In this document: positions 1-64,000 of the stretch, piece by piece | Layout of the letters: each line of letters begins with the position of its first letter | Position numbering within the stretch: position 1 is the stretch's first letter | Source of the DNA: an uncultured Ruegeria sp. | Lineage (GTDB): Bacteria > Pseudomonadota > Alphaproteobacteria > Rhodobacterales > Rhodobacteraceae | Assembly (NCBI RefSeq): GCF_947504215.1 | Contig: NZ_CANNGO010000006.1 | Location: forward strand, 124,001 to 188,000 | Length of the DNA: 64,000 nt | Reading direction: 5' to 3' | Made by a program: the position numbers and the translations under genes | Notes under the pieces: model-generated | The model's input: the letters and a program-made list of their open reading frames with translations, nothing else | Told to the model about the DNA's origin: nothing | Database searches by the model: none

Positions 1-135
1 GTTGTTCGACAACTGGACGACGCTGCTGCGAGGAAAATTACGTTTAGCGCGCTACACTATCAGGAAAACATGCGCTTGTTTCGTGAAACGTTGACACAAA
101 CCTCTTAGGTACTTTGACAATCAGAGTTCCAAACC

Positions 136-1182
136 ATGTCCACAGACTTACTTGAAGAATTAGTGTCAGCCATTCCTATGCCCGCATTGATGGTCGATCA
201 GACCGAACGCATTATTGCGGCCAATACGGATGCGAAGACACTGCTCAGCCAGAATATTCAGGGTCGGCACTTCGCCACCATTCTCCGGCAACCACAGGTG
301 ATCGAGGCGATGGAGCAATGCCTGCGCACCAAAGGTCCCACCAAAACACGGCATTTGTCGAATGACGGGGCGCAGGACACGACATTTGAGGTTCAATGCC
401 GCTACATGAACGGCGTTGGTACCGTATCTGGTGGGGCAGTTCTGGCGATCTTTCAGGATGTCACACATCTGGATCAGGCCAGTCAGATGCGCCGCGACTT
501 TGTGGCAAATGTCAGCCACGAATTGCGCACACCACTTACCGCGCTGATGGGGTTTATCGAAACTCTGCGAGGGCCAGCCCGCGATGATGATGCCGCGCGG
601 GAACGGTTCCTGCAGATTATGGACGAAGAAGCCAACCGGATGAACCGCCTAGTCGGTGACTTGCTGTCCCTGAACCGGGTAGAAAGCGAAGAGCGTGTGC
701 GTCCCAAGGAAGAGTTGGAACTGACAGGCCTGTTGCAATCGACATTGAATTCACTGCGGCCCCTGGCGGAAGATGCCGGTGTATCCTTGTCGTTGAATGC
801 TGTGGCTGGTCCGATCTCGGTGCCCGGGGATAGCGATCAGTTGCGGCAGGTCTTCACCAACCTGATTGAAAACGCCATCAAGTACGGCGGAAGCGGCGAA
901 AGTGTTGAGGTTCTGGTCTCGGCCTCCGAAAGGGACACGGCGATGCGAGGACCCGCAGTGCGCGTGCAGATCATCGACAAAGGCCCGGGAATCGATGCCG
1001 TCCACTTGCCCCGCCTGACCGAGCGATTCTATCGCGCCGACAGTCATCGGTCGCGGCAACTAGGCGGAACCGGTTTGGGGCTCGCGATTGTAAAACACAT
1101 CGTGAATCGCCATCGAGGACGTTTGCGCGTGGAAAGTGATCTGGGAAAAGGGTCTGTTTTTACAGTGATTTTGCCGCGCTAG
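136..1182 (+). CDS. phoR: Phosphate regulon sensor histidine kinase PhoR (no N-terminal TM segment)
   Basis: PAS-like N-terminus, HisKA motif VSHELRTPLTAL, HATPase motifs (NLIENAIKY, DKGPGI, GTGLGLAIVKHI); precedes the pst operon. Confidence 0.93.
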   Translation: MSTDLLEELVSAIPMPALMVDQTERIIAANTDAKTLLSQNIQGRHFATILRQPQVIEAMEQCLRTKGPTKTRHLSNDGAQDTTFEVQCRYMNGVGTVSGGAVLAIFQDVTHLDQASQMRRDFVANVSHELRTPLTALMGFIETLRGPARDDDAARERFLQIMDEEANRMNRLVGDLLSLNRVESEERVRPKEELELTGLLQSTLNSLRPLAEDAGVSLSLNAVAGPISVPGDSDQLRQVFTNLIENAIKYGGSGESVEVLVSASERDTAMRGPAVRVQIIDKGPGIDAVHLPRLTERFYRADSHRSRQLGGTGLGLAIVKHIVNRHRGRLRVESDLGKGSVFTVILPR

Positions 1183-1265
1183 GCTTCTTCAAATATCTGA
1201 ACCAATGCCGTCAGCCTTCCCACAACCCAAAATGATTTTTGTTATCATACCGGTGAAACTCGTCG

Positions 1266-1309
1266 CTTGTCATGAAACCGTTACACACTTGTCACAAAAG
1301 GCTTACGCA
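1266..1309 (+). promoter_or_regulatory. Putative tandem Pho boxes upstream of pstS
   Basis: Four 11-bp units in phase: CTTGTCATGAA / ACCGTTACACA / CTTGTCACAAA / AGGCTTACGCA, matching the PhoB-box layout (CTGTCAY half-site plus 4-bp A/T-rich spacer). Confidence 0.7.
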
Positions 1310-1378
1310 CGATCCATAGGGGTGCGCTCAGGATCATCATGGGGGTGATCGCAAATGTACTTTCTCAAGGAGACTGAA

Positions 1379-2419
1379 ATGTCCTTTGCAAAACTGTCGG
1401 CTTCGGCTCTTGCCATCGCTGCTGTATCGGCAACAACTGCTGCTGCTCGTGACAATGTTCAGGTTGCAGGGTCGTCGACCGTGCTGCCTTACGCATCGAT
1501 CGTTGCCGAGTTGTTTGGAGAAAACACCGACTTCCCAACGCCTGTTGTTGAATCGGGTGGCTCTTCTGCCGGCCTGAAGCGTTTCTGTGAAGGTGTTGGT
1601 GAAAACACCATCGACGTTGCAAACGCATCACGCGCCATCCGCGAAAAAGAAATCAAAGCCTGTGCCGACAACGGTGTTACCGACATCATGGAAGTGCGCA
1701 TCGGCTATGATGGCATCGTGTTCGCCAGCCAGCAGTCGGGTCCTGCATTCACCGCGTTCCAGCCGGCCGATATCTACAACGCCATCGGTTCCAAAGTGAT
1801 GAAAGACGGCGCGCTGGTTGATAACAGCTTCAACAACTGGGCCGAGTTCAATGGCGACCTGCCTGACGTTGAAATCGCAATGTTCATCCCCGGCACCAAG
1901 CACGGTACCCGCGAAGTGTTCGAAGACAAGGTTCTGCTGGCCGGTTGTGAAACCACAGGCGCAATGGAAGCCATGATCGCTGGCGGCATGAGCGAAGACG
2001 ATGCCGAGGACGCATGCCTTGACGTTCGGACCGATGGCAAGTCGGTTGATATCGACGGCGACTACACTGAAACTCTGGCGCGTATCGACACCAACCCGAA
2101 CGGCATTGGCGTGTTTGGTCTGGCGTTCTACGAGAACAACACCGACAAGCTGAAAGTCGCGACCATGGGCGACGTCGCACCGTCGACCGAAACCATCGCG
2201 TCGGGTGAATATCCGGTTTCGCGCCCGCTGTTCTTTTACGTCAAGAAAGCACATATCGGCGTGATCCCCGGCTTGAAAGAATACGCTCAGTTCTTCGTCG
2301 CTGACGAAATCGCTGGCGGTTCCGGCCCGCTGGCCAATTATGGCCTGGTGGCAGACCCTGAACTGGCATCGACGCAAGACGCGATTGCAAACGAAGCAAC
2401 CATGGGTTCCGGCAGCTAA
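1379..2419 (+). CDS. pstS: Phosphate ABC transporter substrate-binding protein PstS
   Basis: Signal peptide then VQVAGSSTVLPYASIVAE...GGSSAGLKRFCEGVGENTIDVANASRAI; first pst gene. Confidence 0.93.
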   Translation: MSFAKLSASALAIAAVSATTAAARDNVQVAGSSTVLPYASIVAELFGENTDFPTPVVESGGSSAGLKRFCEGVGENTIDVANASRAIREKEIKACADNGVTDIMEVRIGYDGIVFASQQSGPAFTAFQPADIYNAIGSKVMKDGALVDNSFNNWAEFNGDLPDVEIAMFIPGTKHGTREVFEDKVLLAGCETTGAMEAMIAGGMSEDDAEDACLDVRTDGKSVDIDGDYTETLARIDTNPNGIGVFGLAFYENNTDKLKVATMGDVAPSTETIASGEYPVSRPLFFYVKKAHIGVIPGLKEYAQFFVADEIAGGSGPLANYGLVADPELASTQDAIANEATMGSGS

Positions 2420-2440
2420 GCCGGACATTGGTCTGACATA

Positions 2441-2474
2441 GTGTGGGGCGATCTGAACGGCGCCCCACGCTTTT
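2441..2474 (+). terminator. Intercistronic hairpin plus T-tract between pstS and pstC (attenuator/terminator)
   Basis: GTGTGGGGCG-atctgaacgg-CGCCCCACGC followed by TTTT. Confidence 0.6.
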
Positions 2475-2507
2475 CTCGAATTCCCCAACCGGACCAGTGA
2501 GGGTGGC

Positions 2508-3980
2508 ATGCCAATAGTTTGGCTTTTTCTGATCGTCATGGCGATCGCAGCAATCGGGTACGTGCTCGGGCGGTCTCGTGCATTGCAAAGCGCCGGAGGC
2601 GACAGCCGCGATCTGCACTCCCTGCCGGTGTTCTACGGCGCAAATGTTGCTTTGAAGGCGGTTGTACCAGCCTTTGGTCTGCTGATCATTTGGCTTCTGG
2701 CGCAACCGCTTTACGTTTCCTCTCAGGTTTCTCAAACAATCCCTGACAGTGTCATCAAAGAAGGCTCATCACGTAGCCTTGTGATGGCCGAAGTTCGGCG
2801 TACGGCGTTTGGATTGGACAACGCCGTTGCACAGGGCGACATCACCGAAGAACTGGCCCGAAACGCCCGTGCGGACGTTGCAGATATGACGCAGCGCCTC
2901 AAAGATGCCGGGCAAGTTGTCACGTCAAACATCACACAGCCAGTTCTCATGGCGGCACAAAGTTACCGGATCTTGAATTCCACCGGCTACTTTATCATGT
3001 CGATTGTCGTGATTGCCGCTGCGCTGCTAGGGGCGGCATTCAGCTGGCGTCAAACCCATTCCGAGTACCGTGCACGCAATGTTGTCGAACAAGGTATTCG
3101 CGTTCTGCTGCTGGCTGCTGCGTCAATCGCCATCCTGACAACAGTCGGAATCGTTCTGTCGCTGGTCTTCAATACGTGGGAATTCTTCAAGCTATACCCC
3201 GCGACCGACTTCTTCTTTGGCCTGACCTGGTCACCGAGTTTCTCGGGGCGTGGCGGGTCATCTGCTTTGGGTGTTCTCCCACTGCTTTGGGGCACGCTTT
3301 ACATTTCGATCGTCGCGCTTTTGGTGGCTGTTCCGATTGGCCTGTTTGCCGCGATCTACCTGAGCGAATACGCCTCGCCCCGTGTGCGCGCCTTTGCCAA
3401 ACCGTTGCTTGAGGTGCTCGCTGGTATTCCCACCATCGTCTATGGCCTGTTCGCCTTGCTGACGGTCGGCCCGCTTTTGCTGGGTATTTTCGGTGATGGC
3501 GGGTTGGGTTGGATGAAAGCTGGAACTGCTGTGATGACGGCGGGGCTGGTTATGGGCATTATGCTCATTCCTTTCGTCTCATCTTTGTCAGACGACATCA
3601 TAAATGCGGTGCCACAGGCGATGCGCGATGGGTCTTACGGGCTGGGCGCTACGCAGTCGGAAACCATTCGACAGGTGGTTCTCCCCGCCGCATTGCCGGG
3701 TATTGTTGGCGCGATCCTGTTGGCCGCGTCACGGGCCATTGGTGAAACCATGATCGTGGTGCTGGGGGCAGGCGCGGCCGCGCGCCTCAGCCTCAACCCG
3801 TTCGAAGCCATGACAACCGTGACCGCAAAGATCGTCAGCCAGCTGACCGGTGACGCCGATTTCGCCTCACCAGAAGCGCTTGTGGCGTTTGCGCTTGGAA
3901 TGACACTCTTCATCATCACGCTGGGCCTGAACGTCTTCGCCCTCTACATCGTGCGCAAATACCGGGAGCAGTACGAATGA
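2508..3980 (+). CDS. pstC: Phosphate ABC transporter permease PstC (long N-terminal extension)
   Basis: C-terminal PstC-type permease (GTLYISIVALLVAVPIGLFAAIYLSEYA; EAMTTVTAKIVSQLTGD); operon context. Confidence 0.93.
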   Translation: MPIVWLFLIVMAIAAIGYVLGRSRALQSAGGDSRDLHSLPVFYGANVALKAVVPAFGLLIIWLLAQPLYVSSQVSQTIPDSVIKEGSSRSLVMAEVRRTAFGLDNAVAQGDITEELARNARADVADMTQRLKDAGQVVTSNITQPVLMAAQSYRILNSTGYFIMSIVVIAAALLGAAFSWRQTHSEYRARNVVEQGIRVLLLAAASIAILTTVGIVLSLVFNTWEFFKLYPATDFFFGLTWSPSFSGRGGSSALGVLPLLWGTLYISIVALLVAVPIGLFAAIYLSEYASPRVRAFAKPLLEVLAGIPTIVYGLFALLTVGPLLLGIFGDGGLGWMKAGTAVMTAGLVMGIMLIPFVSSLSDDIINAVPQAMRDGSYGLGATQSETIRQVVLPAALPGIVGAILLAASRAIGETMIVVLGAGAAARLSLNPFEAMTTVTAKIVSQLTGDADFASPEALVAFALGMTLFIITLGLNVFALYIVRKYREQYE

Positions 3981-5308
3981 CCGACGCAAGCATGCCAACC
4001 CCGGAAACGGGCCGTCACTCTGTCTCGCTTACGGCACCCGATGCGCGGACGCGCAAGCGTGCGCAAGCCGAAAAACGGTTTCGGGCTTACGGGATCATTG
4101 CGATTGCAACCGGCTTGTTCTTTCTGGTTGTCCTTTTCACATCGATCCTGTCGGAAGGCATTCCGGCGTTCAAGCGCACGGTTGTGAGCGTGGAGTTCAT
4201 ACTGACCCAACAGGACCGCGAAGAGGCGGAAAGCGAGCTGTTCAAGACAAAGGCGTATTCTAACCTGTTCGTCACCGCGCTCAAAACCGAACTGGATGAA
4301 CGCGGCTTGAATGTCGACATCAACGAAGACGCCATCGAACGCCTGTTGGGCAAGGTTGGCGGCACGATCCGTACGTTCTACAGCGAGAATCCCGACAAAC
4401 TCGGGCAGCCGGTGCGGTTTGATCTGGCCGCATCCAGTCGGGTTGATGGATACTACAAAGGCCGCGTGACACGAGAGGCGATGCAAGACAGCAGGTTCTT
4501 GCAAAAAAGTGACCTTGACCTTGTGGATGCGATGGAAAAAGCGGGGATCATCAAACAGGCATTCAACTGGCCCTTTATCACTGGCGCGGATTCAGGCGTC
4601 GACAATCCGGGCGGTGCAGGTATCGGCGCGTCCGTTGTCGGGTCCTTTTTTATGATGCTGGTGGTTCTGGCCCTTTCCCTGCCAATTGGCGTCGCGGCCT
4701 CGATCTATCTGGAAGAGTTCGCACCGCAGAACCGGTTTACCGATCTCATTGAAGTCAACATCTCGAACCTTGCTGCGGTCCCGTCCATTGTGTTCGGTAT
4801 TCTTGGTCTGGCGGTTTTTATCCAGTTCATGCACCTGCCGCAATCGGCGCCGCTAGTTGGCGGATTGGTTCTGACACTGATGACATTGCCGACAATCATC
4901 ATCTCAACACGCGCGTCGCTTAAGGCGGTTCCGCCGTCGATCCGGGATGCGGCATTGGGGGTAGGGGCCTCGAAAATGCAGGCAGTCTTCCATCATGTTT
5001 TACCGCTGGCGGCCCCTGGTATTCTGACAGGTACCATTATCGGTCTGGCACAGGCACTTGGTGAAACCGCGCCGCTGTTGCTGATCGGTATGGTAGGCTT
5101 TGTGGCGCGAGGATATCCGGATGGGTTTGTTGCGGGTTTCACCGAAGCGAACTCGGCCATGCCAGCCCAGATTTATACCTGGGCCTCGCGCGCTGATGTT
5201 GCCTTTTACGAAAAAGCCTGGGGTGGGATCATCATCCTTCTGATGTTCCTGCTGACCATGAACATTATCGCAATTATCCTGCGCCGGCGCTTTGAACGTC
5301 GCTGGTAA
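3977..5308 (+). CDS. pstA: Phosphate ABC transporter permease PstA (N-terminal periplasmic-type extension)
   Basis: PstA-type permease region (IGVAASIYLEEFAPQNRFTDLIEVNISNLAAVPSIVFGILGLAVF); overlaps pstC by 4 nt. Confidence 0.93.
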   Translation: MTDASMPTPETGRHSVSLTAPDARTRKRAQAEKRFRAYGIIAIATGLFFLVVLFTSILSEGIPAFKRTVVSVEFILTQQDREEAESELFKTKAYSNLFVTALKTELDERGLNVDINEDAIERLLGKVGGTIRTFYSENPDKLGQPVRFDLAASSRVDGYYKGRVTREAMQDSRFLQKSDLDLVDAMEKAGIIKQAFNWPFITGADSGVDNPGGAGIGASVVGSFFMMLVVLALSLPIGVAASIYLEEFAPQNRFTDLIEVNISNLAAVPSIVFGILGLAVFIQFMHLPQSAPLVGGLVLTLMTLPTIIISTRASLKAVPPSIRDAALGVGASKMQAVFHHVLPLAAPGILTGTIIGLAQALGETAPLLLIGMVGFVARGYPDGFVAGFTEANSAMPAQIYTWASRADVAFYEKAWGGIIILLMFLLTMNIIAIILRRRFERRW

Positions 5309-6121
5309 ATGGGGGATGTTACAATGAACGATATGACGCGAGTGGAGAGACAAGTGGACACCAACAAGATCAAGCTGGAGTGCCGTGACTGCCAGGTCCA
5401 CTATGGTGAGACCCACGCGATCAAAGACGTGAACGTCGATATCGAAGACAAGACCGTGACGGCCTTTATCGGTCCGTCCGGCTGCGGCAAATCCACGTTT
5501 CTGCGCTGTTTGAACCGGATGAACGACACAATCGACATTGCCCGCGTCAAAGGGTCGTTCAAACTGGATGGTGAAGACATCTACGACAAGCGTGTCGATC
5601 CGGTGCAGCTGCGCGCCAAGGTCGGAATGGTTTTTCAGAAACCAAACCCGTTTCCCAAATCGATCTACGACAACGTTGCATATGGTCCGCGTATTCATGG
5701 CCTTGCCAAAAACAAGGCAGACTTGGACGACATCGTCGAGAAATCTCTGCGTCGCGGTGCGATCTGGGACGAAGTCAAGGATCGCCTGGATGCACCGGGC
5801 ACTGGCCTGTCTGGCGGTCAGCAACAGCGCCTGTGCATTGCCCGCGCGGTGGCAACAGAGCCAGAAGTTTTGTTGATGGACGAGCCCTGTTCGGCATTAG
5901 ACCCAATCGCAACAGCCCAAGTCGAAGAGCTGATCGACGAATTGCGCGAACAGTATTCGGTTGTGATCGTGACGCACTCGATGCAACAGGCCGCCCGCGT
6001 CAGCCAGAAGACGGCTTTCTTCCATCTGGGCAGTCTGGTTGAGTTTGGCGAAACCGGTCAGATTTTTACCAACCCTGTAGACCCCCGCACGGAAAGCTAC
6101 ATCACCGGCCGGATCGGCTGA
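5309..6121 (+). CDS. pstB: Phosphate ABC transporter ATP-binding protein PstB
   Basis: Walker [10 protein letters not shown], signature [14 protein letters not shown], Walker [14 protein letters not shown]; operon context. Internal start at 5324 also possible. Confidence 0.95.
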
Positions 6122-6137
6122 GCATAGGTAATCAGAA

Positions 6138-6854
6138 ATGACCGATAATCAAATGTCCGACCAACATATCGCATCCGCTTTTGATCGCGATCTTGAAACC
6201 ATTCAGGCCCATATCATGAAGATGGGTGGCCTCGTCGAGGAATCGATTACGGGTGCTGCACGCTCGCTCGAAACCCGAGACGAAGAATTGGCGCAAGAAG
6301 TTCGCCAGAAGGATAAGGCCATTGATGAGCTGGAAGAGCTCGTCAACGAAGAGACCGCGCGATTGATCGCATTGCGATCGCCGACAGCCAGTGACTTGCG
6401 GCTTGTCCTGTCGGTGATGAAAGTCTCAGGCAACCTCGAACGTATTGGCGATTACTCAAAAAACATTGCAAAACGAACCACGGTTCTGGTCACGGCAACG
6501 GAAATCAACGGCAGCGCGGCAGCGTTGCGCCGAATGGCTCGCGAGGTAGAGATGATGCTGCGTGATGCACTGGATGCCTACATCCAGCGCGATTCTGAAC
6601 TGGCGTCAGATGTCATCGAGCGTGACCAGGAAGTGGACCAGATGTACAATGGCCTTTTCCGCGAGTTCCTGACCTTTATGGCAGAAGATCCGCGCAACAT
6701 TTCGGCCTGTATGCACTTGCATTTCATCGCCAAAAACATCGAGCGTATGGGCGATCACGTGACTGCTATTGCAGAACAAGTCGTCTACCTGGTGACCGGC
6801 GAACGTCCGGCCGAAGCCCGGCCCAAAGCTGATAACACATCGCAAACTGTCTAG
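6138..6854 (+). CDS. phoU: Phosphate signaling complex protein PhoU
   Basis: Two PhoU helical repeats (MGGLVEESITGA; RIGDYSKNIAKR; IERMGDHVTAIAEQVVYLVTG). Confidence 0.94.
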   Translation: MTDNQMSDQHIASAFDRDLETIQAHIMKMGGLVEESITGAARSLETRDEELAQEVRQKDKAIDELEELVNEETARLIALRSPTASDLRLVLSVMKVSGNLERIGDYSKNIAKRTTVLVTATEINGSAAALRRMAREVEMMLRDALDAYIQRDSELASDVIERDQEVDQMYNGLFREFLTFMAEDPRNISACMHLHFIAKNIERMGDHVTAIAEQVVYLVTGERPAEARPKADNTSQTV

Positions 6855-6866
6855 AGGACGAAGGCA

Positions 6867-7556
6867 ATGTCTGCTGATCAACCGAGTGTACTGGTGGTCG
6901 AGGATGAGCTCGCTCAGCGCGAAGTTTTGGCATACAACCTTGAGGCCGAAGGGTTTCGCGTCTCAAAAGCCGCCAGCGGCGACGAAGCGATGCTGCTGGT
7001 CGACGAAGAAAGCCCAGACATCATCGTACTGGATTGGATGATGCCCAATCTCAGCGGCATCGAGGTATGCCGACGCCTCAAGACCCGGCCGGATACACGC
7101 TCTATTCCGATCATCATGTTGTCGGCCCGTTCTGAAGAGGTCGACAAAGTGCGCGGGCTGGAAACCGGCGCAGATGACTACGTGGTCAAACCGTACTCGA
7201 TCGTGGAGTTGATGGCCCGTGTACGGACCCAGCTGCGCCGGGTTCGCCCCGCGACTGTAGGGATACGGCTGGAATTTGATGACATTGTGCTGGATTCTGA
7301 AACCCACAAGGTCAGCCGCGGAAGTATGCCGTTGAAGCTTGGTCCGACTGAGTTCCGTTTGCTCAGCACATTCATGGAAAAACCCGGCCGTGTCTGGAGT
7401 CGCGAGCAACTGCTGGACCGGGTCTGGGGGCGCGACATCTATGTCGATACGCGCACCGTCGACGTTCATATCGGACGGCTGCGCAAGGCGTTGACGCAAC
7501 ATGGCGGTGAAGATCCCGTACGCACGGTGCGCGGTGCAGGATACGCCTTGGGCTGA
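6867..7556 (+). CDS. phoB: Phosphate regulon response regulator PhoB
   Basis: Receiver (VLVVEDELAQREVLAYNLEAEGF) and OmpR-type winged helix (VWGRDIYVDTRTVDVHIGRLRKAL); follows phoU. Confidence 0.94.
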   Translation: MSADQPSVLVVEDELAQREVLAYNLEAEGFRVSKAASGDEAMLLVDEESPDIIVLDWMMPNLSGIEVCRRLKTRPDTRSIPIIMLSARSEEVDKVRGLETGADDYVVKPYSIVELMARVRTQLRRVRPATVGIRLEFDDIVLDSETHKVSRGSMPLKLGPTEFRLLSTFMEKPGRVWSREQLLDRVWGRDIYVDTRTVDVHIGRLRKALTQHGGEDPVRTVRGAGYALG

Positions 7557-7690
7557 AGTGATCGGGCAGGGGCCTTTGCTACGGTCCCTTGCCCATGACT
7601 TTTACTCATGGGAAGGTGCGAAACTCTTGCTGTAACTTTCAGCGGGCGCGCGGTAGGCTTTGGCAAAATTGCCAACCCCGGAGAAGTCCC

Positions 7691-8920
7691 ATGAACGCCC
7701 CCAGCACCAAACCAACCTTGCGCGCCAAGGATGCGCCCGATCTGGGGCAGTTTGCGTGGGATGATCCGTTCCGTTTGGCCGATCAATTGACCGAAGACGA
7801 ACGCATGATCGCCGACAGTGCGCGGGCGTACGCGCAGGAAAAACTGCAACCCCGCGTGACCGAGGCGTTTCAGAACGAAGAAACCGACCCCGGAATCTTT
7901 CGGGAAATGGGCGAAATGGGCCTGTTGGGAACGACCATTCCTGAAGAATACGGCGGCATCGGCGCGGGCTATGTCGCCTATGGCCTCGTTGCACGTGAAG
8001 TCGAACGTGTGGATTCCGGCTATCGTTCGATGATGTCGGTGCAAAGCTCTCTGGTGATGTACCCGATCTATGCCTATGGCAGCGAGGAACAGCGCCAAAA
8101 ATATCTGCCCAAACTGGCCAGTGGCGAGTGGATCGGGTGTTTTGGCCTGACCGAGCCGGACGCAGGGTCTGACCCGGCGGGCATGAAAACCCGGGCCGAG
8201 AAGATTGACGGCGGCTACCGATTGACCGGTAGCAAGATGTGGATTTCGAACTCTCCGATCGCTGACGTCTTTGTTGTCTGGGCGAAATCAGATGCCCATG
8301 ACGGCAAAATTCGCGGCTTTGTTCTGGACAAAGGCGTGAAGGGTCTGAGTGCACCCAAAATCCAAAATAAGCTAAGCCTTCGCGCGTCGATCACCGGCGA
8401 AATCGTTCTGGACGGTGTTGAAGTGGGCGAGGGCGCATTGCTGCCCCATGTACAGGGCCTCAAGGGACCGTTTGGATGTCTAAATCGTGCCCGGTTTGGA
8501 ATCAGCTGGGGTGTTATGGGCGCTGCGGAATGTTGCTGGCATGCGGCGCGTCAATATGGGCTGGATCGCAAGCAATTCGACAAGCCCTTGGCGCAAACGC
8601 AACTGTTCCAACGCAAGCTCGCAGATATGCAGACCGAGATCGCTTTGGGCCTGCAAGGCAGCTTGCGCGTCGGTCGCCTGATGGATCAGGCCGAAGCCGC
8701 GCCGGAGATGGTTTCTATTGTGAAGCGCAACAACTGCGGAAAAGCGTTGGACATCGCGCGGATGGCACGTGACATGCACGGTGGAAACGGGATTTCGCTT
8801 GAGTTTCAGGTTATCCGCCACATGGTCAACCTTGAGACAGTGAACACCTATGAGGGCACGCATGATGTACATGCGTTGATCCTGGGGCGGGCACAGACAG
8901 GATTGCAGGCCTTTTACTGA
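7691..8920 (+). CDS. Acyl-CoA dehydrogenase, glutaryl-CoA dehydrogenase type
   Basis: [71 protein letters not shown]. GcdH-like; ATG at 7691 preferred over ORF-track start. Confidence 0.88.
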
Positions 8921-9036
8921 GCTATAGTACGATGCGTGTAATTGGTATTATGGTAAATAAATGCCATTACACTGCACTTTAATTTTAAAACCAACGCCTT
9001 ACCATGCAGTGTTGAATCTGAGATTTGGAGCGTCAC

Positions 9037-9804
9037 ATGGATCTGAACGGGAAAACTGTTGTCGTCACAGGCGCCGCACAAGGTATTGGCAAAGGTCTGG
9101 CAGAAAGATTTGCACATGAAGGCGCAAGTGTCGTTTGTGCGGATATCGACGATGCCGGAGCGCGTTTGGTCGCGGAAGCCATCGGTGGACATGACCTGCG
9201 CTGCGACGTCTCCAGCGAGGAAGAGATCAAATCTCTGATCGAACACGTCGAAAACACAGTCGGTCCGATTGACCTGTTCTGTGCAAATGCCGGAATTCTG
9301 ACGCTTGGAGGTCTGGATGTCCCGGATGAAGACTGGGATCGAATCTGGAAGATCAACGTAATGTCCCACGTTTGGACAGCGCGTCATCTGGTTCGTCGGA
9401 TGACCGCGCGCGGTGGCGGATACATTATGACAACCGCGTCAGCGGCTGGCTTGTTGAATCAACCTGGCGCGGCTCCATACGGCGTCACAAAGCATGCAGC
9501 GGTCGGATTTGCCGAATGGTTGTCGCTGACCTATGGGCACCAGGGCCTGCGGGTTTCAGTTTTGTGCCCACAAGCAGTACGATCAGAAATGACCCGAGGA
9601 CATGAAAATTCGGTGGCCGCAATCGACGGCATGCTAGAGCCTGAAGACGTGGCGCAAGCCTGTGTTGATGCGATCCGCGAAGAACAGTTTCTGGTTCTCC
9701 CACATCCTCAGGTGTTGGACTATATACGGCTGAAATCTGATGATTACGACCGATGGCTTGGGGGAATGAGAAAGTTAAATCAGGTGTTTGTCGAGAATTC
9801 TTAA
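9037..9804 (+). CDS. SDR family oxidoreductase
   Basis: TGAAQGIGKG, NAGI, YGVTKHA motifs. Confidence 0.88.
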   Translation: MDLNGKTVVVTGAAQGIGKGLAERFAHEGASVVCADIDDAGARLVAEAIGGHDLRCDVSSEEEIKSLIEHVENTVGPIDLFCANAGILTLGGLDVPDEDWDRIWKINVMSHVWTARHLVRRMTARGGGYIMTTASAAGLLNQPGAAPYGVTKHAAVGFAEWLSLTYGHQGLRVSVLCPQAVRSEMTRGHENSVAAIDGMLEPEDVAQACVDAIREEQFLVLPHPQVLDYIRLKSDDYDRWLGGMRKLNQVFVENS

Positions 9805-10670
9805 GGTTTCTTCTGCGCCCTTCGCATAAGGCCTTCTTGCGCAACAGAGGCGACCAACACGCCTTCCTCGGTGTATATCGACCCACGATTAAAGTTCCGC
9901 CCCTGCCCCGACCACGGCGAATCCATTGCATAAAGGTGCCAGTTCTCAAAATGCACCGGTGCGTGAAACCAGATGGTGTGGTCCAGGCTGGCGCCATTGA
10001 CCTCGCCAGTAAACCAGCTCAGCCCATGTGGGCGCATTCCTGAACTCATCAGGTTCATGTCCGAGGCATATGCCAGCAGCAAATGCTGTGTTTTTGCGTC
10101 CGCCGATGCGGCGGCTCCCATTCGGAACCAAATCTGATTGCGATCATCCGATACCGCCGGGTTGAACGGATCCAGATGATCGACTTCCCGGACTTCGATT
10201 GGGCGTTCGCGGATCAGCTCGGGTCGCATTCGTTCGGGCACGCGATCCAGGTATTTCTGTCGCAACTCCGTCCGCGCCGGATAGTGTTCCGGGGTATCCA
10301 GATCCGGCATAGGGTGCTGATGATCCCAACCTTCGTCTTTGATGTGAAACGACGCGGACATGTTCAGAATTTGTTTTCCATGCTGAATTGCAACCACCCG
10401 TCGCGTCGTAAAAGAACCTCCGTCTCGCGCTCTATCAACCTGATAAATAACGGGAATGGTTGGATCCCCCGGGCGAATGAAATAGGCATGCAGCGAATGA
10501 CACAGCCTGTCATCGACAGTGCGATAGGCCGCTGCGAGTGCCTGCGCAATCACTTGTCCGCCGAAAATACGTGTCGGGGTTTCGCCACCTGAACCGGTAC
10601 CGCGAAACAGATCAACCTCAAGACGTTCAACGTTTAGAAGATCAAGAAGAATGCGTTCGGCTTCGGTCAT
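9801..10670 (-). CDS. tesB: Acyl-CoA thioesterase II (TesB-like)
   Basis: RIFGGQVIAQALAAAYRTV...LHAYFIRPGDPTIPVIYQVDRARDGGSFTTRRVVAIQ. Confidence 0.92.
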   Translation of the reverse strand: MTEAERILLDLLNVERLEVDLFRGTGSGGETPTRIFGGQVIAQALAAAYRTVDDRLCHSLHAYFIRPGDPTIPVIYQVDRARDGGSFTTRRVVAIQHGKQILNMSASFHIKDEGWDHQHPMPDLDTPEHYPARTELRQKYLDRVPERMRPELIRERPIEVREVDHLDPFNPAVSDDRNQIWFRMGAAASADAKTQHLLLAYASDMNLMSSGMRPHGLSWFTGEVNGASLDHTIWFHAPVHFENWHLYAMDSPWSGQGRNFNRGSIYTEEGVLVASVAQEGLMRRAQKKP

Positions 10671-10720
10671 GGTCTACTCATCAATCTTTGGTCTCACTTG
10701 GCGTATCAGCCGCCGCGGCA

Positions 10721-11953
10721 TCAATCAATCATCGCCGCAAGGACAAGCGCCTTAAGCTCTGCACGTGACGGGTATGAACTGGACGGTGACAACTGAGTAA
10801 AGAAAACGGCAGTCAGGTCATTTTCCCGATCAATCCAGAAATAGGTCGATGCCATGCCGCCCCAACTGAAATCTCCGACGGACCCGGGCACGCGGACCCT
10901 GCCCGGGTTCAAGACGACGGAACCGCCTAACCCAAAACCCATACCTTCCATCGGTTGTTCGGCAAAGCTTTGCGGTCCCATAGATGCAATGTCGCCCGGT
11001 AAGTGATTGAGCATCATAAAGTCTACGGTCTTCGATCCCAGCAATCGGTGACCGTTTCCAGTGCCTCCGGTCCGTAGCATTTCGGCAAACATTGCGTAAT
11101 CGTCGATTGTGCTGATCAATCCTCCACCACCGGAAAAAGTAGTCGTGTTTTCAAAAGGTGAATGTCCGGCGCGATCGACAAGACGCAAGGTATCCGTGCC
11201 TGCATCGGCTGAATTCAACGCCATCGCGTCACCAGCCAGCGGAGTGTAAAGCGACGCAAATCGATCCCCTGCCCCTGTTGCGACCGAGAACCCGCTGTTC
11301 CGCATGTTTAGCGGCGCAAAAACCTCTTGCTCAAAGAACACATCCAGAGACTTTCCCGAGACGACCTCGATCACGCGCCCGAGCACATCTAAACTGACCG
11401 AGTATTCCCAGCGGGTTCCAGGTTGAAAGGCCAGAGGCAGATCAGCCAAATCAGCCACTCGGTCCTTTAACAGACCCTGATTTGGCTTAAACAACAGGTC
11501 TTGGTCGTCCATCGCGGCGGGTAATAGCCCGGGATTGAACGGGTAACTGAAACCAGCGGTGTGCGTAAGTAGCTGGTGCACAGTCGGTGTTGTAGCATTC
11601 TGGGTTTGGTCCAACCGCTGCGCATCCGGAACAAGCGCCTGCATGTTGTCGAAGCCGGGAAGGAAATCTGATAGAGGCGCATCCAGATGGAACAAGCCCT
11701 GTTCTGCCAGCATCATGATCGCAACGGACGTGACGGGTTTGGTCATTGAGTAGATGCGAACCAGCGTATCCCTTTCAAACGACAGGTTGTCTTCGACGTT
11801 CCGCAATCCGGTCGCATGGAAAAACACTTCGCGACCTTGGTGAAACACCACCACCGAACTGCCCGCGTATTTCCGCTGATCAACATAGCTGTCCATCCAC
11901 GTGCAGATGTGGTTTAGCCGTGTCTGTTCAAATGTCGTATTTACGTCGGGCAT
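10721..11953 (-). CDS. Serine hydrolase, class C beta-lactamase-like
   Basis: SMTKPVTSVAIMMLAEQG (SxxK), YSVSLDVLGRVIE (YxV/N), dimeric hotdog-free single domain typical of EstB-like hydrolases; start at 11953 chosen. Confidence 0.86.
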   Translation of the reverse strand: MPDVNTTFEQTRLNHICTWMDSYVDQRKYAGSSVVVFHQGREVFFHATGLRNVEDNLSFERDTLVRIYSMTKPVTSVAIMMLAEQGLFHLDAPLSDFLPGFDNMQALVPDAQRLDQTQNATTPTVHQLLTHTAGFSYPFNPGLLPAAMDDQDLLFKPNQGLLKDRVADLADLPLAFQPGTRWEYSVSLDVLGRVIEVVSGKSLDVFFEQEVFAPLNMRNSGFSVATGAGDRFASLYTPLAGDAMALNSADAGTDTLRLVDRAGHSPFENTTTFSGGGGLISTIDDYAMFAEMLRTGGTGNGHRLLGSKTVDFMMLNHLPGDIASMGPQSFAEQPMEGMGFGLGGSVVLNPGRVRVPGSVGDFSWGGMASTYFWIDRENDLTAVFFTQLSPSSSYPSRAELKALVLAAMID

Positions 11954-12155
11954 TGAAGATCGAACCTCATATGATCTGCTACGATCATGGTTGCTTGGGC
12001 GCTGAAACAACAGTGAAAATTGCAAGCCCCGGCAACTGACTTCTGGGTCGATTGCACTGGGTACAGCGGCTGTTTCAAGTGTTAGACTACCGACGTCTCA
12101 GATTCGCCATACGCTCTTGCAACCCGACGATTTGCCGTCTTTCCGGAGGACCAAC

Positions 12156-12761
12156 ATGGCCCAAACCATCGATTTCGTCTTCGATTTTTGCAGTCCCAAC
12201 GCTTTCCTGGCCCATAAATTGTTGCCGGGTCTGGCCAAGCGGCACAAGGTTGCGATCAACTATGTCCCGGTGCTGTTGTCCGGCGTGTTCAAAGCCACCA
12301 ACAACCAAAGTCCTTTTCATGCGTTCTCGGAAAACCGCCAGAAGTCGGCCTATCTGACACATGATCTGCACCGGTTTGCCCGTCGCCGCGGATTGAACTT
12401 TCACATGAGCCCGCATTTTCCGTTGAACACACGGTTTGCAATGCGTGGCGCTTACTTTGCTTCGGGAAAATCATGGGAAGTCAAATATATAGACGCCGTA
12501 TTTGATGCGATTTGGGTGCATGGTCAAAAGGTTGACGAGATGGGTGTGTTAACCGAAATTCTGCACGAGAATGGGCTGCCGGTCCGAAAAACACGTGAGG
12601 CGATAGGAAGCGCAGACACAAAACAAAAACTGAAGGATCGAACCAAGGCGGCCGTCAAGCGCGGTGTATTCGGGGTACCCAGCTTGTTCATCGGTGATGA
12701 GATGTTTTTTGGTAAGAACAGCCTCGCGAACCTTGAACTTGAGTTGTCCAATTCGAAGTAG
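12156..12761 (+). CDS. 2-hydroxychromene-2-carboxylate isomerase / DsbA-family protein
   Basis: IDFVFDFCSPNAFLAHKLLPGLAKRH; C-terminal GVFGVPSLFIGDEMFFGKNSL. Confidence 0.85.
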   Translation: MAQTIDFVFDFCSPNAFLAHKLLPGLAKRHKVAINYVPVLLSGVFKATNNQSPFHAFSENRQKSAYLTHDLHRFARRRGLNFHMSPHFPLNTRFAMRGAYFASGKSWEVKYIDAVFDAIWVHGQKVDEMGVLTEILHENGLPVRKTREAIGSADTKQKLKDRTKAAVKRGVFGVPSLFIGDEMFFGKNSLANLELELSNSK

Positions 12762-12799
12762 GCCGTATGAATGTTTGAAAACAGTATGCTACCTCACTT

Positions 12800-13831
12800 T
12801 CATAAGCTTGTGTTCAGTGCCACCAACCCATGCTGCGCGAAGACGGGGACATAGGCGCCAAATGCTTGGGCGCGTTTGGGGTCAGACGCGTTACCGTCCA
12901 AAGCGCGCTTGTAAACACCCTGCAGAATGCCCGCCATGCGGAAAAAATTGAACGCCAGGTAGAATCCAAAATTCTCGATCCGATCGATTCCGCGCCGTGC
13001 GCAATACTGCGCGACAAAGGCCTGATCACTTGGCAGGCCCAGGCTTTCGCGATCGATGCCGGCCAAGCCGCGCCCTTCTTTGCCCGGTGGCATCTGCCAT
13101 TGCATGATGACAGCAGCCAAATCGGCGTAAGGGTGCCCAATTGTTGACAATTCCCAGTCGAGCACCCCGACGCATTTGGCTCTGTCTGGGGCGAACATCA
13201 GGTTATCGATCCGGTAATCTCCGTGGACCAGTGTTCTTTGCCCGTCATCCGCTGGAATCGAGGCGTCCAAAGCCGAAATCAGCCTATCCATGTAAGCAAT
13301 CACTGCGGTCTCTGACGCGCGATACTGCTTGGTCCACCGAGAGATTTGCCGCTCAAAATAGTTCCCGGTAGGTCCGTAGTCAGTCAGACCGGCAGCGCCT
13401 ATATCCACCATATGAAGCTCAGCCAAAACACGGTTCATCTCGTCCAGAATGGCGGTCCGGGCTGTGTTGCTTTCATCCTTCATCGTGGGTTCAAGAAAGA
13501 TCCGGCCCTGAAGATGCTCCATTACATAGAAGGTCGAGCCGATGACACTGTCATCTTCGCAAAGAAGGTACATTTCCGGCACGGGGACCTTGCTGCCCGC
13601 TATCGCGCGCTGCACACGGAATTCGCGATCAACGGCATGGGCTGATTTCAACAGGGTTCCGGGTGGTTTGCGGCGCAAAACGTAAGACCGGTTCGGAGTG
13701 CGTAGTTCATAAGTCGGATTGGATTGACCCACCGAGAATTTTGACGCCTCCAATGGGCCTTGATAGCCACTTAGATGCGCTGACAGATAAGCATCTACAG
13801 CGGGTAGATTTAACGTGTTGTCTTTGCTCAT
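12800..13831 (-). CDS. Phosphotransferase family protein (APH/ACAD10-like)
   Basis: LVHGDYRIDNLMF and VGVLDWELSTIGHPYADLA kinase motifs; neighbours SDR. Confidence 0.88.
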   Translation of the reverse strand: MSKDNTLNLPAVDAYLSAHLSGYQGPLEASKFSVGQSNPTYELRTPNRSYVLRRKPPGTLLKSAHAVDREFRVQRAIAGSKVPVPEMYLLCEDDSVIGSTFYVMEHLQGRIFLEPTMKDESNTARTAILDEMNRVLAELHMVDIGAAGLTDYGPTGNYFERQISRWTKQYRASETAVIAYMDRLISALDASIPADDGQRTLVHGDYRIDNLMFAPDRAKCVGVLDWELSTIGHPYADLAAVIMQWQMPPGKEGRGLAGIDRESLGLPSDQAFVAQYCARRGIDRIENFGFYLAFNFFRMAGILQGVYKRALDGNASDPKRAQAFGAYVPVFAQHGLVALNTSL

Positions 13832-13846
13832 TTTCTGTACTCGCGA

Positions 13847-14665
13847 TTACATGGCCTCGGCAAAGATATTGCCGGCAGTTACCACATTGATACCACCAGA
13901 AACTGGAATCACAGCACCGGTGACATAGCTGCCACCTCGACCGCACAGAAAAAGCATACATCCTGCGATGTCCTCGTCCCGCCCGACGCGCCCCAAGGGT
14001 ACAGACTTACCGACCTTGTCTCGTGTTCCCTCATCAGCCGTAGCAAAAGCCGTCATGCGGGATACAAACGGCCCCGGAGCCAACGCGTTAACGGTCACAT
14101 TATAGGGCGAAAGCTCCTTCGCCATGACCTTGGTCAGATGCAGAACGGCCGCCTTTGATGCTGAATAGCTGTACGCTCCGTCTCCCATTGGAACTTCGCC
14201 CATGACGGAACCAACATTGACAACCCGTGCCGGATCTTCTGGCGATCCTGATTTCATCAGCAGTGGCAGAAGTCTCTGGGTAAGCTCGAAGATCCCGGCA
14301 ACATTGACGGACATGACCTTTTCCCAAGCCTCGTACGGAAACTGGCCCATAGGCGCACCCCAGGAGGTGCCCGAGTTATTCATAAGAATATCAAGCTTAT
14401 CCGTGCGTGCAGTAATGTCATCCACCAGATCATCGATCCCTTCCTTGCTGCCAAGATCACCGGCAAAACCCTCGGCGCTTCCCGGGGCATCCAAGGCGTT
14501 TAGCTCGGCCGCCACGGCAGCGCATGCGTCGCCTTTGCGCGATGCGATCAGAACATGTGCTCCGGCCCGAACCAACGCTTCGGCTGCCATGCGGCCAATT
14601 CCTGTTGCCCCTCCGGTGACCAATGCGGTTTTACCGTGCAGCGAGAAAAGTGTTTCGGGTGTCAT
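13847..14665 (-). CDS. SDR family oxidoreductase
   Basis: TGGATGIGRMAAEAL, NNSGTSWG, YSASKAAVLHLTKVMAKEL. Confidence 0.9.
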   Translation of the reverse strand: MTPETLFSLHGKTALVTGGATGIGRMAAEALVRAGAHVLIASRKGDACAAVAAELNALDAPGSAEGFAGDLGSKEGIDDLVDDITARTDKLDILMNNSGTSWGAPMGQFPYEAWEKVMSVNVAGIFELTQRLLPLLMKSGSPEDPARVVNVGSVMGEVPMGDGAYSYSASKAAVLHLTKVMAKELSPYNVTVNALAPGPFVSRMTAFATADEGTRDKVGKSVPLGRVGRDEDIAGCMLFLCGRGGSYVTGAVIPVSGGINVVTAGNIFAEAM

Positions 14666-14809
14666 GGTCTGCTCCTCAGTTATGTGCGGTGCATCGATTT
14701 GCTGTGTCCGAACTTGCCGTTGCGGGAGCCGGGCGTCTGCGCCGTTGACAACCCAGGTCGGTGCACCAAAAGTTCTTCCTTACAGATTAACAGGGACAAG
14801 GCAGTCGAC

Positions 14810-15805
14810 ATGCAAGCATTACTCAGCGTCGCCCCCGGCGGGCCCGAGACATTGGAACTGACCACCCTGCCCGATCTCAAACAAGGTAAGGGTGATTTGC
14901 TAGTCGGTGTAAAGGCCGCCGGTGTCAATTTTCCGGATACTCTGATTATCCAGGACTTGTATCAAATGAAACCGCCCCGCCCGTTTGCCCCGGGCGGAGA
15001 AATCGCAGGCGACGTATTGGCTGTGGGTGAAGGGGTCACAGGTTTCGCAGTCGGAGATCGTATCCTGGCGTTGACCGGGCATGGTGGATTCGCGACGCAG
15101 GCGGTGGTCAAGGCGGCGACGGCACTCAAATTTCCAGATGCGATGCCATATGAAGACGCGGCCTGTTTCATCTTCACTTACGGAACGTCCTATCACGCCC
15201 TGAAGGATCGCGCTGCGATTCAACCCAATGAAACTCTGCTGGTTTTGGGCGCAGCAGGTGGCGTAGGGTCTGCCGCTATTGAACTGGGCAAGGCCATGGG
15301 TGCCCGAGTGATCGCAGCCGTATCGTCACCTGAGAAGGCAGAGTTTTGCCGCCAGATCGGGGCGGATGACACAATCCTCTACCCGCGGGAAATGGACAAG
15401 GACGCACAGAAGTCTTTTGCGCATGACATAAAGGGCCTGGCCGGGTCCGGTGGTGTAGATGTCGTGTATGACGCGGTCGGCGGGCCCTGCGCCGAACCCG
15501 CTTTACGCAGTATGGCGTGGAAAGGTCGATACCTTGTGGTTGGCTTCCCAGCCGGAATTCCGAACATCCCGCTTAATCTTGCGCTGCTGAAAGGCTGTCA
15601 GATCGTTGGCGTCTTTTGGGGGGCGTCCGTCTTTCGGGACCCAAAGGCGCATGCCGAGAACGTCAAAGAGCTTTTTGGGTACTATGCGGCGGGTCAAATC
15701 AAGCCACGTATCAGCGCCCAGTTTCCACTGCGAGACGCGCCCGAAGCGCTGGAAAATTTGTCTCAGCGATCTGCCTTGGGAAAACTTGTGGTGACCATGG
15801 ATTAG
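14810..15805 (+). CDS. NADPH:quinone oxidoreductase family (zinc-independent MDR)
   Basis: GVKAAGVNFPDTLIIQDLYQMKPPRPFAPGGEIAGDVLAVG; LLVLGAAGGVGSAAIELGKAMGA; start trimmed to 14810. Confidence 0.9.
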   Translation: MQALLSVAPGGPETLELTTLPDLKQGKGDLLVGVKAAGVNFPDTLIIQDLYQMKPPRPFAPGGEIAGDVLAVGEGVTGFAVGDRILALTGHGGFATQAVVKAATALKFPDAMPYEDAACFIFTYGTSYHALKDRAAIQPNETLLVLGAAGGVGSAAIELGKAMGARVIAAVSSPEKAEFCRQIGADDTILYPREMDKDAQKSFAHDIKGLAGSGGVDVVYDAVGGPCAEPALRSMAWKGRYLVVGFPAGIPNIPLNLALLKGCQIVGVFWGASVFRDPKAHAENVKELFGYYAAGQIKPRISAQFPLRDAPEALENLSQRSALGKLVVTMD

Positions 15806-15921
15806 ACCCGTCTTCTACGCCGGAAACATGTATCCCGAATACCCTTGACCCGCTGAGGTAAAGTCAGGTGGACAACCATACCAATTCATGACTATGAACG
15901 TTTAATGGGGACAATTTAGTA

Positions 15922-16371
15922 ATGCATGACGTTTTGGTATTGAATGGGCCAAACCTCAATCTGCTGGGTACGCGCCAGCCAGAGGTGTATGGTGCGACCA
16001 CTTTACAGATGATCGAGGATCGCTGCGTCAAACATGGTGCATCTGTCGGTCTTAAAGTGTCACATCTGCAATCCAACCACGAAGGCGTGTTGATTGACGC
16101 GATCCACGCCGCTCGGGGTGTTCAGGACGGCTTGATTGTGAACGCAGGCGCCTTCACACATACCTCGATTGCCCTGATGGACGCGATTGCCTCTGTCGAA
16201 TTACCGGTTGTGGAAGTGCATTTGTCGAATATCCATGCGCGTGAGGCGTTCCGCCATAGCTCTTACATTGCGCCCGTTGCATTGGGCCAAATCTGCGGGT
16301 TTGGGGCCCAAGGCTACATCTTCGCATTGGACGCGCTGGCTGCCCACCTGACATCGGGGACCGGCGCATGA
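15922..16371 (+). CDS. aroQ: Type II 3-dehydroquinate dehydratase
   Basis: VLVLNGPNLNLLGTRQPEVYG; VNAGAFTHTSIAL; VEVHLSNIHAREAFRHSSYIAPVALGQICGFG. Confidence 0.96.
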   Translation: MHDVLVLNGPNLNLLGTRQPEVYGATTLQMIEDRCVKHGASVGLKVSHLQSNHEGVLIDAIHAARGVQDGLIVNAGAFTHTSIALMDAIASVELPVVEVHLSNIHAREAFRHSSYIAPVALGQICGFGAQGYIFALDALAAHLTSGTGA

Positions 16372-17123
16372 AACTCAAGGAATACCTGCACTTTGTAACC
16401 TACGCCAAGACTCTGGAAGAGCTCTGGGACGCGCATTGCCGCCAAATGGCCGAATATGGGTTCGACCGGTTGATCTATGGCTACACGCAGTTTCGGACCG
16501 CAACGTCGCTGGGGGATCCAGAAGACTTCACAATCCTGACGAACCACAGCCGGTCGTATGTAGACGGATTTCTGGGCGACGGACTATATTTCCATGCGCC
16601 AATGCTGAAATGGGCGCTGGACCATGAAGGCGCAGCAAGCTGGCATATGATTCAGGATATGGATTCTAGTGGGGTGCTGACGCCCCAGGAACAGCGCGTC
16701 ATTGATTTCAATAAATCCAAGGGTGTTATTGCGGGCTATACCGTCAGCTTCAACTCCGTCTCCATCCGCTCAAAAGGCGCGATCTCTCTGTCTGCAGAAA
16801 ATGGCAGAACCCAGGATGATGTTGATGAAGTCTGGGAGAAGCATGGAAACGACATTCTTCTGATGAACAATGTCGCCCATCTGAAGATCCTGACCCTGCC
16901 TCACAGTCCGCCAAACCGTGGCCTGACCAAACGCCAGCGCGAGGCGTTGCAATGGGTCGGCGATGGCAAAACGACACAAGACATTGCGTTGTTGATGGGG
17001 CTGACCTCTGCAACGGTGGAAAAGCACCTGCGACTTGCCCGAGAAGCCTTGTCCGTTGAAACTACAGCGCAGGCTGTTCTTAAGGCATCATTGCACAATC
17101 AGATGTTTGTCGTCGAAGCCTGA
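16368..17123 (+). CDS. LuxR-family transcriptional regulator with autoinducer-binding-type domain (solo candidate)
   Basis: N-terminal autoinducer-binding fold, C-terminal HTH LTKRQREALQWVGDGKTTQDIALLMGLTSATVEKHLRLAREAL; 4-nt ATGA overlap with aroQ; no luxI-like gene recognised in window. Confidence 0.9.
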   Translation: MKLKEYLHFVTYAKTLEELWDAHCRQMAEYGFDRLIYGYTQFRTATSLGDPEDFTILTNHSRSYVDGFLGDGLYFHAPMLKWALDHEGAASWHMIQDMDSSGVLTPQEQRVIDFNKSKGVIAGYTVSFNSVSIRSKGAISLSAENGRTQDDVDEVWEKHGNDILLMNNVAHLKILTLPHSPPNRGLTKRQREALQWVGDGKTTQDIALLMGLTSATVEKHLRLAREALSVETTAQAVLKASLHNQMFVVEA

Positions 17124-17405
17124 GCCGCTGATTTGACGTAAACTGCGTCACTTTACCTAGGGTAAGGAAAACATGACTATCCGAATCTGGCAGGAAAGTT
17201 GCACAGTATCCTTGTTCCGTGAGTGGTGGCTTTAGCCAGGGAACATTCGGTTGGATCTTTGCAATAACAGAGCTCTCCAATCACTCTGACAAGGGGGCGT
17301 TTATTTATCCGCGTACCGGTGTCGGAATTTTGGGGGGCCTCGAACATCCCCATCATGCGGGGCCCTCCATTCAACATCTTGTTTAATGACGGATTGAATT
17401 GGCTT

Positions 17406-17437
17406 AAAAAAACGGGCTACGCGACGCGTAACCCGTT
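17406..17437 (-). terminator. Rho-independent terminator downstream of tsf
   Basis: Minus strand: AAACGGGTTACGC-GTC-GCGTAGCCCGTTTTTTT. Confidence 0.8.
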
Positions 17438-17479
17438 TCAGCTTGGTGATAGGGCCGTGAGCGGGCCCTACCTTTTTGA

Positions 17480-18355
17480 TTAGCCCTGTGCGGCTTTTGC
17501 AACTTCGGCTGCGAAATCTTCCTTCTCGACCACGATGCCTTCGCCAACTTCCAGGCGGACAAAGCCGGTGATCGTTGCGCCTGCTTCTTTGGCAGCCGCT
17601 TCAACGGTCAGGTCAGGGTTCACAACAAACGCCTGGTTCAGCAGAGTTGCTTCCGCCACGAATTTATTCATACGGCCAACAATCATCTTTTCGATCACCT
17701 GCTCCGGCTTGCCGGATTCGCGGGCGATGTCCATCTGAACCTGCTTTTCCTTCTCGACAACTGCCGGGTCCATGTCGGCTTCGGACAGGGCCGCGGGGTT
17801 TACCGCTGCGATATGCATCGCAATCTGCTTGCCGATCGCTTCGTCCCCACCGGACAAAGCAACCAGAACACCGATTTTACCCATACCGTTGGTGGCCGCG
17901 TTGTGGACGTAGGATACAACGGTGTCGCCCGACAGCTTCGACATGCGGCGCACCGACATGTTTTCACCGATTGTGGCGATCTTGTCGGTCAACGTGTCTG
18001 CAACGGTCTTACCGCCCAGATCAGCCGCCAGCAGAGCTTCGACATTATCGACGCCTTCTGCGGCATATGCGATTTTGCCAACCATTTCCTGGAACTCGGC
18101 GTTCTTGCCGACAAAGTCGGTTTCCGAGTTCACTTCCACTGCAACACCGTTGTTGCCATTGACATGAACAGCAACCAGACCTTCGGCTGCGGTACGGCCC
18201 GATTTCTTGGCCGCCTTGGCAAGGCCTTTGGTGCGCAGCCAGTCAATGGCTTCGTCCATGTTGCCGCCTGTTTCGGTCAGCGCTTTCTTTGCGTCCATCA
18301 TGCCTGCGCCAGTTGTGTCGCGCAGTTCTTTCACCATTGCTGCTGTGATTGCCAT
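17480..18355 (-). CDS. tsf: Translation elongation factor Ts
   Basis: [41 protein letters not shown]. Confidence 0.97.
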
Positions 18356-18431
18356 CTCTTGGCTCTCCTCAATTCAAACGGATTTGGGGCAGGTCTACCC
18401 TGCCCCATATGTCATTTACGTGACGGGCAGC

Positions 18432-19241
18432 TTACGCTTCGGCTTTGGTTTCCGGAGCGGCTTCTGCGGTCTCTTCAGCCGCAGGCTCTTCCGCAACGAC
18501 CTCTTCAACCGGTGCTTCTTCGAATGCACCCAGGTCAACACCAGCAGCACCCATCTGAGCGGTCATACCATCCAGAGCGGCACGTGCGGCCAGATCGCAA
18601 TACAGCGAAATCGCGCGCGCAGCGTCATCGTTGCCAGGGATGATGTAATCAACACCATCAGGCGAGCAGTTGGTGTCGACAACAGCCACAACCGGGATGC
18701 CCAGCTTGTTGGCTTCGGCGATGGCCAATGCTTCTTTTTTGACGTCGATGACGAACAGCAGGTCGGGGACGCCGCCCATTTCGCGGATACCGCCCAGCGA
18801 AGCTTGCAGTTTGCCCTGGTCACGCTCCATGCCCAGACGCTCTTTCTTGGTCAGGCCTTCGGCGCCGGTTTCCATCGCTTCGTCGATCTGGTTCAGACGG
18901 TTGATCGACTGGGAAACGGTTTTCCAGTTGGTCAACGTTCCGCCTAGCCAGCGATGGTTCATATAGTACTGAGCCGACTTTTCAGCCGCTTCAGCGATCG
19001 GCTGAGCTGCCTGACGCTTGGTGCCAACGAACAGTACGCGACCGCCTTTTGCAACGGTGTCACGAACGGCCTGCAGAGCCTGATCCAGCATCGGAACAGT
19101 CTGGGTCAGGTCCATGATATGGATGCCATTGCGCGAGCCGTAGATGAACGGGCCCATGCGGGGGTTCCAACGCTGCGTCTGGTGACCAAAGTGAACGCCA
19201 GCTTCCAGCAGCTGACGCATGGTGAACTCGGGAAGAGCCAT
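18432..19241 (-). CDS. rpsB: 30S ribosomal protein S2 with acidic C-terminal extension
   Basis: [45 protein letters not shown]; Glu/Ala-rich tail. Confidence 0.97.
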
Positions 19242-19407
19242 GCTATTTTCCTTTTCCGGTTTACGCCTCGGCGGGGGTGAAAGAAGCGGATGCTCCAACC
19301 GGCGGGCCAGATAAGGATGTCTCCCCTACAAAGCCCAAACCCCGCCTGCGGGTTTGAATGGCGCGCGTATACGGCAGGATTTAAGGCTGTGCAAGGGCCA
19401 AATGCCC

Positions 19408-20262
19408 TTATTTTTCAAGCCGGGCCAGCGCATGCGCGTGTCGCACCGCCTCTTCGCAATGTGCTGCCAGAGCTTTGCGGTTTTCGAAATCACACACCCG
19501 AGCTGGAGAGTGGTAAATCAACTCGACCGATCCCTGTCGGCGTGCGCCCAAAGTCTTCAACAGATGTGGTCCGAACTCCATGTCGCCCCACCAGCCGTAA
19601 AACCTGTCGGGCTGACCTTTGGGTGCGTGAAAGACGACGGACACGGGTTGCACATACATGAAATCGCGCAATTCATCTGCGAAGAATGCCGCAAAAAGCG
19701 TTGTTTTAAAGGGCAAAACCCGCAATCCATCGGTCGAAGTGCCTTCGGGGAAGAACAGCAATTTGTGACCAGCGTTCAGTCTTGTTTCGAAAATCCGCGT
19801 TTGTTCACGCGCTTTTTTTGGGTTTCGTTCGATGAAGACGGTTCCGGTCGCCCGGGCCAGCCAGCCGATACCCGGCCATTTTGCGACTTCGGCTTTGGAC
19901 ACGAAGTAGATCCGCTTGCGCGCGTTAAGGGCAAAAATATCCAGCCATGACGAATGGTTTGCTACTACCGCTCCGTGTTCGCGCATCAAACTGCCCGACG
20001 TTCGGAATCCCATGCCCAGAATGCGAAACGCGTTTCGGCACACAAACTGAGTTATGTAAGGCGTAACAGGACGGCGCACTCCGAAAAACGGGCGTTCAAA
20101 CACGCGGAGGATTAAGAGAATGATCAGCCCACCGAAGACGAAAATCGCCAACGGCAACCCACGCAACAGCACAAGGCAGCAGCCGACGAAACCCAACTCA
20201 AGCGGGTCCGGTGCGTCTTCACTGTTCCAAAGAGGCGCAGTCAACGAGTCACGCTCCGCCAT
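19408..20262 (-). CDS. olsA: Lysophospholipid/lyso-ornithine lipid acyltransferase (PlsC family)
   Basis: VANHSSWLDIFAL (HX4D) and FPEGTSTDGLRVLPFK; next to olsB. Confidence 0.87.
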   Translation of the reverse strand: MAERDSLTAPLWNSEDAPDPLELGFVGCCLVLLRGLPLAIFVFGGLIILLILRVFERPFFGVRRPVTPYITQFVCRNAFRILGMGFRTSGSLMREHGAVVANHSSWLDIFALNARKRIYFVSKAEVAKWPGIGWLARATGTVFIERNPKKAREQTRIFETRLNAGHKLLFFPEGTSTDGLRVLPFKTTLFAAFFADELRDFMYVQPVSVVFHAPKGQPDRFYGWWGDMEFGPHLLKTLGARRQGSVELIYHSPARVCDFENRKALAAHCEEAVRHAHALARLEK

Positions 20263-21004
20263 AAATTCGTTTCTGCCGTTCGTTCATGCGCGCGGTATCC
20301 AGGATCAAACATACATCGGTGGTGTTAAACGCATGATCGATGAACGCCCCCTCGCCTACAAAACCTCCGAGCCGCAGATAGGCCTTGATCAGCGCAGGCA
20401 CCTGAACCATCGCCGCGCGACGGTCCAAAGCCTCAGGTTTTACCAGGTTCATGGATTGAAACACTCCTGGCTGCGCCCTGACTCGAAGATCAACTGGAGC
20501 CAGGTGATTGTGGTGCAGCATAGACAGTGGCTGCGCCAGCGCGCCTACTTCTGTGCCATGAAAACTGGCCACACCAAAGAGGATCTCGATCTGACGCTCT
20601 GAGACATAACCAGCAAGACCATTCCACAGGTGATACATCGCCGTGCCGCCCCGGTAATCCGGATGCAGACAGGACCGGCCGAGCTCCAACAACTTGCGGC
20701 CGCTTTGTTTCAGAACGGTTAAATCGTACTCGGCCTCGGAGTAGAACTGCCCGAGTTCTGCGGCACGATCACCCGGTAACAGCCTGTAAACGCCCACGAC
20801 TTCGCTCGTCGCGTCATCATAGGCCAGCATATGGTCGAAATAGGGATCAAACTCGTCCTGCTCCAACCCGGCGTCATGATCGACCATCTCACCACCGCCG
20901 CCCAGTTCGCGCACGAACACGTCATAGCGCAATCGTTGCGCCGCGCGCAGCTCGTCCGCTGAGTCAGCAAGTCGTATAGTAAACGAAGGGCCTGCGTCGG
21001 GCAT
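20249..21004 (-). CDS. olsB: GNAT-family N-acyltransferase, ornithine lipid synthesis OlsB-like
   Basis: RYDVFVRELGGGGEMVDHDAGLEQDEFDPYFDHMLAYD; ELGRSCLHPDYRGGTAMYHLWNGLAGY; adjacent PlsC acyltransferase. Confidence 0.87.
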   Translation of the reverse strand: MPDAGPSFTIRLADSADELRAAQRLRYDVFVRELGGGGEMVDHDAGLEQDEFDPYFDHMLAYDDATSEVVGVYRLLPGDRAAELGQFYSEAEYDLTVLKQSGRKLLELGRSCLHPDYRGGTAMYHLWNGLAGYVSERQIEILFGVASFHGTEVGALAQPLSMLHHNHLAPVDLRVRAQPGVFQSMNLVKPEALDRRAAMVQVPALIKAYLRLGGFVGEGAFIDHAFNTTDVCLILDTARMNERQKRIYGGA

Positions 21005-21110
21005 GTCAGAAAGATTGATCCTATGTTTCTGAAGCGCAGATATCGCAGTTTTTCAGGCAAAGGCAACCAGACGGTGACAGGCTTTCCTGTTAACTATTCC
21101 TAAACCAGTT

Positions 21111-21293
21111 TCACGGATCAAAGACCGGCATCAGGGCGATGCGTGTTCCATCGATTACCACTTTCCCCTGCTCGCGAAAGTTCACGGTGATCTTGCCTGC
21201 GATGTTGGATTGAACCTGTCCGACGCCCCAATCCGGGAAATCCGGGTGGCGCACGAACATGCCCGGTGCGAGAATGGCATTCAAATCTGTCAT
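21111..21293 (-). CDS. DUF3553-type small protein
   Basis: 60-aa LAPGMFVRHPDFPDWGVGQVQSNIAGKITVNFREQGKVVID. Confidence 0.8.
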   Translation of the reverse strand: MTDLNAILAPGMFVRHPDFPDWGVGQVQSNIAGKITVNFREQGKVVIDGTRIALMPVFDP

Positions 21294-21335
21294 GCTTGGG
21301 CTCCGGTCCGGTGGCAGATACAGCAGGAGGTACGC

Positions 21336-21932
21336 ATGGGCGGCTCAGACGTCAACCTGGCCGAGTTGATCGGCTCTCGGATCTGTCATGATCTGATCAG
21401 CCCGATTGGGGCAATTACCAATGGGCTTGAGCTTTTGGATATGGTTGGCGCAGTGCAAGGCCCGGAAATGGAGCTGATCTCGGGCAGTGTCGGCAGTGCC
21501 GGGGCACGGATCCGCTTTTTCCGGGTTGCCTTTGGATCTGCCGGTGATCAGCCATTGGGTCGGACCGAGGTGGCGGATCTTCTGAAAGATGTTGAACGCG
21601 CCGGTCGGGTTCGAGTGCACTGGAATCTGACAGATGCGGTGCCGCGCAATCAGGTGAAACTGGCCTTTTTGGCGCTTATGTGCTGCGAAAGTGCCATGCC
21701 GATGGGGGGCGATGTCCGGATCAGTGCGCATGGCGACAAGTGGGAGGTGACAGGCACCGCCGACAAGCTGAATGTCGACGGTGACCTATGGAAACATGTC
21801 GTAACAGGGCGTTTTCCAAACAAGATCACACCTGCTCAGGTGCAATTTGCGTTGTTACCCGAAAGCGCCACAGCCATGGGTCGAAAAGTAGCAGTCGAGA
21901 CTGCATCGACCCGCGTTACCCTTAGATTTTAG
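21336..21932 (+). CDS. chpT: Histidine phosphotransferase ChpT
   Basis: [30 protein letters not shown] (ChpT H-box); degenerate ATPase-like C-terminal domain. Confidence 0.87.
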
Positions 21933-23191
21933 GCGCGGGTCGTTCCGTTCCCGCGGACAAGGTACTTAAAGCTGGTCAACTGTGCTGCCCCCACCGGGCC
22001 GCGCGCGTGCATTTTACCGGTGGCGATCCCGATCTCGGCACCCATGCCGAACTCACCACCATCGGCAAACTGGGTCGAGGCGTTGTGCATCAGGATTGCA
22101 CTGTCCAGCCGCTCAAAGAAACGGGCGGCGGCACTGGCATCTTCTGTCATGATACAGTCTGTATGGTTCGAACCGAATTGGCGGATATGCGAAATAGCGC
22201 CATCAATGTCAGCGACCGGTTTGGCGGCGATGATGCTGTCCAGAAACTCTTTGCCCCAGTCATCGGCCGAGGCCGAAACAGTGCCCTTCACAGCCAAAGG
22301 GCCTTCGGCATGAACCTCAACACCCGCCGCCAATAGGGCGGCGATGATGTCTTGCCCCAGCGTCTCAGCGACATCCTGATGGATCAGTAGGCATTCAGCC
22401 GCCCCGCAAATTCCTGTGCGGCGGGTCTTGGCGTTCAGCACGACATCCAAGGTTTTCTGCGGATCAGCGTCTTTGTCGACATAAATGTGAACGATGCCTT
22501 CGAGATGGGCAAAAACCGGAACGCGAGCTTCGCGCTGGACCAGTCCGACCAAACCCTTGCCACCACGCGGGACGATGACATCGACATAATCGGTCAATGT
22601 CAGCAATTCCTGAACCGCAGCGCGGTCGCGGGTCGGGACCAGTTGAGTGGCATCTTCGGGCAGGTTCGCAGCTTTCAAACCCTGGACCAGACAGGCGTGG
22701 ATGGCGGTGGACGAATGAAATCCCTCGGACCCGCCCCGCAGGATCACGGCATTGCCGGATTTCAGGCACAAAGCACCTGCGTCTGCCGTTACATTGGGGC
22801 GGCTTTCATAGATGACACCGATCACACCCAGCGGAGTACGCACGCGCTGAATATTCAGACCCGAAGGCATATCCCATTCCGTCAGCACCTCACCCACCGG
22901 GTCGGCCTGATCTGCAACGGTACGCAACCCATCGACCATGCCCTGAATGCGCGTCTCATCCAGCATCAGACGGTCCATCATCGCGGGGCTGAGACCCTTG
23001 TTACGACCGAACTCCATATCCTTTTGGTTGGCCGCGATGATCTGAGCGCGATTGTTCCAAACCGCCTCGGCCGCTGCGATCAGGGCCGCATGTTTGCGTT
23101 CCGCGCTTGCAAAGGCCAATTCCGCTGATGCTGCTTTGGCACGCTTTCCAAGGTCGGTCATCAGGTCGGGGATGCTGTCGAAATCCTTCAT
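21929..23191 (-). CDS. proA: Glutamate-5-semialdehyde dehydrogenase
   Basis: [45 protein letters not shown]. Confidence 0.96.
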
Positions 23192-23234
23192 ATCACGTGC
23201 CTTTCTGGTCGGTAGCTTTCAGTAACAGTGCGCG

Positions 23235-25372
<2,138 letters not shown>

Positions 25373-25400
25373 CTACTGCAAAGGCCCCACCGGCCACAAG

Positions 25401-25937
25401 TCAGAGTTTCTTGCTGTATGTCCAGGTGGGCACATTTGCGTCGCGTGCCACCGAATAGCTCTCGGCGTCGCCCAAGTACTCAAACCCGCAGTGAATCAGC
25501 ACCCGGGCCGAGGCCGGATTGTCCTGAAATACGCTGGCGAACATGTTCGCGTTCTTCAGCGGGTTGGTATTGACCAAGGCCTCGACGGCCAGTGAGGCGA
25601 CGCCGGTATTCCAGTAGACAGGTGCAACCCAATACCCAACCTCAGTCTGGTTGCGATCCAGTCGAGTCAGGGAAATCAGACCGATAAGTTCTGGGCCGCC
25701 ATCCTTGGTGGCATCCATGGCCCAGACATCTTCGTCCCGCTCGTCTGCCATCGAACGCGTCACGAAGGCTTCGATCGAACCCGGTGGCAGCGGGTGGGGA
25801 ATACTGGTGGTCATACGCGCAACGCGTTCATCGCCTGCATAATGTTCGACGAGACCCATATCCGAACGACGCAAAGGGCGCAGATCGAACCGCTCGGTTT
25901 CGATGACCGGCTGATTTATTATTGTCTCAAGTTTCAT
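25401..25937 (-). CDS. GNAT family N-acetyltransferase
   Basis: ETERFDLRPLRRSDMGLVEHYAGDERVARM; GYWVAPVYWNTGVASLAVEALV. Confidence 0.87.
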   Translation of the reverse strand: MKLETIINQPVIETERFDLRPLRRSDMGLVEHYAGDERVARMTTSIPHPLPPGSIEAFVTRSMADERDEDVWAMDATKDGGPELIGLISLTRLDRNQTEVGYWVAPVYWNTGVASLAVEALVNTNPLKNANMFASVFQDNPASARVLIHCGFEYLGDAESYSVARDANVPTWTYSKKL

Positions 25938-26542
25938 GAGTGCGTTCCTCCTCCGAACAACACGAATAATACGGACGCAACAGTCAAACTGGCTAAAGTC
26001 CACATCAGATATTTTTCCGCGGGCCGTCCTTCAACCACATGGGCAATTCTATCGCCTGCAAAAGTCCAGATAGGGTGCACGACAATCTGGCAGAGCAATA
26101 GACACAGAGCGATTGTAAATGTTGCGTTAAGACTGGGGGTACCTGCGGCAACAAAACCGGTGAAGCCGGCAATAATCATCGCCCAGGCCTTGGGGTTAAG
26201 CGGATGCACGATCAGCCCGGCCCAGAAACCGGGCACATCCTGAACGGACACGTCACGCGAAAGTCGCAGATTGGCGATTTTCCACGCAAGCCAGCAAATA
26301 TATGCCGCCGAAGCATATTTCAGGGCAGCAAACGCCATCGGAGCCTGATCCGCGACCTGCATCAACCCAAACCCAACGGGCCAGATGATCAGTTGCTTTC
26401 CCAGGACAACACCGGCCACAAACGGCAGCGCCGCCCGAAAACCATAACGCGCACCTGTTCCCAGCAGGACCATATTGGCCGGTCCCGGTGTGCCGACCTG
26501 ACTGGCGGCAAAGATCAGGAAACTGGTGGTTGCGACTGTCAT
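25934..26542 (-). CDS. LysE family translocator
   Basis: FLIFAASQVGTPGPANMVLLGTGARYGFRAALPFVAGVVLGK. Confidence 0.88.
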   Translation of the reverse strand: MTVATTSFLIFAASQVGTPGPANMVLLGTGARYGFRAALPFVAGVVLGKQLIIWPVGFGLMQVADQAPMAFAALKYASAAYICWLAWKIANLRLSRDVSVQDVPGFWAGLIVHPLNPKAWAMIIAGFTGFVAAGTPSLNATFTIALCLLLCQIVVHPIWTFAGDRIAHVVEGRPAEKYLMWTLASLTVASVLFVLFGGGTHS

Positions 26543-26575
26543 CAGACCATTCGATCAAAATTGCGTTAAAACGAG

Positions 26576-26605
26576 AAAGGGGACCGGCACTTTGTGCCGG
26601 TCCCC
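26576..26605 (-). terminator. Rho-independent terminator downstream of rpmA
   Basis: Perfect 12-bp stem GGGGACCGGCAC-AAA-GTGCCGGTCCCC then TTTCTCG on minus strand. Confidence 0.85.
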
Positions 26606-26637
26606 CATGAATTTTTCTTAAACCTCTGGGTTTCGGC

Positions 26638-26907
26638 TTACTCTGCGGCCTCCGCCACTGGCAGGACCGAAATAAAGGTGCGGTTTTTGAGGCCTTTGTG
26701 AAACTTGACAGCGCCATCAGTGGTCGCAAAGATCGTGTGATCCTTGCCGATGCCTACGCCTTCGCCCGGCCAAAACTTGGTGCCGCGCTGACGCACGATG
26801 ATGTTGCCTGCGATGGCGGCCTGGCCACCATACAGTTTCACGCCAAGGCGACGACCAGCTGAGTCGCGACCGTTACGGGAGGAACCGCCAGCTTTTTTAT
26901 GTGCCAT
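26638..26907 (-). CDS. rpmA: 50S ribosomal protein L27
   Basis: [45 protein letters not shown]. Confidence 0.97.
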
Positions 26908-26918
26908 TCTCTCTCTCC

Positions 26919-27563
26919 TTAGCCTTTAGCCAGTTCTTTGGCCTGTTCGATCCAGCCTTCACGCTCGATCCGGCCTTTGAACGACAGTTTCTCGTCCATA
27001 GCAGCTACGTCTTCATCCGTCCATGCCGCGATCTGGGCAAAGGTGGTGATGCCAGCCGCAAGAAGCTTCTTCTCAAGTGCAGGGCCAACGCCGGACAGTT
27101 TCTTCAGATCGTCTGCGCCAGCGTCAGCAGCGGGTGCTTCGGCTTTCTTGGCAGGCGCCTTTTTCGGAGCTGCTTTCTTGGGTGCTCCTGCTTCAACAGC
27201 TGCTGCGGAAACCGAACCGGTTGCAGCTTTGATGCCCGACTTGTCAGCGCCCGACGACAGGATATCGGTGATTTTGACCAGTGTCAGTTTCTGACGGTGG
27301 CCAACGGTGCGCTTCGAGCTGTGCTTACGACGGCGTTTGACGAACTTGATGACCTTGTCACCTTTGATCTGTTCGACAACTTCGGCTTGAACGCCGGCGC
27401 CTTCGATAAACGGCGCACCAACAACCGGTGCGTCACCGCCCAGCATCAGTACGTCGTTGAATTGAACTGTTTCACCTGCGTCGGCAGCCAATTTTTCAAC
27501 GCGGAGAATATCGCCCGCCTGAACCTTGTACTGCTTGCCGCCAGTCTTGAGGACCGCAAACAT
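26919..27563 (-). CDS. rplU: 50S ribosomal protein L21 with long C-terminal helix-hairpin-helix-like extension
   Basis: [35 protein letters not shown]...[19 protein letters not shown], then Ala/Lys linker and [32 protein letters not shown]. Confidence 0.95.
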
Positions 27564-27783
27564 GCGTCTTTCCTTTTCATTCCCGCGTTCTGTGGTCCCC
27601 GTCTGGGTGTTTTGGCCCCAATGAACTTGAAGGCCACCTCGAACAGCGCGCCCTTTTCGGGCTGTGTGACTGACCTTTGGGGTATGCCCAATGGGTCAAA
27701 TAATAACGATACCCGGCGCGGAATACCGGCCGGGATGCGCGCTTATCCATAGATTACCTGTGAAAGTCAACACCCAACCAGTG

Positions 27784-28587
27784 TCAAAGATCCGATCCTC
27801 TGAGGACCTGTGCGGCGGCCTCGCCCAGACGGAAAGATATGCTGTCAAACATCTGGTCGAACCCGTCAAACAAAGCCTCATTCACGGCCTGACCCGTATC
27901 GGTACGAGAGAACGCGATATTTTCACGCATCTGCGTTTCGTCCATTGGTCGGTACGCAAGCAAAAGAAACGAGTACAGCCAGGTCGTGGCTTCTTCTGTC
28001 TTGCTGTCTGTCTCTGAAAGCAACTCCGCCAGCAATTCACCTTCATCCGATAGCTCGCCATAGGCAAGACCTCGGAAAAAGTTGAAATCCGCGCTCAACG
28101 ACCCTTCTACATTCTGTTCTACAAGGTTGTTGATCTGGATATACTCGTCGACCAGTTCATATCGCACCGAGTCCCGCGCGGTACTTTCATAGGCCTCGCG
28201 CGCCATTTCTTCGATGGCCTCGTCCGAAATTGCCCGTCTTGCGGAGTTTTCAAGGGAGATAATCGTTTGGCCCAAGTCGCTTTCGAAAAATACGATGGCC
28301 TGATCCAATTGACTGTCCGTTAGCCCGCGTTCGAAGGCCTCTGTCACGCGTTCTTGCATCCAGACCGGATCGTAGATGTCTTCAACCTGCGCTTCAAAGA
28401 AGGCACCGCCGGTGTTGTCCAACAGCGTTTCATCCAATTCAAGACGCTGGACCATGGCTTCATCGACCAGAATGTCCATGACTTGCGACAGATGCATGGC
28501 GTCGGCCAAACGGTCGACCTTTTCGTCGGCCACCAGTGGCGGGGCCCAAAAGACCAGAAAGGCAAAAAGACAGCTCAGACGCATCAT
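27784..28587 (-). CDS. DUF2059-type exported protein
   Basis: Signal peptide; ERGLTDSQLDQAIVFFESDLGQTIISLENSARRAI. Confidence 0.7.
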   Translation of the reverse strand: MMRLSCLFAFLVFWAPPLVADEKVDRLADAMHLSQVMDILVDEAMVQRLELDETLLDNTGGAFFEAQVEDIYDPVWMQERVTEAFERGLTDSQLDQAIVFFESDLGQTIISLENSARRAISDEAIEEMAREAYESTARDSVRYELVDEYIQINNLVEQNVEGSLSADFNFFRGLAYGELSDEGELLAELLSETDSKTEEATTWLYSFLLLAYRPMDETQMRENIAFSRTDTGQAVNEALFDGFDQMFDSISFRLGEAAAQVLRGSDL

Positions 28588-29432
28588 ATATCCTGCGCTG
28601 GATGCAGATCAGCCATTCTGGCAGCCAGAATTTCGAACTTCATCGCCATGATCTCGTATTGAATGGCATTCAACAGCTCGTAAACTTCCTGCATCAACGG
28701 CTGTTCCAGCGCCTCGACATAGGCATCTACATCCGAATCCGAGAACTCCTGATAAGTGTATGCCGCCCCCGCGAGTGCCGACAATTGCAAAGACTGGCGC
28801 ATAGCGGTTTCGTTGCGCTTCATCATCTGGCGCAGTTCGTCTGCGCCCAGTTGGAGGTCGATCACGCCGGATGCGCTTGCGGCCAGCAGGAACCGCAATT
28901 GAATCTCCTGTAGCGCCCGCAACGCCGTTCCGGTGGAATCGATCGCGCGGTTCATCCGCTTCAGGCTTTCCACGCGTTGCGACCCGTCTTGGATCAGGCC
29001 CGCAACAATCTCCTGCCCTTCCAATTGCTTGGCCTCGTCGTCATCTATCATATGCGACGCATTCTCGGCCTCTACCAACCGCTGACCCAGATCCGAGGCA
29101 TAAAATTCGACAGCATGTCCCAAAGCTTCGTCGCTGAGAGTTTGTTCCAGGATCGTCACGGCGGTTTCGTGCATGTCCTCTGTGTCAAACACCTCTTCCG
29201 TCAACCGTGTCCAATCCGACCCGAAGCCGTCGGGATCAATGCCCAGCATTTGCGGCGCAGATCCCGACGCCAACGCAATGCTTTCGAGCGCTACGTCAAA
29301 CCCGGTTGTTGTCAAAAACGCCTCAACACGGTCACGGTTGGCTGCCACAACCTGAAGCGGGATCAGGACCAAAGCCGCAAGCGGCACAAGAAACAGAATG
29401 GCGAAACGCCGTGCAAGATATGTCATGCCCAA
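28584..29432 (-). CDS. DUF2059-type exported protein (paralog of downstream gene)
   Basis: Signal/TM N-terminus; EQTLSDEALGHAVEFYASDLGQRLVEAENASHMI; 4-nt overlap with next gene. Confidence 0.7.
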   Translation of the reverse strand: MGMTYLARRFAILFLVPLAALVLIPLQVVAANRDRVEAFLTTTGFDVALESIALASGSAPQMLGIDPDGFGSDWTRLTEEVFDTEDMHETAVTILEQTLSDEALGHAVEFYASDLGQRLVEAENASHMIDDDEAKQLEGQEIVAGLIQDGSQRVESLKRMNRAIDSTGTALRALQEIQLRFLLAASASGVIDLQLGADELRQMMKRNETAMRQSLQLSALAGAAYTYQEFSDSDVDAYVEALEQPLMQEVYELLNAIQYEIMAMKFEILAARMADLHPAQDI

Positions 29433-29549
29433 TAGCCTAGGAGTTTTATGCCTGCAGGCAATGGAAAATCTGTGCTTTGGTGATTTGCGGAACTTTCTGC
29501 TTGCACCGCTGTACGTTCCTCACTAAATCCCCCCCTCACAGACCCCCGC

Positions 29550-29639
29550 GGAGAGGTGCCGGAGTGGTCGAACGGGGCGGTCTCGAAAACCGTTGTGGGT
29601 GCAAGCCTACCCAGGGTTCGAATCCCTGTCTCTCCGCCA
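29550..29639 (+). tRNA. tRNA-Ser(CGA)
   Basis: GGAGAGGTGCCGGAGTGGTCGAACGGGGCGGTCTCGAAAACCGT...GGTTCGAATCCCTGTCTCTCCGCCA; anticodon CGA in loop CTCGAAA; long variable arm; encoded CCA. Confidence 0.95.
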
Positions 29640-29901
29640 CTCACTACAGAGTCGCAAAACCGTTCCGACATCACAAATCGATAGCATCGCTGCCTGTTGG
29701 ACTGTTCGTGGTGTTTGCAAGGCGTTCAGCGCAAGAAAATGACCAGGTACATGCGTGTTGGCGTGTTATCGCCACGCCCTACCTCTCAGATCAGCGTAGC
29801 ATGGCTCATGCCCGTATTCTGCTGACATTTCTCGGGAATTCCCCTTTGCGACTCGCTAGCGTTGACCCATCCCGGCGACACATTTTCCAAAGGAGACACA
29901 C

Positions 29902-30459
29902 ATGTCGCGTACTCTTATTGTTGCAATCGTCATCGCCGCAATTGGCGCTGGCGGATACCTTTACCTCAACCAACCCGAGCCGACCCCGGCCGAGCAGCTT
30001 CAGGCAGCCGAGCAGGATGTGAACGATGCTGTGGACGAAACCGTTTCCGCTGCTCAGGATACAGCGACGGATGCGGCAGATACAGCCACTGACGCGGCCA
30101 CTTCCCTGACGGATCAAGCCGCAGATGCGGTGGACTCAGCGACTGAGCAAGTTGGCGATGCAGCGTCTTCACTGACCGAACAAGCCAACGAAGCTGCGTC
30201 TTCGGTTGCTGAACAGGCCGGCGATCAGGTTGCTGCAGTGGCAGGCCAAGGTCAGGACCTGTTCAACTCCTGGATTCAAGGGGGCATGCTGACGATACAG
30301 AATTTCGATTATGAAACGATGGTCGCATCAGTCGAAAACAGTACTTTGACTGAAGAAGTTAAGACTGGCGCAATCCGGATCCTTGATGACATCAAGGCCT
30401 CGCCGGAATTGGTTGTCGAAAAAATGCAGGATTTGCGCAACCTGCTGACCCAACAATAA
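29902..30459 (+). CDS. Hypothetical membrane-anchored protein with Ala/Asp/Thr-rich helical repeat
   Basis: N-terminal TM SRTLIVAIVIAAIGAGGYLYL, then ~90 residues of AADTATDAATSLTDQAADAV-type repeat; RBS AAAGGAGA. Confidence 0.75.
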   Translation: MSRTLIVAIVIAAIGAGGYLYLNQPEPTPAEQLQAAEQDVNDAVDETVSAAQDTATDAADTATDAATSLTDQAADAVDSATEQVGDAASSLTEQANEAASSVAEQAGDQVAAVAGQGQDLFNSWIQGGMLTIQNFDYETMVASVENSTLTEEVKTGAIRILDDIKASPELVVEKMQDLRNLLTQQ

Positions 30460-30464
30460 AAACC

Positions 30465-30493
30465 AAAGGGCCGATCCGACGGGTCGGCCCTTT
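30465..30493 (+). terminator. Rho-independent terminator
   Basis: AAAGGGCCGA-tccgacggg-TCGGCCCTTT just after stop codon. Confidence 0.75.
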
Positions 30494-30670
30494 GCCGCGC
30501 ATCTGATGAGCTGCCGCGACGTAAGATCCCGGTTTGGTTGACCCGACGCACCGCTTTTGTTTGGTTTGCGACAAACTCTAGCCTGTATCGCAGCCAGAGC
30601 TTCCCCGCCTGAACCCTGGTTATCGGCGACCCGGTCGCGTGCTATACATGCGCTTTTAAGGATGAAAAAC

Positions 30671-31699
30671 ATGTCTGCTCTTCCCTCCTCGATGTTCGCT
30701 ACAATTCTGAAACATGACGGATATTCTGGCGCAATGACCGGGCCGGTGATCGGAGATGCCGCGGATTGGTTGGCTGAGGCGGAGCTGCCAGTTCCCGAAC
30801 CGGGTCCGGGGCAGGTTCTGATCCGTTTGCGGACCGCATCCGTCAACCCTTCTGACATGCATTTCATCAAGGGTGAATATGGGCAGCCACGCGTTAAAGG
30901 TGCAGCTGCTGGTTTTGAAGGATGCGGGGATGTCGTAGCTACGGGCAAAGGCGCCGAGGCACTGCAAGACCAGCGTGTTGCCTTTGTTGCGGCTGGTTCG
31001 GGAGCATGGGCTGAGTACGTTGTGACTCAGATGCAGATGTGCATCCCACTGCGCCCCGATATCTCGGACGACGACGGAGCGGCGCAGATTGTGAACCCGC
31101 TAACCGCGATGGCGATGGTCGATATGGCAAAAGAGGCGGGCGAGGCGTTTGTCGTTTCTGCTGCAACCAGCCAGTTGGGCAAACTGATGTGCAGCCTGGG
31201 CCGGGATCTCGGGTTGAAACCGATCGCTTTGGTCCGCCGTGAAGAGACGGTCGAGTCGCTGAAAAACCTGGGCGCATCCGAAGTTTTGGTCACTACAGAC
31301 CCAGACGTGGTGCAGAAATTCTCGGACCTGAGCGCGACGCTAAAACCGCGCGTGTTCCTGGATGCGGTGATGGACCAGCTTTCTGAACAGCTGTTCTGCG
31401 CCATGCCCAATCAGGCGCGTTGGGTTTGCTATGGCAAGCTGGGCAGCGACTCGCCTACGCTCACACAGACCGGGCAGTTGATATTCATGGGCAAGCGGAT
31501 CGAAGGGTTCTGGCTGACCCAATGGATGATGTCCACGCCCCCCGCCGATCAGATGCGTGTGGTGGCCGAGGTTCAGGCGCGTTTTGCCGATGGTCGGTGG
31601 AAAACTGATGTGTCGGAACGGCTTACGTTGAAGAATCTGATCCCAAATCTCGCCGATGCGCTGAAAAAGAGTGACGGAAAGGTGATTATCACGCCATAG
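30671..31699 (+). CDS. MDR-superfamily (enoyl reductase/quinone oxidoreductase-like) oxidoreductase
   Basis: EPGPGQVLIRLRTASVNPSDMHFIKGEYGQPRVKGAAAGFEGCGDVVATG; start at 30671 preferred. Confidence 0.85.
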   Translation: MSALPSSMFATILKHDGYSGAMTGPVIGDAADWLAEAELPVPEPGPGQVLIRLRTASVNPSDMHFIKGEYGQPRVKGAAAGFEGCGDVVATGKGAEALQDQRVAFVAAGSGAWAEYVVTQMQMCIPLRPDISDDDGAAQIVNPLTAMAMVDMAKEAGEAFVVSAATSQLGKLMCSLGRDLGLKPIALVRREETVESLKNLGASEVLVTTDPDVVQKFSDLSATLKPRVFLDAVMDQLSEQLFCAMPNQARWVCYGKLGSDSPTLTQTGQLIFMGKRIEGFWLTQWMMSTPPADQMRVVAEVQARFADGRWKTDVSERLTLKNLIPNLADALKKSDGKVIITP

Positions 31700-31773
31700 T
31701 AGAGCAAGACCCGCGCATCTAAGCAAACCTGCGGGCTGTTCAAACGTCGGGCCACCGACATGGGGAGGAGAGT

Positions 31774-32649
31774 TTGGATAACGCGCAGCTGCTGATCAGC
31801 GGGCTGGCGAATGGCTGTGTCTACGGCCTGATCGCACTTGGCTTTGTTCTGATCTACAAAGCGACCGAGGCTGTGAATTTCGCGCAAGGCGATTTCATGA
31901 TGCTGGGCGCCTTCGTCACCATTGGCCTGACAAATACTGAATATATGGGCCTGCCCTTTTGGCTGGCTCTGCCGATCTCACTGGGGATCATGGGGGCTTT
32001 GGGCTACCTTCTGGATCGCCTGATCATCCGCCGCTTGTTTGGGGAAAGCCAGACCGCGGTTGTCATCCTCACCATCGCATTGGGTTTTGTGATCCGGTTT
32101 GTCGCTGGCCTGATCTGGGGACACGAACCGCAGACGCTGCAAAACCCATTGGCCGGCAAAGAAGTCCGGTTTGGCGGGCTGGTTCTGGGGATGGAGGATG
32201 TGGCTGTCATTGTCGTCACGATCCTGCTGACCTGGGGCCTTTACGTCTTTTTCAGCAAAACAAGATTGGGGCTGGCGATGCAGGGCGCCTCCCAGAACCA
32301 GCTGGCTGCCTATTACATGGGTATCCCTGTCAAACGTGTTCAGGGGATTATCTGGGCTTTAGCCGGAGTGGTGGCCGGAATCGCTGGCATTCTTTTTGCC
32401 GCTAAAGGGTCTGTTGATCCAACCACCGGCCTGTTGGGAATAAAGGCTTTTGCAGCTGCCGTGATAGGTGGGTTCGGCAGCCTTCCTGGTGCCTTGGCCG
32501 GAGGATTGATTGTTGGCGTTATAGAACCCTTTGCCAGCCGTTACATAGCAGCGGGTTACAGTCAGATCGCGCCATACGCTTTGCTTCTGGCGGTCCTCAT
32601 ATTCCGGCCCAACGGGCTGTTCAGTCAGGTTCGGGTCAAGAAGGTCTAA
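31774..32649 (+). CDS. livH: Branched-chain-type ABC transporter permease (LivH-like), TTG start
   Basis: LLISGLANGCVYGLIALGFVLIYKATEAVNFAQGDFMMLGAF; TTG at 31774 preceded by GGGGAGGAG. Confidence 0.9.
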   Translation: MDNAQLLISGLANGCVYGLIALGFVLIYKATEAVNFAQGDFMMLGAFVTIGLTNTEYMGLPFWLALPISLGIMGALGYLLDRLIIRRLFGESQTAVVILTIALGFVIRFVAGLIWGHEPQTLQNPLAGKEVRFGGLVLGMEDVAVIVVTILLTWGLYVFFSKTRLGLAMQGASQNQLAAYYMGIPVKRVQGIIWALAGVVAGIAGILFAAKGSVDPTTGLLGIKAFAAAVIGGFGSLPGALAGGLIVGVIEPFASRYIAAGYSQIAPYALLLAVLIFRPNGLFSQVRVKKV

Positions 32650-32653
32650 ACGC

Positions 32654-33751
32654 ATGCGGATTGTTTTCAAAACGGATTACATGCAGGATATCAGGCCGTG
32701 GAAAGACAGTTTTCAACTGACCATGTACTTGATCCTGCTGGTAATTGTCGCCGCAGCACCTTGGCTTCTGGATGACTTTTATCTCGGCGAGCTGACCAAC
32801 GTGCTGATCTGGGCCATCGCAGGTCTCGGCCTGATGATCCTGACGGGGCACACGGGTCAGGTCAGCCTGGGCCACGCAGCGTTTCTTGCCTTTGGCTGTT
32901 ATGCCAATGTCATCCTGATCGAGGCTGGAGTTCCCTTCCTGATCGCCTTCCCTCTGGCGGGTATCCTGACCGGGATTGCCGGCGTAACGGTCGCCATCCC
33001 TGCCCTGCGCCTGCATGGCATATACCTTGCGATTTTCACCATGGCCCTGTCCATCCTGATGGACGACGTCATCGTATTGGCCGAACCGATCACCGGCGGC
33101 GTCGCGGGCAAGTATCTGGGTGGCGTAGAAATCTTCGGCCATCTGGTCGACCGTTGGGCGACACCGGATCAGTTCTTCTGGCTGGTCCTGATCGTCGCTA
33201 TTTTTGTCACCCTTGGATATATCAACCTGCTGCGCGCACCGTTGGGGCGCAGCTTCATTGCCGTGCGCGATTCCGAGGTCTCGGCGCAGGCGATGGGTGT
33301 GGACGTTGCCAAAACCAAGACGCTCTCGTTTGCGCTGTCTTGTGCGGTGACCGGATGGGCCGGCGCGCTGATGGGGCTTTATGCCGGCGCGTTCAACAAC
33401 GAAACGTTCAGTGTCATAATCTCAATCCAGTTGCTGATGATGATCGTCATCGGCGGCTTGGGCTCAATCCACGGCGCCTTTCTTGGGGCTATCGTCATTG
33501 GCTTTCTGCCGCAGTTCTTGTCGATCTCGAAGGAATACGTTGCGGCGGCGTTTGGTGGTAACACGGTCGCCATCCCGGGGCTGGAATTTGGCATCTTCGG
33601 CGCGATCCTGATTTGCTTTATCCTGTTCGAACCCATGGGCATGTATGGCCGCTGGCTGAAAATCCGCACTTGGTTCGAGCTTTTCCCGTTTTACCGCAAA
33701 GACATGTTCAAACGTCAGAAATCCTATCTCAAGACGGAGCGTCTGAGATGA
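32654..33751 (+). CDS. livM: Branched-chain-type ABC transporter permease (LivM-like)
   Basis: LTGHTGQVSLGHAAFLAFGCYANVIL; SEVSAQAMGVDVAKTKTLSFALSC. Confidence 0.9.
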   Translation: MRIVFKTDYMQDIRPWKDSFQLTMYLILLVIVAAAPWLLDDFYLGELTNVLIWAIAGLGLMILTGHTGQVSLGHAAFLAFGCYANVILIEAGVPFLIAFPLAGILTGIAGVTVAIPALRLHGIYLAIFTMALSILMDDVIVLAEPITGGVAGKYLGGVEIFGHLVDRWATPDQFFWLVLIVAIFVTLGYINLLRAPLGRSFIAVRDSEVSAQAMGVDVAKTKTLSFALSCAVTGWAGALMGLYAGAFNNETFSVIISIQLLMMIVIGGLGSIHGAFLGAIVIGFLPQFLSISKEYVAAAFGGNTVAIPGLEFGIFGAILICFILFEPMGMYGRWLKIRTWFELFPFYRKDMFKRQKSYLKTERLR

Positions 33752-34512
33752 GTATGCTGGAGTTTGAAAACGTCACGCTAAAGTTCGGTGGCCTGACCGC
33801 TGTGAATGATCTGTCGTTCGAGGTTCAAGAAGGCGAGGTGTTTGCCATCGTCGGACCCAACGGTGCCGGTAAATCCACTGTATTCAATCTGATCTCGCGC
33901 TTTTACGATCCTTACGCGGGCTCTATCCGGTTTGACGGGCATGATCTGCTACAGGTGAAACCCTCGGGCGTTGCTGAATATGGGGTCGCGCGCACGTTTC
34001 AGAATATCGAGCTTTTCGAGCACGCGACTGTCCTGCAGAACCTGCTGGTCGGGCGGCATCGACATCGCAAAACCAATCTGGTCTCAGAGATCCTGTTCAC
34101 CCCCTCGGCGCGGCGCCAAGAGTTGGAGAACCGCGAAAAAGTCGAAGAAATCATCGATTTTCTCGATCTTCAAGCCTTCCGTGACAAGATGATTTCAGGC
34201 TTGCCCTATGGTGTGCGCAAAGTGGTCGAGGTCGCCCGCGCGCTGGCCACCGACCCAAAATTGCTGCTGCTGGATGAACCGGCCTCGGGCCTGTCTGTCG
34301 AAGAGACTACGGACATGCGCTGGTGGATCGATGACATCCGGCGGCAGATGGGGATCACGGTGTTGATGGTCGAACATGACATGGGGTTGGTATCCGGCGT
34401 GTCTGACCGGGTTTTGGCCATGGCCGACGGGGCAAAACTGGCCCTTGGCACCCCGGCCGAGGTACAGTCGCACCCCGCCGTGGTCGAGGCGTATCTGGGG
34501 AAAGCTTCATGA
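33748..34512 (+). CDS. livG: ABC transporter ATP-binding protein (LivG-like)
   Basis: GPNGAGKST; PYGVRKVVEVARALATDPKLLLLDEPASGL; start ATG 33748. Confidence 0.92.
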   Translation: MSMLEFENVTLKFGGLTAVNDLSFEVQEGEVFAIVGPNGAGKSTVFNLISRFYDPYAGSIRFDGHDLLQVKPSGVAEYGVARTFQNIELFEHATVLQNLLVGRHRHRKTNLVSEILFTPSARRQELENREKVEEIIDFLDLQAFRDKMISGLPYGVRKVVEVARALATDPKLLLLDEPASGLSVEETTDMRWWIDDIRRQMGITVLMVEHDMGLVSGVSDRVLAMADGAKLALGTPAEVQSHPAVVEAYLGKAS

Positions 34513-35282
34513 GTGAGCCAATCCTGAAGATCCGCAATATCGAGAGTTTCTATGGCCCGATCATGGCCATCCGTGGTGTCTCGCTGGATGTTCACCCAGG
34601 TCAGATCGTTTCTATTCTTGGGGCCAACGGCGCGGGCAAGACAACGCTGATGAAGACCGTGTCCGGTGTCATGGATCCTGAAAAGGGCAAGATCACCTTT
34701 GATGGGCAGGACATCCAAGGGTCTGAACCGCACAAGGTCGTGCAGAAAGGTATCGTACATGTTCCCGAAGGGCGCGAAGTCTTCCCCCTGCTCACAGTGG
34801 ATGAAAACCTGAGCCTTGGGGCTTATACGCTGACAGACAAAGCGCAGATCGAACGCGACCGGGACTTGGTTTTTAGCTATTTTCCGGTTCTGAAAGACCG
34901 TCGCGGGCAAGAGGCCGGAACCCTGTCAGGCGGTCAGCAACAGATGCTGGCAATCGGACGTGGGCTGATGGCCAATCCCAAGATCATGCTGTTGGATGAA
35001 CCCTCGCTCGGCCTGTCCCCGTTGCTGGTACAAGAGATCTTCGGCATCCTCAAACGCCTGAATGATGAACAGGACATGACAATGATGCTGGTTGAACAAA
35101 ACGCCCACGCAGCTTTGGAACTGGCCGATCATGGATATGTCATGGAGGTTGGCCGCATTGTCATGGATGGCGCGGCAGATGTTTTGCTAGAATCCGAAGA
35201 CATTCAGGATTTCTACCTTGGCGCTCAGCAAGACGGCGCGCGCGAAAATCGCCGCTGGAAGCGTAAAAAGACGTGGAGGTGA
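34509..35282 (+). CDS. livF: ABC transporter ATP-binding protein (LivF-like)
   Basis: [49 protein letters not shown]. Confidence 0.92.
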   Translation: MSEPILKIRNIESFYGPIMAIRGVSLDVHPGQIVSILGANGAGKTTLMKTVSGVMDPEKGKITFDGQDIQGSEPHKVVQKGIVHVPEGREVFPLLTVDENLSLGAYTLTDKAQIERDRDLVFSYFPVLKDRRGQEAGTLSGGQQQMLAIGRGLMANPKIMLLDEPSLGLSPLLVQEIFGILKRLNDEQDMTMMLVEQNAHAALELADHGYVMEVGRIVMDGAADVLLESEDIQDFYLGAQQDGARENRRWKRKKTWR

Positions 35283-35287
35283 CCCGG

Positions 35288-37174
35288 ATGGAGAACAGCC
35301 CCCTGCCCGCGCAGATCACGATCAACGGCGTTCAGTTTAATGCAACCCCGGGACAGCGCCCGCTGCGTGTGGATGGATGCGTCACGATTTGCCAGTTGTT
35401 CCAAAGCCGCTGCGCCGAGTTGGGTGATCGCACAGCACATCGTGAAAAAGACCTCGGTGTCTGGAAATCCTATTCCTGGGCCGATTACTGGCAGCATGCC
35501 AAATGGATCGGGCTGGCCTTACGCCAACTGGGACTGGAGCGCGGTGACGTGGTTTCCGTCCTGTCCGAGGATCGCAAGGAATGGGCCTGGTTCGACATGG
35601 GCATCCAAGGGATCGGCGGGATCGCCTCTGGCGTCTATACCACCGATGCCGCCAACCAGTTGCAATACCTGATCAATGACAGCGGCAGTCGATTTCTGAT
35701 CGTCGAGGACGAAGAACAACTGGACAAGTTTCTGGAGATCGAAGACGAGGTTCCAGATCTGCTCAAAGTCATCATCCTGGAAGACGAAGGCCTGCACGAA
35801 CTAGATCATCCGCGCTGCATGATGATCGAAGACCTTTACGACATTGGCAAACAAGCCGAGGCCGAAAACCCCGGATTGTTTGAAGCGGAGGTAGCGCTGG
35901 CAAAACCGCAGGATACAGCGTTGCTGGTCTATACGTCTGGAACAACCGGTCAGCCCAAAGGCGCGATGCTGAGCCATGAAAACATACTCGCCGCCATCGA
36001 ATCCGGTGCCCGCGCCCTGCCCACATTGGCAAGTGACGAACAGCTGTGTTTTCTACCGCTGTGCCACATCCTGGAGCGCGATGTGTCGGTCTTTTACCCG
36101 TTGGCGGGCAGATGCACGGTGAATTTCGCCGAAAGCCCCGAGACGGTGTTTGCCAACCTGCAAGAGGTGTCGCCAAGCACATTTACGGCCGTCCCGCGTG
36201 TGTGGGAGAAGATCTATTCTCAGGTCCAAATCCTGACCCAAGATGCAACACCCTTGGGGCGCCTTGCGTTTGGCATGGCCTTAAAAGCAGGACTGGCACG
36301 TGCTGAGTATCTGACATCCGGCAAGCCAGTCCCAGCGGGTGTTGCTGCGCGATATTGGGTTTGGGATCATTTGGTCCTCAAGAACGTACGGCGGATGCTG
36401 GGTATGGACAGGCTACGTCGCGGTGGATCCGGTGCAGCTCCGATTTCGACCGAGTTGCTGACATGGTATTGGGCCATTGGCGTTCCTCTGGTTGAAGGGT
36501 TTGGCATGACCGAGACGGCAGGCCTCGCGTCACTCAACACGACAGAAGAAAACAGGATCGGCACAATTGGCCGGGCTGTTGCAGGCAATGACATCCGCAT
36601 TTCGGATCAGGGTGAAATCCAACTGAAGGGCATGAATGTCTTTCAGGGGTATTGGCGCAACAACGCCAAAACGGCGGAAACCTTTACCTCGGACGGCTGG
36701 CTGCGCACGGGCGACTTGGGACATATCGATGACGACGGCTACATCACCATCACGGGTCGGTTGAAAGACATCATCATCACAGCCGGCGGCAAGAATATCA
36801 CCCCGGCTGAAATCGAAAGCCGATTGAAGTTCAGCCTTTATGTCTCGGACGCGGTCATCGTCGGAGATCAGCGGAAATTTTTGTCCGCGCTCATCATGAT
36901 AGATCAGGAAAACGTTGAAAAATTTGCACAGGACAGAAAAATTCCGTTTTCGAACTTCGCTTCTCTCTGCGCGGCACCCGCAGTGAAAGAACTGATCGGC
37001 GCCGAAGTGGCTACCGTGAACAAGGAATTTGCGCGCGTTGAACAGATCAAGGATTTCCGGTTGATCGACGTTTTATTGACCGCCGAGGACGATGAACTGA
37101 CCGCGACAATGAAGTTGAAACGCGGGCTGGTGGAAAAGAAACACGCACATCTCATTGAAGACATGTACAATTAG
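35288..37174 (+). CDS. AMP-dependent acyl-CoA synthetase/ligase (long-chain type)
   Basis: LLVYTSGTTGQPKGAMLSHENILAA; GFGMTETAG; YITITGRLKDIIITAGGKNITPAEIE. Confidence 0.92.
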   Translation: MENSPLPAQITINGVQFNATPGQRPLRVDGCVTICQLFQSRCAELGDRTAHREKDLGVWKSYSWADYWQHAKWIGLALRQLGLERGDVVSVLSEDRKEWAWFDMGIQGIGGIASGVYTTDAANQLQYLINDSGSRFLIVEDEEQLDKFLEIEDEVPDLLKVIILEDEGLHELDHPRCMMIEDLYDIGKQAEAENPGLFEAEVALAKPQDTALLVYTSGTTGQPKGAMLSHENILAAIESGARALPTLASDEQLCFLPLCHILERDVSVFYPLAGRCTVNFAESPETVFANLQEVSPSTFTAVPRVWEKIYSQVQILTQDATPLGRLAFGMALKAGLARAEYLTSGKPVPAGVAARYWVWDHLVLKNVRRMLGMDRLRRGGSGAAPISTELLTWYWAIGVPLVEGFGMTETAGLASLNTTEENRIGTIGRAVAGNDIRISDQGEIQLKGMNVFQGYWRNNAKTAETFTSDGWLRTGDLGHIDDDGYITITGRLKDIIITAGGKNITPAEIESRLKFSLYVSDAVIVGDQRKFLSALIMIDQENVEKFAQDRKIPFSNFASLCAAPAVKELIGAEVATVNKEFARVEQIKDFRLIDVLLTAEDDELTATMKLKRGLVEKKHAHLIEDMYN

Positions 37175-37198
37175 AAAAAACGTTAACGGGAGGAAAAG

Positions 37199-38359
37199 AT
37201 GAATAGCATAATCAAACGGCTGGCCGCGGCCACCGCTTTGACGGCGTCAGCGACGCTGGCCTGGGCAGACACACAAGGCGTATCCGACGATGAAATCGTC
37301 ATTGGCTCAGTCAATGATTTGAGCGGGATTTTTGCCGCCGTTGGTGTCCCGGCGACCAAAGGCGCCAATGTGGTCTTTGATCGGGTGAACGCCGAAGGTG
37401 GCGTGCATGGCCGCACCATCCGCTTTGTGGTCGAGGATAACGGCTACCAGATGCCGCGTGCGATGCAGGGCTATAACAAGCTTCTGAACCGCGACAAGGT
37501 GTTTGCCATGCTGCAATCGCTAGGGACGCCGATGAACGTTGCGGGGTTCAAACTGCTGGATCCCAAGGGCATCCCGAATGTCGCCCCACTGACAGCGGCC
37601 CGGCAGATGCTGCAAGAGCCGATGGACAACAAGTTCACGTCGTTCTCGACCTATTTTGATCAAAGCCGTATCGGCGTGAAATACCTGGCCGATCAGTTCG
37701 GATCACAGGCGGTTTGCACCATGTACCTGCCCACCGATTTTGGTGAGGAAATCCTGGAGGGCAGCAAAGCAGGTGCGGAAGAGGCTGGCATCTCTTTTGC
37801 GGCAGAGACCACGCATAAACCGGATGAAACTGATTTTGTTGGCTCGCTCAGCAAGCTCAAGGAAGAAGGGTGTGGCATCGTCACAATGGCCCTTGGTGTG
37901 CGTCAGGCGATCACTGTCGTTGGCACTGCCAAAAAGATGGGTCTTGCGGATATGAAGTTCCTCGGCACCTCTGCCAGTTTCCTGACCGTTGTGGCTCAGG
38001 TGCCCGGTGGTGTGACCGACGGGTTCTATGCCGCCGCGTCCTGGCAAGATCTCTGGGCGCGCGCCGACGAACCCGTTCCAGCCGCGTTTATCGAAGAGTA
38101 CAAAGCCGCGACCGGCGAAGATCCGGTCGGGTTTGCGATGCTGGGTTATTCGGCGGCCGAGATGATGGTCAAAGCGCTGGATGCGGCGGGCCCTAACTTG
38201 ACCCATGAGAGCTTTATCGCCGCAATGGAATCCCTCAATTATCAAGATGAGCTGGTGGGAAATCATATTTCGTACGGGCCTGATGACCATCAGGGGGCTG
38301 ATACGGTATTTGTGAACGTCGTAGAAAATGGCGCCTGGAAATTGGTTTACGAAGAGTAA
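37199..38359 (+). CDS. ABC transporter substrate-binding protein (LivK/Peripla_BP_6 family)
   Basis: Signal peptide; DDEIVIGSVNDLSGIFAAVGVPATKGANVVFDRVNAEGGVHGRTIRFVVEDNGY. Confidence 0.92.
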   Translation: MNSIIKRLAAATALTASATLAWADTQGVSDDEIVIGSVNDLSGIFAAVGVPATKGANVVFDRVNAEGGVHGRTIRFVVEDNGYQMPRAMQGYNKLLNRDKVFAMLQSLGTPMNVAGFKLLDPKGIPNVAPLTAARQMLQEPMDNKFTSFSTYFDQSRIGVKYLADQFGSQAVCTMYLPTDFGEEILEGSKAGAEEAGISFAAETTHKPDETDFVGSLSKLKEEGCGIVTMALGVRQAITVVGTAKKMGLADMKFLGTSASFLTVVAQVPGGVTDGFYAAASWQDLWARADEPVPAAFIEEYKAATGEDPVGFAMLGYSAAEMMVKALDAAGPNLTHESFIAAMESLNYQDELVGNHISYGPDDHQGADTVFVNVVENGAWKLVYEE

Positions 38360-38376
38360 CCAAACCTGACTATCAA

Positions 38377-38402
38377 CCGAAAGGGGCTGTCGTCCCTTTC
38401 GG
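38377..38402. terminator. Bidirectional-type hairpin between convergent genes
   Basis: Perfect 9-bp stem CCGAAAGGG-gctgtcgt-CCCTTTCGG. Confidence 0.6.
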
Positions 38403-38407
38403 AAACT

Positions 38408-39124
38408 TCATTTCAGTATTTTCTTCAGCGTCTTCCGAAGAGATTGCAATTTGGGCCGGGTGTAAATCTGAGCTGGTGTCAGATCCGCATACCCACCGTG
38501 ATCAATGACTCGAAAACCGCTTGGGTCATTGACGATCAGGAACTGGTTGAATGGCAGCGTGTAAATCGGCAAGTCCTGTGCCTCGCAAAAGTAGATCGCG
38601 TACGGAAAAACCTCACTGGGGCTGAATTCCTTGCTATGCTGCCAGATCGTTTTGGTGAAATCGTCACCGCCGATGAAGCCGTTTTTTCGAATTTTCGGAA
38701 GCATCGATAACAGGTCCATGGTAATCCCGCGCAAGGTATGATCCCCGTCGATATATGCAAAATCAAGCGAGCCGTCTGGAATTTGCAATTGCGCGTTTTT
38801 GGTCGTGTCCCGGATTTCGATGACCTTGTCCATATGCGGGCGCACGCGGTTTAATGCCTCCTCCCGGATTTCTTCAAACTCGACATTTGATCTGTTGGCG
38901 GGCTTGTTCCAATCTGGCAAGTTCCGCCAGGGATCGATCAGCGTGTAGGCTTCGATTGTCGGAATTTGCCCAAGCAGAATCTCAGCAAACTGCCCTTTCC
39001 AGACGCCAACCTCACATAAAGATACGCATTTCAGATCAGAGACCAGCCTGACCCATAACTGATGCCGGTTCTCGCTGGACGCGATGGCGCGTTCAACGAT
39101 GTCATCGATTGATGCTTCAACCAT
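38408..39124 (-). CDS. Class I SAM-dependent methyltransferase
   Basis: SLCEVGVWKGQFAEILL; LDFAYIDGDHTLRGITMDLLSMLPKIRKNGFIGGDDF. Confidence 0.8.
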   Translation of the reverse strand: MVEASIDDIVERAIASSENRHQLWVRLVSDLKCVSLCEVGVWKGQFAEILLGQIPTIEAYTLIDPWRNLPDWNKPANRSNVEFEEIREEALNRVRPHMDKVIEIRDTTKNAQLQIPDGSLDFAYIDGDHTLRGITMDLLSMLPKIRKNGFIGGDDFTKTIWQHSKEFSPSEVFPYAIYFCEAQDLPIYTLPFNQFLIVNDPSGFRVIDHGGYADLTPAQIYTRPKLQSLRKTLKKILK

Positions 39125-39274
39125 GGTGTTTCGCCCTCAATCGCGGCGCCCTGCCGGAAAAGACCTTACGCTCTTCTCAGTAATGGCCCGCCTTCGCGAA
39201 ACAGGTTTACAAATTCTTGGCTGATTATCTAACGGCTTCATCCAAAGCGGCATGATGCTGCTTAGTCCGTAAGC

Positions 39275-39305
39275 AAAAGGGCGCCCGCATGCACGCGGAC
39301 GCCCC
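39275..39305 (-). terminator. Terminator downstream of rpsI
   Basis: Minus strand GGGGCGTCCGCGTGCATGCGGGCGCCCTTTT. Confidence 0.75.
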
Positions 39306-39334
39306 GAAATCTAGGCTCGTAAAGCGATCTGGAG

Positions 39335-39826
39335 TTAACGCTTCGAGAACTGGAACGAACGACGCGCTTTGCGCTTACCGTATTTCTTACGTTCCACAAC
39401 ACGGCTGTCGCGAGTAAGGAAGCCAGCAGCTTTCAGCGCGCCACGCAGGGACGGATCGTACAGCTGCAGCGCTTTAGAAATGCCATGCTTGACCGCACCG
39501 GCCTGACCGGTCAGGCCACCGCCTTTGACGGTTGCAACAACGTCGAACTCACCTTCGACACCAGCAATCTGGAACGGCTGGCGCAGGATCAGCTGCAGAA
39601 CGGGGCGCGCGAAGTACACGTCCTGGTCTTTGCCGTTCACGGTGACCTTGCCGGAGCCCGGCTTGATCCAAACGCGGGCAACAGCGTCTTTACGCTTGCC
39701 GGTGGCGTAGGAGCGGCCCAGTTCGTCACGTACGGGTTCGCGGACGATGACTTCTTCAGCCACAGCTTCGACGCCTGCAACGGCGCTCAGCTCTTCGAGA
39801 GTATTGATCTGATCAGCCATGGTCAT
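39335..39826 (-). CDS. rpsI: 30S ribosomal protein S9
   Basis: [31 protein letters not shown]...[16 protein letters not shown]. Confidence 0.97.
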
Positions 39827-40284
39827 TAGCTCCGGGTGTTTTTCTTGTTCATGGATGCAACATCCAGAACTTCGGGCGCTTGCGCCTCGTGGGGATGCTC
39901 GGCACCGGCATAGACGCGCAGATTGGTCATAACCTGACGCGACAGGCGGTTGCCCGGCAGCATGCGCTTGACCGCCTGGGTCACAACGCGCTCGGGGTGT
40001 GCACCCTCAAGGATCTGCTGCTTGGTGCGCGACTTGATGCCGCCCGGGTGGCCGGTGTGCCAGTAGAAGTTTTCTTCGCGCTTCTTGCCGGTCATCTGGA
40101 TTTTGTCAGCGTTGATCACGATGACATTGTCGCCCATGTCCATGTTAGGGGTGAACGACGCTTTGTGCTTGCCACGCAGGCGCATGGCGACGATCGAGGC
40201 AAGACGGCCAAGAACAACGCCCTCGGCGTCGATCAGGATCCATTTCTTGTCGATGTCTGCAGGTGTTGCAGAAAAGGTTTTCAT
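39826..40284 (-). CDS. rplM: 50S ribosomal protein L13
   Basis: [62 protein letters not shown]. Confidence 0.97.
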
Positions 40285-40525
40285 GGCAGGATAGTCCTGT
40301 TTGATGTGAAAGACCGCCCCTTACGGAGCGGCCCGAATTCGATGGATGGGGTTTAGACCTAGCTGTAGAGCACGTCAATACACAGAAAGCTGTTTTAATC
40401 ATTCAAAAACAATGCGTTGTAAAATAGGTATTAAAATACCCCAAGTTTTCGGGCATATTCGCGCCCTGGCAAACGGCCTGCTATCATCTCTGTATATGAT
40501 TGCCACGATAGTGAAGGAGAATCCA

Positions 40526-40891
40526 ATGTCCGATCTGAATCAAGTTGTTTCTGATTATGGCGCTGCCTGGCAGGAAACGGATGCGGATAGACGGTTGGAA
40601 TTGCTGACGCGCTGCTTCGCAGACACCGGGCAATACACCGACCCGACGGCTGCCGTCAGTGGGCGACATAACCTGAGTGTTCATATTGGCGAAGTGCTGC
40701 AAAGCGCAGGAGGGCGAGTTGAAATCACCAGCGCCCCAAACTCACATCACGATGTGGTTCACTTTACCTGGCATATGGTTGCTGATGATGGGTCAAAAAT
40801 GGTCGAAGGTCATGACTTTGTCCGTTTGGACACGGATGGAAAAATCTCATACCTGTCGGGCTTTTTCGGTGATCCTGATCCCCTGACCTGA
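40526..40891 (+). CDS. Nuclear transport factor 2/SnoaL-like family protein
   Basis: YGAAWQETDADRRLELLTRCFADTGQYTDPTAAVSGRHNLSVHI. Confidence 0.75.
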   Translation: MSDLNQVVSDYGAAWQETDADRRLELLTRCFADTGQYTDPTAAVSGRHNLSVHIGEVLQSAGGRVEITSAPNSHHDVVHFTWHMVADDGSKMVEGHDFVRLDTDGKISYLSGFFGDPDPLT

Positions 40892-42295
40892 TCAGACACT
40901 GATTTGTTCAGGCGGATTGTCCAGCAAGGCACGCAATCGCAGCATCGCGTCTTCAAACTGGCGCAGTGAGATATGCCCGTTCACTGCAATGCGTACGGCG
41001 TTCGGCGCCCGCCCGTCCCGCAGGGCAAACTCATCCGCTGACCGTAGCTGTATGCCCTCTCTCTCAGCCGCGCGGCTGAATGCGGCAGACCGCCAGCCAG
41101 ATGGCAGATTCAACCAGACAAACGGAATATCGGAATCCCAGTTCAAATCAAACCCGCCTAAGGCATTCACGGCCACGCGAACATATTCGCCCATTTTGGA
41201 TCGGACGTCCGCGGCCAACTGCTGTGCACTTGGGTCCCCGAGCAGCAAGCGAGTCAATTCGGCCAATGGCTGTGCCAGTCCGAAATAACCGTATTCAGCA
41301 GACCGTCGCAAATCGCCACTGCGTTCCTTTGGTGCGATCGCAAACCCGACGCGCAGCGCTGGTGTCAACGTTTTTGAGATGGATGACACATGCCATCCCC
41401 GTTCAGGCGCAAGCGCGCGATAGCTGGGTGCGCGGGCCTCACCCATGCGATAGCAATCGTCTTCGATGATCTGAAGGTCGTATTTTCTGGCAATCTCGAC
41501 GACTTCTTTGCGCCGCTCCAGGGGTGAATGTCCCCCCGTTGGGTTCTGGACCTCGGGTGAAACGCAAATCGCCTGGGCATGGGTGTGCCGTAGAACATGG
41601 TCAAGCGCTTCGGGGCTGATCCCCCATTTGTCCATTTTTACACCGATGACATCAGCACGCATCAATTCGCCTGCACGGCGAAACCCGGCATAAGACAGGT
41701 CCTCGACCAAAACGACGGGCTTTGGGCCGCTCAAAATGGTTTGAAACACAACACACAAACCGCTTTGCCCACCATGGGTCAAAACGATGTCGTCGGCTGT
41801 CAGCACACCCAGCGGTAAATCCGACAACCAGTCGACCACCACCTGCCGCACCGACTGATAAGCGTCGCGTGTTGGATAGTTCATGAACATCCTTGGGTCG
41901 CCTTGGGCGATCTTTGCCAGGCACGCGCGGATCAGGGCCACCTGCCCAACATCTGGTAAACGCGGACTGAACAGGCTGACATTTGCCTCGTACTTGTCGT
42001 CGCGCAAGTGCAGCTGCCTGGACCAGACATCATCCAGAATTGGGGATTTCGGCGGGGCAACAAATGTACCACGTCCGACCTCTGCTTGTAGCAAGCCCTC
42101 ATCCGTTAGGATGGTATAAGCCCGCGCAACAGTACCTGGCGTAATTTGTAACCTATAGGCAAGTTCCCGCACCGGAGGCAGTTTTACGCCTACCGACAAC
42201 GTTTTGTTTTCAATGGATTTCCTTATTGTGTCGGCAACCACAGTGTACTTTGGTCCTTTGGATTTCGGCAGCGAGTCCGGCCAAATTGTATCCAT
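40892..42295 (-). CDS. MocR-type PLP-dependent GntR transcriptional regulator
   Basis: GntR HTH (IRKSIENKTLSVGVKLPPVRELAYRLQITPGTVARAYTILTDEGLL) fused to aminotransferase-like domain (SSISKTLTPALRVGF). Confidence 0.92.
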   Translation of the reverse strand: MDTIWPDSLPKSKGPKYTVVADTIRKSIENKTLSVGVKLPPVRELAYRLQITPGTVARAYTILTDEGLLQAEVGRGTFVAPPKSPILDDVWSRQLHLRDDKYEANVSLFSPRLPDVGQVALIRACLAKIAQGDPRMFMNYPTRDAYQSVRQVVVDWLSDLPLGVLTADDIVLTHGGQSGLCVVFQTILSGPKPVVLVEDLSYAGFRRAGELMRADVIGVKMDKWGISPEALDHVLRHTHAQAICVSPEVQNPTGGHSPLERRKEVVEIARKYDLQIIEDDCYRMGEARAPSYRALAPERGWHVSSISKTLTPALRVGFAIAPKERSGDLRRSAEYGYFGLAQPLAELTRLLLGDPSAQQLAADVRSKMGEYVRVAVNALGGFDLNWDSDIPFVWLNLPSGWRSAAFSRAAEREGIQLRSADEFALRDGRAPNAVRIAVNGHISLRQFEDAMLRLRALLDNPPEQISV

Positions 42296-42394
42296 TACAA
42301 TTCTTCCTTTGATTTTGACACAATTTCGAATGTATCAAACACATGTACCGAACATCTATCATTTGTGTCAATACAATTTGGAAGGAATACTGAG

Positions 42395-42622
42395 ATGACA
42401 CGCACAATGCACAACCCCGCCCTCTTGCTGCTGAATGACAGTCCCCGACTGCCGTTGATCGCCGCGCTGGCCGTGCGGTTTGCGGCGGCGGTCACTCAAT
42501 GGGAACGCCGTCGACGCAGCCGAATTAACCTAGGTTATCTGGATGACAGGCTGCTCGAAGATGTCGGTTTGACCCGGCATCAGGCCAACCGAGAAGTGAA
42601 ACGCTATTTCTGGATTAACTAA
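42395..42622 (+). CDS. DUF1127 domain-containing protein
   Basis: WERRRRSRINLGYLDDRLLEDVGLTRHQANREVKRYFW. Confidence 0.9.
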   Translation: MTRTMHNPALLLLNDSPRLPLIAALAVRFAAAVTQWERRRRSRINLGYLDDRLLEDVGLTRHQANREVKRYFWIN

Positions 42623-42655
42623 CGATCCCCAGTCCCATTCAGGGACCTCTTCCTA

Positions 42656-42683
42656 GGCCGGGGCAAGTCCCCGGCCCTTTTTT
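42656..42683 (+). terminator. Rho-independent terminator after DUF1127 gene
   Basis: GGCCGGGG-caagt-CCCCGGCC followed by cTTTTTT. Confidence 0.85.
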
Positions 42684-43137
42684 ATCCGAAATTGGCGGCG
42701 GCTGACCCTGCCGGCGGCAATGAATATGTCATACTGGCCCGCGCAACCGGATGATCTGACCCGTCCGAGTACATCAGCACGTCCCCAACCGCCAAAGTGC
42801 GACCCAGCTTCAGCAACCTGCATTTGGCGATCATGTCCGCATCGCCTTCTGGTTTGCGCAGAAAATCCAGTGAACTGTTGGTAGTGACGGCCAAAGATTG
42901 ACGGCCTTTCCGTGCAAGCACCATGGCATAGACACACACATCGGCCAGTCCGAACATCGAAGGTCCGGATACCGTACCGCCGGGGCGTAGATGGCGATCA
43001 TCGACCACCAGTCGCATGGTGATGGTCTCTTCGGTCAACTCTTCGACGACAAAGTCTTTGTGTATCTGCGGAAAGACCTCTGTCAGATACTGTGACAGTT
43101 CGCCCCTGTTCATCGCTAACGCCATGCTTCCCCTCAT
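42682..43137 (-). CDS. PaaI-family hotdog thioesterase
   Basis: LRPGGTVSGPSMFGLADVCVYAMVLARKGRQSLAVTTNSSLDFLRKPEGDADMIAKCRLLKLGRTLAVGDVL. Confidence 0.85.
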   Translation of the reverse strand: MRGSMALAMNRGELSQYLTEVFPQIHKDFVVEELTEETITMRLVVDDRHLRPGGTVSGPSMFGLADVCVYAMVLARKGRQSLAVTTNSSLDFLRKPEGDADMIAKCRLLKLGRTLAVGDVLMYSDGSDHPVARASMTYSLPPAGSAAANFG

Positions 43138-43183
43138 TCAGTTACCGTCCTAGAGTTGGCCCGATAGCCAGCAGGAGGGCAAG

Positions 43184-43969
43184 ATGGCAATTCTGGAACG
43201 TAACGACACAGGCGCGGTTGCACAGCTGAAGTTGAATGCCCCTGACCGGCTGAATGCCCTGAGCGACGAGATGCTGGCGGCTTTGCAGGCCGAGTTTGAT
43301 GCGCTGCGCGAAGACGGTTCCATCCGCGCGGTCACATTGTCGGGATCGGGTAAGGCGTTTTGCGCTGGCCATGACCTGAAACAAATGACCGCCGGACGTA
43401 GTTCTGAAGATGGCGGCAAAGCCTATTTTCAGGATCTCTTTGGTCGATGTGCCAAAATGATGATGTCGATCCAGTCCCTGCCCCAACCCGTCATTGCCCA
43501 GGTTCACGGGATCGCAACTGCGGCGGGATGCCAACTGGTAGCCACATGTGACCTGGCTGTTGCCGCCGAAGGCACGCGATTTGGTGTGAATGGTGTGAAT
43601 ATTGGCCTGTTCTGCTCGACTCCGATGGTCGCGCTCAGCCGGAATATTCCTAGAAAACAAGCGTTTGAGATGCTGACGACCGGGGATTTCATTTCAGCCG
43701 AACGCGCAGCAGAGCTGGGGCTGGTGAACCGAGTGGTACCGGAAATGCTGCTGGAGCATGAGACGATATCGCTGGCCGAGCAGATTGCGGCCAAGCTAGG
43801 AACCGCCGTCAAGATCGGAAAAGAAGCATATTATCAACAGCTTGAAATGCCGATCGACCAGGCCTACGCCTATACAGGCGAGGTAATGGCGCAGAATATG
43901 CTGCATCGGGATACCGAAGAAGGCATTTCTGCGTTTATCGAAAAGCGTCCGCCCAATTGGACCCAATAA
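43184..43969 (+). CDS. Enoyl-CoA hydratase/isomerase family protein
   Basis: LSGSGKAFCAGHDLKQM; VHGIATAAGCQLVATCDLAVAAEGTRFGVNGVNIGLFCSTPMVAL. Confidence 0.91.
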   Translation: MAILERNDTGAVAQLKLNAPDRLNALSDEMLAALQAEFDALREDGSIRAVTLSGSGKAFCAGHDLKQMTAGRSSEDGGKAYFQDLFGRCAKMMMSIQSLPQPVIAQVHGIATAAGCQLVATCDLAVAAEGTRFGVNGVNIGLFCSTPMVALSRNIPRKQAFEMLTTGDFISAERAAELGLVNRVVPEMLLEHETISLAEQIAAKLGTAVKIGKEAYYQQLEMPIDQAYAYTGEVMAQNMLHRDTEEGISAFIEKRPPNWTQ

Positions 43970-44229
43970 CGCAATTGTCATGTACATTTTTTACGACTGT
44001 TCGCATTTTAGCACTTTTCAAAAGGGCAACTCTGTGGCAATGCTGGGTCGAGGCCGAGGCCTTGAACATACTTTTGGGTCGCCGCGGGCGGAAGGTCCCT
44101 CCGAGCTGGTCTCTCTCGCCAGCGTTGACATTCCCGCAGCGGCGACCCCAAGACCCCTCCTGATAAATTCGCGAATGTAAGCCAGCGGTCGAGTTGCGTC
44201 CGTCGGTTCTCTGCCCTATGTGGCAGCGC

Positions 44230-45570
44230 ATGACACAAGTTTTGCATATCGTGGGCGGCGGCATGGCCGGGTCCGAAGCCGCCTGGCAGGCTGCTGAAAT
44301 GGGCGTGGGCGTTGTTATTCACGAAATGCGTCCGACCGTTGGAACATTTGCGCACCAGACCGGAAATCTCGCCGAGATGGTGTGTTCCAACTCTTTCCGA
44401 TCAGACGATGATGAGCAGAACGCTGTTGGCCTGCTGCATTGGGAGATGCGCGCCGCGAACGGATTGATCATGACTACCGCTGACGCATACCGTCTGCCTG
44501 CCGGTGGTGCCCTGGCCGTTGACCGTGATCCCTTTGCCGAAGGTGTGACCGCCAAGCTGCGCGCGCATCCGCGCATTACCGTCACGGATGAAGAAGTCAC
44601 CTCTCTGCCGGATGATGGTCAATGGATCTTTGCCACTGGTCCTCTGACCTCTCCGGCTTTGGGCGAAGCAATCAGAACTGAAACCGGCGCCGAGGCGTTA
44701 GCCTTCTTTGATGCAATCGCCCCGATTGTCTACGCTGACAGCATCGATATGAGCCAAGCCTGGATGCAGTCGCGCTATGACAAGGGCGAGACTGAGGAGG
44801 AACGCACAGCCTATCTGAACTGCCCGATGGATCGGGATCAGTACGAGGTATTCATTGATGCGCTGTTGGCCGCTGACAAGGCCGAGTTTCACGAAGGTGA
44901 GACCGCTGGTTACTTCGATGGCTGCCTGCCGATCGAGGTCATGTCGGAACGTGGACGCGAAACCTTGCGTCATGGGCCGATGAAGCCGGTTGGCCTGACC
45001 AACCCTCATCAACCGGACGTCAAGCCCCATGCGGTTGTTCAGCTGCGCCGCGACAATGCCCTGGGCACGCTATTCAACATTGTCGGGTTCCAAACCAAAA
45101 TGAAATACGGCGCGCAGACCGAAGTGTTTCGCATGATCCCCGGATTGCAGGACGCCAGTTTTGCGCGGTTGGGCGGTATTCACCGCAACACGTTCATCAA
45201 CTCACCCACATTGCTGGATGCGCAGATGCGGCTAAAATCCAAACCTAATATTCGCTTTGCCGGTCAGATAACCGGTGTCGAAGGCTACGTGGAAAGTGCC
45301 GCGATGGGGTTGTTGGCAGGCCGGCTGGCCGCATCTGAAATTCTGGGCCGCACACTGCCCGAAGTACCGCAAGACAGCGCCATGGGTGCTTTGGTCCATC
45401 ACATCACTGGCGGGGCCGAAGCCAAGACATTCCAACCCATGAACGTCAATTTCGGCCTGTTCCGCCCGGTAGAGGGCCTAAAGGGTGGACGCCGGGGCCG
45501 CAAGGACCGCTACAAAGCCTATACAGATCGGGCAAAGGCCGAATGGACAAGCTGGCTGGCACAATGCTGA
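44230..45570 (+). CDS. trmFO: Methylenetetrahydrofolate-tRNA-(uracil-5-)-methyltransferase TrmFO
   Basis: [31 protein letters not shown]...[14 protein letters not shown]; start ATG 44230. Confidence 0.96.
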
Positions 45571-45607
45571 CTGGACGCGCCATGCTCGCTCGGCCTAGCA
45601 TGGTTGC

Positions 45608-46222
45608 ATGAACGACAAGTTTTTCCAAAGCACCTACGAACTTGAAACGCCTGAGGACACTCAGGAACACTATCAGAAATGGGCCGCAACCTACGAGGAT
45701 GAGGTTGCCGCACAAGGCTACGCCACACCCGGTCGCGTGGCCGAGGCGCTGTGGTCTCAGATGTCGCAGTCAGAAACGCCGATTCTGGATTATGGCTGCG
45801 GAACTGGCCTGTCAGGCGTCGCGCTGCGGGCGGCGGGTTTTGATGTGGTCGACGGTATGGATCCGACGCCCAACATGCTTGAAGTTGCAGCCGCCAAAGC
45901 TGTCTACCGTGATCTGTCCAGTTTTGAGATCACCGACCCCGAACCGCTGAAGCAGGATGCTTATAGAGCCATCACCGCCATCGGAGTGATTGGCACAGGT
46001 GCCGCGCCGCCTGAAACACTGGATCTGCTGATGAAGGCGCTTCCTAAAGGTGGAATGCTTGCGTTTTCCTTTAACGATCATACGCTTGCAGATCATACTT
46101 ATACTTGCCGCCTGAATGATTGGCTCGATATGGGGGCTGCTCGGTTGTTGTTTCGCGAACATGGTCCGCACCTGCCGGGTATGGACCTTAAATCTGACGT
46201 GTATGTATTAGAAAAGACGTGA
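45608..46222 (+). CDS. Class I SAM-dependent methyltransferase
   Basis: ILDYGCGTGLSGVALRAAGFDVVDGMDPTPNMLEVAAAK. Confidence 0.85.
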   Translation: MNDKFFQSTYELETPEDTQEHYQKWAATYEDEVAAQGYATPGRVAEALWSQMSQSETPILDYGCGTGLSGVALRAAGFDVVDGMDPTPNMLEVAAAKAVYRDLSSFEITDPEPLKQDAYRAITAIGVIGTGAAPPETLDLLMKALPKGGMLAFSFNDHTLADHTYTCRLNDWLDMGAARLLFREHGPHLPGMDLKSDVYVLEKT

Positions 46223-47130
46223 CTTTCACCACTCGCTTTGCCCCGTCTCCAACCGGACCACTACACCTTGGGCATGCCTATTCTGCCTTGTTGGCTTACG
46301 ACATGGCCGTCTCCGAAGGCGGGGATTTCCTGTTGCGGATCGAAGACATCGACCAGTCCCGATCCCGAGCCCATTGGGAAGACCAGATCTATGGTGATCT
46401 CAAATGGCTGGGTTTGACATGGCCTGAACCTGTCATACGCCAATCTGAACGACAGCCGATCTACGATCAGGCCCTTGATGATCTCTGGTCCCGTGGTCTG
46501 CTTTATCCGTGTTCATGCAATCGCAAAGACATCGCAGCTGCGGCCAGTGCTCCGCAAGAAGGTGCCCCGCTGCTGGGGCCGGATGGGATCATTTATCCGG
46601 GAACGTGTCGTGTTCGCTGGCAAGGGATCGATCTAAGCCGGCGCGCGCGTCCCAAGGACCAACCGCTGCGATTGAATATCGCAAAGGCGGCCCAGCTGGT
46701 TTTTGGTGACGCGAAGCCCGGTGGCTCTTTTCCAGAACTCGGTCTTGGTCCAATGAAAGAAAGCGGCCATATCGCCTTCACACCGTATGAGTTGCAGACC
46801 ACCATCGGCGATTTCGTCCTGTCGCGTCGTGATATGGGCACATCCTATCACCTGTCGGTGGTTCTGGACGACGCAGCACAAAAGATCACACACGTTGTGC
46901 GCGGTCAGGATCTTTTTGAAGCGGCGCGTATCCATGTTTTGTTGCAAGCCCTGCTAGACCTTCCAACACCCGCGTATTTTCATCATCGTCTGATCCGAGA
47001 CGACGCTGGAAAACGGCTTGCAAAGCGCGATGATGCCCGTGCAATCGCCAAGTATCGCGCCGAAGGCGCCTCGCCCCAGGATATTCGGGCCATGGTCGGG
47101 TTTGACCCGTGTCGGTCACTCCATCGGTGA
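46219..47130 (+). CDS. gluQ: Glutamyl-Q tRNA(Asp) synthetase (GTG start)
   Basis: [53 protein letters not shown]; lacks anticodon-binding domain. Confidence 0.93.
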
Positions 47131-47487
47131 CATCAGCTCAACCTCTTCACCATCGCGCACGGCTGTGTAGAAACAGGTTCTGCGATTGGTGTGGCATGCC
47201 GCCCCGGTCTGGCGCACCAACACAAGCAGGCAATCGCGGTCGCAATCGACGCGCAAATCCACCAGTTCCTGCACGTGACCGGATGTTTCGCCCTTGATCC
47301 AGAACGCCTGACGAGAGCGTGACCAATAGGTGACGCGACCCGTCTGCAACGTGCGCTCGACCGCCTGGGCATTCATCCAAGCCATCATCAGAACCTGGCC
47401 AGATGCCTCGTCCTGCGCAATGGCAGGGACCAATCCTGCGTCATTGTATGTAAGACTCGAAGGGTCAAAGACGACTGGGTCAGACAT
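47116..47487 (-). CDS. hisI: Phosphoribosyl-AMP cyclohydrolase
   Basis: [42 protein letters not shown]; start trimmed to 47487. Confidence 0.96.
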
Positions 47488-47553
47488 GATAAAAACCTTT
47501 TGCATCCCGAGGGCTGGCCACTATGTATGGGGAACACTCTACGAGGGAAAGCC

Positions 47554-48006
47554 ATGAGCGGCGAGAACGACCTTATTAAGCTCTACTCTGGACGTATTCT
47601 GGCGCTTGCGGCGGAAATCCCGCATCTGGACCGGCTCGACACCCCTGATGCAACGGTCAAGAAACGCGCGCCTTTGTGCGGATCGACCGTAACCGTAGAC
47701 GTGACTCTGCGCGATGGTCGGATCAGCGAGTTTGGTCAGGACGTCAAAGCATGCGCCTTGGGTCAGGCCTCAGCATCCGTTGTGGGGAATGCCGTCATAG
47801 GCGCCACACGGGCCCAAGTTGAAACCGCGCGTGAGCAACTGACTGCGATGCTGAAAAAGGATGGCCCTGCCCCCGATGCGCCGTTTGACGGGCTCGAGGT
47901 GCTGATGCCTGCGCGGGACTATAAAAACCGTCATGCATCGATCCTTCTGGCGTTGGATGCAACGGCGGAAGCCATGGAACAAGCCGAACAGGCAAATTGC
48001 GCCTGA
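47554..48006 (+). CDS. IscU/NifU-N-like iron-sulfur scaffold family protein
   Basis: KRAPLCGSTVTVDVTLRDGRISEFGQDVKACALGQASASVVGNAV; KNRHASILLALDATAEA. Confidence 0.82.
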   Translation: MSGENDLIKLYSGRILALAAEIPHLDRLDTPDATVKKRAPLCGSTVTVDVTLRDGRISEFGQDVKACALGQASASVVGNAVIGATRAQVETAREQLTAMLKKDGPAPDAPFDGLEVLMPARDYKNRHASILLALDATAEAMEQAEQANCA

Positions 48007-48058
48007 ACATGGCGTTTTAGTACAAACCTGTCTAACCTCTGGAAAAATTTGAGGAGTG

Positions 48059-48703
48059 ATGGGATTGAATAACTTGCTTGAGCATTTTGTAACGCTTTGG
48101 GTTGTCATTGATCCGATTGGTACAATACCGGTCTTCATAGCAGTAACCGCAGGGCTCGAAGCTGCCGCCCGTCGGCGCATGGCGTTGCTTGCCTCGTTGA
48201 TCAGCGCCGGCATTTTGTTGTTTTTCCTCATATTCGGACAGCTGCTAATTGAGGCGCTGGATATCGGCCTGAACTCTTTTCAGGTTGCCGGGGGCATCAT
48301 CCTGTTCCTGTTCGCTTTGACGATGATTTTCGGAGAAAGCAAACAGGACGTAGAACAACGCCAGGCCGAAGAAGACCTGGAAGATAAAACCCACAAGCAA
48401 AACCCTGCTATTTTTCCCCTCGCGGTGCCGTCTTTGGCATCCCCCGGGGCAATGCTTGCGATTGTCATTCTGACTGACAATCACCGATACAGCATGGTGG
48501 ATCAGGGTATTACAGCGCTGGTCATGTTGGCAGTGCTGGTCGTGGCATTCGTACTGATGCTTCTGGCTGAACCGATCATCCGTTTGATCGGCCATTCCGG
48601 CGCGGCCATCATAAGCCGTGTGATGGGCATGATATTGGCCTCGGTCGCCGTAAACTCTGTTTTATCGGCATTGATGGAAATCATGAAAACCGGACAATTG
48701 TAA
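48059..48703 (+). CDS. MarC family membrane protein
   Basis: EHFVTLWVVIDPIGTIPVFIAVTAG; FPLAVPSLASPGAMLAIVILTDN. Confidence 0.9.
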   Translation: MGLNNLLEHFVTLWVVIDPIGTIPVFIAVTAGLEAAARRRMALLASLISAGILLFFLIFGQLLIEALDIGLNSFQVAGGIILFLFALTMIFGESKQDVEQRQAEEDLEDKTHKQNPAIFPLAVPSLASPGAMLAIVILTDNHRYSMVDQGITALVMLAVLVVAFVLMLLAEPIIRLIGHSGAAIISRVMGMILASVAVNSVLSALMEIMKTGQL

Positions 48704-48742
48704 AAAAAGCCGCCGCTCCTTCCGGGCGGAAAGGGCGGCGGC
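48702..48742 (-). terminator. Rho-independent terminator of the minus-strand small gene 48888-49010
   Basis: Minus strand: GCCGCCGC-CCTTTCCGCCCGGAAGGA-GCGGCGGC followed by TTTTTTT. Confidence 0.75.
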
Positions 48743-48887
48743 AGGTAATGCGTTTCTCGTGTGGGGTCCGGGTCTCCGCGGGGCCGAGGCATGGCCCCTC
48801 AAGGGAATTGGGACAGGCAGGTCACCCTTGACTGAGATGGGGATAACACGCGCGAGACAATCGGCACGAGAGCGCAGGCAGAAAGGC

Positions 48888-49010
48888 TTAGAAACCGACG
48901 GGCAGATGCAAGGCAACAACCAGAATCACGACCAGAGACATCACACCCGCCGCATCCTGCAGAATGGTCGATTGTGAACGGCTGAATACGCTCTTGATCT
49001 GGCTCAGCAT
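48888..49010 (-). CDS. 40-aa single-TM small protein (missing from ORF track under this start)
   Basis: MLSQIKSVFSRSQSTILQDAAGVMSLVVILVVALHLPVGF*; Shine-Dalgarno GGAGGTGA just upstream of ATG; downstream terminator; upstream SOS-box-like motif. Confidence 0.72.
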   Translation of the reverse strand: MLSQIKSVFSRSQSTILQDAAGVMSLVVILVVALHLPVGF

Positions 49011-49080
49011 AGGGTCACCTCCGGTCAGAGTTTTAATTCTTTGTTGACCTTTTGTTCTCATATTTTGCCGAGTCGGTAAA

Positions 49081-49095
49081 GAACTTTTTAAGAAC
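49081..49095 (-). promoter_or_regulatory. Putative LexA/SOS box (GTTC-N7-GTTC)
   Basis: Minus strand GTTCTTAAAAAGTTC; plus strand GAAC-TTTTTAA-GAAC; further GAAC at 49102 and 49112. Confidence 0.6.
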
Positions 49096-49122
49096 ATTTG
49101 TGAACTTTACGGAACTTGTGCT

Positions 49123-53387
<4,265 letters not shown>

Positions 53388-53459
53388 GCGAGGTCCAGTC
53401 GTGCTGAGCCATGAGTGGAAGTGCCGCCCTGGACCGACGGCGGTACGTCTTAGGTCAGA

Positions 53460-54176
53460 TCAAGCGCCGACCGCCATCCTGGTGTCATCCAGGCTGTTGG
53501 TCTGCGGGTCGCGCAAGACATAGCCACGCCCCCAAACAGTTTCGATGTAGTTATCACCGCCCGTCGCATTGCTGAGCTTTTTTCGCAGTTTGCAAATGAA
53601 CACATCGATGATTTTCAATTCGGGCTCGTCCATCCCGCCATAAAGATGGTTCAGGAACATTTCTTTGGTCAGGGTGGTTCCCTTGCGAAGGCTCAATAGC
53701 TCCAGCATCTGGTACTCTTTGCCGGTCAGATGAACGGTTTGCCCGTCAACCTCGACCGTTTTCGCATCCAGGTTCACCGCGACGCGACCTGTATGGATGA
53801 TCGATTGCGAATGTCCTTTTGAACGACGAATTATTGCGTGAATGCGCGCCACCAGCTCTTCGCGGTGGAACGGCTTGGTCAGGTAATCATCTGCGCCAAA
53901 TCCAAAGCCTTTGATTTTGCTTTCTGTATCATCCGCGCCCGACAGGATCAGGATCGGGGTTTCGACCCGAGCGATCCGCAGCTGGCGCAGAACCTCATGC
54001 CCGTTCATATCCGGCAGATTGAGATCCAGCAAAATCAGATCATAATCATAAAGCTTCGCCAGATCGATGCCTTCTTCTCCAAGATCCGTCGCGTACACAT
54101 TAAGGTTCGCATGTGTCAGCATTAATTCAATGCTTTTGGACGTTGTAGGATCATCCTCGACAAGAAGTATTCGCAT
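53460..54176 (-). CDS. ctrA: Cell cycle response regulator CtrA
   Basis: [97 protein letters not shown]. Confidence 0.96.
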
Positions 54177-54234
54177 TTACCTGCTCCAATTCGGGTCAAT
54201 TATTCCAATTAAAAATAAACCTGACCAAGAATGG

Positions 54235-54258
54235 TTAATCTGACGTTACCGTTGATTC
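54235..54258 (-). promoter_or_regulatory. Putative CtrA box and adjacent GANTC (CcrM) site upstream of ctrA
   Basis: Minus strand GTAA-cgtcaga-TTAACC (54235-54249, TTAA-N7-TTAA type) and GAATC/GATTC at 54254-54258. Confidence 0.5.
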
Positions 54259-54263
54259 ATTTA

Positions 54264-54554
54264 TTAACTTTCAATCTTAGGTTGTCGATATTTTTTTAGC
54301 GCCGTGACTTTTAACGCGTCCACACCGTGTTCTGCGACGGCCGAAACCCAAATATTGAATTCCTCGTCGCTGATGCCGTATCGCTTTTTGGCTTCGGATA
54401 AAGTGATCAGTCCATAAAGTACCCCGCGTACCACAACCACTTTACGTGACGCGACCCAGCGTCGCGTATCGGCAGGCGGAAGATCTGCGCGCGTTAAAAC
54501 CGTTCCATCCGGCAGGGTTACCGATCTTGGCCCTTCAACTTTGTGCAAATACAT
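54264..54554 (-). CDS. sciP: SciP/DUF1153 family CtrA-interacting regulator
   Basis: GPRSVTLPDGTVLTRADLPPADTRRWVASRKVVVVRGVLYGLITLSEAKKRYGISDEEFNIWVSAVAEHG; start ATG 54554. Confidence 0.9.
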   Translation of the reverse strand: MYLHKVEGPRSVTLPDGTVLTRADLPPADTRRWVASRKVVVVRGVLYGLITLSEAKKRYGISDEEFNIWVSAVAEHGVDALKVTALKKYRQPKIES

Positions 54555-54683
54555 CTCTTTACCCTTTTCTTGCTGCGACAAAGCTGACATCAGCCTACTT
54601 AATTCGGGGTGAAACCGCCCCTTGAGAGTGTGTAGAATTTTCCTATATTCTGCCGGTCTTTCTTAATCCGGACTGGAACCCCC

Positions 54684-55829
54684 ATGGCCCTCGATGCCGA
54701 AACCCCGCTAAACTCGCTTGGCTTTGCCAAACCGCCCTCGGAAACCCGGGTGGTTGTCGCCATGTCTGGTGGTGTCGACAGCTCGGTCGTAGCCGCGCAT
54801 CTGGCGGATCAGGGCTATGATGTGGTGGGCGTGACCCTGCAGCTTTATGATCATGGCGCGGCGCTGGCCAAGAAAGGCGCGTGCTGTGCCGGGATCGATA
54901 TCCACGATGCGCGCCGTGTGGCCGAGGAACGTGGTTTTCCGCACTACGTGTTGGATTACGAAAACATCTTCAAAGATGCCGTAATCGATGAATTCGCCGA
55001 CAGTTATCTGGCGGGTGCCACCCCTGTGCCCTGCATTCGCTGCAACGAGAGGGTGAAGTTTAAGGACCTGCTGGAAACCGCCAAGGACCTTGAGGCTGAT
55101 TGCATGGCAACCGGTCACTACATCCAGCGCAAGATGGGATCTAACGGCGCAGAACTGCACAGCGCCGAAGATGCCAATCGCGATCAGTCCTATTTCTTGT
55201 TCTCGACAACGCCGGATCAACTGGCGTTCCTGCGCTTTCCTTTGGGCCACCTGCCGTCAAAAGACGCAACGCGGGAAATGGCAGCGCAATACGGGCTCGC
55301 CGTGGCGGATAAGCCTGACAGTCAGGACATCTGTTTTGTGCCTAACGGCAACTACGCCAGCGTGATCGAAAAACTGCGCCCGGGTGCCGCTGAACCCGGC
55401 GACATCGTGCATGCGGATGGCCGAGTTCTGGCGCAACACAACGGTGTCATTCACTACACGATCGGACAACGCCGAGGCTTGGGCATTGGGGGCCTTAGCG
55501 AGCCGCTATTCGTAGTGAAACTGGACGTGGACAAAAAACAGGTTGTGGTTGGACCCAAAGACATGCTGGCCACCCGGACCATACCTGTGCGCGAAATCAA
55601 TTGGCTGGGCGATGCCCCCTTCACCTCCCAAACGGAGTGGCATCTGTCGGTCAAAGTTCGCTCGACCCGGCCCCCGCGCGAAGCGATTGTCCGACCCCTG
55701 TCAGAGACAACGGCCGAAGTTGAATTGCTGACCCCTGAAGAAGGTGTCTCGCCCGGACAGGCTTGCGTCTTCTATGAGTCCGAAGGCAGCCGTATTTTTG
55801 GCGGTGGATGGATCTGGCGCGGTTACTAG
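54684..55829 (+). CDS. mnmA: tRNA-specific 2-thiouridylase MnmA
   Basis: [59 protein letters not shown]. Confidence 0.97.
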
Positions 55830-56407
55830 ATCGCGTCCGTCCACGAATTGCTGAGAATATACAGCCCGGCGCAGATCATCACATAGGGCACCAACCGTTC
55901 CAGCTTGCGCGCCAGCCCGCCGGTTATGAAAGGTACTTTCGAGCCCAACAGTGCGACGATAGCCAACCCGATCGCAGCCGCACTTGCACCGAAAAGACCC
56001 GCCAGTCTGAACCCGGGGGCCGAGTCGGCAAATAGCGGTCCGAGTACCGCAAACGTATCCATCGACAAGCTTACGAACAGCATCGAGATCACGATGGTCG
56101 AGCCACCGGCCTGAACAGTTGGTTCGGCTTCTGAGGGCGCGCTGCGGAATTGTCTGACAACGCCGACCAAGCCGAGGGACAGTGGCACGATGCCCAGATA
56201 CCCGGCCCAATGGGGGATGACGTCGCCAACGCCAAGTGCCAGAAGAAACGCAGCACCAATGACAATGAATTGCGCCACTAAGAACCCAAAAACCGAACGC
56301 CTTGGCCCCGTGACCAGAACCAAAGCCAACAACGCGGCCAAATTATCCAAGTTCGTCAGAATCTGCGCCATAAACGCAGACAAAGCGAAGACACCATAAT
56401 CCAACAT
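55826..56407 (-). CDS. Multi-pass membrane protein, CadD/LysE-superfamily-like
   Basis: [21 protein letters not shown]; several TM helices; weak family assignment. Confidence 0.55.
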
Positions 56408-57564
56408 CAGGCGTTCATCCGTTCCAAAACGGCCCTAGCCGCCCTGAGACCCGGCGGTTCGCCTCCACGCCCCAAACGGTCCATTGTCAGATCCATGGCC
56501 TGCCTCTGAGCGTCAGGCGCGTCCGCGACTTGGTTCAGTGCCGCGGCAATCTTGTCGGGCAAGCAGTCGTCCAGTAGGCATTCGGGCACCGCGCGCGTAT
56601 CAGACACCAGATTTACCAGCGTGACGGTATCCAGCTTGACCATTCGCTCGGCCATTTTTTGTGTCAGCCAATTGAGCTTGTAGGCGATCACCATGGGTGT
56701 GTTCTGAGCCGCCAGTTCCAGCGAAACCGTGCCGGAAGCGGCCAGCGCCAGATTGGCGGCCCCAAAGGCCGCGCGTTTATAGGCGCTGGCTTGGTCGGCC
56801 CCGATGTGTCGCGGGTCCAGCACAACCGGATCTCCCGGCCAGCTTGGAACCACAGAGTTGATCAGATCGGCTGCAGCGCCAACCGTCGGCACGACAACGC
56901 GGAATTCGGGCCGGTCCGAGATGAACTGGTGCAGCGCATCCCGAAAACACTCAGACAGCCGTTCAATCTCACCCCGTCGCGATCCGGGCAACGCCAACAA
57001 GATCGGTGCGTCGCCCAATTCAAATGTCGCGCGAAACGCGGCGATTTCTTGCGGCGTCGCGACCGGTTCACTGGCGACAGGGTGACCTACAAAGTCACAT
57101 TCCATACCGGCGCGCTCCATATAGGGCGGCTCGAATGGCAGCAAAGCCAACACATGATCGATGACCTTGGCCATCTTATCCGCCCGTCCCGGCCGCCAGG
57201 CCCAAACGCTGGGCGCGACGTAGTGAACGGTGCGAATGGTACTGCTGGCTTTGACCAGTTTGGCCACCCGCAGGCTGAAATCGGGGCTGTCGATTGTAAT
57301 CAGGACATCTGGTTGTGTATCCAGAACCGCCTGTGCCGTTTCTGAAATCCGGCGTTTGAGGTGGAAGAACTTTGGCAGCACCTCAACCAACCCCATCACG
57401 CTCAGCTCGGACATAGGAAAGCGGCTGGTCAAGCCTTCAGCTTCCATCAGCGGGCCGCCGACCCCGTCGAATTCAATATCCGGCACCAGGGTTTTCAATC
57501 CCTCCATCAGTGCACCACCCAGCCGGTCGCCGGAAGGCTCACCAGCGACCAGAAAAACGCGCAT
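56407..57564 (-). CDS. lpxB: Lipid-A-disaccharide synthase
   Basis: VFLVAGEPSGDRLGGALMEGL; YVAPSVWAWRPGRADKMAK; LALPGSRRGEIERL; start ATG 57564. Confidence 0.96.
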   Translation of the reverse strand: MRVFLVAGEPSGDRLGGALMEGLKTLVPDIEFDGVGGPLMEAEGLTSRFPMSELSVMGLVEVLPKFFHLKRRISETAQAVLDTQPDVLITIDSPDFSLRVAKLVKASSTIRTVHYVAPSVWAWRPGRADKMAKVIDHVLALLPFEPPYMERAGMECDFVGHPVASEPVATPQEIAAFRATFELGDAPILLALPGSRRGEIERLSECFRDALHQFISDRPEFRVVVPTVGAAADLINSVVPSWPGDPVVLDPRHIGADQASAYKRAAFGAANLALAASGTVSLELAAQNTPMVIAYKLNWLTQKMAERMVKLDTVTLVNLVSDTRAVPECLLDDCLPDKIAAALNQVADAPDAQRQAMDLTMDRLGRGGEPPGLRAARAVLERMNA

Positions 57565-58358
57565 CAGACGGCGCGCTCGCGCACGAATAGAAACAGGCCG
57601 AGGCGATTGCACTCGGCAATCACGCGGTCCTTTTGCAGGACGATCACCCCACCTTTTTCAATGACGATACCTGACAATCCTGCCGCAACAGCGCCCGTCA
57701 CCGTCTCGGGCCCGATGGCAGGCAAATCAACCCGCCGGTCCTGACCTGGTTTTGGTCCCTTGAACAGGATGCCGCCGCCCGCGTCCGGTCGTTGCGTCAA
57801 CGATTGCAGCATCCAGGCTGTGCCGAATATGCCCTCGACTGCCAATGCCTGACCTTTTGATACCGCGCAGGCTTGGCCCACATCTGCGGAACCCATCGCG
57901 CTCAGAATACTTGCACCGCGATCCGCATCTGCCAGATCCAATTGCGAGGGTTGCGCCTCGGTCAGACTTCCGAGTGACGGCAGCAAGGTTGGGGCAATCT
58001 CATGCGCGGCTCGAACGCTCAGTCCGGCGTTCTCGAATATTCCAATCACCGCACGCAACGCGCCGTCATCGCTGGTCATGATTGCCTGCTGCAAGATAGG
58101 TACCAAGGGTATGGTCGCCGCATCAATCCGGCTTGGATCCACGGACGGACGTTGCACCGCGCCGGCCATGCAGATTTCGGTTATGCCCCTGACCTGAAGC
58201 TCGGTGATAAAACTGCCCAGATGTTCCAAAGGAAAAACAATGTCTGCAGACAGCGCATCCGGAAGAAACCCCTCCATCGCGCAAACCACCGGAGGCTCAG
58301 CAAGGGCTGCGACAATCTCACTCGGCAATGCGCCTGTTCCTGCAATCAGCGCCAGCAT
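57564..58358 (-). CDS. lpxI: UDP-2,3-diacylglucosamine pyrophosphatase LpxI
   Basis: MLALIAGTGALPSEIVAAL; position between lpxB and lpxA; LpxI (formerly DUF1009) family. Confidence 0.9.
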   Translation of the reverse strand: MLALIAGTGALPSEIVAALAEPPVVCAMEGFLPDALSADIVFPLEHLGSFITELQVRGITEICMAGAVQRPSVDPSRIDAATIPLVPILQQAIMTSDDGALRAVIGIFENAGLSVRAAHEIAPTLLPSLGSLTEAQPSQLDLADADRGASILSAMGSADVGQACAVSKGQALAVEGIFGTAWMLQSLTQRPDAGGGILFKGPKPGQDRRVDLPAIGPETVTGAVAAGLSGIVIEKGGVIVLQKDRVIAECNRLGLFLFVRERAV

Positions 58359-58362
58359 CGTT

Positions 58363-59148
58363 CTATTTGCCCGGTGTCAGGAACGAGCGATCACTGTGCC
58401 CGGTGACAAAGTCAACAATACGTTGCACGTATTCACTTTCATTGTCCGCCCCAACCCTATGGGCGCGATCCATGAACGTGCCCTCGCCTTTGCTGAGTTC
58501 ACGAAATGCACTGCGCAGCGCCGAAATGTCTTCGCGCGACACACCCTTTCGCTTGAGGCCAACAAGATTCAGCCCATCCAGCTCGCCGCGCGGGGCCTGT
58601 ACAAGCCCATATGGAATGACATCATTCGGCACCATGGTCAGCGCGCCAATAATGGCGCCACGACCAACCCGGACCCATTGATGTAGGCCCGAAATACCGC
58701 CGATGATCACATCGTCTTCGATGATGCAGTGCCCTGCGGCACCCGCATTGTTCACCATGATTACGCGGTCGCCCATCTGTACATCATGCGCCACGTGAAC
58801 CCCCGCCATCAAAAGACAATCGTCGCCGATCCGAGTAACGCCCCCGCCGCCATCTGTACCAGTGTTCACTGTGACATGCTCGCGAATGCGATTGCGTTTG
58901 CCAATCTCCAGGCGCGTGTCTTCGCCGCCGAATTTCAGGTCCTGTGGGATCTCACCAATGACCGAGAAATTGAAGATCACCGAGTCTTCGCCGACCGATG
59001 TATCTCCGGTCACAACCACATGGGATTTAAGCTCGACCCGGTCACCCAGCTTGACCCGTGCGCCCACGTAACAGAACGGACCGATCACACAATCCTGCCC
59101 GATTTTTGCGCCGTCTTCGATGATTGCGCTTGGGTGAATGCCGCTCAT
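58363..59148 (-). CDS. lpxA: UDP-N-acetylglucosamine acyltransferase LpxA
   Basis: [33 protein letters not shown]; hexapeptide repeats; start ATG 59148 overlaps fabZ stop. Confidence 0.96.
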
Positions 59149-59618
59149 GCCGTCTTTTCCATCTCCCAATCGACATAGGCCGAAAACTCGGCTTCGGCCG
59201 CCACTTCACCGTCTACGGTCGCGCGACCGCTGAACTTGAACAGCTTGCCGCCTTTTTTGCCGCGGAGGGTTTCCACATGCATCTCAAGAACGTCCCCGGG
59301 CACCACCTTGCGGCGGAATTTGCACTTGTCGATACTCATGAAGTAGATCAGCAGTTCGGTGTCGATGACGTCCATGCCAACACCCAACATCACGCCTGCG
59401 GTCTGGGCCATTGCCTCGACAATGGTGACGCCTGGCATGATTGGTGTACCGGGAAAGTGACCCTGGAAATGGGGTTCATTCATGGTGACATTCTTGATGC
59501 CGATGGCGGATTGATAGCCGGTGATATCTACAACCTTGTCGACCAGCAAAAACGGGTAGCGATGCGGCAATATACGCTGAATCAGCTGAATGTCGGCGCT
59601 TTTGGTTTCCGTGGTCAT
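59145..59618 (-). CDS. fabZ: 3-hydroxyacyl-ACP dehydratase FabZ
   Basis: [46 protein letters not shown]; start ATG 59618. Confidence 0.95.
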
Positions 59619-59691
59619 AGTGCAGATGTCCCGTTCTGGATGTCTTGTTGCCCGCGTGGTTAGCAATACCAGAACCAGAGGGCAAGCAAAC

Positions 59692-60282
59692 CTATTCGCC
59701 GGTGCCGTCCTGCAGCCCGGTACCATCGCCGATTGTTGCGTCAATGCGGGCAATTGCGGCATCGGTAATGTCAGATGTATCCGAACTCAGAAAGACATTC
59801 GAACGCTCAAGGATCATCGACGCACCGGTTTCACGTAACAGGTCAATCAGAACCGGGCGCGCCAGTTGAAAAAAGCTCTGCCGGTTCTCTTCGCTACGCC
59901 TGGCCAACGTATCTAGCTTGGCCCTCTGCCCTTCGCGGTGGGACTGGACCTTTCTGTCAAAGGCTTCGGCCAATGGGCGGAATTCATCTACTTCGAGACT
60001 TGCACGCTTTTCCGTCAGGTCTTTTTCTTCTTTGCTCAACTCAGCGACGATCCGTTCGTTTTCTTCAGCCAGCAACGCGCTTTCTTGTTCGATCTCATCC
60101 ATGACCCGTTGCCCATATGCAGAATCAGAAAACAACCTGTCGCTGGAAATCGTCAACACGACCGGCTGGGGTACCCCCAGTTCAAGCTGCTGAGCAAAGG
60201 TTGGTGGAGCCAGAAGAAAGGTCAAGAAAACACACAGGGCCCGAAGCGGGCCCTGTCTTTGCGTCCAAAAGACACTCAACAT
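59692..60282 (-). CDS. skp: OmpH/Skp family periplasmic chaperone
   Basis: Signal peptide; coiled-coil [32 protein letters not shown]; between fabZ and bamA. Confidence 0.88.
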
Positions 60283-60288
60283 CGCAAA

Positions 60289-62649
60289 TCAGAACCTGGC
60301 CTGAATGGTCAGGTCAAAATTTTGTTCCTTGTCGAAGTCTTCTTTCTTTAGTGCCTTCGAGAAGTTGAAACGCAGCGGGCCGAACGGGGTATCCCACAAG
60401 ACCGAAATGCCAATGACGTGACGAATAGCACCGTCTGCACCAACAATATCGGCCCCTGCAGTGTTCACGTTGTCGATGTTGTACAGGTTGCCCACATCGT
60501 AGAACAGACCGCCCCGCAATCCCAGTTCCTCGGGCAGACCCAGAGGGAAATCCGTCTCAAAACGCGCAACCCAGTAGTAGTTGCCGCCGATGGCATCGTC
60601 CTGCCCATTGGACAAGTCGCGCGGACCCAGACCAGCAGGCTCAAACCCTCGGAACGTATTCGGTCCCAGAACGAAACGGTCAATGGTGCGGCTGAAGTCG
60701 TTGCCGCTCCAATGAAGGGCGCCAAGCTCCAATGAGGCCCGTAGGGTCACTTCTTCGCTTAGCACTTTTGTCTGGGCGATACCGCGCGCAGTGGTTTTGA
60801 CGAATTTATTATCGCCGCCAAGTCCAGCAGCATCAACTCCAACCTCGAACAAAACGCCTGCGTTTGGATTCAGGCCTCCGATGCGGCTGTCATACACATA
60901 GGACAGACCCAACGAGCTAGAGGTCCGCTTCCCCTGATCAATTTCCGAAGAAATAACCGCGCCGTTGATTTCGTCGTCCTGCTGGCTCATCTCGCTGTTT
61001 TCCCAGCCATACCGCAAACGGACCGCTGACAATTCGCCAATCGCGTAGCTAAGCTGCGGATTAAAGAATATCCGTTTGGTGTCATAGCTGGCAAAGCTCG
61101 AGTTCGTCGTAGCCAGACCCAACCCTAGATCAAAGCGCAGTTTGCGGCCCAATAGGTAAGGTTCGGTGAAGTCGATGGTATATTGCTCAGAGTCTTGGGC
61201 TGTCGAAAGTGAAACGCCAAGGTTTTGACCACGTCCAAGGAAGTTGGCTTCGTTCAGACCAATGGCCAAACCGAAACCATCCGAGGCTGAGAAGCTACCG
61301 CCAAGGCTCAGTGACCCGGTTGGTTGTTCTTCGACATCCACATCCAGGATGACCTGGCTGGGCGTTGACCCCTCACGCGGTTCGACATTGGCGGTGGAAA
61401 AGAAGCCCAGTGCGTTGATGCGTTCTGCCGCCTGACGGATTTCGCGCGGATTGAACGGGTCACCTTCGACGGTGTCGAATTGACGGCGGATCACACGGTC
61501 AAGCGTGGTCGTGTTGCCCTCAATATCGATCCGCTCGACAAAGACGCGCGGTCCTTTGGTTAGAACAAACTGAACATCCAGCGTCAGATCGCGAGGATTG
61601 CGTGTTACGCGCGGCTCGACACGCAGAAAATCGACACCTTGTTTGACACCCAAACGCTCCTGACGGGCGATCGAGTTCTCGATCAGCGTCGGCGAGTAAG
61701 TGACGCCCGGTTTGATCTTCAGCGCGTTTTGATAGTCCGCTGCGTCAACACCCGGAATTTCGCTGACAGTGCTGATCTGCCCGAACGAGAACTTCTGGCC
61801 TTCGGTGATGTTCATGACCAGGAAAAATGCGTCCCGCTCGCGGGTGAATTCAACGTTGGCACTGTTCACACGAAAATCGATATATCCGCGTGACAGATAG
61901 AAATCGCGAAGGACCTGTTTATCAAACTCAATCCGGTCGCCGATAAATGTGTCACTCCGGAAGAACGTCCTCAGGAAAGTTGCCTGCTTGGTTTCAAGAA
62001 CGCGGCGCAGGCGGCGATCAGAATAAGCGCGGTTGCCCACAAAACTAACACGCTCAACCTCAATGGTTGTGCCTTCGGCCACTTCGAAAACCAGATCCAC
62101 GCGATTGTCGCTGCGTCGGATGATGCGCGGGATAACGGTTGCCGATACGCGGCCCTGCGCCGAATAGACCTCGGCAATCAAATCGGCATCCGCTTCGGCA
62201 ACCTGGGGTGTAAACACGCGACGAGGCTGAGACGAGATGACTTCAATCAAAACGTCATCTTTTACGCGGCGGTTCCCCTCGATGCTGATCTGGTTGATCG
62301 TCGGGTATTCCTGAACTTCGATCACAAGCGTGCTGCCGCGTGGTGTCAGATCGACTGTTTCAAAAACACCACTGTCAAGCAAACGCTGATAGGCGTCGTT
62401 CAACTGTCCGGCTGTCACAGTCTGTCCGGGCTCAATACCGGTTCGCGCTATGATTGTTCCGGTTTCGATGCGGCGGTTGCCGTCAACATCAAAAGAATTG
62501 ATGGTGAAGTTCTGCGCCCGCGCCTCTTGCGGCAAAGCCAGTAAACTTGCTGCTGCAAACAGGAAAAAAAACGTTAGCGTTCGCCACAAAATCTTGTTTG
62601 TTGGCTTTTGCCCCCCGCAGGATGTTCCCGCGCCACGCCCTTTGGTCAT
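60289..62649 (-). CDS. bamA: Outer membrane protein assembly factor BamA
   Basis: POTRA repeats (INSFDVDGNRRIETGTI; ISIEGNRRVKDDVLIEVI), C-terminal barrel (VLWDTPFGPLRFNFSKALKKEDFDKEQNFDLTIQARF). Confidence 0.96.
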   Translation of the reverse strand: MTKGRGAGTSCGGQKPTNKILWRTLTFFFLFAAASLLALPQEARAQNFTINSFDVDGNRRIETGTIIARTGIEPGQTVTAGQLNDAYQRLLDSGVFETVDLTPRGSTLVIEVQEYPTINQISIEGNRRVKDDVLIEVISSQPRRVFTPQVAEADADLIAEVYSAQGRVSATVIPRIIRRSDNRVDLVFEVAEGTTIEVERVSFVGNRAYSDRRLRRVLETKQATFLRTFFRSDTFIGDRIEFDKQVLRDFYLSRGYIDFRVNSANVEFTRERDAFFLVMNITEGQKFSFGQISTVSEIPGVDAADYQNALKIKPGVTYSPTLIENSIARQERLGVKQGVDFLRVEPRVTRNPRDLTLDVQFVLTKGPRVFVERIDIEGNTTTLDRVIRRQFDTVEGDPFNPREIRQAAERINALGFFSTANVEPREGSTPSQVILDVDVEEQPTGSLSLGGSFSASDGFGLAIGLNEANFLGRGQNLGVSLSTAQDSEQYTIDFTEPYLLGRKLRFDLGLGLATTNSSFASYDTKRIFFNPQLSYAIGELSAVRLRYGWENSEMSQQDDEINGAVISSEIDQGKRTSSSLGLSYVYDSRIGGLNPNAGVLFEVGVDAAGLGGDNKFVKTTARGIAQTKVLSEEVTLRASLELGALHWSGNDFSRTIDRFVLGPNTFRGFEPAGLGPRDLSNGQDDAIGGNYYWVARFETDFPLGLPEELGLRGGLFYDVGNLYNIDNVNTAGADIVGADGAIRHVIGISVLWDTPFGPLRFNFSKALKKEDFDKEQNFDLTIQARF

Positions 62650-62777
62650 TTTTGTTCTCTACCCAGCAATTCAAGAATTTAATGCTGAGTAGCGGGAATA
62701 GTTGGTCTTGTCAAAAGGCCAAAATGCGCATCGAGTTATTGGTCAGCTCGGCATTCTATCGAGACGAGAGTGAAGAA

Positions 62778-62906
62778 TCACATCCCAGCCAGGTATGCGC
62801 CACAAACCAAAGCCAATGCAGTGACGGCGAAGCTCAAAAGCATGTCCCAGTTCAGCATGAACAGGAAACTCAGGCTCTGATAGGATTTATGCATCGTATT
62901 TGTCAT
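62778..62906 (-). CDS. 42-aa single-TM small protein between rseP and bamA (missing from ORF track)
   Basis: MTNTMHKSYQSLSFLFMLNWDMLLSFAVTALALVCGAYLAGM*; hydrophobic helix; co-directional in rseP-bamA gap. Confidence 0.5.
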   Translation of the reverse strand: MTNTMHKSYQSLSFLFMLNWDMLLSFAVTALALVCGAYLAGM

Positions 62907-62986
62907 AGTAGGCCCTCAACCAGCGGAGTTTCGATAGCCGAGGAATGCGGCAATAGTGCGGCATTTATGTGCCGCACGCGCCTCAA

Positions 62987-64000
62987 TCAGCAAAACAAGT
63001 CGTTGGTCAAAGAAAACAACATCAGGCTAAGAATCAGCGTGATGCCGACACCCATAAGCACCCGCAGCGCCTTGTCGCTGGGTGGTTTACCGGCAACGGC
63101 CTCGTACGCGTAAAACACCAAATGGCCGCCGTCCAAGGCGGGGATCGGAAACAGATTCAACAGACCGACGGCCGTCGACAACACGGCAATGAAGAAGATG
63201 AAGTTCTGTGCGCCCTGACTGGCCATTGCACCTGATGTTTCGGCGATACCAATCGGGCCGGATATGTTGCAGGTGCTGATCGCCCCTGTCACCATATGCC
63301 ATATCCCCGATAGCGACCCTTCGATGATCCTTATCGTCTGTTGTACGCCGCCCGACAGCGACTCCAACACTCCCGCAGGCTCGGTCGCAGCCTCCAGCAT
63401 CATGCCGCCTACAATCCCGATGCGCCAATGCGTTACGAACCCACCATCTGGCTGCGGCTCATCCGTCCGGCGCGGTGCAAGCGCAAACTCTAGATCAGCC
63501 CCGTCTCGCCAAACGTTCAGTAACAAAACCCGTCCGTCCGAGCCTTCGACAAATTCTTTGAGCTGCTCAAAAGCAAAGATTGGCTCTCCGTTTACAGAGG
63601 TAATCACATCCCCTTGCGCCAACTGGATATCCATGGCCGCGCTGCGGGGGGTCACTTGACGGATCAAGGGTGGGAACAACCAGGGAGCGGCGACGTCAAT
63701 CGTCTGGCCGTCGCGGATAACGGTGTACTCCAGAATGGGCTCCACTGGCAGCGAATCCGTGAAATCGCCCCATGCGCCCTCTTCGTCAAAATCCGGTGTC
63801 GGAATGCCAGCGATCGCAACGATTTCATCGCCTTCCTGTAACCCTTGCTCTGTTCCTGGCAAGGGCTGAAGACTGCCGACGGTCAACGGTTCACGCGACA
63901 CGCCCTGCGACCAGAAAATCATCCCAAACACAAGGATCGACATGACGAAGTTAAACACCGGCCCTGCTGCGACTGTCGCCGTACGGGCCCAAAGGGGCGC
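62987..64000 (-). CDS. rseP: RIP metalloprotease RseP (N-terminal part beyond window end)
   Basis: AAGPVFNFVMSILVFGMIF; two PDZ-like regions; LLNLFPIPALDGGHLVFYAYEAVAGKPPSDKAL; reading frame open to position 64000. Confidence 0.94.
   Translation of the reverse strand, partial: APLWARTATVAAGPVFNFVMSILVFGMIFWSQGVSREPLTVGSLQPLPGTEQGLQEGDEIVAIAGIPTPDFDEEGAWGDFTDSLPVEPILEYTVIRDGQTIDVAAPWLFPPLIRQVTPRSAAMDIQLAQGDVITSVNGEPIFAFEQLKEFVEGSDGRVLLLNVWRDGADLEFALAPRRTDEPQPDGGFVTHWRIGIVGGMMLEAATEPAGVLESLSGGVQQTIRIIEGSLSGIWHMVTGAISTCNISGPIGIAETSGAMASQGAQNFIFFIAVLSTAVGLLNLFPIPALDGGHLVFYAYEAVAGKPPSDKALRVLMGVGITLILSLMLFSLTNDLFC

Follow-up and report, generated by a model that had tools for sequence, protein, structure and literature searches.

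Directly downstream of recG in the window (the whole stretch of DNA analyzed, 64,000 nt) lies a compact unit that, to judge from its sequence, is controlled by LexA and combines a gene for a peptide with a single transmembrane (TM) helix and a multi-hairpin RNA; SOS control is strongly supported at this level (Table 1). The interpretation favored here, at a probability of roughly 0.5, is that it is a LexA-repressed, damage-inducible unit with two products, peptide and RNA, adjacent to recG in nearly all Rhodobacteraceae and having a job in division control or a checkpoint.

The Rhodobacteraceae are abundant in the sea and include models for the gene transfer agents (GTAs), the control of which is linked with LexA and CtrA. 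A literature search found no SOS division inhibitor for this family, and recG goes unmentioned in the main text of the literature on Dinoroseobacter LexA sites and on Ruegeria pomeroyi and Paracoccus sRNAs. A predicted LexA-controlled gene in almost every genus, for which neither Pfam nor NCBIfam has a model, makes a direct candidate for the checkpoint still missing, and the overlooked unit, with an RNA fold absent from Rfam, points to an undescribed branch of the Rhodobacteraceae DNA-damage response.

Table 1. Features of the recG-adjacent unit in window coordinates. Operator and promoter assignments are predictions.
Feature	Position	Strand	Description	Basis
recG	49123..51213	-	upstream neighbor; stop codon 27 nt before operator 1	ORF list
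Extra GTTC half-site	49102..49105	-	GTTC-N6-GTTC ahead of operator 1	121/147 box-bearing loci
LexA operator 1 (predicted)	49081..49095	-	GTTCTTAAAAAGTTC; family consensus GTTCTYAAAAAGTTC	matrix score, conservation
Probable -35 TTTACC	49075..49080	-	abuts operator 1	promoter role inferred
Probable -10 region TATGAGAACAA	49052..49062	-	overlaps operator 2	conserved TGAGAAC at fixed distance in most loci; hexamer approximate
LexA operator 2 (predicted)	49043..49057	-	GAACAAAAGGTCAAC; GAAC-N7-CAAC, equivalent to GTTG-N7-GTTC on +	matrix score, conservation
Shine-Dalgarno GGAGGTGA	49015..49022	-		sequence; kept within genus
40-codon ORF	48888..49010	-	single-TM peptide MLSQIKSVFSRSQSTILQDAAGVMSLVVILVVALHLPVGF	conservation, dN/dS, predicted helix
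Structured RNA	48742..48884	-	closing stem and three hairpins; repeated CUGCC/CUGUCC	R1 model, covariation
Intrinsic terminator	48702..48742	-	hairpin and T7	stem with compensatory changes; fold

At the DNA level, the perfect GTTC-N7-GTTC reported in an earlier note on this DNA is present on the minus strand at 49095-49081 (operator 1). Taken alone it is not significant: 2.3 such boxes are expected per window by chance (dinucleotide-preserving shuffle), and the window's own genome has 175 matches, against 132 for a reversed control pattern. The case therefore rests on conservation. What makes operator 1 significant is that 126 of the 130 distinct orthologous ORFs have a perfect copy no more than 135 nt upstream, with a background of ~0.2-1% per interval of this size; if spacings of N6 to N8 are allowed, the count is 129 of 130. 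The box is present in 147 of 159 distinct recG-downstream regions, which were located in relatives through the C-terminus of RecG.

A LexA weight matrix made from 26 automatically extracted operators (lexA and recA only, from the tested genomes) was run over the ~128,000 positions of the window. Operator 1 ranks first, at 18.4 bits; next in the 64-kb window, at 16.9 bits, comes a site at 49057-49043 (operator 2). The third-best site (12.2 bits; window 13823, + strand, TTTGCTCATTTTCTGTACTCG) is probably due to chance. The earlier note had placed one SOS box at the promoter; that box holds up, but the predicted promoter is bracketed by two operators.

Operator 2 resembles the genome's own recA operator, GAACAAGAGGCGAAC, from which it differs in a G-to-C change in the second half-site and in the spacer. 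It follows operator 1 after a gap of 23 nt in 128/147 loci. In within-genus pairwise comparisons it is 98.7% identical, the highest value for any segment measured, with 93.8% for operator 1 and 57.6% for ORF third positions. Its CAAC form is retained in 119/147 loci, suggesting that a second operator, although a weak one, has been preserved. Immediately after operator 1, 129/147 loci have TTTACN and 3/147 have TTGACA, which fits a -35 element wedged between the operators. The TATGAG previously suggested as a -10 element is possible, but the conserved element is this putative -35, TTTAC[AC]. Upstream, a triple half-site, GTTC-N6-GTTC-N7-GTTC (window 49105-49081), is kept in 121/147 loci; N6 is not the usual LexA spacing.

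Promoters of recA in the family (L218, L219-L226) mirror that of the unit: often, a weak GTTC-N7-GGTC-like site stands between the -35 and -10 elements, and a strong GAAC-N7-GAAC follows shortly after the -10. A lexA gene or LexA DNA-binding domain was found in 19/19 genomes tested, including the window's own and those without a recognizable peptide, and lexA carries its own GAAC-N7-GAAC operator.

In recG-downstream regions from outside the family, the box was found in 0/26 and 2/40 cases, the two being chance-like. The absence of a convincing box from these 66 regions indicates that the operator belongs with this gene family. A recG-linked unit shared more widely among the Alphaproteobacteria was accordingly rejected, the RNA model introduced below having likewise found nothing convincing in the same 66 regions. 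With two family-conserved operators, both recovered independently by a matrix trained on lexA and recA, the LexA control proposed in the earlier note is extremely likely as far as sequence can tell.

At the protein level, the 40-codon ORF (49010-48888, minus strand) is virtually certain to be a real gene, as both conservation and selection indicate. Its ATG at 49010 is preceded by CCGGAGGTGACCCT, and the strong Shine-Dalgarno (SD) sequence already noticed there, CCGGAGGTGACCCTATG, was confirmed. By single-sequence search, the ORF is found in 37/37 genomes of the genus and in 194 of 248 sampled genera of the family; a 29-sequence profile finds it in 139/150 genomes of the order, representing 70 of 73 genera. 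Named loci with the peptide include Ruegeria, Phaeobacter, Sulfitobacter, Roseobacter, Sedimentitalea, Tateyamaria, Rhodovulum, and others, which marks the window as coming from a Ruegeria-like member of the Rhodobacteraceae. The gene normally comes directly after recG and is a core gene, present once and inherited vertically. Among 385 genomes sampled across the class, convincing matches were confined to the five family members; the other matches have weak E-values, and almost all are inside long ORFs. A mobile or phage origin was considered and rejected: searches of plasmid and phage collections brought up nothing.

Within the genus dN/dS is ~0.13 (medians 0.12 and 0.93), 65% of ORF differences are at codon position 3, and the shifted reading frame is closed by stops in 31/31 sequences. 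The earlier note had listed missing peptide-level conservation, a dN/dS near 1, and frameshifts in relatives as signs against a gene; neither the profile search nor these comparisons turned them up. The first six codons (49010-48993) show almost no synonymous variation in the genus, with identities of 0.81-1.0 where ~0.4 is common later, which suggests extra constraint at the translation start or in the RNA. A 69-aa reading from an ATG at 49097 was rejected: its start lies over operator 1, and the length of the upstream frame is not conserved.

Family genomes without a sequence match mostly still have the box after recG, followed by a diverged single-TM ORF of 31-47 aa (for example the 31-aa MTREFLSDLLGVTALSVITGVMLWLPAILQA). 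The architecture of D-x-x-G, hydrophobic helix, and LP persists despite the drift in sequence, and several of these ORFs are followed by shortened versions of the RNA, with CTGCC(CC)GCG, CTGTCCC, and a terminator. Four recG-downstream regions of the family (L227, L248, L251, and L252) have neither box nor small TM ORF, so the unit would seem not to be universally needed.

The peptide consensus is MLxQIKxxxxRSQxTLLQDAxGAASLxVMLVVALHLPGxx, with T15, D19, G22, and L34 invariant. No relative was found in Pfam, NCBIfam, or the PDB, and matches to PHROGs are weak only. As the earlier note proposed, this is a small protein with one predicted helix, the TM segment covering about residues 20-38; an AF2 model, which adds little, likewise gives one helix (residues 2-35, pLDDT 78). 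Mean charge is +1.2 on the N-side and 0 on the C-side, from which an N-in orientation is inferred.

The chemistry of the helix bears on what such a peptide could do. The hydrophobic moment is 0.10 in the window and 0.06-0.20 in six examples; the TM segment is uncharged in the window and has ~0.5 charged residues on average across 58 proteins. The helix is thus not amphipathic, a property that speaks against pore formation of the TisB kind and would suit a helix docking onto another protein in the membrane. The earlier note had allowed for a TisB-like role, and the peptide might, in the manner of TisB or DinQ, be a membrane-active toxin that depolarizes the membrane during SOS and favors persistence. 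Its size, single TM helix, and predicted LexA control would suit such a toxin, and in E. coli a toxic single-TM peptide under SOS regulation is known, DinQ (PMC3567139). Besides the helix, however, no conserved antisense RNA was seen, the leader pairs no better with its own downstream RNA than with the RNAs of other loci or shuffled RNA, and the peptide is encoded by a single-copy, vertically inherited core gene absent from the searched plasmid and phage collections. A toxin of this kind is considered unlikely.

If the helix does bind a partner, this need not be a division protein. Many bacterial single-TM peptides of 30-50 aa regulate other membrane proteins, and this one might be a small regulatory subunit of a transporter, respiratory enzyme, or protease that is adjusted after damage. 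The invariant D-x-x-G and the LHLP motif do suggest a specific helix partner, but no gene for one is linked: recG lies on one side and, in the window, a MarC-like gene in convergent orientation on the other. SOS-induced single-TM peptides of known role, moreover, are often division inhibitors (SidA, YneA, and SosA). A regulatory subunit is therefore judged unlikely, if less so than a toxin, and action on the divisome is preferred.

At the RNA level, the unit has a component that the earlier note did not contain. The hairpin and seven T's with which that note ended the unit are as described (48742-48702, GC-rich), but they are not merely the end of a peptide mRNA: they terminate a structured RNA of ~145 nt, which in the window begins 3 nt past the ORF stop. 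Within the genus this RNA is as conserved as the peptide, the 3′ region being ~86% identical where ORF third positions are ~58%. The predicted fold, a closing stem holding further hairpins and then the terminator, has an energy below that of 200/200 shuffles (z -3.9).

Covariation was assessed in two ways. In a MAFFT alignment with a hand-written structure, not fitted to any model, 88.4% of cells pair, against 82.5% in shuffled and at most 52% in slid controls, and there are 30 double-change cells against 10.4 in shuffles. In a model-fitted alignment of 65 distinct sequences, which leans towards the structure, 28 of 29 pairs have double changes (324 cells against 89). Shared ancestry of related sequences inflates such figures; the slid controls argue against ancestry as the whole cause.

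The RNA model (R1) matches the window at 48884-48742 (139.7 bits, E 2.9e-30) and a further 67 loci of the family, immediately 3′ of the stop codon. With an E cutoff of 0.01 and strict filters it is found in 73/150 genomes of the order. In 289 class genomes its sole out-of-family match appears to lie within coding sequence with no box nearby, and was rejected. Rfam has no match at E up to 1. Identity with 6S RNA (RF00013), which is also structured and of similar length, was discarded on this account and because the genome's 6S candidate is elsewhere. The sequence CUGYC occurs in 3.6 copies per RNA, against 0.86 in shuffles, and the CUGCC/CUGUCC repeats are mostly in loops of the consensus structure. 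The whole-transcript fold suggested that the RNA represses the ORF in cis by base-pairing to the SD of the transcript; as a conserved feature this was rejected, since the pairing is no better than that of swapped or shuffled RNAs. One of the 73 genomes has a second, degenerate copy of the RNA (L332, at G752:C1:2644680-2644815), without a LexA box and adjoining a tRNA gene and marC. A position next to marC is that of the unit in the window; the intact unit is elsewhere in the genome with the two copies, and the second copy is a decayed relic of a move or duplication.

It is very likely that a functional RNA is carried on the transcript of the peptide. It could instead be transcribed from a promoter of its own within the ORF, as a separate gene outside SOS control whose position after the ORF is incidental. 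The variable distance at which it begins (0 to ~50 nt past the stop codon across loci) would be in keeping with this, as would the raised synonymous conservation of some late ORF codons. No promoter is evident there, however; one terminator serves both; and the family matches, apart from the one decayed relic, are directly 3′ of the ORF. Separate genes are accordingly thought unlikely.

Conversely, the RNA might be the main effector and the peptide minor, so that the locus would amount to an SOS-induced sRNA gene comparable to that of DinR. Its conservation to the level of the ORF in the genus, its strong covariation, and its repeated C-rich motifs all speak for an important RNA. The ORF, on the other hand, is under clear purifying selection, and at depth the recognizable conservation of the RNA is the weaker of the two (73 as opposed to 139 of 150 genomes). 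Such a division of labor seems quite improbable, and a unit with two working products is preferred.

On that reading, LexA would sit on both operators bracketing the promoter, and RecA-stimulated cleavage of LexA would open it, if sequence is a guide. The strong SD would then lead to translation of a tiny peptide, whose coding status is indicated by selection and whose predicted topology places it in the inner membrane: a short basic N-terminus inside, the invariant D-x-x-G at the entry to the helix, a non-amphipathic TM helix, and a short LHLP-xx tail. The ~145-nt RNA ending in the terminator would probably be freed by processing as a stable sRNA. By analogy with SidA, the peptide would bind a membrane protein of the divisome; the CUGCC/CUGUCC repeats of the RNA would pair with mRNAs, as DinR does with ftsZ mRNA, or titrate a protein. 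Arrest of division in the manner of SidA is plausible by this analogy, and a division or checkpoint role for the peptide has, on the same grounds, slightly less than an even chance. The fullest version, in which the peptide and a new multi-hairpin RNA family together form a Rhodobacteraceae damage checkpoint, with the divisome as the target of the peptide and with the RNA directed at mRNAs for division or the cell cycle, or else soaking up a protein, is more tentative still, and is put forward as a possibility clearly below even odds.

Among known systems, the E. coli TisB/istR and DinQ/agrB pairs also have small SOS-induced membrane peptides, induction being predicted for the present unit; it differs from them in its helix chemistry (from TisB), in that no conserved antisense RNA was seen, and as a core chromosomal gene. 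In logic the closest precedents would be Caulobacter SidA, Klebsiella dinI-DinR, and E. coli dicBF, none of which is claimed as a homolog. SidA, a membrane protein of 29 aa, inhibits division in the SOS response and acts on FtsW (PMC4211646). It shares with the peptide an alphaproteobacterial host, very short length, LexA control (here by sequence), and a single TM helix in the inner membrane (here predicted); a search of 385 class genomes, however, brought up no relative of the peptide beyond its own family, and no structured RNA is reported with sidA in the literature consulted, whereas the unit has one. E. coli dicBF, for which no sequence relation is established, likewise has a small protein and an sRNA in one operon, DicB and DicF, both of which inhibit division; it resides on a prophage, and its repressor is DicA rather than LexA (PMC10448788).

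DinR is processed from the 3′ end of the LexA-controlled Klebsiella dinI mRNA and represses ftsZ; its authors comment that further sRNAs under LexA control are lacking from their data (PMC10907235). The RNA of the present unit would be a structured RNA that is under LexA control and deeply conserved. Both systems have an mRNA for a small protein under LexA control, predicted here from sequence, with an RNA of ~150 nt at its 3′ end (PMC10907235). The proteins differ, and DinR is excised from the interior of the dinI coding sequence, with a Klebsiella-specific pairing stretch, whereas the RNA of the unit is separate from the ORF, multi-hairpin, and family-wide. The layout is nonetheless DinR-like: a structured RNA in the 3′ part of what appears to be a LexA-type mRNA, ending at the terminator.
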